Source: Porphyra umbilicalis
Lineage: Eukaryota > Rhodophyta > Bangiophyceae > Bangiales > Bangiaceae
Length of the DNA: 64,000 bases
NCBI GenBank assembly: GCA_002049455.2
Contig: KV919095.1
Location: forward strand, 1-64,000
Direction of reading: 5' to 3'
The notes below the pieces were generated by a model. The model was not told where the DNA came from. It saw nothing but the letters and a program-made list of their open reading frames with translations, and made no database searches. Both the position numbers and the translations under genes were made by a program. This document shows positions 1 through 64,000 of the stretch, in pieces. The number at the start of each line of letters is the position of its first letter. Position 1 is the first letter of the stretch.

Positions 1-2553
1 CTCCTAGCAGTCAGCAGCTTGTGCAGCTGGCCAACAACAGCCACACATGCTGTGACGCGGTCGATATTGATTAAAATTGGATCATGGAGACCCTGAGCCG
101 TCATGGCGATTGGTGCCATGTCGCTGTTGACAGCTGAAGAATTTCTCTGCGCCAAATTGTGGGTCACCCCGTAGTATGTAAGCCACCAACTCTTGCGGCC
201 TCTCCCGCAGATCGCCGACGGTTTTTCCACAAATCGACGTCTTCGCGGAGGGCCTTACGGAGGGGGTTTCGGAGCTTTTTGCAAGAAAAACGCGCTTGCG
301 CGTGAACACACGACAAGAGCACACCAAACAACGTCTCCCCCAAGATCTGACTTCTAAATTGTCCTTCTGGAGTTACCAGAAACAAGGGCTACATGATCAC
401 TAGATAGGGAAAGCAAGATGGGAGATGCGCGCCCAGCAACGTTCGTCCCGAAGAGTTCGAAATTCCGTGCAAATAATGAAAGCAGTCTCGATGCCAAGGC
501 ACACCGGACGAAAAAGGATTGCCGTGCGGAACAGATCATGAGTCTATGATCCCAGTGGAACCTTTCAAATCGCGTCAAATAAAGGACACTTCTGGCACAC
601 ACCTTTGAAATGGGAGAGAACACGCATCGTGAACATCGGACGAACTGGTCGCCCCTCGCGTCCAGAGTCCAGTACGGCTGGAGAACTTGTCACACTGGTC
701 TCAGACCCGAGTCTCACGGGACACAACAGAGGTGCTGGCGTCGTTCGAGGTCCCCTGAACGGGTGCGTGGTGCGATACGCTGTCGCGACAGGCCCGAGTT
801 GAGGACCGCGCGGTCCGTCCCGAGCCGCCTTCGGGTGCTTCCAGAAGCAACGGTGGCCGACGCCATTCGTTTGACCAGACGTCGGCAGGCCCTGCAGGCG
901 GGCTGGTACAAAACTCCATTGGGGAAGTGTCGCTGGTTCGACGCCAGAAAACTGGTCCGATCCCGCAACCAGTCTCACGATTTGTTTGCTTGACAAGGGG
1001 AAAATTAGAAAACGTTTGTCGTCGTATGGAGCCTTGTATTGGCTCGCGGGGTTGTTTCAGAAAACCTCAGGTGGGAGGTGAATCCGATGCGGCGAGGGGC
1101 CGGCCGGCCCGTGATCAGATTTTGCTGCTTCCTGTGTCCTTGTGCCCCCCTTCCGCCTAACCGGTCATTGGGGCCACCCCGTGCCCACTGCGGATTGGGA
1201 GGACGTGCGTGGAGGGCGGGCTCGCCACCGCTGGCAGTGTGCATTGCGGCTGGGGAGGCGTCATCCGGGGTTCGTGTCACACCTCGGGCGCCCTCGAAGA
1301 CACCGCGTGTGCTTCGGGCCCGCTGCGCCCCTTCGCCCTGCCCCGCCCCATCGTCCAGTGGGCACGAGGTCCCCCGGGCACGGTCGAGCACTGGAGCAGC
1401 TTGCGGGGGGCGCGCCGCCCACCGGCCCTCTCTCCCCAACGACCGCCAGCGCGACACCAATCACGTGCTGGCCGCCGGCGTGCCTGAGTGGGAGACGCCG
1501 GCGGCTCGTCTCCCTTCTCCTGCCCCACTCGTGCTGATTCTCCTCTTTCTTGTCTCCCGCGCGCGCCTGTTGCAACCGAAACGTCGCCGGTGTACCGCGA
1601 TCTCCGGCGGCGCACCCGTGGGCTCTGGTCACCGCTCCCCCCTTGTCCCCGTCTCCCCCCCCGGCCTTCAAAAGCCGTCCTGCTTCCCCCCCCCCCTTTC
1701 GGAGCATAACCCGTACGCCGGACCGGAAGCGCGACACGGAGCGTCTCCGCGATCAGCGTCGTCGTTATCGGGAGCGGCTCGCAGTGCTCGCGCGGGTGCA
1801 ACTGCTTTTTCCATATAGTGGGCTACCCACCGTGTTCAAACGTCGGATCAAGCACGTGTGGGGCCCGCTCTTCCGGTTTATGGTAGCTGTGCGCCGCCGA
1901 CTGGCCACGGACCGCCGGTAGGCGGCGGCGCCTGGGCGCCGCCGCGCAACGCTACACCGAACCAGGGCTGCGGCAATTGGGCCAGGGGGGCGGACGGTCG
2001 GTCCACGCCAACGCGCGGCAGCTGGGGCCCGGGACCAAGGATTGAACCCAACCAACGTGGCGGACATTTGGCGGGGGAGCGGGACGGGCGTCGCTGCCGC
2101 CGCGTGACGAGTGGGGTGCCGTCGGCTCCCTGGCAGGACAATCAAGCCGGCGGCCGGTAGGAGCGACCGTCCGACAGAAGCGGCGGACGCGGCGGTCGGG
2201 GGTGGGATTCGAGCGGCCGTCGAGTGTCTCCTCGCCGCTGCGGCTCGGCGTCGCCGGCTGGTCGGTGTTCTCAAGCCGGCGTCCACTGGGAGCCGCCGTT
2301 CCAACCGAACCACGAGTACGACGGCCGGGGACGGGTCTCGCGAGACAGGATGGATCTCCCCGCCGCAACGTGTGAGCGCCGCCGGACTGTCAAGGTCAAT
2401 GAGATCGACAGCCCGGTGGCCACGGCGGTGGTGGCTTCCACCCCAATCGCCAGCCTTCGCCGAGGCGGAACTGGGTGCCGCCGGGCGGGCCGCGACCCCA
2501 TCAGCCCCGGCAGCTTTGGGCCACTGATCCAGGACCGGTGGCCGCCGGTGGCC
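1..2553. other. No supported gene; GC-rich intergenic DNA
   Basis: Several frames are open here on both strands, but they overlap one another, are rich in Arg/Pro/Ser as expected from random GC-rich DNA, and show no domain I recognise. About 1480-1740 is strongly pyrimidine-rich with a C-run near 1690, like the leaders seen before other genes in this window, but no convincing coding frame follows it. I make no gene call. Confidence 0.5.
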
Positions 2554-2865
2554 AAGCAAGTCGTCAAGCCGGCGGCCACGCTGCAGGCCACGACAACTGG
2601 GGGCCGCCGGGAGGTCAAGCAAGTCGTGCATCTGGCGGCCACGCGGCGCGCCAAGACAACTGGGGGCCGCCAGGAGTCAAGCAAGTCGTCAATACGGCGG
2701 CCACGCGGCGCGCAACGACCACTGGGGGCCGATGGGAGGTCAAGGAAGTCATCAATACGCGGCCACGCGGCGCGCCACGACCACTGAGGACCGATGGAGG
2801 TCAAGGAAGTCGACAATCCGGCGGCCACGCAGCAAGCTAAGAGAACTAGGGCCGGCCCCGGCCAC
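2554..2865. repeat. Tandem repeat, ~63-bp unit, about five copies
   Basis: Five successive units each begin AAGCAAGTCGT or AAGGAAGTC, continue through GGCGGCCACGC and ACAACTGGGGGCCG or a variant, and end near GGAGGTC. Units are 61-63 bp and diverge progressively. The plus frame reads a 21-residue lysine/threonine-rich repeat across the first two units; length changes in later units break it, so this is better treated as a minisatellite than as a protein repeat. Confidence 0.85.
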
Positions 2866-5364
2866 TCCGCGCGCCTGTGTACGCTGCCACCGCCAGGCTT
2901 TAATTGTGCCACGTTCTGTACGCCATGTAATCAATTCAAACTAGGGGTTTCCAAGCGTAGCACTGTTGGATTGACGTATGATTTTTCGTGTAGGCTCGCT
3001 GGCAGCGAATATGAACAACAAGCTTTGAACTTCCAGCAAAGCGAATGGACAGGCTTTCTGGCAGTGCGCGTACGCGTCTAGCGTATGTACGCTTGAAAAT
3101 ATACGTCCGCGTAATTGTTGGACGAGCGTATCAGAACCGTCGGCCTGCGGGTCAAACATCACTCCTCAATTTTACTTTTTGACGGATGACTAGAGCTTGG
3201 TAGACAAATGCCTGCCGTGGTGTGTCGCGTCGCTCATAAAAAGACAAGCGGAATCTCTCGAAGCACACTCTCGCCAGAACGCCACCGACGCAGCTATCCA
3301 AAGTGGTGTGGCTCAAACTACCCGCTGCTATACGTGGACCGCCTAACATGGCAACATGGTCGCCACGTCAGCACCGCCGTCAACGCCCCATACGGCCCCG
3401 TGAGGCGCTGTGTCCTTTTTTCCTGCACTCCAGCGGGGGGACGTGTGCCTGTCGGAAAGCCACATTCGCTCCAATCACGGGCCGCCATGGGCGGGTCGAC
3501 CAACTGCATGTGAGACCTGTGTCAGGCCATGCTGTGGAGGAAGGAATTGCATCTTGTGCGCCGCTCGCGTGGGTGTGCGCTGGTGATGACGTGCCATTTC
3601 CAACGGGCGTCTCTTCTGCGACCGGCCAACACGCCGAACACTGCCTGATGCATCCCTCCCGCCCCCCCGCATCGTGGATTTCGCTCGAAGAGATTGTGAA
3701 TATTTTGCGCGTGCGTATCTGTCTACACTCGCTTGAAAAAATGGCCGATAGCGTATCGATCTCAAAACTAAATCGGAGTGAGCGAGTCTGTAGCCGCAGC
3801 TCTTGAAAAAGAGCGTAAGCGAGTTTCGCTTGAATATTACGCGCGAGGTATGCATGAGCCAATTACGGTTGGAAACCCCGACTTCAAACTAACGCCAAAC
3901 ACGTGGCAGACCGACGAACAATATCATCTCCCTCGGCCATGGTTTCGATGATTTCGCCAAATTATTGAGATCATTATCGTACTGTGGTTATGCCCCCCTC
4001 ATCCCTGTGCTGACTAGGCTAGCGCCTCGTGTGCCTGACGTGTGTGCTGACAAGGTGCTAGCCTCGTCAGCGCACGGAAAGCACGATCGTTGGTGCCATC
4101 GGCCCACGGGCAGTATTTAGAGCCGGTACAAAGGCGCATTGTTGGCGCGTGCTGAGTGAACGGCGGCCAACAAGCACCGCGACGAGGGGGCGTGCGTGAC
4201 TTGGGCCGCCGCGGAGGACGTGACGGCGCAGCGCCCGCCGGGGGGGCACGTCGGCCCCGGCGTGGCGGCGCCGCGCAGTGGCACCGCCAGGCTGACAGCG
4301 GTGCGGCGGGGCGAGGGGCCGCGTGAGAAGCGGCGGGGCTGTACCACGCGGTTGCGCGGCGGTACGGAAAAGGAGACGTGCCGCGTGGAGGCGCGGCGAC
4401 GAGTGCGCCGGCCGGCGGTGGGTGGAGTAAGGTGTGCCTGTTGGCATGATCTACGGGAAGCGCCGATGCTCCGGCACGCGCGACTTACGAGGGTGCCAAG
4501 TTCATTGGAAACCGGTGACCCAATGAATTGCACCTCGTCGGATCATTGTCCGACACGACCGGGGGCGCTGAATGCATTGGGATCTACAGTACTTATTTGC
4601 CTAATATTACTTGTCCACCCTTTTTCGTGGCCAATGCGCACGGTTGCCGAGACCGGCCTCACACAAACCGCGCTTGCTGCTGCCGCACTACAAAGGAGCC
4701 TTTGACGGAGAAGAAGACAAACACCCAGTGGTCGGTCCCCGACCCGCGTTCCTCGTCCACGAGCGTGTGTCTTTGTTGGCAGACGAGGAGAACTTTCTTG
4801 GCAGGAGAACGAGATGACAATCCAAAAACCTTGACGGCCTTCTGCATCGTTGGGAAAGACAAGTGGGGGTAGAGGGCCTCCAGCAGTGTTGGTGCTCTCG
4901 GCATCGTGTTTTTCATTATTTTCTGCCAGACTGGCGAAGTGGGCGTCCTGCTCCAGCAGACGGAGCCCGGGCAGCTCGCATTCACTCACCACCTTTGTCC
5001 TGCCCCTGTTTACATTGTGAGTCAGCCCGCCATTCCCCGAGTGACGGTAGCGACGTAAGCATCCGTTCTTCGATTGTGGCTGGTGGACGTTGCCATGTCG
5101 CCGTTGAGCTGATTGTTGGCGACCATTTCCTTGATCGCGCCTACCTGCAGAGTGGTGATGGGCGTCCTTCGACATCCCGCCATGATGGTTCTGGTGAGTT
5201 TCTATCCGCTGGTGACAAGCTGGGGCGTTTCTTCGTAGGTCACTGGGTGAACGCTCCACGCTCAAGTCCCCAGAATGTGGCAGATCAGGGCCAGAGAGGC
5301 CGATTATCCAATCCCATTGACGACCGCAATCGCCTTTCCAGGGTGGGCAAATAATATTTGCTGC
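2866..5364. other. No supported gene; possible decayed element
   Basis: Base composition drops towards 50% GC in parts (3080-3180, 3690-3990). Short frames exist on both strands. A minus frame at 4659-4985 reads like a protein fragment (it contains TDHWVFVFFSVKGSFVV) but no family could be named and it has no clean start or extension. I consider it a possible remnant of a transposon gene. Confidence 0.35.
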
Positions 5365-5500
5365 GTACAGCTTTTCTCCCCAAATTCCCGCACTCCAACA
5401 GTTGCAAAAGAGTTCCACATCGTTCTCCACGACGCCGCAGAGGCCGATTTGGAACTTTTTGCAACAGTTGGAGTGCGGGATTTTGGAAGAACGGCTGTAC
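5365..5500. repeat. Long inverted repeat (hairpin, ~57-bp arms)
   Basis: The left arm 5365-5422 and right arm 5445-5500 are reverse complements with few mismatches; a core of CCCGCACTCCAAC on the left faces GTTGGAGTGCGGG on the right, extended by GTTGCAAAAG/CTTTTTGCAAC and by GTACAGC/GGCTGTAC at the base. The spacer is only ~22 bases, so a transcript would form one long stem. It could be a miRNA-like or siRNA-generating precursor, or a foldback MITE remnant. No neighbouring gene clarifies which. Confidence 0.85.
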
Positions 5501-6007
5501 TGTACATCGCGTGCCGTGCGCGAGGGGGGTCACGAGTACCAACGGGGTCAGCGGGGCTCACGGGGGGGCACGCAAGGAGGGCGTGGCCGCACGGGTGTGC
5601 AGGGGGGGGTAGCTGTGTACGCGTGGGTGGACTGGCGCGCCGGGGGTCAATGCGAGCAGCGCCGGGTTAAGAGGGGCGTGGCGAGGGCGAGGTGGTCCAA
5701 CACGCTCGGTAGAGACATCGGCTTGCCACTTCGCCCAGCTGACGAGCGGGGGCGGACGTACGTCCTCACGACGGTTTGTGCGCGGTGGTTACCTCGCTCA
5801 GGATCCTACGCCCATGCCGTGCCGGGACCTCAGGGCACCCCTTCTCGCTGCCCCCCATACCCACTATCCGCAACCCTTCCTCACTGCACTCACAAATCTG
5901 TGACTGGACGCAGCACCTGCCGGCGAATCGTCATTGCACTCTTTGGCCCTGCTTCCCCTCCTTCCCCCCGCTGTTGCAGGAGTCCTACCTGCCTCTTCCG
6001 TTTAACA

Positions 6008-6558
6008 ATGGCTCCGACACTACTGTGCCGTGCCGCGCTCCTGCTGGTGGCCGCGCTGGTGCTGGTGCTTGCGGTGGGCTCTCCCGCCGCCGGTACCGCC
6101 GTCGCCAGCCGGCATGCAGACGTGGCCCCGTCCGAGAAGCAGCGCGCGGCAGTACACGCCGCGCCCGCTCACGCGTCTGTCCGGGAAGCGGCGGTGAACT
6201 TCGACATTAACGTGAACGGGCTGATCAACGCAATTGCCGCGCCATCAGCGGTGCAAAGGACCGGGGGGCTTTTGTGCGGTCGACTCTGGACAAGGTGAGG
6301 TACTACCGGATGAAGAACGGGCGCCAAGTGATCAGGGACTACAACGTGATGGTTTTTAACCGCCAGGTTGCCCACTCGTCCCGGCTGCGCGGCGTGGAGC
6401 TCTACCGGGACTTTCAGTACCAAGGTATCACGTACGGGGTGTGGATCTTCGACTACGGATGGTTCCGCAACGAGGGTGATGGTGGCTGGATCAACTGGGC
6501 GTTTTCCGGGAGCTTCGATCGGGATGGCGGGTATGTCAAGTTCCGGTCGCGCAAGTGA
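6008..6558 (+). pseudogene. Small secreted protein, broken by a one-base frameshift
   Basis: The ATG at 6008 (context AACAATGGC, after a pyrimidine-rich leader) opens a classic signal peptide: MAPTLLCRAALLLVAALVL, a hydrophobic core of about 18 residues, then an Ala-rich cleavage region. This frame stops at 6298. The adjacent frame, entered at about 6240, carries a compact domain reading DRGAFVRS, YNVMVFN, YGVWIFDYGW and GDGGWINWAFSGSFDRDGG, ending at 6558. One missing base near 6236-6242 in a GCCGCG context would join signal peptide and domain into a ~183-residue secreted protein. I recognise the GDGGWINWAF-type domain as one found in small extracellular proteins but cannot name the family. 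It may be a true pseudogene or an assembly error. No plausible GT-AG intron restores the frame. Confidence 0.65.
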
Positions 6559-9500
6559 GGGGGCGGGTGCAAGAGACGGTGAGGCGGCGGAGCCACAGGT
6601 GGAGGGCGTCGCGCTATGACGCCGGGACCCGAGTGAGGGTGTGGTAGTGCAGTATGGTCTGGCTTGATTATTTGCGGGCTCGGGCGATTGTGCCCGGCCA
6701 CGAAGAAAAGGACGGAACCAAAAAACGCGGACAATTCACTCGAGCGCTTGCTGCGCAAGTCACTCCTACGGCGGGTAGGGGTCGGGGCGCGCCTGTGGCC
6801 CCGCCGACGCCGAGAGGAGGGCGACCAGTGTGGGGGGGAGCCCCCAATGGCGCACAAGGGACGGCCGCGGGGGCGGTGATGACGGCCTTGGACGGACCGA
6901 CGAGGGCGGCAGGGGGAGCAACGCCGCCGCCTCAGCGTCGACGGCCTCTTCGAGAGCTGGGGGGGCTCACCTCAAACGCGAGCGTCAAGCCGGGGAGCGT
7001 CGTGGCGGGAGGGAGGAGCCGCGCGATCGCGGACACGTCGCACGGGGGGCAGCCAGGCAGGAGCGCACCCAGGTGGGCACCCACGGCGGCCACCGACGGC
7101 GGGAGCACGTGCACGACCGTGCAAAAGAGAGCGGTGAGGCGAGTCGGCGGGCCGGGGCCCGAAGCGTCCGCGGGGGGGGTGCGTCCGGTGGGCGGCTGTC
7201 ACTTCTCCCCTCCGCCTCGTCCCCACTATCGTCGCCGACGCCGCCGCTGTCACCCTCACCGCCAGCCTCGTCGGTGACGCCGACAAGGACCACCCACGCG
7301 GCGCCGCCCGCGCAGACGAGGCCACCCGCGCCACCGTAGTTCGCCTCCGCGCCAGCACGCCTATAGCGGGTGGGGGCGATCAGCTCGGCGACAGCGAGGC
7401 AGACGCCTCCATCGCCGTCGGTGCCCGCGGCCCCCCCCCCTCTACGATGGCTCTCAGCCCAGTGAGTAGCAGCACGCACCCTTCCCGCGCTGCCGCCGCC
7501 TCCGCCGCCGCCACACGACTGCCTTGACGCCGCCGTCGTCAAAGCCGACGCTGACCAGCGAAAGCCCCGCAGCCGCGGCGGCAGCGACCACCACCGCCCG
7601 CTTGCCAACCCCCACGGCCCCGCATCGAGGACCAGTGGACTCCCGCGCACCCAACCACGAAAGAGGGACGCGAGGTGGTTGCCGAGCAGCACGTGACTTG
7701 GCGGAACACCGTCTGGCGGCGGTGCCGCGGCGGGCGGGGGGGGGGTGACAGAGATCCGCATGCAGCGGGGGTGCACGACAGCCCAGCCGGTGTGGGGGCG
7801 CCCGCGGACTGTGACGGCCGTGATGGTCACAGGGCAGGGGCGAGGACAGCGACCGCCGCCCAATCTCAGGTGGCCGCGGACCACCCACCGTCGGTGGGGG
7901 CGCCGGCGGGGGAGACGGGAGGGAGCGCCGTCGCGGCCAGCACCGGCGGCGGGTCGGCGCCCACATAGACGACGCCGCGGCCGGCGGGGACCATGGGCGG
8001 CCACCCCAGCCCCCCGCCAAGGACGGCGCCGAGCCGAACGCCGCCACCAGTGGCCAAGAGCGACGCGACGCGGTCCGGCTCCCCGCGACGGTGACGACGT
8101 CGGCGACGGGCACGGGGAGTGGCGAGAGTAGCGATGAGGGCGACCGCGGCGACCGCGGGAGGACCCAGCTGGTGGGGGGGGGGGGGGGCGCGCGCCGCGC
8201 GGGGAACACCCGACGCGGACTGGGGTCGACGCAGTCGCCGCGCCGCCGGCAGAGTCACCAACCGGCGTGAGCAACGCGGATGGCGGGGACGGGAGGGAGT
8301 GAAGCGTGCCCATGGCGAAGAGGACAGTCGGGTTGGGGTAGGGGGGTGGGGAGAAGACGGTGGCGGCAGTGGTCAGAGATGCACATGTAGGGATGAAGCA
8401 GCAAGACGGGCGCTTGCCGGGGGGGGGGGGGGGGGCACGCCGACGGCGGTGGCCGTGGCGGTGCGGTAGTCGTGGGCGCATGAGGCCGTCCGCAATGTGT
8501 CCGCTCGGCCTTGAGGGAGGGGATGAGCTGGTGCAGGGCGTCATTGTCGATGCCGAGCTCGCGTTTTTGGAAAGTGCAGAGGCTGAAAGGGACTGCGGGC
8601 GCGTTCGCGAAGATACCCTGGCCTTACTGAAAGCGCGTTCGCGAAAACACCCTGGACTTGCGAAACGACAAAACCGTACTCACACGACGAAAGACGAGAG
8701 CGACACGAGCATCTTCTGAGGGTCTCCTCGGACAAGAGGGCAACGCGGCTCAGACACAATGCTACCTACACCTACGCCACTGTCTCGTCACACCAAAAGA
8801 GACTCCTTGTCTTGTTTCCACCGCTTTCTCACCCACACCACAGAGCGGCCACCGTGGGAGCCCCGTACAATCGCCCTTGCGCCATCTCCGCCGCACAGAC
8901 CACGCGCGAGGACGGCGCGGACCAGCGGGGCGACCGCGGGGGGCGTAGACCCCCCCCCACCACGTCTCCACGATTTCCCACGTGCGTGGCGCCCGATGCA
9001 AGCCTCGCATCCCCCGCGTCGGCGTGGCGCCCGGCGCCGGCGCCCACCGCGCCGTCGCGCCCCCACCGGTCCGCCGTCGGCGGCGCGGCCGCACGTGCGC
9101 GGCGGCGGCGGCGCGCCGCTGCCGCACCGCCCACGCGCCCACGCGCGGCGCCTCGGGGCCGGGGGCGGCGCGGGGTGTACCCGACCGGGGTGCCCCTGCC
9201 TGATCGGCCGGCGGGGCGGGCGCCGCGTGCCCGCCGCCGCTGCCACGCGGGGCGGGGGGGTGCCGACGCTGCGGCGGCGGCCATCGCCGGGGCGGCCGCC
9301 ACAGGCCGCCGCCGCCACGCGCGCACACGAGCAGCGTTGACAGGGGACCCCCGCCGGCGGGGGCGGCGACCACCGGAGGCTGGGGCAGGGGCAGGCGTGC
9401 CTCAACCCCAGCCGGGCGCCACGCCGTCGGGGGGGGGGGGGGGGGGCAAAGCCAGCGGCGCCGCCGGCGGCGGCGGCGCGACGGCGCCCCTCCGCGGGCG

Positions 9501-10713
9501 GCGGTGGCGGCGCCCGCCGGCCGGCCACCGCCGCGGCGGTCGCTCGCGACCGCCGACGCCGCGGCGGCGGGGCAGTGACGCGGCCGTGGCAGCGGCCACT
9601 GCCCTCTGTGACACGCCTGCGGACGCCGCGGCGACGGCGGTGGTGGCGGCGGCGGCGGGGCGCGGCGGCTCGGGCGCCGCCCGCCCGTCGGGTGGGCGCG
9701 CTGCCCCCGCGCCCGACCACCCCGGCGGCCGCCACGCGACGGGTGGCCGAGGCGGCAGAGCGGCGGCCGCCGCCGCGGGGGCGGCCGCGCCGCCCCCGCG
9801 GCGGCCGCGCCACCCCCACGGCAGCGGCGGCCGCGCATCCGACGGTGGCAGCTGCACGTGGTGGCAGACAGACGGCGCCCGTGCGCCGCCACCACGGGGA
9901 CCACCACCGCTGCGGCCGCCGCCGCCGCCGCGGCCGCCACCGCCGCGGTCGCGCCCGCCACCGCCGCCCGCCGCCGCGTGCGGGTGCGCGTCGCGCGCGC
10001 GGTCGTCCACGGCCCACCGCCGCGTCGGCGGCAGGCGCGACGGCAACGCCGCTAGCGGCGTCGGCCGCCGCCCTCACCCGCCGCGCTCGGGGGTGCCGCG
10101 CGTGGCACGCGGCGCGCGGTTGGGCGGAAGAGGACAAAAACGGGCAGGTGGCCTGGCACGGGGCGCAGGGCCGGTCGGCGCACGGACAGGGGAGCCACAG
10201 ACTGACAGAGTGCAAGGACGCCGCCCTGCCCCAGTCAAAAATTCAAAAACATGCCCCTCAGAGCGCACAAACGCATCTTTTTCTAAGTACGGATAACTGC
10301 TTCGACCGAGTGCAGCAGGAATCGTCGTTTCCAGCCTGTACAACGCACTCGACCGCGTTTTTCACCCCATTGAGAGCGATTCGTAGCTGGAAACCATACA
10401 AACGTCCCTCACAGACGACGTGGACACTTGCTCGAAAAAAAGAACACATGGGAGACATTGCCCAAGGCTTCCAGACACGTTCATATCAAGAACGTACAGC
10501 ACAACGTCCTGTGTCCTTCTCACGGTCCCGTTTTACGTGCACACCGTCCCAATATCAAGTGCTCCCGCAACGTGCACTGGCCTCTGAAGAAATTAAAAGA
10601 GGCCTCTGGGGTGTGGGCTGTTTGCCAATCTTGAGTAGTACTTGAACGTAAGTTCAGGGAATTTCTGTAAGTTCCGGAGCATTATTTAGGCTTGAAACAA
10701 GCCGCGTCGCGCT
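6559..10713. other. Extremely GC-rich region, no confident gene
   Basis: Long G or C homopolymers (for example near 7430, 8177, 8420 and 9429) and CGG/CCG-type repeats dominate. Nearly every frame is open on both strands, so open frames carry no information. On the minus strand some stretches look coding (a hydrophobic segment near 8130-8160, and ITAVTVRGRPHTGWAVVHP near 7760-7830) but lie in different frames separated by homopolymers, as in the ABCG gene next door. A minus-strand gene with sequence errors is possible; I cannot identify one. From 10100 to 10700 composition falls and I see nothing. Confidence 0.45.
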
Positions 10714-12647
10714 TCACTTGGCACGTGGCCCACGGCACGTCCCCCCCCCCCACACCGCGCGCATCGCCCGGTCGGCGTAGCGCGGGAGGCTCCCCCACCG
10801 CGCCCACGCCAGCCAGTCGGGCAACGCCTCGACCGGCAGCGGGTAGCCGCCCGCCGCGAGCGCGGCCGCCCCCCCCACCCCCACCACCACCGCCGCCGCC
10901 GCCCCGCCACCCCCGGTCGGCGCGCCCGCCGCCGCCGCCACCGCCGACGCGGCCGCGTCGGCCGCCACCGCCGCCGCGGCCGCCCACGCCGCCACGGCCG
11001 CCACGGCCGCCACGGGCGACGGCGGCCAGCGCCCCCCCCCCGCGCCGAGCGCCAGCGCCGGCACCGCCGCGGCGGCGGCCGCCGCCGCCACCCCCCCCCA
11101 CCGCACCACCGCGGCGGCGGCCACGTGCGCGCCCGGGTGGTAGGGGCGCCCGCGGCTCGGCGGGGCGGTCAGGAAGGCGGTGGACGCCACCCCCGCCGCC
11201 CCCGCCGCGGACCGCACGCCCGCACCGGTGCCGTCGAGGCCAGTCACGGCGCCGACGCCCGCCGCGCCGAGCGCGAGCGCCGACAGGAGTGCGTCAGTGA
11301 GCGCCGCGTCGGCGGCGGCGCCGGCGGGGGGGCGAAAGAGGAGGCCGACGGCGGCGCCGGTGGCGGCGGCGGCGGCGAGCGCCGTGGCCGCCGCCGCGGG
11401 CGCGCCGACGGTGCGCCGCCGCAGGTGCACGCCGAGGTGGACCGCAAAGTGCGTCGCTCACGCGGCGGGCGGCGGGGGAGGTGGCGGCGGCGCCCCGGCG
11501 GGCAGCGACCCGGCGGGCGTGCCCCCGTCCCCGGTCGAGGCGGCCACGGTCCCAGCCGACGGGGGCATGGACGGTGGCTGCGACAAGCCGGTCGCCGACG
11601 GGGGTTCGCCGTCGCCCAGGCTGCCAGCGTCGCCCCCCCCCCCCCCCCACTCCTCGTCCGCGGCGGGCGGCACCGCGTCGCCCAGCGGCGGGAGGCCCGC
11701 CGCCTCCGCCACCTCGGCAAGGTGCCGCACGCGCGCCACCGCGCGGCGCGGGTCCCCCGCCTCGAGCACCCCCCCCCGGCCGCCCCAGCCCGTGGCGGCC
11801 GCGCCGGCGCCCCCCCCGTCGGCGCCGGCGCCGGCGCCGGCGCCGTCGCCAGCATCGCCGCCCCAGGTGCCCCGCAGGGTGAGGGCGGCGCCGAAAAAGT
11901 CGGGCGGCGCCCACCCGGGCGCGCACGCCACGCCCGCCGCCCCGAGGGCGGCGAGCGCCGCCTCCCCCGCGGGGCCCGCATAGACGGAGCGGCCGCCCGA
12001 CAGGAGCAGCAGGTCGTCGTAGAGGGCGTAGGCGCCTTGGGGGGGGGCGCCGCTCGCGACGAGCACGAGGGCGGGGGGGTGGGGGGGGGGGGTGCGCGCC
12101 AGGGGGAGGGGGAGGGGTGCCCCCGCGCGCGAGCACCCGCAGCGTCGCCGTGACGGCTTGGGCGGCAAAGGGGGACAGGCCCGCCGTCGGCTCCTGCAAG
12201 GAACGCGCCGTAACACAGGGGGGAGCGGGGCATGCCATGGCCGCAGCACACCGCCGCAGCAGCGGAGAGGCGGGGCGCAACCCAACGAAAGTAGAGACGT
12301 TAGCATGTGTTGCGCCCCGCACCAGCGGCGCATCTACGACCGCCCGCGTGTGCCCACTCGCGCGCCGACACGCCGCGCCACCCTGCAGTCCCACCCACCC
12401 CCAGGGCAACCCCCTCCCCCCCGTGCACTCCACCCCACCCCACCCCACCCCACCCCCCAAACGTACGTCGAGCAGCAACACAGACGGCTGCCACACCAGC
12501 GCGCGCGCAATGGCCACACGGGCGGCCACCTCTGCGGCGGTCATCCCCCCCCCCCCCCCCCGTGCCCGAGCCCCGCCGCCCCCACCGCCCAATCGACGAC
12601 CCGCGGGTCACGGGGGACCCCCCCCACGGCCGCCCAGGCGCGCACCT

Positions 12648-12689
<42 letters not shown>

Positions 12690-13105
12690 CCCCCCCCCCC
12701 CCCCCCCCACCCCCCCCCCCAAAGCGCAGCCCGACGCGCGCCGCCCCCCGGGGCACGAGGGCGAGGCGCACCCCCCCCCCCACGCCCGTCCACTCGGCGG
12801 TGCCCGAGACGACCCCCCCCGCCCCCCCCCAAGCCCGCCAGCACGCGCAGCAGCGCGCTCGCGCCGCCGCGGCCGTCGACCTCCACCACCGCCGCGAGGC
12901 GCCCGCCGACGGCGCGCCCCGTGACGCGGTAGAGGAGGCTCGTGCGGGCGGCGGCGGGGTCCTCCCCGGGGGAGGGGGGGGGGGGGTGGCCGCCCCGGCG
13001 GGCGACGCCGGCACCCGCGACGTGGGGATGGACACGCACACGGACGTGAAGGTGAGGGTCAGGGGGGTGGGGGGTGCGCCGCCCGGGGGGGGGGGACCCG
13101 CCCAT
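10714..13105 (-). CDS. ABCG-type half-transporter with degenerate ATPase motifs, frame broken at G/C runs
   Basis: ABCG (White/WBC) proteins are membrane exporters with an N-terminal ATPase and a C-terminal six-helix domain. Fragments in order on the minus strand: a Walker-A-like segment EVDGRGGASALLRVLAG (~12860-12910), a helical region ending RVVDWAVGAAGLGH, a signature-like MTAAEVAARVAIARAL, Walker B QPSVLLLD joined across an intron to EPTAGLSPFAAQAV, then ALYDDLLLLSGGRSVYAGP and PGWAPPDFFGAAL, which are diagnostic for ABCG. The membrane half (10714-11430) has about five hydrophobic segments and ends YPLPVEALPDWLAWARWGSLPRYA, also typical. The P-loop lysine, signature glycines and switch histidine are absent. 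Frame changes fall in C/G runs near 12975, 12820, 12700, 12550, 12100 and 11470, so assembly error or decay are both possible. The usual last helix is missing. The start is uncertain. Confidence 0.75.
12194..12466 (-). other. Spliceosomal intron (273 bp) in the ABCG gene
   Basis: On the minus strand the exon ends CTGCTCGAC and is followed by GTACGT; the intron ends CCTTGCAG before GAGCCGACGG. Splicing in phase 0 joins LLLD to EPTAGL and rebuilds the Walker B/D-loop of an ABCG protein exactly. The intron is a multiple of three and contains no in-frame stop, so an unspliced reading stays open. It is G-rich, with a GGGGT repeat near its 5' end. Confidence 0.88.
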
Positions 13106-15398
13106 AGTGGGGGTTGAACGTAATGTCGACGCCGGCGGCGGTGAGGACGGGGGGGGGGAGCGTCGCCGCGTCATCCTAGGGGTGGCAATGCGCACGAGGG
13201 GGGAGAAAAAAACAAAAAAGAAAACAGAGAAAGAAGGGATAGAAGAGGTGTCCACGAGCGCAGCGGTGGCGACGCGCGCGGGGGGGGACGGCGGCACAGA
13301 GCGCGGGTGGGCAGCGCGTGCAGCGGCACGAGCAGAGCCGAGTCAGACGGGAGCAGAGCCGAGTCAGACGGGAGCCAAACCGCACCGCGCCAACAGGCTC
13401 CATGGTCAGACAGTGATGGGCGTCAAGATTGAGACTGCAGTCACCCCTCGTCCGCGTCTGGGCCGACGCGGTGGTCTCGGCGGGCGGCGCGCACGGCGCG
13501 CCCGTGCAAGCGACGCGGCCGGGTGGTGGGCAACCGTGCACCGTACCTGCCGCCACCCAAAGAGCGAAGCCACCCGCGACGTGGTAAACCCGAACGCGTC
13601 CATGGCCAGGACCCCAACGGACCGGGATGGGAGACGCCGTCGACGGGAGAGCGAGCTGCCAACGGCGCTCTCGCCCCGCTTGTGAAGGCGACACAAAGGC
13701 CCCGTGGGTGCGCGCGAGTGGTGGGTGCGGGCAAGGGCAGCTCGACTCGGGGTCGCCGTGCTCGAATCCCAGGATTGCAGGAGCAGAGCACATCCGGCGG
13801 CCGATACGTGACGACCTTGGGAGCCTGGTGCGGACCGAAAACTCGGCCTCTTGATCCTCGTAGTTGCCCGCCGGTGGACGGGCAACACAGGCGTCGTAGT
13901 GCTCTCGGTGAGGGCGGCTCTTGGATTCCCACGCTGGCCCGGACCAGCGGCCAATACCAGAACATTTGGCCAAGAAAGAGAACAAAGGGTATCATCAGAG
14001 CGGCTCGACACAACGCCCCGGACCAGAAATAGACAGGTTTTGACATGGACGAGTACGCGGCCCTATCATCTTTTCTTGTGCAGTGACAATGAAGAGCAAA
14101 GATTCCCTCCGCGACGGATCTGGTCGTCGTGCGTTGCAGAGGGAGATGTGCTGGTGAACCGGTTGACATGGAGAGGCCCTGTCCTTCTTCTCGAGCTTCA
14201 CGGTGTCAAGCGGGACTGACCATCAACCGCAAAGCAAGAGGCATGTTCGTTCAGAGATAAACGGCAACCACCGCGCCTTGCCCAGATAGTCTCTCCACCA
14301 AGAGACGGACAAAAACGACTCAAATAACCATCGACTGTACACACCCCAGCGGGTGCCACCCGACACAGCACCCGCCCGCTCCCCTCCGCTCTTCCCTCCG
14401 TACGACACACCCGATGCCTCGTCACCGCCACCGTCCACACCGGCACGGGCCCAAAGTTCTGCCTGGGCGTGTAAGAGCACAGCCAACAATGTCGCATTCC
14501 GCAAATATTGCATCCACGTGTCTAACGTGGCGCAACGTGGCAGCTCTATGCAGAAAACGGCACACGCAGCGATGTAGCTATGCGGAACCTCCACATAGAG
14601 TAGGTATTGACTTAAAGAAAGGTACTAATTCCAGTCCCATACCCATTTCTGGGGTTCGGAGGCTGTCGGGAATCTGAGGCCCTGATCCGCATAGAGGCCC
14701 TCTATGCGGACGCAGAGCGTTGATTTCGAAGCGTCCCGAACCAATTAACAGCGAATCGTAGCGCTGTCCGTGCATGCCTGTGGCCTCGGACGACCGCGAC
14801 GGCCACCACGTGTGGTCCATCTGATCCCGATTGATCGCACAGCTGGATTTCAATCTGCACTCACCTGTGGACCCACTGCTGGCGGGACGCCGCAGGCGCT
14901 AGGATCGCCCAATACGTAACCACCGCAGACGAACAGGGCACCAGATTTTCGGGCCGTGCCGAGCATCTCAGGCGGCGGGTGATACGTGCCTCGCGCGCCT
15001 TCTCACTCGGCTGTTGACACCGCCTCGCTTCAGCTCGCCAGACGAAACGTGGAGGTCCTTCCGTCCAGGCGGATGAGCCGTGGACGGGACTGGATTTCTC
15101 CCCCAGTGCCGGCCCTGACGAGCCCTGATCCTGGCCCACCCCGGGCAGCGGGCCCGATTTGACAGTGTACACTGTCACACGGCCCCACGCGGAGGAGGCA
15201 CCTGCTGGCGCGGTGCCGTGATATTTTCGACGGCCCACACGACACCCGTGATTTCCCCGGCGTGGCACCCGCCGCCGCGCTGCCCACGCACATGCCCTGC
15301 CGTCGTCGTCACGGCGCCCACCACCACCCACCGGTGTGCCCTCCGTCCTCGTCCCTCTTTTTTGCGGGTCTGCTGCCCGGCTCGACGCGAAAGGCAGC
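13106..15398. other. Intergenic, no supported gene
   Basis: Between the ABCG gene and the transposase I see overlapping open frames without recognisable domains. An exact 21-bp direct duplication (unit AGCAGAGCCGAGTCAGACGG plus G) lies at 13331-13372. The stretch 15180-15398 is pyrimidine-rich and probably is the leader of the transposase gene. Confidence 0.45.
14687..14709. repeat. Perfect 10-bp palindrome
   Basis: CCGCATAGAG and CTCTATGCGG flank a three-base spacer. A related CTATGCGGA occurs at about 14579. It lies 690 bp upstream of the transposase start and could be part of the element's terminal or subterminal region, but no matching copy was found beyond 20.3 kb. Confidence 0.7.
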
Positions 15399-16880
15399 AT
15401 GCTTCTTGACGGCCAGTCTGACGAGGACCTGGACCTGGCCGTCGTGCTCGGGGCCGCGGCTGGCCTTTCCTTGCGACGAGCGCTGCGCGTCGTGCGCGGG
15501 CGGGTGGACAAGCGGCCCATTGGTGGCTCCCGGCGCGGCCGGCGACCAAACCGCAACCGCGGTTTCGATGAGGGGGCGCACGCGATTTTGCGTGACTATT
15601 TTGGAGTTGGCGGGAAGCCGCCGGTCTACAGTGAGCTCGATTTCGAGAAGCGCTTCCGCATGCCGCGCGCCGTCTTCCAGCGGCTCTACGCGGCCGTGTG
15701 TAACGAGCCTTGGTGGAAGCGTTCCGTCAACGCTACCGGGCGTTTGCAGTCCCACTCCATCCAGAAGCTGGTAGCGGCGTTGCGCGTCCTGAGCTATGGC
15801 GAGGCCTATGACCGTCCCGACGAGTACTGCCGCCTGTCACGCTCCACCATTTGCGAGGCTACCCGGCGCCTGACCGACCTCATCGTCGAGAAGTGGGAGC
15901 CGACTTACCTACGCCGCCCTACCGAGGACGAGCTGAAGCACATCCTGGCCCGGAACGCGGCCCGTGGCATGCCGGGCTGCATTGGCGCCATCGACTGCAC
16001 GCATTGGCAGTGGATCAAGTGCCCCAAGGCCCTTGCCGGGCAGTACCACGACCGCAAAGGTAAGCGCTCGGTGGTTATTGAGAGCGTGTGTGATGAGGAC
16101 ACGTACATTTGGCACTTTTTTATTGGGGCGCCAGGGAGCTACAACGACAAGAACGTGCTGGCGTCGTCCCCCCTCATGCTGGACGTGAACGCCGGTTTGT
16201 GGCCGCCGCGGAACCTGTCCTACACACTAAACGGCCGGACCCGTCGCTTACTTTACTACACGGCCGATCAAGGATACCCCCGCTACCCGATTTTTGCCAT
16301 GCCTCACCCCGCCCCCGACACCCGCAAGCTGCTCGTGTACAACCGACTACAAGAAGCCGTCCGCAAGGACGCCGAGCGTCTCTACGCGGTGATGCCGTCA
16401 CGGTTCAACATTGTGCTGCGTCCGGCACGCTTTACGACGGTGGAGCGCATGATCAACACCGGCAAGACAGTGGCCATTCTGCACAACATGGCCATAGAGT
16501 GCACACGCGCCGGCTTCTTGGCGCACCGAAGAATGCAAGCGGCGCCTGGGGGACCTACGGATGAGATGGATCGACAAGCAGACGGCAATGCCTCTGGACG
16601 GGACGGCGCGCGCGACGAGGACGCAGGTGGCCACGGCTTCTTTGTCAATGACGGGCCGCGCGGCCCTGGCGTCTGGGGCCCCCCAGTGCCCGCTGATGAT
16701 CAGGGCCGCGACCCCAGCGACCACGACGGGCCCGAGCTTATTGCTGGCTCTTTGCGGTACACCGATGGCGCCGAGTGCGAGGCCAAGGACAAGGACGCCC
16801 ACTTTGACCTGATGCGCGACCTGTCTGAGCACGTGTGGAAGGACAGAGGCCGTTTTCTGTCGCCCTACGTCTGTGGGTAG
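15399..16880 (+). CDS. PIF/Harbinger (Pong-like) DDE transposase
   Basis: This 493-residue protein has the core of plant-type PIF/Harbinger transposases, which cut and paste elements with TAA/TTA target duplications. Visible motifs: an N-terminal helix-rich region with FRMPRAVFQRLY, then GCIGAIDCTHWQW (D199), SVVIESVCDEDTYIWHFFIGAPGSYND (D250), LLYYTADQGYPRYPIF (D290) and RKDAERLYAVMPSRFNIV (E326). D199, E326 and one or both of D250/D290 are the candidate catalytic acids; none is missing. The acidic C-terminal ~110 residues are low complexity. I chose the ATG at 15399 because the frame upstream offers only GTG. The gene is intact and faces convergently the Myb-like partner at 17.4-19.4 kb, the usual two-gene Harbinger arrangement. 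Length fits the family. Confidence 0.93.
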   Translation: MLLDGQSDEDLDLAVVLGAAAGLSLRRALRVVRGRVDKRPIGGSRRGRRPNRNRGFDEGAHAILRDYFGVGGKPPVYSELDFEKRFRMPRAVFQRLYAAVCNEPWWKRSVNATGRLQSHSIQKLVAALRVLSYGEAYDRPDEYCRLSRSTICEATRRLTDLIVEKWEPTYLRRPTEDELKHILARNAARGMPGCIGAIDCTHWQWIKCPKALAGQYHDRKGKRSVVIESVCDEDTYIWHFFIGAPGSYNDKNVLASSPLMLDVNAGLWPPRNLSYTLNGRTRRLLYYTADQGYPRYPIFAMPHPAPDTRKLLVYNRLQEAVRKDAERLYAVMPSRFNIVLRPARFTTVERMINTGKTVAILHNMAIECTRAGFLAHRRMQAAPGGPTDEMDRQADGNASGRDGARDEDAGGHGFFVNDGPRGPGVWGPPVPADDQGRDPSDHDGPELIAGSLRYTDGAECEAKDKDAHFDLMRDLSEHVWKDRGRFLSPYVCG

Positions 16881-17431
16881 CTTGCGTTCCGTCTACTAGC
16901 CGGCTTGCGCGTGTCGTTCTCTTTTCCAAAAGGTTTTTTTTCCCCGCTCGGCAGGGTTTTTTTTTCCTCGACAACTTCGCCACCGGAGCCCAAGCCCAAG
17001 TGAGCCGACCGACGCCGGTATGAGGTCTGTGCGCGGTTTGGTGACAACAAAGGCGCTGAAAGACACTGATAAAGGCTGTCCGCTGCCCCTGCTCAGCGGC
17101 TGTGTTGGGACTACTGGGGCCGTCCATTAAAGGGGTGCATTAAAGGGCCTGCATTTTCTCGATTGAAGAGATTCGCCAAGGCCTTTTTCCGGCCTTAGAC
17201 GATTCTTCAAACCGTTGGGAGGACTCTATGCAGAGCGGCGTGACTCACAAGGCACAGGCTGATACACAGCGTTGTGGCAAAGGCTGATGGCAACCAGCAT
17301 CACTTTGCAAGAAAAGGAATGCAAAAGAACATGTGCACACACACATACAGAAAAAAAGCAAAAAGCAGAGCAACTGGCTACTCGGGCATGCTCATCGGTC
17401 GCGGCCGCGTAAAAGACGGCCGTCCGTACAT
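16881..17431. other. Spacer between convergent transposon genes
   Basis: This stretch separates the 3' ends of the transposase and Myb-like genes. It contains T8 and T9 tracts at about 16936-16970, repeated ATTAAAGGG, and the hairpin listed separately. It probably supplies the 3' ends of both transcripts. No gene seen. Confidence 0.5.
17163..17210. repeat. Imperfect hairpin between convergent genes
   Basis: The left arm starts TTGAAGAGATTC and ends CAAGGCC; the right arm starts GGCCTTAGAC and ends GATTCTTCAA, with a TTTTTCC loop. It lies between the two convergent gene ends and could act in 3'-end formation, though that is only positional inference. Confidence 0.65.
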
Positions 17432-19351
17432 CTATCCCTCAGCGTCGGTGGCGTGTGACTCAGGGGCGATGGTGCCGGCCGGGGTACGGCAGCGGCGAGT
17501 CGGCAAAGGTGGCCGTTTGCCACGCGCCGTGGCACGGCCGCGTCGCGAGCGGCCGTCCTGCTCCAAGTCATAGTCGTGGTCTGTGGCAGTGTTGTCGGCC
17601 ATGAACTCCTCGCTGTCGACACGATGCGCAGCTGCCGCCATCATCTCCGCGGCCTCCTCAGCGGCCGCCTCAACAGGTGTGGACGGTGTCACCTGAGAAG
17701 CCATGGGCGTAGAGCGCCGCTCACGTGCTGCGCGTCCGTCGCTGCCTGTGGTGAGCCCCTGGTCCGAGTTCTCGTCTTCGTCAGTCGTCGATGACGCGTT
17801 GGTGGCGCCGCGTCGCGACCGGGTTGGCAGAGGAGGCGGCGTCGACGAGGATGAAGAGGATACAACAGCACGAGCAGTGCGCACACGCTCACAGCGGCCA
17901 CCACGGCCGCGTCCACGACCACGGCCGTGTCCTCGGCCGCCTCGAGCGCCGCGGGCACCACCAAAGCCGCGGGCACCCGCTCTCGCGGCTGCTCGCTCAG
18001 CTTCCTCCTCAACCTCGTCCGTGTTGTAGTCGAGCTCGTCACGTGGCCGGCGGCGACGCCCGCGCGCTCCTTGGGCTTGGCCACGCGGCGCGCTCGGCAA
18101 GGCCACCAACAGGTCACCATCGTCCATCTCACGACCTTTCTGCGCGTCCTTATCCTTGTCCTCCGACTCCTGCAAGCGACGTCGCACCTCGTTGGCCCAC
18201 CACTTGCGTCATTCGCGTGAGTTGGATGCCTCAGGCGTTGACCAAAAGGCCAACGCCGTGCGTTGCGCAGCGGACGCGGCCAGCGACTCAAGGGCGGCCG
18301 TGTTGGCGGCCGCCTCCCGAATAAGATGCGCTTCCGCCCGAGACGTGGCCTTAGCGGCCTTGTTGCCCATAGGACGCTCTTGAAACAGGCGCTGACCGCG
18401 CGTGAACGTGGAGGACAGAGGGGCGTTGCCGTTGCCATCATCGTCGTCTGAGTCCCCCATAGCGCCAGTAGAAAACGGGTTTTCGCTCCCAGTCGTGCGC
18501 CGCCCGCGGGGCGACGCCGCCGTCGAGGGCGCCGCGCTCGCCAAAGCCATTAGCGTGGCACCACCGCTAAACTTGTCGGTGTCCTTGAGGATGCGCCAGT
18601 TGCTGAGAGGAGGGCACTTGAGCTTGGCCGCGACCGCCGCGTTGAGGCCATCGTAGGGGTTCAGGCCGTTGTACTTAGCCTTGGCCGCGTTGATGAGCTG
18701 CTCAGCTGTCGGGTTGCCCGTCATCTTGAGGTTGACCACCGCCAGATAGCATTCTTTAAAGCGATTAATAGCCGGGAACATGTTGTATCGGAGCTCCTTC
18801 ATGATGGCCGCCGTCGAGCGGGCACGCCGCCGCTCCACTTGGTTCATGTCAGCGGGCAGGCGTCGGCGGAAGCGGTCGGCCACGTCCTCGTCAAAGCGCT
18901 CCAGGCTCTGGTCCACCCCCACCTCAGCGTTAAGCGTTGCTTCCTTGTAGACGGAGGCAAGCACGTTGCGCTCCGCTTCAACCCAGGACACGCCGCGCGT
19001 GCCGCGGCCGCCGGCAGTTGAAAAGATGCTGGCCCGTCGGCTGCGCTCCTCGATGAGGCCGCGCGACGCGGCGGCCTCGGCGCGGAGTTGTAGGACCTCC
19101 GCGCGCAACTGGTCCTCCTCCGTCTGCAGGGGCTGCTGCTCCAAGTGCCTGTCCAGTCCCCCGGAAAGCATGCTTCCGTCGGCCCCAACCGGCGCAGCAC
19201 GTCGCCCAACTACTAGGGAATCACCCTGCCCCGTCGGCAAGTTGAGCGCCGTGCCGGGGACGTCGTCGTGGTTTGCTGGTTCGGTGTTGACAGAGCCGTC
19301 TTTGGTAGCAAAAGTGGCCATGTCTTGGCCATCTGCGTTGAAGCTGGCCAT
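17432..19351 (-). pseudogene. Harbinger Myb/trihelix-like partner protein with one in-frame TGA
   Basis: Harbinger elements encode a second, Myb/SANT-like protein that binds DNA and brings the transposase to the nucleus. The segment GVSWVEAERNVLASVYKEAT, followed by FKECYLAVVNLKMTG, QLINAAKAKYNGLNPYDG and LKCPPLSNWRILKDTDKF, has the order of that family (trihelix plus NAM-associated tail). The first ATG is at 19351; the frame is open a further 19 codons to a GTG at 19408. A TGA at 18209-18211 interrupts it after residue 380; the same frame continues RKWWANEVRRRLQESEDK to 17432, with a glycine/arginine-rich (GRGRGRGRG) and acidic tail. The continuation argues for a single nonsense change in a ~640-residue protein rather than two genes. 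It is convergent with the transposase. Confidence 0.8.
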
Positions 19352-19446
19352 GTCTTGGCCAAAAGGTCTTGGGCGCTTGTTGAGCACCGACACGGCCAAG
19401 GTAGCCACAATGCCGACGGCCTTGATGGGCCGGTGCTCCGGGGCGG

Positions 19447-20310
19447 CTAGAACCGTTTAGGCAACGGCAGTCGGCCCAACGCCTTGGGTGCCCACCAGAC
19501 CGGCGCCGCGGGGAGGTTGGTGTTCACCCAGTACTCCTCGCGCTTGCCCTCAGCGTCCGGCAAAGCTAGGCGGCGCTCCCACCGCGGAGGCCTTGTGAGC
19601 GCCTCCTCCCGCTCGGCCTCGCGCCGCTGGGCCAGCACCCGCTGGTGTTCCTCCCACGTCACGGTGACCTCGACACCGTGCTCGTCGGGGGGGAGCTTGA
19701 TGAGGCGCGGCGACGCCCACGGGCAGGGGCACCGCGGCGGGCACGTTGGGTGCTCGTCCCCGACAGTGACGGCGCACCTACACACGTAGCACATACGACG
19801 ATGCGCCCGCCGCTCAGCAGTCCGACTCCAAAACGCGCAGTCACCTTGTGGGATCCACTCCCAGCCCCAGCCCGGCTGTGCGGGGGGCCGGACCGCCCAA
19901 GGGCACGGACAATCACGAGGGCACATAGCGATGTTACTGCTCACCTTCTGCGACCGCTTACACTGCGTGCAGATGCTGCGACGGCCACGCTGCAACTCGG
20001 CCTTGGAGATAGTAGGGGCCCTCGGGCCATACCTCGGGCGAGGTGTGTACGCGGGAGCGTCGCCGCGAGCTCGAGTGCGCGACGTCCGCGGCAGAGCCGC
20101 AGTGTCATCAGCTTCGGGCATGACCGCCGCCGAGGCAGGTCCCGCACCACCTCCGGCAGGCCCTGAGTGGGCAGCGGTGTCCGCACGTCGTGGGCTGTCA
20201 GGCCTCTCAGCAGCAGCGCTCGACGGAATCGGCGGGGGCGGCGTCGCCACGCGCACGCGTGGTGGCGTCGGAGGGGGCGTCGTACGGAACGGCGGGGCGC
20301 CGCTAGCCAT
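19447..20310 (-). CDS. Unrecognised protein with two CxxC-x12-CxxxCPCPW zinc-like motifs
   Basis: The ATG at 20310 opens a 287-residue frame with a proline-rich N-terminus (FRTTPPPTPPRVRVATPP). The middle holds two copies of one motif, C-x2-C-x12-C-x3-C-P-C-P-W: one begins CTQCKRSQK, the other CYVCRCAVT, each closing with CPCPW. They are about 40 residues apart and probably bind a metal ion each. The C-terminal part is charged (EEHQRVLAQRREAEREEAL) and ends LPLPKRF. The stop lies 95 nt before the Myb-like ATG on the same strand, close enough to suggest a shared transcript, a missed intron joining the two, or an extra gene of the Harbinger element. I do not recognise the family; function unknown. 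Confidence 0.6.
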   Translation of the reverse strand: MASGAPPFRTTPPPTPPRVRVATPPPPIPSSAAAERPDSPRRADTAAHSGPAGGGAGPASAAVMPEADDTAALPRTSRTRARGDAPAYTPRPRYGPRAPTISKAELQRGRRSICTQCKRSQKVSSNIAMCPRDCPCPWAVRPPAQPGWGWEWIPQGDCAFWSRTAERRAHRRMCYVCRCAVTVGDEHPTCPPRCPCPWASPRLIKLPPDEHGVEVTVTWEEHQRVLAQRREAEREEALTRPPRWERRLALPDAEGKREEYWVNTNLPAAPVWWAPKALGRLPLPKRF

Positions 20311-22439
20311 GGCGCGCACCTCGGCTCGAGTTCGGAACGAGCCGGATGGTAGCGCTGGCTCTGCGGCTCCCCAAAACCACAGCCACACGCGCAGCGCGCT
20401 GGCAGCCGGTCGCAGCGTAGAGGTTGCAGGCCGCGAGGGAGAGCGCAAGTCGTAGAAGTGGCCGCTGTCAAAGAAAAACGGCCGCTGCGCGCGCGCGGCC
20501 GTAGTAGAAATGCTGCCCCACGGCTGGGCCCAAGCGGCGGCACGGGAGCACGGTCGTGGGCGTGGTGGCGTCCGCGCAGCAGTGTGGCGGCCAAGCGGCG
20601 GCACGGGAGCAAGGTGGTGGGCGCGGTGGTGTCGGCGCCGCGCCGCAGTGTGGTAGCGGTGACGGTGTGCGGCGGCGTGACGGTGGGCGTAACGCAGGTT
20701 GACGAAGACGGCCCTGGACCGGTTAGTGCAGGGGGCCGTCCGAAAGGGGCCTCTAGAAGGCCTCTGCCTGCTTGCTGCTGAGGCTCCGAGATGCGGATGT
20801 GTCACACAGGGCAGAGGTGGCACGTTCCTCCAAAACGAGGCTGGGCACAGGGCCTGTGCCCCCACGCCCACAGGCCTTGTGTCCACAGGCCCCAGTCAGG
20901 CAAGCAGTCAGGTCCACGCAGTGTCTGCTTGCATGAGCGAGCATCGAGACCAATTCGCGAGGCCCACACCAGCACCAGTCGATCTTGGCGTGCCTGGCGA
21001 GGCGCCATCACTCGTGGCGAGGCCACAGCGCCTGATGTCCATCCGCCTGGGTTCTGAGCGGACGGTTGGGAGACAGGGGACTGCCCCAATGTTGGTGAAT
21101 CGGGCCCCATCAAGAGAAACTAGTGACGCGTCACGGGTATCGCTTGTCACTGGGCCCTGCGCGGAGCGATCGGTGGCAGTCAATAGCGCATATGTGTCGT
21201 GTCGGCCATGTCAGCTTGGCCACAACGCTCATTTTCCAGCCAAGGGGGCCACACAATGTGATCGCACCACATGACCAGTGACCAATAACGGTGAATCGTC
21301 TGACTCCTCGAGGGACACTGCGCGCTGGAACCGGCTCGCAGGGCCACCCCACCGTAGTGTGGTCATCCATCGGACAGCATGCGAAGGCGTGTGGTGCGGA
21401 ACGTCCCTACGCATAGGTTGTCCGTCGGCGGGCCACGGCGCAGGGGCCAGCACGTGGCGGTCATTCTAGACCGTCCAATCAAAATTGGGGCGGCCTTGAT
21501 CCAACTCACTGGCCCTCCTCGTGTCACGCGGGACTCACTCACGGTGTTGCACCGCAATCTCATATCTCGGGCCTGATCGGACCGCCCGACGAGGCAAGCG
21601 GCCGGGCCCAGGCGTTTGTGAGTTGTGTTGACGGTTTCTACACACTGGGGCCAGAGCGTGGCGGCCAGTCGCCAGAGCGTGGCGGCCAGTCTCTCTGGTC
21701 CAATCAAAAGCGGTTCCATCTTTTTGATCCGCGCGGAACTGGCTCACGTGATCTCACCACGATCGCATCTTTCACATGTGGAACCTCATTTTCTGCGGCC
21801 GTGGAGGGCGGTGCTTGCACAGAACTGGGGGCTACTCGTTGACAGAGGCTTGGTTACAGTAATCATGCTCAAATATTGGCGATGCCTGTAGCCTGCAACG
21901 GATCAGTGTGAGAGGCGCCCTCTGTAATCGCACTCACTGCATGATGTGGAAACTGACAGAGTGCCGTGTGGACTGCGTCTCCGTACGCAGGCGGTCAGCG
22001 CACAGCCATGGCACCGACCGACACGACCGCCACGCGGCCGTCACGCGTACGGGGGAGGCCAAACGCGTACGGGGGAGGAGGGGGGGGAGGGTGGGAGGGG
22101 GGGGTGCGCCCGTAGCTTCCAGTCGTACGCTTCGACGCTTGGACGCGCTGAAAAGGCCATCTCCGTACGAAAAGGGAAGAACGCTCACGTCCTTTTCATA
22201 TACTCTGCACAGGGACAGGCGCGCTGTGACACTGTCATGAAGATAGTCGCACCAAACCCAACGCGCAGAGAACAGTAACACGAAGCGTGACGGAAAAGCA
22301 GCAAGAGGTTTATGGAGAGGCATCAAGACAGATGATGGTACAGAGGCCGCGCCCCATGTACGCAATCCAGTATGTATAGAGCAAGAAACAGAAAATGCGG
22401 AAACCAAGCACGCCCGACGTACGCCCGACGTACGCAATG
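20311..22439. other. Intergenic with short tandem duplications
   Basis: No supported gene. Short repeats are visible: a ~61-bp duplication starting CAAGCGGCGGCACGGGAGCA at 20531 and 20592; a 20-bp duplication CCAGAGCGTGGCGGCCAGTC near 21651-21690; CGTACGGGGGAGG twice near 22047-22080; and CGCCCGACGTA twice near 22410-22435. The open frame extending upstream of 20310 on minus has no ATG and lies over the 61-bp repeat, so I do not count it as coding. Confidence 0.5.
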
Positions 22440-23855
22440 CTAGAAAGAAAGTATGGAAGTGCGAACGGCCCGGCCCGGCAAAGGCCGTCCAGTGAAGAGA
22501 CAAAGCGAGAAAGACAGACGCCGCCCCAAAGAGCAGCCAGTGCTACCAGCACGTGCATGCCATGGTCGTACAGCCAAACACCTCGGGCACCTACCCGATA
22601 CTGTGGGGCCCAGGGCGTCACTCATCCCCGTCCCACTCGTCCCACTCCTCCCCGTCGTCGACATCACCCTCTCCCTCATCGTCTTTATACCCGAGGACCC
22701 CTGCAGCAGAAGCAGCCGCCGAGACTCCAGTACCCCAGCCGTCGTCCTTGCCGCCCCCCCAGCCGTTGCCGTGGGAGTCTGGTCCTGCTCGCTCGCGAGG
22801 ATGACCTTAACGATGACAACTTCATCGTCGTCGTCAGTCGCCGCGGAGGCCGCCACGGCCTTGCCCTTGCCGGTCGACGGACCCCGGCCAGTCGAGGCCA
22901 GGACCTCCCCAGCGCCTTTCCCTCGTGCCCCAACCGAGGCCGCGACGGCCTTTCCCTTCCCCTTGCTCGACGGCGCCCCCTCGGGCCCGGTCACGACCTG
23001 GCCAACGTCCACATCTTGTGCCCCCGCCGAGGGCGACACGGCCTTGACATTGCCATTAGCCGCCACCGCCCGAGCGCCAGACGCGCCGCCAGGCCCGGCT
23101 TCGGCCGCCAAGGCCGCCATCACTACGGCCTGTCCCGGACCCTTGTACGCTTGTTTGATGGCCTTGCAGTTTACATAGGCCATACCGTGCGGCCCGGAGG
23201 CCGCCATGCCCTTCTGGACAAGGCGGTAGCTGCGGCACTCATCCCAATAGAGCTTGGCGGCGGCCCACTGTCGCATCTTGGCCGCGAACAAGCGCTCGGC
23301 CAGCAAGAACGCAATAGCGCGCTGCTCCGGAGTGGCACCGCGCAGGGCCGCCCGCTGCTTGCGCGTTGTCCACTGCAGGCCGAGCACATCTACGGCCTCG
23401 AGCGCGCGGGAAAAGTCGCCGGCTGGAAAGTGGTATATCGCCTCCATCTCCACAACGTCGGCATCGGTCCCATCCTTGGCCGACTTGACGGCCACGACAC
23501 CCCCCGCCTCCTGGCTGCTATCGCCGCGAGTGCTCTGCTTGGAGGTCTTGACGGCCACATCGGCCCGGCCGTCCTCGGCCGCCCTTGCGAACTTGGCCAC
23601 CTTGGGGGCCACACCAGCAATGAGTGGAGCTTCTCTGGCCTTGCGCTTGTCACCTCTGCCGCCGGCCTCGACCGAGGCCGCGCCCCCCGCCGTGGCCGTC
23701 TTCACGGCCACATGCTTGTACTCCTTCTCGGCCTCGTCGGCCTTGCGCATGGCCGGAGAGCTGCCGCGGGTCGTGTTGTTCTCGATGAAGGTAATCGTCG
23801 CCTTGGCCGCGTCCTGGCCAATCTTGGTCGCCTCTGCCATTTCCCGCTCGTACAT
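22440..23855 (-). CDS. Unrecognised Lys/Ala-rich protein with one globular segment
   Basis: The ATG at 23855 opens a 471-residue frame. Residues 1-135 are lysine/alanine-rich with three similar phrases (VAVKTATAGG, VAVKTSKQS, VAVKSAKDG). Residues ~135-235 look globular, with VEMEAIYHFPAGDFSRALEAV, ERLFAAKMRQWAAAKLYWDE and GMAYVNCKAIKQAYKG. Then come basic GKGKAVAAS repeats and an acidic patch DDDDEVVIVK. The last ~100 residues in this frame look spurious; the adjacent frame after a C7 run (22754-22760) reads an acidic, Trp-rich tail ending DDGEEWDEWDGDE at a TGA at 22618, so a one-base indel probably hides the true C-terminus. Family unknown. The pyrimidine-rich leader resembles that of the gene at 26.4 kb. 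Confidence 0.6.
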   Translation of the reverse strand: MYEREMAEATKIGQDAAKATITFIENNTTRGSSPAMRKADEAEKEYKHVAVKTATAGGAASVEAGGRGDKRKAREAPLIAGVAPKVAKFARAAEDGRADVAVKTSKQSTRGDSSQEAGGVVAVKSAKDGTDADVVEMEAIYHFPAGDFSRALEAVDVLGLQWTTRKQRAALRGATPEQRAIAFLLAERLFAAKMRQWAAAKLYWDECRSYRLVQKGMAASGPHGMAYVNCKAIKQAYKGPGQAVVMAALAAEAGPGGASGARAVAANGNVKAVSPSAGAQDVDVGQVVTGPEGAPSSKGKGKAVAASVGARGKGAGEVLASTGRGPSTGKGKAVAASAATDDDDEVVIVKVILASEQDQTPTATAGGAARTTAGVLESRRLLLLQGSSGIKTMRERVMSTTGRSGTSGTGMSDALGPTVSGRCPRCLAVRPWHARAGSTGCSLGRRLSFSLCLFTGRPLPGRAVRTSILSF

Positions 23856-24221
23856 CTCCGGCTGCCGCAAGGAAGTGCGAGCCCAAGGGCCACGCGGCCT
23901 GTCGAGGCCGAACAGATGCAGGCAGGCGGCTCACGGGCAGGCGGACCGACGGCGGCAGAGAGCTGAGGAATGGGAGGTTCCGGCCTCGTAGACGGCGACG
24001 ACGTCAAGCCGGAGTAGGTGCACGAGCAACCTGCGGGCGGCGGGTGAGGTGTAGGCAAGGGAGCAGTGGGTGGTGCGTGGCGGGTGTGCGTGAAAGAGCA
24101 GTGGTGGAAGCACGACATTTCCGCGACGGTGAGCACCCTATGCTGTGATCTGGGCACAGAAGAACCCTTCCGACCACCCGCCCATCCGCTCCACACGTGC
24201 TCTGCAATCCCCCCGCCACCC

Positions 24222-25165
24222 NNNNNNNNNNNNNNNNNNNNNNNNNNNNNNNNNNNNNNNNNNNNNNNNNNNNNNNNNNNNNNNNNNNNNNNNNNNNNNN
24301 NNNNNNNNNNNNNNNNNNNNNNNNNNNNNNNNNNNNNNNNNNNNNNNNNNNNNNNNNNNNNNNNNNNNNNNNNNNNNNNNNNNNNNNNNNNNNNNNNNNN
24401 NNNNNNNNNNNNNNNNNNNNNNNNNNNNNNNNNNNNNNNNNNNNNNNNNNNNNNNNNNNNNNNNNNNNNNNNNNNNNNNNNNNNNNNNNNNNNNNNNNNN
24501 NNNNNNNNNNNNNNNNNNNNNNNNNNNNNNNNNNNNNNNNNNNNNNNNNNNNNNNNNNNNNNNNNNNNNNNNNNNNNNNNNNNNNNNNNNNNNNNNNNNN
24601 NNNNNNNNNNNNNNNNNNNNNNNNNNNNNNNNNNNNNNNNNNNNNNNNNNNNNNNNNNNNNNNNNNNNNNNNNNNNNNNNNNNNNNNNNNNNNNNNNNNN
24701 NNNNNNNNNNNNNNNNNNNNNNNNNNNNNNNNNNNNNNNNNNNNNNNNNNNNNNNNNNNNNNNNNNNNNNNNNNNNNNNNNNNNNNNNNNNNNNNNNNNN
24801 NNNNNNNNNNNNNNNNNNNNNNNNNNNNNNNNNNNNNNNNNNNNNNNNNNNNNNNNNNNNNNNNNNNNNNNNNNNNNNNNNNNNNNNNNNNNNNNNNNNN
24901 NNNNNNNNNNNNNNNNNNNNNNNNNNNNNNNNNNNNNNNNNNNNNNNNNNNNNNNNNNNNNNNNNNNNNNNNNNNNNNNNNNNNNNNNNNNNNNNNNNNN
25001 NNNNNNNNNNNNNNNNNNNNNNNNNNNNNNNNNNNNNNNNNNNNNNNNNNNNNNNNNNNNNNNNNNNNNNNNNNNNNNNNNNNNNNNNNNNNNNNNNNNN
25101 NNNNNNNNNNNNNNNNNNNNNNNNNNNNNNNNNNNNNNNNNNNNNNNNNNNNNNNNNNNNNNNNN
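24222..25165. other. Assembly gap (944 N)
   Basis: Unsequenced bases. The gap truncates the minus-strand gene that starts at 26438. Reading frames drawn across it have no support. Confidence 1.
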
Positions 25166-26438
25166 GTGCCTTCGCGGCCTCCTCGGGCGCCATACTTACG
25201 CGCCAAGCGGGTCCCGCGGCTGCCGCGCGGCTCTCGGCCTCAAAACGAGATAGCAGTGCAGCGGCGGCCGACTCCCGAGTCGCCGCCACTCGCGCAGCGG
25301 CGAGCTCCACTGCAACAGCCGCGGCGCCGTCAGCGTCGGCCCGCTTCTGGATCGCAACCCGCTCGAGGTCCGCCGCGTATTCCTCGAAAGCAGTCTCCCA
25401 ATCAATCGTCCATACGTCGGCGACGTATTGCGCGCAGTGCACCGCCTTCGCCGCAGCGGGGACCATGTCGGCCTTGCCCGAGGCCGTTTCCGCCGGCCTC
25501 GTCGAGGCCAGCACGGCCGCGGCCCGCGCATCTACGGCCGTGCTTGCCTCGGCGAGGCCGGCAGCCGCACAGCCATCAACAGTGGCCGCTGACAGTGACG
25601 ACGCCGACGCCACAACTGCGACAAAACGCGAAGTCACCACCGTGTCGGTCATGGAGACGACGGCAGCCGCCGAGTACGCCGCGTCGTCGTCGTCTTCGGA
25701 GCTGCCGTCCTCCTCCTCCGCGTTGGGGGATGGAACATACTCGGAGCCTGAAGAGTATGAAAACCTCTTACTCGTCTCTGAGTCGCCACTCTCGGCGTAG
25801 CATACAACACCCGTCAATCCTGACATGGTGCTGTCCCCGCTGTCCTGCGACGCGCTCCTCTCGTCGGTGGCATCCGAATCGTGAGAGGGACAGTAGCACG
25901 ACCCCGATGCGCTGCTGCTGCTGTACTCCGATGACAAAGCGGAGGGCGGTGAAGACAGCGACAAGTACCGCTCGTTCATGGCGGCCGCCTCCGGTTCCCC
26001 GCTGGCGGCCGCCATCTCCTCCTCCTTGGCGGCCGCCTCTGGTTTCCCGGTGGCGGCCGCCATCTCCTCCCCCTTGGCGGCCGCCTCTTGTTCCCCGGTG
26101 GCGGCCGCCATCTCCTCCTCCTTGGCTACCACGCCCGCCTCCTTCTTGGCGAGCGCAGCAGCGCCAGCGACGCGCCCGACAACGGCCGCTCGGCGAAGCT
26201 GGAGCACGTGCTTCTGCGCAGCGTCGTCTCCGGCCTCAATGGCCATAGCTCGATCCTTGGCGCGCTCCCGATCCCGCTTCTGCTCTGCGGCAGCGTGCCG
26301 CGCCGCTGCTGAAGCGGCCGCAGCGGCTGCACGAGCCCGCGTCGCGCACGCGCACGCCTCGACAATGCGCTCCAGCTGCTCCACGGAGATAGGAACGGCG
26401 CCGCCACGACCGGCGCCTAGGTTGGCGGCGCCCTCCAT
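25166..26438 (-). CDS. Unrecognised Ala-rich coiled-coil protein, 3' end lost in gap
   Basis: The ATG at 26438 opens at least 424 codons before the gap. The N-terminus (ISVEQLERIVEACACATRAR) leads into an Ala/Arg/Glu-rich segment predicted to be helical, then three 16-residue repeats of the type KEEEMAAATGEQEAAA, then a Ser/Asp/Glu-rich acidic low-complexity region of ~110 residues (SSEDDDDAAYS), and finally an Ala-rich helical stretch with VWTIDWETAFEEYAADLERV. I recognise no domain. The charge pattern and repeats suggest a coding frame rather than chance, unlike the plus frames here. The C-terminus is unknown. Its relation to the gene at 22.4-23.9 kb, same strand beyond the gap, is open. 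Confidence 0.6.
25982..26127. repeat. 48-bp tandem repeat, three copies, in frame
   Basis: Three 48-bp units, each containing GGCGGCCGCCATCTCCTCC, differ at a few positions. Because 48 is a multiple of three they add 16 codons each to the minus-strand gene, typical of repeat expansion within a coding sequence. Confidence 0.9.
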
Positions 26439-27647
26439 GCACGGTCGAGGTGCAAGCCGTCGGGTGCGTCACGGTGAGGGCAGGGTTGAGCGTGCGGGGA
26501 GGGGTGAGGTGCGGGAGGGCGCGCAGTGCGGAGAAAGGTGAGGCTGCGTGGGGGGACGCGGTTGCGGCGGGGGCGTCGGCTTTGCGACAGACTGAGTCCG
26601 GTGAGCAGGCGACACCACACGGTGCCGCTCACATGCCAGTGGACGCACCTGTTGGTCAAGGGACCGCCTGATCGTGAATGAAGGGATCGCTTGCAGGTCA
26701 AAGGACACGCCGGTCCGTTGTCACACGCGGGGGCCGCACGACCAGAAAACCAACACACAAGTGGCACAACGCGTTTCGCACGGGAGGGACGCCGTCATTT
26801 GTCGCCCCTGTCAGCTCAATGACCCACTCCTACGAGGAGATCACGCATGCCATCATCAAACTGATTGGCTGTCACTCACCGAAGAGCAGCCGTCGCATCT
26901 CGCACGAAATATCGGGATGAGCGCGAGACACGGACGCCAGCAAGAAAACGTCATGACCGTTCCACGGGTCGTGCTGATCCTGCGTACGAGCCACGGTTTC
27001 TGACACACTTCTTCGATGGCATGTGCAACGTGTGGTGGGCATGGACCCGCGTGCCGACCGACGAGAGCCTTCCACGTCGTGCTCGACGGAAGCGCCCGCT
27101 ACGCACACGCACTGTGGCGACGGGAAATCCGGTCTAGAGCCGACGTCGTGCGGCCGAAGCGTCCGTGGCATGTTGCGGCCCCAAATCACACGCCGCAGGC
27201 CATATTCGTGCCCTCTGGCGCTGTCGTGGCAGGCCGATTTGAGCCCAATCGGCTGGCTATTGGAGGCAGACAGCTGTATTGGGGCTAAAATGGCTGTTGG
27301 AAACCGCTGCGTGTCACGCATTTAACAACGCTCGTAGACGTCAGCGTCGGAGATCGCGCCGCAGAACCAATCTCGACCACATTCACCTTGAAGTGGCCTG
27401 CAACACGGTGGGCGACCACATTCCATCGTGGAAGCCGGTTCGAATGCGCATGACTCGCGGAACGAGGTTTCCGGATCCTGTCGGCATATGTTCGCAACAG
27501 TAGCCCACTTTAGCCCCCCTCCTGCCGTAAGTCCTGGCTCGTTTCAGCAGGGCTATGGGGACGCGTCGTGGATCCAATCAGAGGCCGCCACGCGCAAGCC
27601 ATTTGGGAATAATTTAAGGTTCCAAACGGCTATTGTTGGAACCGCCC
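26439..27647. other. Intergenic, no supported gene
   Basis: The first ~130 bases upstream of the 26438 ATG are, on minus, a C/T-rich leader with CACCTCACCCC-type tracts. The rest has moderate GC and short overlapping frames without domains. At 27617-27645 a small inverted repeat GGTTCCAA/TTGGAACC adjoins the MITE pair. Confidence 0.5.
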
Positions 27648-27650
27648 TAA

Positions 27651-28194
27651 GAGCATCTCCACCAATGGCTCCAACCGTCCAAACAGCCAAACGTGGCACC
27701 GTTTGGCCAACGGGGGCATTGGTGGAGAAAGCGAGGTCCAAAACTAGTGTGTGACGGTGGTGTGACGGCCCAAAAATAGCACTCCTCACATTTGCTAATC
27801 CCTTAATGCATCTCGTGGTGGCCTCGCGGGATCGCCCTTCTTTTGGAGGTTAAACGGCAGCGCCACTCCAAACAGGCCTGTTTGGAGACGCCCCGAGTCG
27901 TTTGGCCAACCCCTGGTTCCCTGTTCGGACCACGAAAGCCAATGGAAAGCGTGACCCGTGGCTTGCAGACAGTTGCGAGACGATCTGGCAGTCATGTAGA
28001 TTCTCTGTAGTGCATCTGTGGGAATACTGGCGTGCCACAAAAGAGGCCCACCGCCAGAGACGTCGAGGCGAGCCCAAGTTTAAGACGTGATCTGCTTAGT
28101 TTTGGCTCTGCCTTTGGAGAGCCAGTGACAGCGCCACACGTTGCGCACACGTGGCCGTTGGGTTGGACGGTTGGCTCCATTGGTGGAGATGCTC
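27651..28194. mobile_element. Harbinger-type MITE, copy 1
   Basis: A 544-bp element with terminal inverted repeats starting GAGCATCTCCACCAATGG, the consensus start of many PIF/Harbinger MITEs, and ending in its reverse complement (CCATTGGTGGAGATGCTC). TAA flanks both ends (27648-27650 and 28195-28197), the expected target duplication. Short open frames inside are shared with copy 2 but look incidental. It has no transposase and would need one supplied in trans. Confidence 0.92.
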
Positions 28195-28197
28195 TAA

Positions 28198-28749
28198 GAG
28201 CGTCTCCACCAATGGCTCCAACCGTCCAAAGAGCCAAACGTGGCACCGTTTGGCCGTTTGGACGGTTGGAGCACTGGTGGCTGGGATCCGCTCCAGAACT
28301 AGGGTGTGGCGGGGCTGTGACGGCCCAAAAATAGACCGGTTCACATTTTCTAATCCCTTAGTCCATCTCGTGGTGGCCTCGCGGGATCGCCCTTCTTTTG
28401 GAGCTTGAACGGCAGCGCCACTCCAAACAGGCCTGTTTGGAGACGCCCCAAGTCGTTTGGCCAACCCCTGGTTCCCTGTTCGAACCACGAAAGCCAATGG
28501 AAAGCGTGACCCGTGGCTTGCAGACAGTTGCGAGACGATCTGGCAGTCATGGAGATTCTCTGTAGTGCATCTGTGGGAATACTGGCGTGCCACAAAAGAG
28601 GCCCACCGCCAGAGACGTCGAGACGAGCCCAAGTTTGAGACGTGATCTGCTTAGTTTTAGCTCTGCGTTTGGAGAGCCAGTGACAGCACCACACGTTGTG
28701 CACACGTGGCCGTTGGGTTGGACGGTTGGCTCCATTGGTGGAGATGCTC
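28198..28749. mobile_element. Harbinger-type MITE, copy 2, in tandem
   Basis: A 552-bp copy in the same orientation as copy 1, closely similar throughout, starting GAGCGTCTCCACCAATGG and ending GGAGATGCTC before TAA at 28750-28752. It shares the TAA at 28195-28197 with copy 1. Within the first ~95 bases a second inverted repeat (CAACCGTCCAAA ... TTTGGACGGTTGG) makes the left end a hairpin of its own. Confidence 0.92.
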
Positions 28750-28798
28750 TAAAGGCCAGGGAACATGTCGTATCAGATCGGCATTGGTGGCTTTGCTC

Positions 28799-31060
28799 TG
28801 ATCACACGAGGGAGTCGCGTGTCTGTGAATGACCCGAAGCGATCGCTTTGAAACAAAACAGCCGGACAGCTCACAAAGACGAACGAGGGCGGCTAACTCC
28901 ACCTCTTCCGCGTGGCCACGGGCCACGTGGTGCATCGCCGCACTGCTCGCGAGACGGCCGCCGGTCCCGTCATCAGTGGCCGGCAGCGGCGCCCGCTACC
29001 GGCCAATGGCGGCACCCATGGTGGCGGCGTCCACCGACACGGCCGCCGCGAAACGGCGGCGGCGGCGGCGGCAGGACCGTACGCACTGCGGCGGCCGCGC
29101 GCACCGTGGCGCAGGACGCAAATGGTGTCCCTCTGCCGCCACCGGTGCGCCCGCGGGCAGAGGCGCTGGCGCGCCCGTGCGCCGGGAAGGCGGCGTCGTT
29201 GGCGCGTGGCGGGGTGCGTGGTGAGGCACGAGACGGCCGCGCGAGTTGCGAAAGCGCGCAGAGGTCAGTAGGGTAGCCTGGGCGCCGTCCTACGCCAATG
29301 GCGTTTGCAGTTAATGCGTGAGTGCATTGCGCGTGACTGTCCGCGGACCACACGACGCGTGGGCATCGCATCAAGAAATGGCCAACAGCGCATAAAGACT
29401 CGCGTACTCGGCTTGCCGTGCCTGCTCCGCGCGGTGTGCCGCCCTGCCACACGCGAGACGACGGGCGCTCCCGCCAGTGGTGGTCGGCAGCGGCGCCAGC
29501 TGCTGGCCCGTGGCAGCACCCGTCATCCGCCGCCACGGCGACCGTAAAACGGCCGCGGCGGCGGTGGCGCCTCACGCGCGCGGGCGGGAGTTTACACTGC
29601 AGTGCGGCAGGCAGAGGGTACCCTCCTGCCGCCGCTGCTGCTCTTACGTGCGGCGGAGCTGGCGCACCCGCCTGCTACCACGGCGGTACGGTTGGCGCGC
29701 AGCTGGGTGCGTGGCGCGTGGCTGGGTGCGAGGCAAAGCGCGAGACGGCTGCACGGCCGCTGATGAACGTGAGGGGCGGTCTGGACAGCGGTGGGCTGCT
29801 TATGGAATGGTGCTCGTCCATGACTAAGCTAGGCGTGGCGGTGGGTGATGCTCGGCCGTTTTGCTGCCGCTGTGCTCGTACGCGTGACGGCAGTCTGACG
29901 CAGGTGACGGGGTTCGAGTTGCGTTTCTGTTCTCAGTTTCAAAGGCAGCGCTGTGTGGTCCGCGCGAGGGTGCTCGTCTGCAAGTCTGGGTGAGCGCCCC
30001 GCCCGCGCCCGCCAGGTGCAGCGTCGCCCCCCCCCATCCTCTCACCCGCAGCACACCCCGTGTCGGCGCACACCACGAGCAGAACAAGCAATAGTCAAAC
30101 GCAGCCCACACCCTGCGGCCAACGCGGCTGCCCGCATCGCCACGCCACGCCGCGGTGGCCTCCACCACCGCGTGCCGTCGCCGCCACCGCCGACCGCCGA
30201 GATGCACATGTCGCCGCAGCGCGCGGCGCGACGGCGACGCAATCCAATCCCCCCGCCCCCGACCTCAGCCGCCTGCGGCCATGCCGGAGGGGCGGCAACA
30301 GAGCACCCAGCAGCGTGGCGCCCACCCCCCCACACCCCCCACTCACTCCACCCACGCCAGAGTCGTACGAGCCAGAAATTCTGAGTGGCACGATCCGCCA
30401 TAGCACGAAAAGCGCACACACGACAGCGTTTTCTGTCCACATTGACGGTCAAAAGTAGCAACGTTTGCCCCACTGGGCGACGACCGCTGACGGTCTGCGC
30501 GTCAATTATGGGGAACTTGTAGCCGACTTCACGGTGATTCCGAGGTAGCCTACCCGCTGATGAATTGCAAGTCGGGGCGGTGGCCGAGAAAAAGGAAGGA
30601 AAAGCCCTTCATTTGATTTTATTAAAAACGCTGCTTTCTCTCAACCCGCCCGACCACCACGCTGGCCACACGCTCTCGCCGCCTACACACTCGCTCAACC
30701 CACGCGACCTACAGCTCTCATCTACCGCTACTTACCACTCCAAAGCCGGGCCCGCAACCGCTCAAAGTTTGTATGTTACGTCTCAAATGCCCGAGACCCG
30801 TTCCCCCTCACCCTTGGAACGCGCGCCAAGGCACGAGTCCGCGCAACCGAAGTCGAGTGAACCCCTCCACCCTGAACGTCACTATGGACCAGAATAGCAT
30901 AAGCACTGAAGGATCCGCAGGCAAAACGTACAAGGGCCCCAGGCGGACATTTGTTCTCAACCAGCGACCAGCAACACGCAACCAGCAATACGCAACCAGC
31001 AATACGCAACCAGCGACGCGCAACCAGCAGCACGCAACCAGAAAGTTATGCTCAACCCTC
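28799..31060. repeat. X block, copy 1
   Basis: The 2.26-kb block precedes the satellite array and matches 39745-42006 with few substitutions and a net one-base difference. It contains two diverged homologous ~310-bp segments (about 28940-29260 and 29450-29770), both starting near GCGAGACG and ending in GGGTGCG...CGAGACGG, which points to an older internal duplication. An AT-rich island TTTATTAAAAAC at ~30618 precedes a pyrimidine-rich leader and the ATG at 30884. Confidence 0.88.
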
Positions 31061-31684
31061 AACCAGCAAAGCCCGCAACCAGCAACCCGCAACCAGCAAC
31101 CCGCAACCAGAAACAGGCATCCAGTCACAGGCAACCAGAAAGTTCCACGTCAACCCATCATCCATCAACCGAAAATGAGCAACAAGCAAGCACAACGTAC
31201 ATCGTCCGCCAATCACCAAACAGTGGTCAGTATCCATCAACCGAAAATGAGCAACACGCAAGCACAAAGTACATCGTCCGCCAATCACCAAACAGTGGTC
31301 AGTATCCAGCAACCGAAAATGAGCAACACGCAAGCACAAAGCACATCGTCCGCCAATCAGCAAGCAGTGGTTAGTACTTCCGCGCCCAAAGCCGCGCGAG
31401 ACACCGCGGCCACCCCACTTGGCCGGGCGGCGCCTGCAGCGGCCGTCTCTCCTCCGCCACCGCCGCCGCCGACGGCACGCTCGCCGCCGTTGCAACCACT
31501 CCCACCCCCCCCCCCCCCTCACTGCCACCCCCACCCCCGCCCTCACCACCACCCCCACCCCCCCCATCACCGCCACCCCCACGCCCGCTGTCACCGCCAC
31601 CGCTGCCATCGCGGCGGCCGCCACTGCCGCTGCGACAGCCACGCCCCCACCGGCCAGCGCCACACGCCGCCGCCGACGCCGTAG
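30884..31684 (+). CDS. Candidate repeat protein starting in X1 and running through the 72-bp VNTR
   Basis: The ATG at 30884 follows a pyrimidine-rich leader and an AT island. The 266-residue frame begins MDQNSISTEGSAGKTYKG, passes an Asn/Gln/Thr-rich stretch encoded by short minisatellites, then three 24-residue repeats (each MSN..QAQ..., ending QPK), then poly-Pro and His/Pro-rich sequence to a TGA near the end of a C-rich tract. No domain is recognised. The N-terminal 25 residues are the only part not made of repeats, so the case for a gene rests on them and on conservation of the same start in X2. Confidence 0.35.
   Translation: MDQNSISTEGSAGKTYKGPRRTFVLNQRPATRNQQYATSNTQPATRNQQHATRKLCSTLNQQSPQPATRNQQPATRNRHPVTGNQKVPRQPIIHQPKMSNKQAQRTSSANHQTVVSIHQPKMSNTQAQSTSSANHQTVVSIQQPKMSNTQAQSTSSANQQAVVSTSAPKAARDTAATPLGRAAPAAAVSPPPPPPPTARSPPLQPLPPPPPPHCHPHPRPHHHPHPPHHRHPHARCHRHRCHRGGRHCRCDSHAPTGQRHTPPPTP
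30959..31028. repeat. 14-bp minisatellite CAACCAGCAAYACG
   Basis: Five near-perfect 14-bp units, followed by more diverged CAACCAGCAACCCG-like units at each array monomer start. The same run is at about 41905-41974. As 14 is not a multiple of three, each unit shifts the frame, which gives the N/Q/T-rich peptides read here. Confidence 0.85.
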
Positions 31685-34600
31685 AGGCGGCGCCTGTGTG
31701 GCGGCGGCAACGGCGGCGGTGGCGGCGGCGGTGGTAGTGGAGGTGCTCTGCTCCGCCGCGACGGCGGGACCGTCGTCGCGCCGACGCGGGATAGCTGAGC
31801 AACTCCACCACCACCGCCGCCGTCACCGCCGCCGTCGCTGCCGACATACGGGCGGCGCTCATCTGGCAGCGCGGCAGTCGGCACCCTCAGCATCCTTGCC
31901 GGCGACGGCGGCGCTGACGGCGGCGGTGGTGGTGGACGGTCTCTGCTCCGCCGCGACGACAGGGCCGTCGCCGCGCCGTCGCGGGGGAGCAGACCAACTC
32001 CACCACCACCGCCGCCGCCACCGCCGACGCCGCCGCCGGCACGAAGGCGACGCTCAGTGAACGGCGACACAGCAGCGACAGTGCCACCATCGTGGCGGAG
32101 CGGATTGGAGGCGGCCCACTGCGCCGTGAAGTCGAGGATGGTGGAGGTGGCGACGGCCCTGCCGCCACCTAGGTGCCGCCTGTGTGGCGGCGGCGACGGC
32201 GGCGGTGCCGGCGCAACCAGCAAAGCCCGCAACCAGCAACCCGCAACCAGCAACCCGCAACCAGAAACAGGCATCCAGTCACAGGCAACCAGAAAGTTCC
32301 ACGTCAACCCATCATCCATCAACCGAAAATGAGCAACAAGCAAGCACAACGTACATCGTCCGCCAATCAGCAAAGAGTGGTCAGTATCCATCAACCGAAA
32401 ATGAGCAACAAGCAAGCACAAAGTACATCGTCCGCCAATCACCAAACAGTGGTCAGTATCCATCAACCGAAAATGAACAACACGCAAGCACAAAGTACAT
32501 CGCCCGCCAATCACCAAACAGTGGTCAGTATCCATCAACCGAAAATGAGCAACACGCAAGCACAAAGCACATCGTCCGCCAATCAGCAAGCAGTGGTTAG
32601 TACTTCCGCGCCCAAAGCCGCGCGAGACACCGCGGCCACCCCACTTGGCCGGGCGGCGCCTGCAGCGGCCGTCTCTCCTCCGCCACCGCCGCCGCCGACG
32701 GCACGCTCGCCGCCGTTGCAACCACTCCCCCCCCCCCCCCTCCCTCACCGCCACCCCCACCCCCGCCCTCACCACCACCCCCACCCCCCCCATCACCGCC
32801 ACCCCCACGCCCGCTGTCACCGCCACCGCCGCCATCGCGGCGGCCGCCACTGCCGCTGCGACCGCCACGCCCCCACCGGCCAGCGCCACACGCCGCCGCC
32901 GACGCCGTAGAGGCGGCGCCTGTGTGGCGGCGGCAACGGCGGCGGTGGCGGCGGCGGTGGTAGTGGAGGTGCTCTGCTCCGCCGCGACGGCGGGACCGTC
33001 GTCGCGCCGACGCGGGATAGCTGAGCAACTCCACCACCACCGCCGCCGTCACCGCCGCCGTCGCTGCCGACATACGGGCGGCGCTCATCTGGCAGCGCGG
33101 CAGTCGGCACCCTCAGCATCCTTGCCGGCGACGGCGGCGCTGACGGCGGCGGTGGTGGTGGACGGTCTCTGCTCCGCCGCGACGACAGGGCCGTCGCCGC
33201 GCCGTCGCGGGGGAGCAGACCAACTCCACCACCACCGCCGCCGCCACCGCCGACGCCGCCGCCGGCACGAAGGCGACGCACAGTGAACGGCGACACAGCA
33301 GCGACAGTGCCACCATCGTGGCGGAGCGGATTGGAGGCGGCCCACTGCGCCGTGAAGTCGAGGATGGTGGAGGTGGCGACGGCCCTGCCGCCACCTAGGT
33401 GCCGCCTGTGTGGCGGCGGCGACGGCGGCGGTGCCGGCGCAACCAGCAAAGCCCGCAACCAGCAACCCGCAACCAGCAACCCGCAACCAGAAACAGGCAT
33501 CCAGTCACAGGCAACCAGAAAGTTCCACGTCAACCCATCATCCATCAACCGAAAATGAGCAACAAGCAAGCACAACGTACATCGTCCGCCAATCAGCAAA
33601 GAGTGGTCAGTATCCATCAACCGAAAATGAGCAACAAGCAAGCACAAAGTACATCGTCCGCCAATCACCAAACAGTGGTCAGTATCCATCAACCGAAAAT
33701 GAACAACACGCAAGCACAAAGTACATCGCCCGCCAATCACCAAACAGTGGTCAGTATCCATCAACCGAAAATGAGCAACACGCAAGCACAAAGCACATCG
33801 TCCGCCAATCAGCAAGCAGTGGTTAGTACTTCCGCGCCCAAAGCCGCGCGAGACACCGCGGCCACCCCACTTGGCCGGGCGGCGCCTGCAGCGGCCGTCT
33901 CTCCTCCGCCACCGCCGCCGCCGACGGCACGCTCGCCGCCGTTGCAACCACTCCCCCCCCCCCCCTCCCTCACCGCCACCCCCACCCCCGCCCTCACCAC
34001 CACCCCCACCCCCCCCATCACCGCCACCCCCACGCCCGCTGTCACCGCCACCGCTGCCATCGCGGCGGCCGCCACTGCCGCTGCGACCGCCACGCCCCCA
34101 CCGGCCAGCGCCACACGCCGCCGCCGACGCCGTAGAGGCGGCGCCTGTGTGGCGGCGGCAACGGCGGCGGTGGCGGCGGCGGTGGTAGTGGAGGTGCTCT
34201 GCTCCGCCGCGACGGCGGGACCGTCGTCGCGCCGACGCGGGATAGCTGAGCAACTCCACCACCACCGCCGCCGTCACCGCCGCCGTCGCTGCCGACATAC
34301 GGGCGGCGCTCATCTGGCAGCGCGGCAGTCGGCACCCTCAGCATCCTTGCCGGCGACGGCGGCGCTGACGGCGGCGGTGGTGGTGGACGGTCTCTGCTCC
34401 GCCGCGACGACAGGGCCGTCGCCGCGCCGTCGCGGGGGAGCAGACCAACTCCACCACCACCGCCGCCGCCACCGCCGACGCCGCCGCCGGCACGAAGGCG
34501 ACGCACAGTGAACGGCGACACAGCAGCGACAGTGCCACCATCGTGGCGGAGCGGATTGGAGGCGGCCCACTGCGCCGTGAAGTCGAGGATGGTGGAGGTG

Positions 34601-37600
34601 GCGACGGCCCTGCCGCCACCTAGGTGCCGCCTGTGTGGCGGCGGCGACGGCGGCGGTGCCGGCGCAACCAGCAAAGCCCGCAACCAGCAACCCGCAACCA
34701 GCAACCCGCAACCAGAAACAGGCATCCAGTCACAGGCAACCAGAAAGTTCCACGTCAACCCATCATCCATCAACCGAAAATGAGCAACAAGCAAGCACAA
34801 CGTACATCGTCCGCCAATCAGCAAAGAGTGGTCAGTATCCATCAACCGAAAATGAGCAACAAGCAAGCACAAAGTACATCGTCCGCCAATCACCAAACAG
34901 TGGTCAGTATCCATCAACCGAAAATGAACAACACGCAAGCACAAAGTACATCGCCCGCCAATCACCAAACAGTGGTCAGTATCCATCAACCGAAAATGAG
35001 CAACACGCAAGCACAAAGCACATCGTCCGCCAATCAGCAAGCAGTGGTTAGTACTTCCGCGCCCAAAGCCGCGCGAGACACCGCGGCCACCCCACTTGGC
35101 CGGGCGGCGCCTGCAGCGGCCGTCTCTCCTCCGCCACCGCCGCCGCCGACGGCACGCTCGCCGCCGTTGCAACCACTCCCCCCCCCCCCCCTCCCTCACC
35201 GCCACCCCCACCCCCGCCCTCACCACCACCCCCACCCCCCCCATCACCGCCACCCCCACGCCCGCTGTCACCGCCACCGCTGCCATCGCGGCGGCCGCCA
35301 CTGCCGCTGCGACCGCCACGCCCCCACCGGCCAGCGCCACACGCCGCCGCCGACGCCGTAGAGGCGGCGCCTGTGTGGCGGCGGCAACGGCGGCGGTGGC
35401 GGCGGCGGTGGTAGTGGAGGTGCTCTGCTCCGCCGCGACGGCGGGACCGTCGTCGCGCCGACGCGGGATAGCTGAGCAACTCCACCACCACCGCCGCCGT
35501 CACCGCCGCCGTCGCTGCCGACATACGGGCGGCGCTCATCTGGCAGCGCGGCAGTCGGCACCCTCAGCATCCTTGCCGGCGACGGCGGCGCTGACGGCGG
35601 CGGTGGTGGTGGACGGTCTCTGCTCCGCCGCGACGACAGGGCCGTCGCCGCGCCGTCGCGGGGGAGCAGACCAACTCCACCACCACCGCCGCCGCCACCG
35701 CCGACGCCGCCGCCGGCACGAAGGCGACGCACAGTGAACGGCGACACAGCAGCGACAGTGCCACCATCGTGGCGGAGCGGATTGGAGGCGGCCCACTGCG
35801 CCGTGAAGTCGAGGATGGTGGAGGTGGCGACGGCCCTGCCGCCACCTAGGTGCCGCCTGTGTGGCGGCGGCGACGGCGGCGGTGCCGGCGCAACCAGCAA
35901 AGCCCGCAACCAGCAACCCGCAACCAGCAACCCGCAACCAGAAACAGGCATCCAGTCACAGGCAACCAGAAAGTTCCACGTCAACCCATCATCCATCAAC
36001 CGAAAATGAGCAACAAGCAAGCACAACGTACATCGTCCGCCAATCAGCAAAGAGTGGTCAGTATCCATCAACCGAAAATGAGCAACAAGCAAGCACAAAG
36101 TACATCGTCCGCCAATCACCAAACAGTGGTCAGTATCCATCAACCGAAAATGAACAACACGCAAGCACAAAGTACATCGCCCGCCAATCACCAAACAGTG
36201 GTCAGTATCCATCAACCGAAAATGAGCAACACGCAAGCACAAAGCACATCGTCCGCCAATCAGCAAGCAGTGGTTAGTACTTCCGCGCCCAAAGCCGCGC
36301 GAGACACCGCGGCCACCCCACTTGGCCGGGCGGCGCCTGCAGCGGCCGTCTCTCCTCCGCCACCGCCGCCGCCGACGGCACGCTCGCCGCCGTTGCAACC
36401 ACTCCCCCCCCCCCCCCTCCCTCACCGCCACCCCCACCCCCGCCCTCACCACCACCCCCACCCCCCCCATCACCGCCACCCCCACGCCCGCTGTCACCGC
36501 CACCGCTGCCATCGCGGCGGCCGCCACTGCCGCTGCGACCGCCACGCCCCCACCGGCCAGCGCCACACGCCGCCGCCGACGCCGTAGAGGCGGCGCCTGT
36601 GTGGCGGCGGCAACGGCGGCGGTGGCGGCGGCGGTGGTAGTGGAGGTGCTCTGCTCCGCCGCGACGGCGGGACCGTCGTCGCGCCGACGCGGGATAGCTG
36701 AGCAACTCCACCACCACCGCCGCCGTCACCGCCGCCGTCGCTGCCGACATACGGGCGGCGCTCATCTGGCAGCGCGGCAGTCGGCACCCTCAGCATCCTT
36801 GCCGGCGACGGCGGCGCTGACGGCGGCGGTGGTGGTGGACGGTCTCTGCTCCGCCGCGACGACAGGGCCGTCGCCGCGCCGTCGCGGGGGAGCAGACCAA
36901 CTCCACCACCACCGCCGCCGCCACCGCCGACGCCGCCGCCGGCACGAAGGCGACGCACAGTGAACGGCGACACAGCAGCGACAGTGCCACCATCGTGGCG
37001 GAGCGGATTGGAGGCGGCCCACTGCGCCGTGAAGTCGAGGATGGTGGAGGTGGCGACGGCCCTGCCGCCACCTAGGTGCCGCCTGTGTGGCGGCGGCGAC
37101 GGCGGCGGTGCCGGCGCAACCAGCAAAGCCCGCAACCAGCAACCCGCAACCAGCAACCCGCAACCAGAAACAGGCATCCAGTCACAGGCAACCAGAAAGT
37201 TCCACGTCAACCCATCATCCATCAACCGAAAATGAGCAACAAGCAAGCACAACGTACATCGTCCGCCAATCAGCAAAGAGTGGTCAGTATCCATCAACCG
37301 AAAATGAGCAACAAGCAAGCACAACGTACATCGTCCGCCAATCAGCAAAGAGTGGTCAGTATCCATCAACCGAAAATGAGCAACACGCAAGCACAAAGTA
37401 CATCGCCCGCCAATCACCAAACAGTGGTCAGTATCCAGCAACCGAAAATGAGCAACACGCAAGCACAAAGCACATCGTCCGCCAATCAGCAAGCAGTGGT
37501 TAGTACTTCCGCGCCCAAAGCCGCGCGAGACACCGCGGCCACCCCACTTGGCCGGGCGGCGCCTGCAGCGGCCGTCTCTCCTCCGCCACCGCCGCCGCCG

Positions 37601-37823
37601 ACGGCACGCTCGCCGCCGTTGCAACCACTCCCACCCCCCCCCCCCCCTCACCGCCACCCCCACCCCCGCCCTCACCACCACCCCCACCCCCCCCATCACC
37701 GCCACCCCCACGCCCGCTGTCACCGCCACCGCCGCCATCGCGGCGGCCGCCACTGCCGCTGCGACCGCCACGCCCCCACCGGCCAGCGCCACACGCCGCC
37801 GCCGACGCCGTAGAGGCGGCGCC
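31061..37823. repeat. Satellite array A, ~1226-bp monomers
   Basis: Monomers start at AACCAGCAAAGCCCGC: 31061 (1154 bp), 32215 (1226), 33441 (1225), 34666 (1226), 35892 (1226) and a partial one from 37118. The four central intervals differ by at most one base. Each monomer has the 72-bp VNTR (4 units in most), a C-rich tract near CACCCCCACCCCCGCC, and GGCGGCGG/CCGCCACC modules open in several frames on both strands. I treat the large frames on either strand as products of composition. Confidence 0.95.
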
Positions 37824-39262
37824 CAGCGGGCGGCGAGACGAACGTCTCGCTGAGACGACCGTGTCGCCGCCCGTTGAGCACACAGGCGACGCTGAGTGGG
37901 CGGCGACATAAACACGACAGTGCCACCATCACGGGGGAGCGGGCCAGCTCCGCCGCCATCATGGCCCGTCACCGCTGCAGCCCGCGCGGGCACGGCAGCA
38001 CGAGCAACAGCAGCCATGCCGACACCAGCGATAGTCGACGCGGTCGACCATGGCCGCGCCCACGCCGCCAGATTCACCTCGACGCAGATGAACACGGCGA
38101 CCGCCGCAGCCACCACCGCCGCCGTCGCCACCTCCGTGGCGGGCGGCAGCAGCATCGGCGCTGGCGTCCGGGGCGGGTCGCCGTCTGCCACCGTGCGGGG
38201 CGCCGGACGAGCGGCGGGCGGGCGGCCAGCAGCGGGCGACCGCCCCGCCGTACGGCCCTCCACCGTATTGCCACACCGACGCGCCGCCGCAGCGCGCCGG
38301 TCGGCGGCGGCCATGGACGCGATGGCCGCCCGGCGCTCGGCCGCCGTGGCCACCCGCCGTGCCGTGGCCACCGGCTCCGCGGGCGGGCGCGCCGCCGACA
38401 CGGGCCGACCCGCCTTCCGACCCGGCGGCCGACCCGCCACCGCCGTCGGGCGTGCGGCCGACGGGATGCCGCGACAAGCCGCCGCGGCGGCGCGGTCAGC
38501 GGCGGCGCGCGCCGCGACGGTCTCGCGGCGGTCCGCCGCCGTGGCCGAAGCGCGCCGCGTGGCCGCACCATCCGCCCGCCCGCCACCCCCGCCATGCGTC
38601 AAAGCCGCCCCCATTCGGAGGGGGGCGGCGCGACACGTGGCGCCGGCGCGCGTCGGCGGCGCGGTGCGGCCCGCCGCGCACCTTGCCGCCGTGCGCGCGG
38701 CGCGAGTGGCGGCCGCCTGCTGGCGCTCTGCAGCCGCGGCGGCAGCGCGGGCGGCCGCCGCCTCGCGGCGGTCGGCCGCCGCCCGCGCCGCCGCCGCCGC
38801 CCGCGCCGCGGCGGCGGCCACCGATCGGCGCGCCGCCTCGGCAGCGGCGGCAGCGGCGGCAGCGTCGGCGCGGCGGCGGTCGGCGGCGGCCTTGTCAGCC
38901 GCCGCCGCCCGTGCCGCCACCGCCGCCCGATGCGCGGCGGCGGCGGGGCCCGCCGCTGCCGGCCGGCGCGCGTCTGCCGACTGCGTCACCGCCGCCGACG
39001 CCAGACTCCGTACAGGTCCCGGCCTTCCCCCACGCCCCGAATGCTTGACAGTCCTTGTTGTGGGTACACTCGCCGTCCCCACGACACCCTCGGTGGCGGT
39101 CCCCCTCCCCACCACAGCTACCGACGCCGCCCCCCCCACCACAGCCGCCCCCGCCCTTGACGCCGTGCGCCGCATGGAGGCCTCCCGCGCCGCGACAACG
39201 GCGGCCCGCCCTGCCGCCGCCGCCGCCCGCCGCGCCCCGGCTACGTCCACTACCCCCCTCAT
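36494..39262 (-). CDS. Alanine-rich protein of block Y1, reading into the satellite
   Basis: The ATG at 39262 lies 143 bases downstream of a TATA box (minus strand). The first ~440 residues are Ala/Arg-rich with coiled-coil-like phrases (ADKAAADRRRADAAAAA, AADRREAAAARAAAAAAERQ) and a more hydrophobic stretch VAAAVAVFICVEVNLAAWARP. Beyond about 37826 the frame continues through satellite modules to a stop at 36494 (922 residues), which is probably chance. A plus frame of 469 codons opposite is also open, so strand choice rests on the promoter and the charged residues. No family recognised. Confidence 0.4.
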   Translation of the reverse strand: MRGVVDVAGARRAAAAAGRAAVVAAREASMRRTASRAGAAVVGGAASVAVVGRGTATEGVVGTASVPTTRTVKHSGRGGRPGPVRSLASAAVTQSADARRPAAAGPAAAAHRAAVAARAAAADKAAADRRRADAAAAAAAAEAARRSVAAAAARAAAAARAAADRREAAAARAAAAAAERQQAAATRAARTAARCAAGRTAPPTRAGATCRAAPLRMGAALTHGGGGGRADGAATRRASATAADRRETVAARAAADRAAAAACRGIPSAARPTAVAGRPPGRKAGRPVSAARPPAEPVATARRVATAAERRAAIASMAAADRRAAAARRCGNTVEGRTAGRSPAAGRPPAARPAPRTVADGDPPRTPAPMLLPPATEVATAAVVAAAVAVFICVEVNLAAWARPWSTASTIAGVGMAAVARAAVPARAAAVTGHDGGGAGPLPRDGGTVVFMSPPTQRRLCAQRAATRSSQRDVRLAARWAPPLRRRRRRVALAGGGVAVAAAVAAAAMAAVAVTAGVGVAVMGGVGVVVRAGVGVAVRGGGGWEWLQRRRACRRRRRWRRRDGRCRRRPAKWGGRGVSRGFGRGSTNHCLLIGGRCALCLRVAHFRLLDTDHCLVIGGRCTLCLRVAHFRLMDTDHSLLIGGRCTLCLLVAHFRLMDTDHSLLIGGRCTLCLLVAHFRLMDDGLTWNFLVACDWMPVSGCGLLVAGCWLRALLVAPAPPPSPPPHRRHLGGGRAVATSTILDFTAQWAASNPLRHDGGTVAAVSPFTVRRLRAGGGVGGGGGGGGGVGLLPRDGAATALSSRRSRDRPPPPPPSAPPSPARMLRVPTAALPDERRPYVGSDGGGDGGGGGGVAQLSRVGATTVPPSRRSRAPPLPPPPPPPPLPPPHRRRLYGVGGGVWRWPVGAWRSQRQWRPPRWQRWR
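37835..37857. repeat. Compact dyad (CGTCTC-GCT-GAGACG) repeated in every B monomer
   Basis: Overlapping inverted repeats GAGAC-GAAC-GTCTC and CGTCTC-GCT-GAGACG form a 23-base dyad that can fold in two ways. It occurs in Y1 and Y2 and in each B monomer (for example ~42585, 43972, 45237, 46370, 49524, 50797, 52064, 53331 and 54437). It is absent from internal A monomers. It could be a protein-binding site; nothing more is shown. Confidence 0.7.
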
Positions 39263-39404
39263 TCTACCGGCTCACACACGCTCTCGACAAGGAAGCACAC
39301 TCTAACTCGCGCAAGTGTACACAGGTACACCGTCGTCGCTACGAACACAAAAGGGGGAAACCCAAGAAAGGTCGGGTGGCGTCTCCGGCGCCGATGTCCC
39401 GCTG

Positions 39405-39413
39405 TTTATATAC
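39405..39413 (-). promoter_or_regulatory. TATA box of the Y1 gene
   Basis: Read on minus, GTATATAAACAGC stands out in a very GC-rich background, 143 bases before the ATG at 39262. The spacing and isolation are those of a core promoter TATA element. Confidence 0.55.
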
Positions 39414-39744
39414 GCTGCCCGGCTCGGCCGATGGCGGGAGCCACAGAAAAAGAAAACGGTCGACGCCGCGCTGTACGCGTCCCGCGGCCGAGCGCGCGGC
39501 GTACCAGCTGAAACGGACGACCCCCCAGCTCGCTGCCGCTGGCGCACGCGAGACGGCCTTGCCCGTACGCACCCGGCGGCCGAGCGCGCGACGCGTCAGC
39601 TGAATCGGGCGACCCCCCGACTCGCTGCCGCCGCCGGCAGACGCGAGACGGCCTCGCGGGGCGCGGAAGCGCCGACAGCCTTGTGCGGTCAACGCGCGCG
39701 CGTCCCCGGGCGCCGTCCTCAGCCAATACAGTTGCTCTTACAGT

Positions 39745-42006
39745 GATCACACGAGGGAGTCGCCTGTCTGTGAATGACCCGAAGCGTTCGCTTTGAAACA
39801 AAACAGCCGGACAGCTCACAAAGACGAACGAGGGCGGCTAACTCCACCTCTTCCGTGTGGCCACGGGCCACGTGGTGCATCGCCGCACTGCTCGCGAGAC
39901 GGCCGCCGGTCCCGTCATCGGTGGCCGGCAGCGGCGCCCGCTACCGGCCAAGGGCGGCACCCATGGTGGCGGCGTCCACCGACACGGCCGCCGCGAAACG
40001 GCGGCGGCGGCGGCGGCAGGACCGTACGCACTGCGGCGGCCGCGCGCACCGTGGCGCAGGACGCGAATGGTGTCCCTCTGCCGCCACCGGTGCGCCCGCG
40101 GGCAGAGGCGCTGGCGCGCCCGTGCGCCGGGAAGGCGGCGTCGTTGGCGCGTGGCGGGGTGCGTGGTGAGGCACGAGACGGCCGCGCGGGTTGCGAAAGC
40201 GCGCAGAGGTCAGTAGGGTAGCCTGGGCGCCGTCCTACGCCAATGGCGGTTGCAGTTAATGCGTGAGTGCATTGCGCGTGACTGTCCGCGGACCACACGA
40301 CGCGTGGGCATCGCATCAAGAAATGGCCAACAGCGCATAAATACTCGCGTACTTGGCTTGCCGTGCCTGCTCCGCGCGGTGTGCCGCCCTGCCACACGCG
40401 AGACGACGAGCGCTACCGCCAGTGGTGGTCGGCAGCGGCGCCAGCTGCTGGCCCGTGGCAGCACCCGTCATCCGCCGCCACGGCGACCGTAAAACGGCCG
40501 CGGCGGCGGTGGCGCCTCACGCGCGCGGGCGGGAGTTTACACTGCAGTGCGGCAGGCAGAGGGTACCCTCCTGCCGCCGCTGCTGCTCTTACGTGCGGCG
40601 GAGCTGGCGCACCCGCCTGCTACCACGGCGGTACGGTTGGCGCGCAGCTGGGTGCGTGGCGCGTGGCTGGGTGCGAGGCAAAGCGCGAGACGGCTGCACG
40701 GCCGCTGATGAACGTGAGGGGCGGTCTGGACAGCGATGGGCTCCTTATGGAATGGTGCTCGTCCATGACTAAGCTAGGCGTGGCGGTGGGTGATGCTCGG
40801 CCGTTTTGCTGCCGCTGTGCTCGTACGCGTGACGGCAGTCTGACGCAGGTGACGGGGTTCGAGTTGCGTTTCTGTTCTCAGTTTCAAAGGCAGCGCTGTG
40901 TGGTCCGCGCGAGGGTGCTCGTCTGCAAGTCTGGGTGAGCGCCCCGCCCGCGCCCGCCAGGTGCAGCGTCGCCCCCCCCCATCCTCTCACCCGCAGCACA
41001 CCCCGTGTCGGCGCACACCACGAGCAGAACAAGCAATAGTCAAACGCAGCCCACACCCTGCGGCCAACGCGGCTGCCCGCATCGCCACGCCACGCCGCGG
41101 TGGCCTCCACCACCGCGTGCCGTCGCCGCCACCGCCGACCGCCGAGATGCACATGTCGCCGCAGCGCGCGGCGCGACGGCGACGCAATCCAATCCCCCCG
41201 CCCCCGACCTCAGCCGCCTGCGGCCATGCCGGAGGGGCGGCAACAGAGCACCCAGCAGCGTGGCGCCCACCCCCCCCACACCCCCCACTCACTCCACCCA
41301 CGCCAGAGTCGTACGAGCCAGAAATTCTGAGTGGCACGATCCGCCATAGCACGAAAAGCGCACACACCACAGCGTTTTCTGTCCACATTGACGGTCAAAA
41401 GTAGCAACGTTTGCCCCACTGGGCGACGACCGCTGACGGTCTGCGCGTCAATTATGGGGAACTTGTAGCCGACTTCACGGTGATTCCGAGGTAGCCTACC
41501 CGCTGATGAATTGCAAGTCGGGGCGGTGGCCGAGAAAAAGGAAGGAAAAGCCCTTCATTTGATTTTATTAAAAACGCTGCTTTCTCTCAACCCGCCCGAC
41601 CACCACGCTGGCCACACGCTCTCGCCGCCTACACACTCGCTCAACCCACGCGACCTACAGCTCTCATCTACCGCTACTTACCACTCCAAAGCCGGGCCCG
41701 CAACCGCTCAAAGTTTGTATGTTACGTCTCAAATGCCCGAGACCCGTTCCCCCTCACCCTTGGAACGCGCGCCAAGGCACGAGTCCGCGCAACCGAAGTC
41801 GAGTGAACCCCTCCACCCTGAACGTCACTATGGACCAGAATAGCATAAGCACTGAAGGATCCGCAGGCAAAACGTACAAGGGCCCCAGGCGGACATTTGT
41901 TCTCAACCAGCGACCAGCAACACGCAACCAGCAATACGCAACCAGCAATACGCAACCAGCGACGCGCAACCAGCAGCACGCAACCAGAAAGTTATGCTCA
42001 ACCCTC
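39745..42006. repeat. X block, copy 2
   Basis: Near-identical copy of 28799-31060, offset by 10946 bases over most of its length. It carries the same AT island, leader and ATG (41830). The left junction differs, preceded here by the end of superunit 1. Confidence 0.9.
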
Positions 42007-42558
42007 AACCAGCAAAGCCCGCAACCAGCAACCCGCAACCAGCAACCCGCAACCAGAAACAGGCATCCAGTCACAGGCAACCAGAAAGTTCCACGTCAAC
42101 CCATCATCCATCAACCGAAAATGAGCAACAAGCAAGCACAAAGTACATCGCCCGCCAATCACCAAACAGTGGTCAGTATCCATCAACCGAAAATGAGCAA
42201 CACGCAAGCACAAAGCACATCGTCCGCCAATCAGCAAGCAGTGGTTAGTACTTCCGCGCCCAAAGCCGCGCGAGACACCGCGGCCACCCCACTTGGCCGG
42301 GCGGCGCCTGCAGCGGCCGTCTCTCCTCCGCCACCGCCGCCGCCGACGGCACGCTCGCCGCCGTTGCAACCACTCCCACCCCCCCCCCCCCCTCACCGCC
42401 ACCCCCACCCCCGCCCTCACCACCACCCCCACCCCCCCCATCACCGCCACCCCCACGCCCGCTGTCACCGCCACCGCCGCCATCGCGGCGGCCGCCACTG
42501 CCGCTGCGACCGCCACGCCCCCACCGGCCAGCGCCACACGCCGCCGCCGACGCCGTAG
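41830..42558 (+). CDS. Candidate repeat protein, second copy, one repeat fewer
   Basis: The counterpart of the frame at 30884, with the same N-terminus, two rather than three 24-residue repeats and hence 242 residues. The length difference is exactly one repeat, so the frame is kept despite repeat loss. Same caveats as for the first copy. Confidence 0.35.
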   Translation: MDQNSISTEGSAGKTYKGPRRTFVLNQRPATRNQQYATSNTQPATRNQQHATRKLCSTLNQQSPQPATRNQQPATRNRHPVTGNQKVPRQPIIHQPKMSNKQAQSTSPANHQTVVSIHQPKMSNTQAQSTSSANQQAVVSTSAPKAARDTAATPLGRAAPAAAVSPPPPPPPTARSPPLQPLPPPPPPHRHPHPRPHHHPHPPHHRHPHARCHRHRRHRGGRHCRCDRHAPTGQRHTPPPTP

Positions 42559-45500
42559 AGGCGGCGCCCAGCGGGCGGCGAGACGAACGTCTCGCTGAGA
42601 CGACCGTGTCGCCGCCCGTTGAGCACCGCCTGCATTGGGTCGGGGGCGGCGTCGTAGGTGGAGGTGGTCCACAGCGCCGTGAGGAAGAAGATGGCGGGGG
42701 TGGCGACGGCCTCGCCGCCAGCTGGGCGCCGCCTGTGTGGCGGCGGCAACGGCGGCGGTGGCGGCGGCGGTGGTAGTGGAGGTGCTCTGCTCCGCCGCGA
42801 CGGCGGGACCGTCGTCGCGCCGACGCGGGATAGCTGAGCAACTCCACCACCACCGCCGCCGTCACCGCCGCCGTCGCTGCCGACATACGGGCGGCGCTCA
42901 TCTGGCAGCGCGGCAGTCGGCACCCTCAGCATCCTTGCCGGCGACGGCGGCGCTGACGGCGGCGGTGGTGGTGGACGGTCTCTGCTCCGCCGCGACGACA
43001 GGGCCGTCGCCGCGCCGTCGCGGGGGAGCAGACCAACTCCACCACCACCGCCGCCGCCACCGCCGACGCCGCCGCCGGCACGAAGGCGACGCACAGTGAA
43101 CGGCGACACAGCAGCGACAGTGCCACCATCGTGGCGGAGCGGATTGGAGGCGGCCCACTGCGCCGTGAAGTCGAGGATGGTGGAGGTGGCGACGGCCCTG
43201 CCGCCACCTAGGTGCCGCCTGTGTGGCGGCGGCGACGGCGGCGGTGACGGCGCAACCAGCAAAGCCCGCAACCAGCAACCCGCAACCAGCAACCCGCAAC
43301 CAGAAACAGGCATCCAGTCACAGGCAACCAGAAAGTTCCACGTCAACCCATCATCCATCAACCGAAAATGAGCAACAAGCAAGCACAACGTACATCGCAC
43401 GCCAATCACCAAACAGTGGTCAGTATCCATCAACCGAAAATGAGCAACAAGCAAGCACAAAGCACATCGTCCGCCAATCACCAAACAGTGGTCAGTATCC
43501 ATCAACCGAAAATGAACAACACGCAAGCACAAAGTACATCGCCCGCCAATCACCAAACAGTGGTCAGTATCCATCAACCGAAAATGATCAACACGCAAGC
43601 ACAAAGCACATCGTCCGCCAATCAGCAAGCAGTGGTTAGTACTTCCGCGCCCAAAGCCGCGCGAGACACCGCGGCCACCCCACTTGGCCGGGCGGCGCCT
43701 GCAGCGGCCGTCTCTCCTCCGCCACCGCCGCCGCCGACGGCACGCTCGCCGCCGTTGCAACCACTCCCACCCCCCCCCCCCCTCACCGCCACCCCCACCC
43801 CCGCCCTCACCACCACCCCCACCCCCCCCATCACCGCCACCCCCACGCCCGCTGTCATCGCCACCGCCGCCATCGCGGCGGCCGCCACTGCCGCTGCGAC
43901 CGCCACGCCCCCACCGGCCAGCGCCACACGCCGCCGCCGACGCCGTAGAGGCGGCGCCCAGCGGGCGGCGAGACGAACGTCTCGCTGAGACGACCGTGTC
44001 GCCGCCCGTTGAGCACCGCCTGCATTGGGTCGGGGGCGGCGTCGTAGGTGGAGGTGGTCCACAGCGCCGTGAGGAAGAAGATGGAGGGGGTGGCGACGGC
44101 CTCGCCGCCAGCTGGGCGCCGCCTGTGTGGCGGCGGCAACGGCGGCGGTGGCGGCGGCGGTGGTAGTGGAGGTGCTCTGCTCCGCCGCGACGACAGGGCC
44201 GTCGCCGCGCCGTCGCGGGGGAGCAGACCAACTCCACCACCACCGCCGCCGCCACCGCCGACGCCGCCGCCGGCACGAAGGCGACGCTCAGTGAACGGCG
44301 ACACAGCAGCAACAGTGCCACCATCGTGGCGGAGCGGATTGGAGGCGGCCCACTGCGCCGTGAAGTCGAGGATGGTGGAGGTGGCGACGGCCCTGCCGCC
44401 ACCTAGGTGCCGCCTGTGTGGCGGCGGCGACGGCGGCGGTGACGGCGCAACCAGCAAAGCCCGCAACCAGCAACCCGCAACCAGCAACCCGCAACCAGAA
44501 ACAGGCATCCAGTCACAGGCAACCAGAAAGTTCCACGTCAACCCATCATCCATCAACCGAAAATGAGCAACAAGCAAGCACAACGTACATCGTCCGCCAA
44601 TCAGCAAAGAGTGGTCCGTATCCATCAACCGAAAATGAGCAACAAGCAAGCACAAAGTACATCGCCCGCCAATCACCAAACAGTGGTCAGTATTCATCAA
44701 CCGAAAATGAGCAACAAGCAAGCACAACGTACATCGTCCGCCAATCACCAAACAGTGGTCAGTATCCATCAACCGAAAATGAGCAACACGCAAGCACAAA
44801 GTACATCGCCCGCCAATCACCAAACAGTGGTCAGTATCCATCAACCGAAAATGAGCAACACGCAAGCACAAAGCACATCGTCCGCCAATCAGCAAGCAGT
44901 GGTTAGTACTTCCGCGCCCAAAGCCGCGCGAGACACCGCGGCCACCCCACTTGGCCGGGCGGCGCCTGCAGCGGCCGTCTCTCCTCCGCCACCGCCGCCG
45001 CCGACGGCACGCTCGCCGCCGTTGCAACCACTCCCACCCCCCCCCCCCCTCACCGCCACCCCCACCCCCGCCCTCACCACCACCCCCACCCCCCCCATCA
45101 CCGCCACCCCCACGCCCGCTGTCACCGCCACCGCCGCCATCGCGGCGGCCGCCACTGCCGCTGCGACCGCCACGCCCCCACCGGCCAGCGCCACACGCCG
45201 CCGCCGACGCCGTAGAGGCGGCGCCCAGCGGGCGGCGAGACGAACGTCTCGCTGAGACGACTGTGTCGCCGCCCGTTGAGCACCGCCTGCATTGGGTCGG
45301 GGGCGGCGTCGTAGGTGGAGGTGGTCCACAGCGCCGTGAGGAAGAAGATGGAGGGGGTGGCGACGGCCTCGCCGCCAGCTGGGCGCCGCCTGTGTGGCGG
45401 CGGCAACGGCGGCGGTGGCGGCGGCGGTGGTAGTGGAGGTGCTCTGCTCCGCCGCGACGACAGGGCCGTCGCCGCGCCGTCGCGGGGGAGCAGACCAACT

Positions 45501-46874
45501 CCACCACCACCGCCGCCGCCACCGCCGACGCCGCCGCCGGCACGAAGGCGACGCTCAGTGAACGGCGACACAGCAGCAACAGTGCCACCATCGTGGCGGA
45601 GCGGATTGGAGGCGGCCCACTGCGCCGTGAAGTCGAGGATGGTGGAGGTGGCGACGGCCCTGCCGCCACCTAGGTGCCGCCTGTGTGGCGGCGGCGACGG
45701 CGGCGGTGACGGCGCAACCAGCAAAGCCCGCAACCAGCAACCCGCAACCAGCAACCCGCAACCAGAAACAGGCATCCAGTCACAGGCAACCAGAAAGTTC
45801 CACGTCAACCCATCATCCATCAACCGAAAATGAGCAACAAGCAAGCACAACGTACATCGTCCGCCAATCAGCAAAGAGTGGTCCGTATCCATCAACCGAA
45901 AATGAGCAACAAGCAAGCACAAAGTACATCGCCCGCCAATCACCAAACAGTGGTCAGTATCCATCAACCGAAAATGAGCAACACGCAAGCACAAAGCACA
46001 TCGTCCGCCAATCAGCAAGCAGTGGTTAGTACTTCCGCGCCCAAAGCCGCGCGAGACACCGCGGCCACCCCACTTGGCCGGGCGGCGCCTGCAGCGGCCG
46101 TCTCTCCTCCGCCACCGCCGCCGCCGACGGCACGCTCGCCGCCGTTGCAACCACTCCCACCCCCCCCCCCCCTCACCGCCACCCCCACCCCCGCCCTCAC
46201 CACCACCCCCACCCCCCCCATCACCGCCACCCCCACGCCCGCTGTCACCGCCACCGCCGCCATCGCGGCGGCCGCCACTGCCGCTGCGACCGCCACGCCC
46301 CCACCGGCCAGCGCCACACGCCGCCGCCGACGCCGTAGAGGCGGCGCCCAGCGGGCGGCGAGACGAACGTCTCGCTGAGACGACCGTGTCGCCGCCCGTT
46401 GAGCACCGCCTGCATTGGGTCGGGGGCGGCGTCGTAGGTGGAGGTGGTCCACAGCGCCGTGAGGAAGAAGATGGAGGGGGTGGCGACGGCCTCGCCGCCA
46501 GCTGGGCGCCGCCTGTGTGGCGGCGGCAACGGCGGCGGTGGCGGCGGCGGTGGTAGTGGAGGTGCTCTGCTCCGCCGCGACGACAGGGCCGTCGCCGCGC
46601 CGTCGCGGGGGAGCAGACCAACTCCACCACCACCGCCGCCGCCACCGCCGACGCCGCCGCCGGCACGAAGGCGACGCTCAGTGAACGGCGACACAGCAGC
46701 AACAGTGCCACCATCGTGGCGGAGCGGATTGGAGGCGGCCCACTGCGCCGTGAAGTCGAGGATGGTGGAGGTGGCGACGGCCCTGCCGCCACCTAGGTGC
46801 CGCCTGTGTGGCGGCGGCGACGGCGGCGGTGACGGCGCAACCAGCAAAGCCCGCAACCAGCAACCCGCAACCAG

Positions 46875-48696
46875 CACAGCGCGTTGATGAAATCTCGTGT
46901 CAGGTTCCAAGGTATCTGCAACAAGGCCGAACCGTATTGCTGCTCGACCCCTTTGCGTTCAGAGAGAGATCGAAAATGAGTACATAACTCCTCTTTGCCC
47001 AATCTTTAAGGAGAAGTTCACATCCTTCGAGACATATGTTGCGAGACTCGCCGCAATGATCCCTCGGAGGTCTCGGGGAAGAAGTGGAGCAAGACCCTGA
47101 CGGAGGAAAGGATGTGACACCGGCCAGCATTGAGGATACATGCCAAAGATGCATTGAAAGACACGGTCGCTTTATTGTTGCTCGGCGCGGGCACGGGTGG
47201 CAGAGCAGACACGAAATCGATAAGAAAGCCACGGTGTGCTACAGAGTCACGCAGACATGTAGCTAACTGCACACAGCCGCAAACTCTGACAGAGCTACAG
47301 GCCACCGGACAACAGCAAGCTCACCATGTCAGCGACTCGCGGACACCACGCATGCATGTGCGTATGACACAAGTTACTCGACTTCGATGTCAGCAACACC
47401 CATTGGTTTGCAAAGAAACAGAAGCCAAGAAAGAGGAAGCCATCGCACATATGCATGGTAAGGATACATGGGGGACGGGCGAGCGAACACGAAAAAGAAG
47501 TACGTGGTCAGTTCATCCAACCCATCCACCACCCACCCACCGCGCGCGTCACACTATCCACACTGCGCCAGTGTGGATCCCCACCCAATCGCCACCACCA
47601 CTAGTCCAGCGACTGCAAACGTCGTCCGGCCCGTCGTAGAGTGACTCCCCCCCGCCCCCGTGCGAGCTGGAGAGAATGCGTGGGATGGAGGGGATGCAGA
47701 TAAGAATACGACAGGAACGAGGGCGGTCGGCAGGAGGGTGGGCGGGGCGATCGAACAGAGGGTGGCCGGGGCTTCCGGCCAGGAGGGTGGGTGGGGCGGT
47801 CGACCAGAGGGTGGGCGGGGCGGTCCGCCAGGAGGGTGGGCCGAGCGGTCGGCCAGGAGAGCGAGCGGGGATGTTGGCAGCACTTGTGCACTTGGGCGGC
47901 AGCCAGGAGCGGGGCTGGGGGCAGCATGGCAGTCACCTGCACACATGCCGAGGGCGCGCATTGGCGCCGCCCAGCACTTCGAATTATTACTAATCGCCCC
48001 GCTATCCCCAAGCACAAGGCTTGACGTTTTCCAGCCCGCTGGTTGGCTGCCCGGTTGACCGGGGGCGCATCCTGGGTCCCCATTGGTAGCAGACTATCAT
48101 GCCAACAGGTACTGAACAAAGTCTGGCTGACACAAGCTACGACGGTGAGGCGTCCGAGCAGAGGTCTCCATGTGCCCGCAAGAATGCATACTGTGTACGC
48201 CAAGTCTGCCTTGAACTGGGTGTGAAGGGTGCCGTTTGATCGCGCAAGGAGGACCTGCCCCATGACCCTGCCAGAGCTCTGCACGGCAATGCCAGCAGCC
48301 GTCCCACTCTAGCGACACCGTTTGCGCCCCCATCCTCCCCGACCCCCTCGGCATGTATGTGCAGCCCCCCTCGCCCCCCCCCCCCTGCCAGCAGGAGAAA
48401 GGAGTGGGAGAGGACAGGAAAGGAGGCAAGCACAAGTGTCCGTGGTTGGGCGGTGCCCGCAGCTATTGGGAGTAGACGAGTACGCACATGGGTAGGGGTG
48501 ACCAGGTGGGTGGGGTAAGAAGGTCTCTGGGGGTGTCAGAAAGCCTTCTCAGACAGAGCCTTTTAGAGATCGACACAGCGACATTTGCGAGGATGGTGTC
48601 ACGAGGTTTGCTGCATGGAAAAACATTTCTCTCACGACCTCTCACGGTTCGCATATATTTTAAGTTCTCCGTGACCCAATTTGACAACGTGCTGTG
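46875..48696. mobile_element. 1.82-kb insertion with CACAGC terminal inverted repeats in a satellite monomer
   Basis: The left end reads CACAGCGCGTTG; the right end, reverse-complemented, reads CACAGCACGTTG (11 of 12 identical) with weaker similarity beyond. The monomer sequence ...CCAG is interrupted after AG and resumes with AGCAACCCGC, so AG is duplicated. Removing the insert gives a monomer of ~1338 bp, as expected for six 72-bp units. Inside are short frames on both strands and a GC-rich minisatellite. No transposase is recognisable, so it is a non-autonomous DNA transposon of uncertain superfamily. Confidence 0.75.
47723..47870. repeat. ~25-bp minisatellite inside the insertion
   Basis: About six imperfect units of GCGGTCGGCCAGGAGGGTGGGCGG type. 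Confidence 0.8.
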
Positions 48697-48776
48697 AGCA
48701 ACCCGCAACCAGAAACAGGCATCCAGTCACAGGCAACCAGAAAGTTCCACGTCAACCCATCATCCATCAACCGAAA

Positions 48777-49190
48777 ATGAGCAACAAGCAAGCACAACGT
48801 ACATCGTCCGCCAATCAGCAAAGAGTGGTCCGTATCCATCAACCGAAAATGAGCAACAAGCAAGCACAAAGTACATCGCCCGCCAATCAGCAAAGAGTGG
48901 TCCGTATCCATCAACCGAAAATGAGCAACAAGCAAGCACAAAGTACATCGCCCGCCAATCACCCAACAGTGGTCAGTATCCATCAACCGAAAATGAGCAA
49001 CAAGCAAGCACAAAGCACATCGCACGCCAATCACCAAACAGTGGTCAGTATCCATCAACCGAAAATGAGCAACACGCAAGCACAAAGTACATCGCCCGCC
49101 AATCACCAAACAGTGGTCAGTATCCATCAACCGAAAATGAGCAACACGCAAGCACAAAGCACATCGTCCGCCAATCAGCAAGCAGTGGTT
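48777..49190. repeat. 72-bp VNTR, longest array (six units)
   Basis: Units of 72 bp start ATGAGCAACAAGCAAGC or ATGAGCAACACGCAAGC and end CATCAACCGAAA; the last is partial. Similar runs sit in every monomer: about 31175 (3 units), 32329, 33555, 34780, 36006 and 37232 (4 each), 42121 (2), 43368 (4), 44563 (5), 45830 (3), 50115, 51383 and 52650 (5 each) and 53917 (3). The unit is 24 codons and open in two plus frames and one minus frame, giving long artefactual repeat proteins. Confidence 0.95.
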
Positions 49191-52100
49191 AGTACTTCCG
49201 CGCCCAAAGCCGCGCGAGACACCGCGGCCACCCCACTTGGCCGGGCGGCGCCTGCAGCGGCCGTCTCTCCTCCGCCACCGCCGCCGCCGACGGCACGCTC
49301 GCCGCCGTTGCAACCACTCCCACCCCCCCCCCCCCTCACCGCCACCCCCACCCCCGCCCTCACCACCACCCCCACCCCCCCATCACCGCCACCCCCACGC
49401 CCGCTGTCATCGCCACCGCCGCCATCGCGGCGGCCGCCACTGCCGCTGCGACCGCCACGCCCCCACCGGCCAGCGCCACACGCCGCCGCCGACGCCGTAG
49501 AGGCGGCGCCCAGCGGGCGGCGAGACGAACGTCTCGCTGAGACGACCGTGTCGCCGCCCGTTGAGCACCGCCTGCATTGGGTCGGGGGCGGCGTCGTAGG
49601 TGGAGGTGGTCCACAGCGCCGTGAGGAAGAAGATGGCGGGGGTGGCGACGGCCTCGCCGCCAGCTGGGCGCCGCCTGTGTGGCGGCGGCAACGGCGGCGG
49701 TGGCGGCGGCGGTGGTAGTGGAGGTGCTCTGCTCCGCCGCGACGACAGGGCCGTCGCCGCGCCGTCGCGGGGGAGCAGACCAACTCCACCACCACCGCCG
49801 CCGCCACCGCCGACGCCGCCGCCGGCACGAAGGCGACGCTCAGTGAACGGCGACACAGCAGCAACAGTGCCACCATCGTGGCGGAGCGGATTGGAGGCGG
49901 CCCACTGCGCCGTGAAGTCGAGGATGGTGGAGGTGGCGACGGCCCTGCCGCCACCTAGGTGCCGCCTGTGTGGCGGCGGCGACGGCGGCGGTGACGGCGC
50001 AACCAGCAAAGCCCGCAACCAGCAACCCGCAACCAGCAACCCGCAACCAGAAACAGGCATCCAGTCACAGGCAACCAGAAAGTTCCACGTCAACCCATCA
50101 TCCATCAACCGAAAATGAGCAACAAGCAAGCACAACGTACATCGTCCGCCAATCAGCAAAGAGTGGTCCGTATCCATCAACCGAAAATGAGCAACAAGCA
50201 AGCACAAAGTACATCGCCCGCCAATCACCAAACAGTGGTCAGTATCCATCAACCGAAAATGAGCAACAAGCAAGCACAAAGTACATCGCCCGCCAATCAC
50301 CCAACAGTGGTCAGTATCCATCAACCGAAAATGAGCAACAAGCAAGCACAAAGCACATCGCACGCCAATCACCAAACAGTGGTCAGTATCCATCAACCGA
50401 AAATGAGCAACACGCAAGCACAAAGCACATCGTCCGCCAATCAGCAAGCAGTGGTTAGTACTTCCGCGCCCAAAGCCGCGCGAGACACCGCGGCCACCCC
50501 ACTTGGCCGGGCGGCGCCTGCAGCGGCCGTCTCTCCTCCGCCACCGCCGCCGCCGACGGCACGCTCGCCGCCGTTGCAACCACTCCCACCCCCCCCCCCC
50601 CCTCACCGCCACCCCCACCCCCGCCCTCACCACCACCCCCACCCCCCCCATCACCGCCACCCCCACGCCCGCTGTCACCGCCACCGCCGCCATCGCGGCG
50701 GCCGCCACTGCCGCTGCGACCGCCACGCCCCCACCGGCCAGCGCCACACGCCGCCGCCGACGCCGTAGAGGCGGCGCCCAGCGGGCGGCGAGACGAACGT
50801 CTCGCTGAGACGACCGTGTCGCCGCCCGTTGAGCACCGCCTGCATTGGGTCGGGGGCGGCGTCGTAGGTGGAGGTGGTCCACAGCGCCGTGAGGAAGAAG
50901 ATGGCGGGGGTGGCGACGGCCTCGCCGCCAGCTGGGCGCCGCCTGTGTGGCGGCGGCAACGGCGGCGGTGGCGGCGGCGGTGGTAGTGGAGGTGCTCTGC
51001 TCCGCCGCGACGACAGGGCCGTCGCCGCGCTGTCGCGGGGGAGCAGACCAACTCCACCACCACCGCCGCCGCCACCGCCGACGCCGCCGCCGGCACGAAG
51101 GCGACGCTCAGTGAACGGCGACACAGCAGCAACAGTGCCACCATCGTGGCGGAGCGGATTGGAGGCGGCCCACTGCGCCGTGAAGTCGAGGATGGTGGAG
51201 GTGGCGACGGCCCTGCCGCCACCTAGGTGCCGCCTGTGTGGCGGCGGCGACGGCGGCGGTGACGGCGCAACCAGCAAAGCCCGCAACCAGCAACCCGCAA
51301 CCAGCAACCCGCAACCAGAAACAGGCATCCAGTCACAGGCAACCAGAAAGTTCCACGTCAACCCATCATCCATCAACCGAAAATGAGCAACAAGCAAGCA
51401 CAACGTACATCGTCCGCCAATCAGCAAAGAGTGGTCCGTATCCATCAACCGAAAATGAGCAACAAGCAAGCACAAAGTACATCGCCCGCCAATCACCAAA
51501 CAGTGGTCAGTATCCATCAACCGAAAATGAGCAACAAGCAAGCACAAAGTACATCGCCCGCCAATCACCCAACAGTGGTCAGTATCCATCAACCGAAAAT
51601 GAGCAACAAGCAAGCACAAAGCACATCGCACGCCAATCACCAAACAGTGGTCAGTATCCATCAACCGAAAATGAGCAACACGCAAGCACAAAGCACATCG
51701 TCCGCCAATCAGCAAGCAGTGGTTAGTACTTCCGCGCCCAAAGCCGCGCGAGACACCGCGGCCACCCCACTTGGCCGGGCGGCGCCTGCAGCGGCCGTCT
51801 CTCCTCCGCCACCGCCGCCGCCGACGGCACGCTCGCCGCCGTTGCAACCACTCCCACCCCCCCCCCCCCTCACCGCCACCCCCACCCCCGCCCTCACCAC
51901 CACCCCCACCCCCCCCATCACCGCCACCCCCACGCCCGCTGTCACCGCCACCGCCGCCATCGCGGCGGCCGCCACTGCCGCTGCGACCGCCACGCCCCCA
52001 CCGGCCAGCGCCACACGCCGCCGCCGACGCCGTAGAGGCGGCGCCCAGCGGGCGGCGAGACGAACGTCTCGCTGAGACGACCGTGTCGCCGCCCGTTGAG

Positions 52101-54273
52101 CACCGCCTGCATTGGGTCGGGGGCGGCGTCGTAGGTGGAGGTGGTCCACAGCGCCGTGAGGAAGAAGATGGCGGGGGTGGCGACGGCCTCGCCGCCAGCT
52201 GGGCGCCGCCTGTGTGGCGGCGGCAACGGCGGCGGTGGCGGCGGCGGTGGTAGTGGAGGTGCTCTGCTCCGCCGCGACGACAGGGCCGTCGCCGCGCTGT
52301 CGCGGGGGAGCAGACCAACTCCACCACCACCGCCGCCGCCACCGCCGACGCCGCCGCCGGCACGAAGGCGACGCTCAGTGAACGGCGACACAGCAGCAAC
52401 AGTGCCACCATCGTGGCGGAGCGGATTGGAGGCGGCCCACTGCGCCGTGAAGTCGAGGATGGTGGAGGTGGCGACGGCCCTGCCGCCACCTAGGTGCCGC
52501 CTGTGTGGCGGCGGCGACGGCGGCGGTGACGGCGCAACCAGCAAAGCCCGCAACCAGCAACCCGCAACCAGCAACCCGCAACCAGAAACAGGCATCCAGT
52601 CACAGGCAACCAGAAAGTTCCACGTCAACCCATCATCCATCAACCGAAAATGAGCAACAAGCAAGCACAACGTACATCGTCCGCCAATCAGCAAAGAGTG
52701 GTCCGTATCCATCAACCGAAAATGAGCAACAAGCAAGTACAACGTACATCGCACGCCAATCACCAAACAGTGGTCAGTATCCATCAACCGAAAATGAGCA
52801 ACAAGCAAGCACAAAGCACATCGCACGCCAATCACCAAACAGTGGTCAGTATCCATCAACCGAAAATGAGCAACACGCAAGCACAAAGTACATCGCCCGC
52901 CAATCACCAAACAGTGGTCAGTATCCATCAACCGAAAATGAGCAACACGCAAGCACAAAGCACATCGTCCGCCAATCAGCAAGCAGTGGTTAGTACTTCC
53001 GCGCCCAAAGCCGCGCGAGACACCGCGGCCACCCCACTTGGCCGGGCGGCGCCTGCAGCGGCCGTCTCTCCTCCGCCACCGCCGCCGCCGACGGCACGCT
53101 CGCCGCCGTTGCAACCACTCCCACCCCCCCCCCCCCTCACCGCCACCCCCACCCCCGCCCTCACCACCACCCCCACCCCCCCCATCACCGCCACCCCCAC
53201 GCCCGCTGTCACCGCCACCGCCGCCATCGCGGCGGCCGCCACTGCCGCTGCGACCGCCACGCCCCCACCGGCCAGCGCCACACGCCGCCGCCGACGCCGT
53301 AGAGGCGGCGCCCAGCGGGCGGCGAGACGAACGTCTCGCTGAGACGACCGTGTCGCCGCCCGTTGAGCACCGCCTGCATTGGGTCGGGGGCGGCGTCGTA
53401 GGTGGAGGTGGTCCACAGCGCCGTGAGGAAGAAGATGGCGGGGGTGGCGACGGCCTCGCCGCCAGCTGGGCGCCGCCTGTGTGGCGGCGGCAACGGCGGC
53501 GGTGGCGGCGGCGGTGGTAGTGGAGGTGCTCTGCTCCGCCGCGACGACAGGGCCGTCGCCGCGCCGTCGCGGGGGAGCAGACCAACTCCACCACCACCGC
53601 CGCCGCCACCGCCGACGCCGCCGCCGGCACGAAGGCGACGCTCAGTGAACGGCGACACAGCAGCAACAGTGCCACCATCGTGGCGGAGCGGATTGGAGGC
53701 GGCCCACTGCGCCGTGAAGTCGAGGATGGTGGAGGTGGCGACGGCCCTGCCGCCACCTAGGTGCCGCCTGTGTGGCGGCGGCGACGGCGGCGGTGACGGC
53801 GCAACCAGCAAAGCCCGCAACCAGCAACCCGCAACCAGCAACCCGCAACCAGAAACAGGCATCCAGTCACAGGCAACCAGAAAGTTCCACGTCAACCCAT
53901 CATCCATCAACCGAAAATGAGCAACAAGCAAGCACAACGTACATCGTCCGCCAATCAGCAAAGAGTGGTCCGTATCCATCAACCGAAAATGAGCAACAAG
54001 CAAGCACAAAGTACATCGCCCGCCAATCACCAAACAGTGGTCGCTATCCATCAACCGAAAATGAACAACACGCAAGCACAAAGCACATCGTCCGCCAATC
54101 AGCAAGCAGTGGTTAGTACTTCCGCGCCCAAAGCCGCCGCGGCCACCCCACTTGGCCGGGCGGCGCCTGCAGCGGCCGTCTCTCCTCCGCCACCGCCGCC
54201 GCCGACTGCACGCTCGCCGCCGTTGCAACCACTCCCACCCCCCCCCCCCCTCACCGCCACCCCCACCCCGCCC

Positions 54274-55863
54274 TCACCACCCCCCCACCCCCCCCATCAC
54301 CGCCACCCCCACGCCCGCTGTCACCGCCACCGCCGCCATCGCGGCGGCCGCCACTGCCGCTGCGACCGCCACGCCCCCACCGGCCAGCGCCACACGCCGC
54401 CGCCGACGCCGTAGAGGCGGCGCCCAGCGGGCGGCGAGACGAACGTCTCGCTGAGACGACCGTGTCGCCGCCCGTTGATCACACAGGCGACGCTGAGTGG
54501 GCGGCGACTTAAACACGACAGTGCCACCATCACGGGGGAGCGGGCCAGCTCCGCCGCCATCATAGCCCGTCACCGCTGCAGCCCGCGCGGGCACGGCAGC
54601 ACGAGCAACAGCAGCCATGCCGACACCAGCGATAGTCGACGCGGTCGACCATGGCCGCGCCCACGCCGCCAGATTCACCTCGACGCAGATGAACACGGCG
54701 ACCGCCGCAGCCACCACCGCCGCCGTCGCCACCTCCGTGGCGGGCGGCAGCAGCATCGGCGCTGGCGTCCGGGGCGGGTCGCCGTCTGCCACCGTGTGGG
54801 GCGCCGGACGAGCGGCGGGCGGGCGGCCAGCAGCGGGCGACCGCCCCGCCGTACGGCCCTCCACCGTATTGCCACACCGACGCGCCGCCGCAGCGCGCCG
54901 GTCGGCGGCGGCCATGGACGCGATGGCCGCCCGGCGCTCGGCCGCCGTGGCCACCCGCCGTGCCGTGGCCACCGGCTCCGCGGGCGGGCGCGCCGCCGAC
55001 ACGGGCCGACCCGCCTTCCGACCCGGCGGCCGACCCGCTACCGCCGTCGGGCGTGCGGCCGACGGGATGCCGCGACAAGCCGCCGCGGCGGCGCGGTCAG
55101 CGGCGGCGCGCGCCGCGACGGTCTCGCGGCGGTCCGCCGCCGTGGCCGAAGCGCGCCGCGTGGCCGCACCATCCGCCCGCCCGCCACCCCCGCCATGCGT
55201 CAAAGCCGCCCCCATTCGGAGGGGGGCGGCGCGACACGTGGCGCCGGCGCGCGTCGGCGGCGCGGCGCGGCCCGCCGCGCACCTTGCCGCCGTGCGCGCG
55301 GCGCGAGTGTCGGCCGCCTGCTGGCGCTCTGCAGCCGCGGCGGCAGCGCGGGCGGCCGCCGCCTCGCGGCGGTCGGCCGCCGCCCGCGCCGCCGCCGCCG
55401 CCCGCGCCGCGGCGGCGGCCACCGATCGGCGCGCCGCCTCGGCAGCGGCGGCAGCAGCGGCAGCGTCGGCGCGGCGGCGGTCGGCGGCGGCCTTGTCAGC
55501 CGCCGCCGCCCGTGCCGCCACCGCCGCCCGATGCGCGGCGGCGGCGGGGCCCGCCGCTGCCAGCCGGCGCGCGTCTGCCGACTGCGTCACCGCCGCCGAC
55601 GCCAGACTCCGTACAGGTCCCGGCCTTCCCCCACGCCCCGAATGCTTGACAGTCCTTGTTGTGGGTACACTCGCCGTCCCCACGACACCCTCGGTGGCGG
55701 TCCCCCTCCCCACCACAGCTACCGACGCCGCCCCCCCCACCACAGCCGCCCCCGCCCTTGACGCCGTGCGCCGCATGGAGGCCTCCCGCGCCGCGACAAC
55801 GGCGGCCCGCCCTGCCGCCGCCGCCGCCCGCCGCGCCCCGGCTACGTCCACTACCCCCCTCAT
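54274..55863 (-). CDS. Alanine-rich protein of block Y2, shorter copy
   Basis: Same start, promoter spacing and N-terminal sequence as the Y1 copy. Small length differences in the C-tract near 54260-54290 change the frame after GVAVMGGVGGW, so the protein ends at 529 residues. The agreement of the two copies up to the block boundary and divergence after it supports a true 3' end near the Y/array junction. Confidence 0.4.
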   Translation of the reverse strand: MRGVVDVAGARRAAAAAGRAAVVAAREASMRRTASRAGAAVVGGAASVAVVGRGTATEGVVGTASVPTTRTVKHSGRGGRPGPVRSLASAAVTQSADARRLAAAGPAAAAHRAAVAARAAAADKAAADRRRADAAAAAAAAEAARRSVAAAAARAAAAARAAADRREAAAARAAAAAAERQQAADTRAARTAARCAAGRAAPPTRAGATCRAAPLRMGAALTHGGGGGRADGAATRRASATAADRRETVAARAAADRAAAAACRGIPSAARPTAVAGRPPGRKAGRPVSAARPPAEPVATARRVATAAERRAAIASMAAADRRAAAARRCGNTVEGRTAGRSPAAGRPPAARPAPHTVADGDPPRTPAPMLLPPATEVATAAVVAAAVAVFICVEVNLAAWARPWSTASTIAGVGMAAVARAAVPARAAAVTGYDGGGAGPLPRDGGTVVFKSPPTQRRLCDQRAATRSSQRDVRLAARWAPPLRRRRRRVALAGGGVAVAAAVAAAAMAAVAVTAGVGVAVMGGVGGW

Positions 55864-56238
55864 TCTACCGGCTCACACACGCTCTCGACAAGGAAGCACA
55901 CTCTAACTCGCGCAAGCGTACACAGGTACACCGTCGTCGCTACGAACACAAAAGGGGGAAACCCTAGAAAGGTCGGGTGGCGTCTCCGGCGCCGATGTCC
56001 CGCTGTTTATATACGCTGCCCGGCTCGGCCGATGGCGGGAGCCACAGAAAAAGAAAACGGTCGACGCCGCGCTGTACGCGTCCCGCGGCCGAGCGCGCGG
56101 CGTACCAGCTGAAACGGACGACCCCCCAGCTCGCTGCCGCTGGCGCACGCGAGACGGCCTTGCCCGTACGCACCCGGCGGCCGAGCGCGCGACGCGTCAG
56201 CTGAATCGGGCGACCCCCCGACTCGCTGCCGCCGCCGC
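54434..56238. repeat. Y block, copy 2
   Basis: Near-identical to Y1. It differs by scattered substitutions (for example CACAGG preceded by GTTGATCA rather than GTTGAGCA) and stops at 56238, within the 92-bp duplication, where single-copy DNA begins. Confidence 0.9.
56006..56014 (-). promoter_or_regulatory. TATA box of the Y2 gene
   Basis: The identical GTATATAAA on minus lies 143 bases before the ATG at 55863, as in Y1. Confidence 0.55.
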
Positions 56239-57083
56239 ACAAAGGAACCCACCCGATCCGCCGGCACGGCAACGTCACCGGCTCTTACGTGCTCCATTGG
56301 CCGCCGATCCAGGCCATATGCGACTGTCGGCACGGCACGTCCCGTGCCGATCACACCTAGCCTGGGTCCCGGCCAATCAGAGAGCGAGATTCCGGGCCCC
56401 GCTGATGGGGCTTTCCGGGGGGGTAGGGGGCCTCTTTTCACCGGCCGTTATTACAAATATTTGGCCCCTGGTGGTGCAATTTTCGGCCTGCGTGAGCGCC
56501 CTCTACTGCACTCTGGCGGGGGGGGGCTTCGCGCTGTCAGCCGCCGAATGATTGGATGAGAGTGCTCAGTCAGCACATGCCGCACCAATGAGCATCGTTC
56601 ATAAATTGTGATAGGCGACAGAACATCGGCACGGCCCACACCTGCAATGACCCCGCATCGGTCCACATGGACCTCGGTTCGAGGGTGTCAGGCAGCGCGC
56701 GCGCGCGCGCCGGCACCCCCTCCACTCCGACGTGACACCGGCCCTCGTCCACCAGATCGCGGAGCGACGTCCGCTCCGCCACGCCCGACCCCGACTGACT
56801 ACCCCGGCGCCAACGCCCACTGCCACTCATACCCGTCATTGTTCAACGAGTACCACGCCTGTCCCATGCATGTATTAAACTGTCGAGCTTACCCCACCGC
56901 ACTATCCCCCCATGCTGCGCTACCTCTGACACCCCCCACCTCCACCGTCTCCGCCACTCGCACCATCTCCGCCACCCCGACCATCTCCACCACCCCCCCC
57001 ATCTCCCCCACCCCCATCGTCGCCCCCACCCCTACCGTCTCTCCCCGCTCTTCTTGTTCGCGTGTGCCTCACCTGAGAGCACG
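56239..57083 (+). promoter_or_regulatory. Upstream region and pyrimidine-rich leader of the SWIM-Ulp1 gene
   Basis: Single-copy DNA of moderate GC after the satellite. A GC dinucleotide run lies at 56696-56711. TATTAAA at ~56873 is a TATA-like sequence 210 bases before the ATG. From 56930 to 57050 an imperfect CACCATCTCCGCCACC-type repeat makes a C/T-rich leader, as before other genes here. No other gene seen. Confidence 0.4.
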
Positions 57084-60000
57084 ATGGAGAGGGACGCCGA
57101 GGGCCGACCGCTCCGGCGCCTCCTCATGTGTGGCTTTCTTAACAGCGTACCGGCCATCGAGGACAACGCTGAAGACGCGTACCTCCCTCTAGGAGACTCG
57201 TCGCAGTCGCTGCTTGCCCAAGCGCGGAGCGCCTACACCGACTACATTGTCAACCACGGTGCGGGAGACGCGTCGGTTGGCGCAACCCCCGGGGCCACGC
57301 ACGACGACGGCTACGACGACGATGGCGACGGGCGGCCTGCCAGTGCGCAAGAAGCCAGCCACGCTGCGCCGCGACCTTCTGACGGCCAAGGTCTGGGAGC
57401 GGCAGCGACGCCGGCTGCGCTCTCCAAATCGCAGAAAGCCAACCGCCGCCGCCGACTCAAGGCGGCTGCATCGACTGCCGCTTTGAGCACCCGCCCCAAG
57501 AAGCCGCGCCAGCCCACCAAGATGGAGCGGGCGTACTCCATGGAGGAGCTGGTCACGGTCTTCCTCTCGGAGCTCCGCGTGGCCGTCGGACTCGACGCGC
57601 GTATGGGCGGCGACGAAGAACTTGAGGGCGGGTGCGTCCACGGCGCAAACGTCATTGGCTTTGTAGAGGCATTCGACCCCATCTGTGTCTGGACGGCGCT
57701 GCTCAAGGGCAACGTTGCCGCCTTCTGCTCCTGCGGCGGTGTCATGGGCAGCGGCTCGGCGGCCACGGTGGACAACGCGCTCGAGCACGTCGAGATACAG
57801 TGGAAGCGCAAGAATAGCTCCACTTGTCGCCACGCGGCGGCGCTGCTGGCGGCATACCGCATGATGTCGGCTGAGCTGGGCCTGCACACGCCTGAGGCGT
57901 TGATTTGCGCGGTGCCGTCCTTGCGCGGCCCCGACATGACGGCCGACGGCAAGCCCTACGAGACTGTCGTCCACGACGTGGGCAAGGTCGGCAGGCGGAT
58001 AAACATCCCTCTGTATGCCATTTGCTACGGCAACATCTAGTCACCCGCTATCGTCCGACAGGGTGGCAACCGATACTAGTTGGCCACGTGCTGCCTCCTG
58101 TCCTGCCAGACCCAGCCTTGGGGGTGCCCGCATGCCAAGGCAGTCAACAAGTTCAACAGAGTCGAGGCGTCGTCGGCGTCGGAGGCAGCGGCAGCTGCTC
58201 AAGAGTCGTTACGATTTGGACCCAGCGGTGTGCTGAACGAGATGGGCGAACCGCCGCCCGCCGAGCCCGTGGCCGCCGCCCCCGATAGTCTGCCCGTGCC
58301 GCCGCCACCTCCACGCCCCCGTCGTGCACGCAATATGTTCCCGTGCACGCAGGAGGTGGCTTTGTGCGACGTTTACTGCTAGTTTGTGGACGCGGCACGT
58401 GCAGCCAACAACATCTACCGGTACGACTCGAGGCTTCACGTGGAGGAGAAGTGCATCGTGTGCCAAGAGCCGCGGGGAGACTCGCTGACGTCTCATAACA
58501 TTGCTCTTCTCTTCAGCGTGAGGGGACGCATGCAGATCTTAGTCGGCCAGTGGGCATGTGTCAATGGGCATGACGTCTTGTACGACGGGGCGGGCGACGG
58601 GCTGTTTGCTGCAACCCAGGAGATAGTTTACGCGCGCATCTTCTTGGACCTGGTGCTGGAGCTGTGCGTCATTGCGCGGTCGACCATGGCGGCGGCATGC
58701 CAGTACCTGACGGGTCTGCTGAGGAACACGGCCGCCTATGGAGAGGGCGAGCCTGGTCAAGCCCGGCAGCTGCTGTCTGACGCCACAGGCGAATTCTCGG
58801 ACACGCTGGTTGTGCCGGCCGCGGCCTTCAAGTGCCACCACTGTGGCCGGGAGGAGGCGGCCGGCGGGCCGTTCAAGTGCATTGTTTGTGATGGGCAGAT
58901 GCTCTCGGTGCTCCAAGCGCACGTCAAGGAGATGATTCGGCCGAGCGGCAACGCGCCGCGGGTCGACTTTTCCATCGTTTTCGCGTGTGCGATACGGACG
59001 TCATCAATGAGGGGGCTGGTGCGCCGCCGCGTCCGGGCCAAGCCGGACGAGGGAGTCGAGCTGACCATTGTTGAATCGCGCGTGTGGCCCCAATTTGTGG
59101 CTGCCGCAGACGAGACGCCTCCCGTAGCCCCACCACTGCCCACGGCCGATGAGGTGATGCAGCGCGCGCCGATCGACGACGAGTGGGCGCTCAGGTGGTC
59201 TGCCGCCCAAGTCGTCAAGCACTTTTTTGCGGTGCACGGCCGCGGCGATGCTGGTGCTCCAGCTGTGCAAGCCGTGCCGGCCGCCGCGCTCGTTCCCCCC
59301 CCGCAAGCTGCCGCCAACAAAGACACGGCCGCTTCCGCGGACGAGTACGATGACAGGGACCTGGTGAGCGGCCAAGACACCAGTGGCAGCGATGACGATG
59401 ACAGCGGCACCAGCAACGAAGAGACCGACCAAGCCGATGCGGACGCCGGCAGTGGAGATTCGGTCGGCGACGTCACCTACGACGGCGGCAGCGGGATGGA
59501 GCTCGAGGGCGCCGCCGCGGAAGTCGAGGAGACCGGTGTGGCGGACATCAGCCCGAGTGCCACGGTGTTACCCTCCAACGGGGCCTCTGCGCTTAACGTT
59601 ACTGTGCCTCCTGCGCGGCGCTCCCCATCGTCGTCTTCGTCTGCTTCGGGGTCGGACTCTTCAGCGTCCTCTTCATCTCCCCCTCCAACAAGACGCCGTA
59701 GAGGTACCGCAGGTGCCGCTTGCGCAAGGAGACCTATCCGGCGGTCGAGGCGTCGGTCAGCCACCAGTGTTGGAAGTGACGCGTGGCGGCTATAGAAGGG
59801 GGAGATTGAGAAGGTGCCGGATGGGGGAGACGCGAGCGAGGACCCAGTCGCAGTCAATCGGGCGGATGCACTGTCACCGCTGACCCTGCGCGCCATCAAG
59901 GCGACGGCTGACGCCATTATCGCTCCGTCCGACGGCGTCGCCACTGTGCTGATCAAGATCGGTCCCATCCCGCTCCAGCTAGAGGACTTCCTGCTCACGC

Positions 60001-60560
60001 TGCCGCAGCAGTGGTTTAACGACGAGCTCGTCAACGCGTACGTCGAGCTGCTGCGCGTCCGCCAGCTCAAGTTTGCGTCGTCCGTACGTCCCAAGCCACA
60101 TTTCATCTTTTTTAACTCGTTCTTCTTCGACAAGCTCACCGAGAAAGGCCGTTTCAACTACGAGGCGGTGCGGCGTTGGACGAGAAAAGAGGTCGTTCTC
60201 AAGGCACGCAAGATCGTCATCCCTGTCAATGTTACCGATGCGCACTGGTTCTTGGCGGTGGTGATCCCGGCTGTGGGGCGCGTCGAGCTCTACGACTCCA
60301 TCGGCCGGGCGCAAGAGCACATGGGCCAGAACCTTGCACGGTGGGCGAAGAAGGAGGCCTCCGTGCACGGCTTGCCCAACAGAGTTTGGAGCGTTGTAAC
60401 GATGCCTTGCCGTGTACAAGAGAACAATGACGATTGCGGCGTGTTCACGTGCCGGAACATGGAGCTCCTCTCCAAGGGCGAGGCGGTCGTTGGTTGGGCA
60501 GGGAGCTCTTCGTACCATCGCCGTCGGATAGCAGCTGAGTTGCTGTCCGGTTCTCTGTAA
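57084..60560 (+). CDS. SWIM / KDZ-type cysteine cluster / Ulp1 protease fusion with four in-frame TAG codons
   Basis: From ATG 57084 to TAA 60560 one frame runs 1158 codons, broken only by TAG at 58038, 58077, 58380 and 59793. Residues 1-160 are disordered with a basic SKSQKANRRRRLK segment. A SWIM zinc finger follows (C215, C217, C248, H250; FCSCGG ... STCRHAAAL). After 58386 come EKCIVCQEPRGD, GQWACVNGHDVLYDGAGDG and KCHHCGREE...KCIVCDG, like the CxC clusters accompanying KDZ transposases and HMGXB3-like proteins (recalled, not searched). A ~150-residue acidic Ser/Asp linker precedes a C48 (Ulp1/SENP) protease: WFNDELVNAYVELL, DAHWFLAVV (His, 60243), LYDSIG (Asp, 60294), Q (60417) and NDDCGVFTC (Cys, 60435), all catalytic residues present. 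Neither later segment has its own ATG before its domain, so they belong to one product. No transposase core is visible. Confidence 0.8.
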
Positions 60561-62125
60561 AACGTTTGCATGCTGCCTTTCTTTGTCCTCGTGCCGTCGC
60601 CTTGTCCAGCATGAACACGACTCTATTCTCCTTATATGTGCTCCCCACTGCAACGGCCGCCAGCCGGTTGGGCGCCATCAAGATCTCTTTGACAATAGCA
60701 TCGATCCTGAAGTCGACGGGTGCAGCAGTTGGTCGCTCAGCAATGATGAGAAAGCAATAGCAGAACACTCCTCCCCCTATCAGCTGGTCCACTCGGACTG
60801 TACGAGCTTGTCAAAGTCGGCGCCATCGGCCACCTCACCTCCGCAGGCGGCCACCTCCCCGTTGGCGGCGGTCGACTCGGCGTGGACGGCCGCGGTGGCA
60901 GTAGCCGCCTAGTTTGTCGCCACCACCGCCGCATCATCACCACCGCCTCCGCCGGGTCGGTCGACCGGACGTCAACAGGCGCTTCAGAGGTGACGAACTC
61001 GTTTCCGTTGGCAGCCTCCGTTGTTTGGTGGCCACCGTCCCATTGGCGTCGGTTGGCTCGGCGTGGACGGCGGCGGTGGCGGGTGTCGCCTCGTCCGTCG
61101 TTGCGACCGGCGCCCCGTCGCATCCGCCTCCGCCGCATCGGCCGAATGCACGTCGGTGGCCGCGACAGAGGCGATCAGCGTGTCGTCGTTGGTCGCCTCC
61201 GTCTTTCTGGTAGCCGCCGCCCCGTCGGCGTCGGTAGGCTCCTCGTAGACAGCGGCAGTGGCGGGTGCCGCATTGTCCGTCGCCACCACCGCCGCCCCGT
61301 TGGATGCCCGAACGTCGGCGGGCGAGACAGACACGAGCAATAGGCAGTCGTTGTACACTTAGACCGTCGACGAGGGCACCGCCTCGTCCGTGACCCTTGC
61401 GCCGCCCCCAGGGCCACTCCCTCGTTGGCACCCCTTGACTTGACGCTGACCGCTGCAGCTATGGTGACCACTGCATCCGCGGCCGTCCCTGCTTCCACGT
61501 CTGCCGGCTCCGCGTCGGTGCGCAAGGCGGACGAAGCGGGCGTGTGGCTTCGGCCGCCTCACCCGACTCGACGACCACGGCCGCGCTGGAGCCAGTTGGT
61601 GTGGCCCAGGCGGCGGCGGCAGCGGTCGCCAACACGTCCGGCGCCCGTGTACCGCCACTTCCGCAAACTGCGCGTCAATCAGAGCCGCAGACATGACGAG
61701 CCACTGGACGTTGGCCGCCTGGGCCACCGGTGCGAGACCGGCCACGAAATTGCCGCCAACGGCCGGGGCGGGCGGTCGTGGCCAGGTCCGTGTCGGCCAC
61801 GAGCCTCGCGTCGGCCTGCCGCACTTTGGAGTGTGCGGGACACGAAAGCGGCACGATGCTGCAGACCGCAACCCTCTTGTTGGCGGCCTCCATCATGTCG
61901 ATGGCACTCGGCTTGATGCCGATGGCGGCGGCGGTGGCAGCTTCCAAGTCCATAGCCACCACCGCCGTCGCGACAGGCGACCAAGAGTGGGAGGTCGCGG
62001 CAGTCACGACCAGGAGCTCACCCTTGGCGGTCTCCCCCGTGTTGGGCGCCATTCGGCAAGCCGCCACTAGTGTAGGTTGCTCCTGCCAGCTAGTCGCTCT
62101 GCACTTGTGGAGTCTCTTCACGGGG
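60561..62125 (-). pseudogene. Decayed Ala/Val/Thr-rich coding sequence with ~180-190-bp repeats
   Basis: On minus, segments in changing frames look coding: 61675-62121 (GETAKGELLVVTAATSHSW, MDLEAATAAAIGIKPSAIDM), then NFVAGLAPVAQAANVQWLVM in another frame at ~61650-61750, then ADVRASNGAAVVATDNAAPATAAVYEEP-like modules at 60870-61360. The modules repeat about three times with a 180-190-bp period on the DNA (GGCTCGGCGTGGACGGCGGCGG and variants). The family is not recognised. Frameshifts between segments mark it as a remnant. Confidence 0.4.
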
Positions 62126-63104
62126 ATCGACGCGATACGGGATAGGATCCCATGATCACACGCCCCTTGTCCAGAATGCCCGCCATTTTTCAGAGTAATC
62201 GCCGAATGTCAGTCAGACATGCAGACTTAGTTGTTGATTTTCTCAGCAATCTAAGTCGAAAGCAGACCACTCCAGTTCCTCAAAGCACTCGTAATTCATT
62301 GAGGACAGTGAGATCTCCTGGTGAGCTCACGTGATTCGTCCTTTTCGCCGTCGCAACCGCCACCATATGCATAGAAGGACTGTCCAGAGCAGCCATAGCG
62401 TGGGGTGGAGAGGACCCGGATCACTGTCGTCAGACAGGTGCCCTGCGGACCGCTGATGCTGCGAGGCCGTGTCCTTTGGCAAAACTGTGCCAGTGGCGTC
62501 CTTTCGCAACTGGAAGCTTGTCAGTGCGTCCGGTGGTCCGATCTGGAGACCCCTCCCGTAACCCCGATCGCACAGCTCCAGTGTCGGACAACGGCGCGAT
62601 CCTGAAGCGTTTCCGCAGACGCTCTCTGTAAGCGATTGCGCTCCCTTGGTGCTTGGATCATGCTTGCACCGGGCCCCCGATCAGTCCGCAGCCGGTGCGT
62701 CTGTCTCAGAGGCTTCTCTCGCTGTCACGGTCTTCACGCTTCTGGCACCTGTCCAGGGCGCTTCGGTCCATTCCCCCGAGTTGTGCATGCCGGGCGGGGT
62801 CCCAGCGGGCCCCTATCCACGGGCATGGGATCGGCTCTCTCGCGCACCGGTGTGACTCGAGACGTGTGTTCCTGGCGTCAACCCACCGGTGGCGTGCTCT
62901 GGCGTCTGGTTTGCTGCCTCTACACCCCCCTCCCCCGCCTCTGCTTGGAGGTCTTGCTGTCCACCCGCTTCGCATGGATTGTGGCGGCAACTGGCATGAC
63001 GATGGTCTGGCGTTCTGTCAGTGGCCATGTGCCGTAGCAGTGCGCTCCCTTCCGCCCCCATAAGCACCTAGCCCTCTTCTGCCGACGCGTAGGTCGCTTC
63101 GGGA
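62126..63104. other. Intergenic, no supported gene
   Basis: Moderate GC, short overlapping frames without domains or repeats. I see nothing to annotate. Confidence 0.5.
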
Positions 63105-63671
63105 ATGAGGGAGGGGGGCGACGGCGGCCTGCAGCTGGAAGTCGTGTCGGCGGCGTTGTGGACGCCTGTAGCGGCTACCGCCACCGCCTCCATCGGCACC
63201 ACGGCGACCGACGTCAACGAGACGAGAGGTGTCAACACCGGAGAGGCGTCCAACGGCATCCTTTCGGTCGCCTTTGCCGCGGCGGTCGACGGCAGCCTGT
63301 CGGTCGCCTCCGCCAGGGCGTTCGACGCCCCGCCTGCCAGCTTGTTGGCGGCGTTGTGGACCGCAGCAGCGGCGACGGCCACTGCCACCGTCGACACCAC
63401 GTTGACTGACGCCGACGGGGCGACTGCCGTCAACACCGGCGAGGCGTCCTACTGCAGCCTGCCAGTCGCCTCTGCCACGGCGCTCGACGCGCAGTCGGTC
63501 TGCGAGTCGGCGGGCTTTAAGACGGCCCCAGCGGCGACCGCCACCGCCGCCGTGGGCACCCCGCCAACCGACGACGACGAGGCAAGAGACGTCAAGCCAG
63601 GAGACGCGGAGGACGGCACCCTGCTCGCCGCCTCTGCCTCTCCGGCCGGTGTCGCGCCTGCCGACGTGTAG
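63105..63671. repeat. Imperfect tandem repeats (171-198 bp), open on both strands
   Basis: Repeats start GCGGCGTTGTGGA at 63150, 63348 and 63672, with a diverged unit at ~63519. A plus frame with ATG at 63105 (188 residues, modules of AALWTAAAATATATVDTT type) and a minus frame at 63068-63436 (TVAVAVAAAAVHNAANK modules) are both open. The minus modules resemble those of the decayed sequence at 60.9-61.4 kb, which favours that strand, but I cannot decide. Confidence 0.45.
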
Positions 63672-63712
63672 GCGGCGTTGTGGACGGCCGTAGCGTGCTC
63701 GTCGAGTGTGTG

Positions 63713-64000
63713 ATGGCGGAGCCCGTAGCTCTCAATGCTGCGGGTGGTGACGGCGGCACGGTGCCGGCATCGAGCGAATTCATTTTCTCTACCGTCGCGT
63801 CGGTATTCCCGCCCACTGACGATGCCGATCTAGAGCTGGACCTGTGGCGCAAGGTGCGCGTCTTCGTGTCGGCGTTTTGGGCGGAGCCGGTGCTCAACAT
63901 GTTCAACGGATGCGATATGATCGACGTGGAGGTCTTGGCGCGCGCCCTTATCGCTGGTGTGCCCAGTGAGCTTTGGCTCGACTACCTCGATTGCGTCCAG
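63713..64000 (+). CDS. Start of an unrecognised protein, runs off the window
   Basis: The ATG at 63713 opens 96 codons with no stop to the window end. It begins MAEPVALNAAGGDGG and then shows non-repetitive, globular-looking sequence (LELDLWRKVRVFVSAFWAE, MIDVEVLARALIAGVPSELW). Codon use and composition differ from the repeats just upstream. Only the N-terminus is present, so no family call is possible. Confidence 0.5.
   Translation, partial: MAEPVALNAAGGDGGTVPASSEFIFSTVASVFPPTDDADLELDLWRKVRVFVSAFWAEPVLNMFNGCDMIDVEVLARALIAGVPSELWLDYLDCVQ

Follow-up and report, generated by a model that had tools for sequence, protein, structure and literature searches.

Closest described systems

The closest described systems to the locus analysed here are KDZ (Kyakuja-Dileera-Zisupton) transposases with a C-terminal Ulp1 domain, Zisupton DNA transposons and the SENP/Ulp1 SUMO proteases. 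In KDZ transposases, SWIM zinc fingers are frequent. KDZ-Ulp1 proteins of the genome under study carry a cysteine cluster and an Ulp1 domain that are homologous to those of the family described here and are arranged in the same order, but they also possess the KDZ core (PF18758), which this family lacks. Zisupton resembles our element in having terminal inverted repeats (TIRs) and in a distant relation to KDZ, but it creates 8-bp target-site duplications (TSDs) according to PMC12730594, whereas the TSDs of our element are 7 bp long and no transposase core was found in its protein family. The likeness to SENP/Ulp1 proteases lies in the C-terminal domain; unlike in those proteases, the Ulp1 domain of the family is joined to SWIM-like and cysteine-cluster parts within a mobile element.

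A SWIM, cysteine-cluster and Ulp1 gene with four in-frame TAG codons

The window, that is, the whole stretch of 64,000 nucleotides that was analysed (C335:1-64000), contains one reading phase of 1158 codons that ends in TAA and holds four internal stops, all TAG (codons 319, 332, 433 and 904 in the translation of 57084-60560), as a sequence-only reading of this DNA had described. Each of the remaining five frames of the same segment contains 13-41 stops, and the open frame is therefore not a product of chance. The gene and its recognisable parts are as follows.

57084..60560, + strand: SWIM, cysteine-cluster and Ulp1 gene, most probably a decayed copy, whose 1158 codons are interrupted by four TAG and closed by TAA
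57726..57833, + strand: CxC...CxH motif of SWIM type (codons 215-250), for which the Pfam SWIM match (E = 0.021) does not reach the cut-off
58524..59228, + strand: cysteine-cluster domain (codons about 481-715), which by hhalign also occurs in KDZ-Ulp1 proteins of this genome
60009..60479, + strand: Ulp1 (Peptidase_C48) domain; Pfam E = 5.8 × 10−23, catalytic motifs in place, fold as in homologue P0002

The ATG at 57084 is very likely the true start, judging from sequence comparisons. Between the window gene and its closest relative, dN/dS is 0.31 downstream of this ATG and 1.32 in the 95 open codons upstream of it, the latter value being derived from few changes (5 synonymous and 18 nonsynonymous); selection on the gene thus seems to begin at this codon, and the equivalent Met is also the first residue of P0002 (1158 aa), a homologue from the database. 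The His, Asp, Gln and Cys motifs of Ulp1, presumably catalytic, are present, and the columns of the SWIM motif are conserved in at least 90% of the rows of a family alignment of 24 database homologues. The earlier statement that the SWIM and C48 residues are intact thus holds for both motif sets, although the support of Pfam extends to C48 and falls short of the cut-off for SWIM; the intact copy L009 gave no Pfam SWIM match. It had further been stated that the second and third domains have no ATG of their own. The later segments do hold Met codons, but these come late, the first Met of the Ulp1 segment being its residue 176. No tRNA was found in a scan of the window in the bacterial-code setting, no Rfam family reached the gathering threshold in the window, and tblastn of the Ulp1 part in phages returned no match.

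A family without the KDZ core

Among the 24 homologues scanned with Pfam, Peptidase_C48 was found in 21 and CxC4 (PF18717), a KDZ-associated cysteine cluster, in 11 at E ≤ 0.01, whereas the KDZ core (PF18758) was found in none. Neither the core nor any CxC profile matched the pieces of the window gene or L009. CxC4 exceeds the cut-off at C56, in the gene of L025, whereas a separate scan of L025 gave 24.0 bits, under the cut-off. Comparison of the family profile with five KDZ-Ulp1 proteins by hhalign matched the cysteine cluster over 197 columns (probability 99.2, E = 1.3 × 10−19) and the Ulp1 domain (99.8%, E = 3.2 × 10−29) and yielded no counterpart of the KDZ core (0.2%). Because the family matches KDZ-Ulp1 proteins in the cysteine cluster and Ulp1 but not in the core, the missing core is a trait of the family; to judge from these profiles, its absence is old, under constraint and not peculiar to the broken window copy. 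The lack of a visible transposase core reported in the sequence-only reading is thus borne out. The KDZ-type link it proposed was upheld in the shared cysteine cluster, but the profile that scores is CxC4 rather than the suggested CxC5 or CxC6, and it does so only in some homologues.

Across the genome, we identified 28 matches to the KDZ core, of which 19 were above the cut-off; by hand comparison, at least 13 of the 28 have contig and open-frame length in common with an Ulp1 match. One such protein, L053 (C162), combines in a single frame an Ulp1 match (E = 3.9 × 10−26) and a KDZ match (E = 2.9 × 10−5, 24.3 bits, below the cut-off of 26.6). In the AlphaFold model of P0002 (mean pLDDT 53.6, pTM 0.34), low-confidence helices occupy residues about 521-714. 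A hidden transposase fold was not seen in a Foldseek search with this model, in which the best 50 of 53 matches (E ≤ 0.001) were all Ulp1-type or other cysteine proteases, with SENP1 and SENP2 at the top; the model being weak, the absence of the core rests mainly on the profiles. The titles and abstract openings of the literature searched, PMC8226300 and PMC12730594 among it, do not describe a coreless KDZ-Ulp1 protein.

Residues at the four TAG sites in genomic relatives

In the window's own genome (83.8 Mb, 665 contigs), we identified 85 matches to the Ulp1 part of the window gene. Ten matches to light-harvesting proteins (PF00504) suggest that this is the genome of a photosynthetic eukaryote, most likely an alga. 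From the Ulp1 matches, 20 loci were extracted, 10 of which align closely with the window gene at the DNA level; nine were aligned with it, and the tenth (L016) was omitted as partial. L009 (C49) is 94.0% identical to the window gene over 3477 bp, with no gaps and no internal stop, and L009-L012 all have the same length and frame as the window gene and carry sense codons at the four sites. The residues of the nine aligned relatives are as follows.

58038..58040, + strand: in-frame TAG where 9 of 9 encode Trp, a residue that hardly varies in the family alignment
58077..58079, + strand: in-frame TAG; Lys in 9 of 9
58380..58382, + strand: in-frame TAG where 9 of 9 encode Gln or Lys, the closest relative having Gln
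59793..59795, + strand: in-frame TAG; Glu in 8 of 9, Gln in 1 of 9

TAG occurs at none of these sites in any of the nine relatives, and the Trp of the 58038 site is present in at least 90% of rows among the 24 database homologues, which share as little as 37% identity with the first row. Sense codons in other copies were the outcome that the sequence-only reading had itself associated with a decayed copy. L009 is the only one of the nine without internal stops: L010-L014 have one or two each, at positions that differ from those of the window gene, and L015, L017 and L018 have internal stops plus frameshifts. L018, at a contig end of C33, shows 36 indels (33 of them single-base) against the window alignment, whereas L012 (C457), with which it shares its left flank, shows none; the indels of L018 are perhaps assembly errors or the mark of an unpolished contig end.

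On the strength of these comparisons, 57084-60560 is almost certainly a recently inactivated copy of a transposon gene, and its four TAGs are the result of ordinary decay. Given an intact sister copy and relatives whose residues differ from one of the four sites to the next, neither a new genetic code nor readthrough is needed. That all four internal stops are TAG while the gene ends in TAA is what would be expected if TAG were decoded as an amino acid in the genome or the element, through reassignment or a suppressor tRNA. However, no single reassigned meaning can fit residues that differ from site to site, and as a genome-wide rule the idea is refuted by host genes that end in TAG. Three HSP70 genes were read to their ends: two finish with TAG, in one case directly behind KEEL (presumably an ER-retention-like end), and one with TAA; all nine HSP70 matches are stop-free. 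TAG and TAA each terminate two of 11 long family ORFs, and TGA the other seven; these ORFs were chosen for being open, which accounts for the absence of inner TAG, and L020, L022 and L027 seem to have no start. We consider reassignment, whether genome-wide or confined to the element, to be extremely improbable. A TAG bias was also considered as an element-wide signal and rejected, as the internal stops of the Ulp1 family comprise 11 TAG, 15 TGA and 16 TAA in a hand count of the 24 of 85 genomic matches that have internal stops, a tally that gapped or shifted stretches may inflate.

An intron can end in TAG, and the stops could in principle be spliced out with introns that carry TAG at the 3' end or close to it. 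However, L009-L012 are colinear with the window gene and have sense codons at the four sites, and in database proteins the first three sites are spanned by residues that are conserved or align; splicing deserves practically no weight as an explanation. Decay of CAG to TAG at methylated CHG sites agrees with the Gln of the closest relative at 58380, but the three changes that could be polarised began as Trp, Lys and Glu codons. This route fails at three of the four sites, which are not CAG in the closest relative, and its probability as the common cause is negligible.

Selection and decay

Comparison of dN/dS between copies of different age shows that young copies drift neutrally, whereas the old lineage has been under selection; for the window copy alone, neutral drift is not separable. 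In the three young pairs among L011, L012 and L013 (dS 0.013-0.015), dN/dS is 0.98-1.10; in the L015-L017 pair of middle age (dS 0.060), it is 0.79; and in the remaining, deeper 32 of the 36 pairs, it is 0.22-0.38. The source lineage of the family has remained under purifying selection for a long time; individual copies decay through point mutation after insertion.

The nonsense changes in the three young copies were four TAG, one TGA and one TAA. From codon usage, the share of TAG among nonsense changes is predicted to be 60-64% (with flat or observed mutation spectra), and the probability that four of four are TAG is 0.13-0.16. That all four stops of the window gene are TAG is attributable to codon usage with a GC3 of about 78%, which provides many one-step routes to TAG. 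Between the window and the C49 copy, 0.006-0.037 indels per substitution were observed in the rest of the element; because indels are this rare, zero or one would be expected among a few dozen neutral changes, and the missing frameshifts are unremarkable. An all-TAG set of stops can thus result from plain decay, given TAG-favouring, GC-rich codon usage and rare indels, and this removes the claim of recoding.

On the window branch, three nonsense changes could be polarised along with 62 synonymous and 56 nonsynonymous ones; the fourth stop is not polarisable because the outgroups vary. Past the first TAG there were 49 synonymous and 41 nonsynonymous changes, compared to 13 and 15 ahead of it. 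Constraint is thus not weaker beyond the first TAG. The same would be expected under amber readthrough, if some of the four TAGs were passed and the window copy thereby gained a longer protein. However, readthrough would have to be efficient at each of four serial sites, the nine relatives do not share the TAGs, and most of the window branch, under the model described below, would predate the stops, so that it mostly records the time before them; the chance of readthrough appears very slight.

Ordinary decay also has evidence to answer. Amino-acid change on the window branch is restrained overall, which counts against simple decay, as does a mild excess of nonsense changes: a mixture model that divides the branch into selected and neutral time and takes the 4 stops as given yields about 24-33 neutral substitutions, with 1.8-2.5 nonsense changes expected vs. 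4 seen (Poisson P about 0.11-0.24, hand calculation). In the window copy, four changes at unlike codons have most probably left the four TAG stops, and the copy would yield no functional full-length protein. Overall, the observation made in the sequence-only reading was confirmed, and its interpretation was supported in part: the missing core stands, the KDZ link stands partly, and recoding, CHG decay and introns do not. The TAGs are ordinary decay; what deserves a second look is the KDZ relative that lacks a core and sits in two fused TIR units.

A 19.4-kb composite element

The gene is part of a 19.4-kb composite (C335:56238-75645) in which two TIR units abut, the right end of the composite being taken from the repeat in common with C49.

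56238..64000: part of unit A within the window; the whole unit, C335:56238-66175, is 9.94 kb long
C335:66176-75645: unit B, 9.47 kb, outside the window
56238..56298, + strand: left terminal inverted repeat of the composite
56231..56237, + strand: left copy of the 7-bp TSD, in a GCC-rich stretch; the right copy, C335:75646-75652, is outside the window

The inverted ends of units A and B abut at 66175/66176, and the four unit ends have about 61 bp in common. The window element and nine copies begin at one base (56238) with differing flanks, except that L012 and L018 represent one site and the flanks of L015 and L017 are similar. The A/B junction was found at ten genomic places (≤ 3 mismatches; nine besides the window), plus a one-base-shorter form at C33, and is present for 9 of the 11 close gene copies (the window and ten others), the exceptions being the two on C67. 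Around the whole 19.4 kb, 7-bp TSDs flank the five insertions for which both outer ends were read, four of them perfect and one matching at 6 of 7 positions. Seven more distant coreless loci with a placeable left border begin C(A/G)CA(A/C)AGGA, two of them after one extra C. At C275:19934-28405, a B-type end and an A-type end are separated by 8.5 kb, possibly a recombinant form.

Unit B contains an ORF of 1646 codons, Ala/Pro-rich, on the - strand outside the window (C335:70443-75380); its C49 version has 1994 codons, the first part of which lies beyond the end of the element. In codons 446-745, dN/dS is 0.31-0.33, compared to 0.44-1.02 in the other segments of the ORF, and part of the unit B frame therefore looks coding. 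A Pfam scan of five complete or partial ORFs from the C49 composite, the gene itself excepted, gave no match at E ≤ 1; for the unit B frame, 1866 residues of the C49 version were scanned, again with no match.

As to how the composite moves, it is possible, though we regard it as doubtful, that selection maintains a KDZ-derived protein without a core as the principal gene in elements that travel as a 19.4-kb fused TIR pair, with a transposase acting in trans. The SWIM and cysteine-cluster parts would bind the element ends, Ulp1 would strip SUMO from proteins that are bound or lie nearby, and a core-bearing transposase, perhaps supplied by KDZ-Ulp1 elements of the same genome, would cut in trans; the coreless protein would thus serve its element through DNA binding plus SUMO-protease activity. 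Contigs with the TIR core (40 places) do not overlap with those that carry the 28 KDZ-core matches. Common ends were looked for as a sign of movement in trans, without success: the left borders of KDZ-Ulp1 elements, placed tentatively in three of four extracted, begin differently (GTGAAG(G/T)AATCGGGCGC, compared to CACAAAGGAACCC in the window element). The TIR being absent from KDZ-core contigs and the KDZ left borders differing, the evidence argues against a simple trans version. Because a KDZ-related lineage persists without a transposase core, it becomes possible to test what its SUMO protease and cysteine cluster do and whether elements divide the labour between them.

Other features of the window

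An AT-rich island at 24001-26000 has a G+C content of 0.35, compared to 0.61-0.78 in the other 2-kb blocks of the window, and contains long overlapping open frames on both strands, two of which were scanned and gave no Pfam match. From about 30967 to at least 46662, the window holds arrays of about 1.2-kb repeats that contain 72-bp tandem repeats. A PIF/Harbinger-like transposase gene (Plant_tran, E = 6.3 × 10−50) lies at 15252-16877 on the + strand, and near it, at 18212-19456 on the - strand, is a NAM-associated protein match (E = 4.8 × 10−4, under the cut-off).
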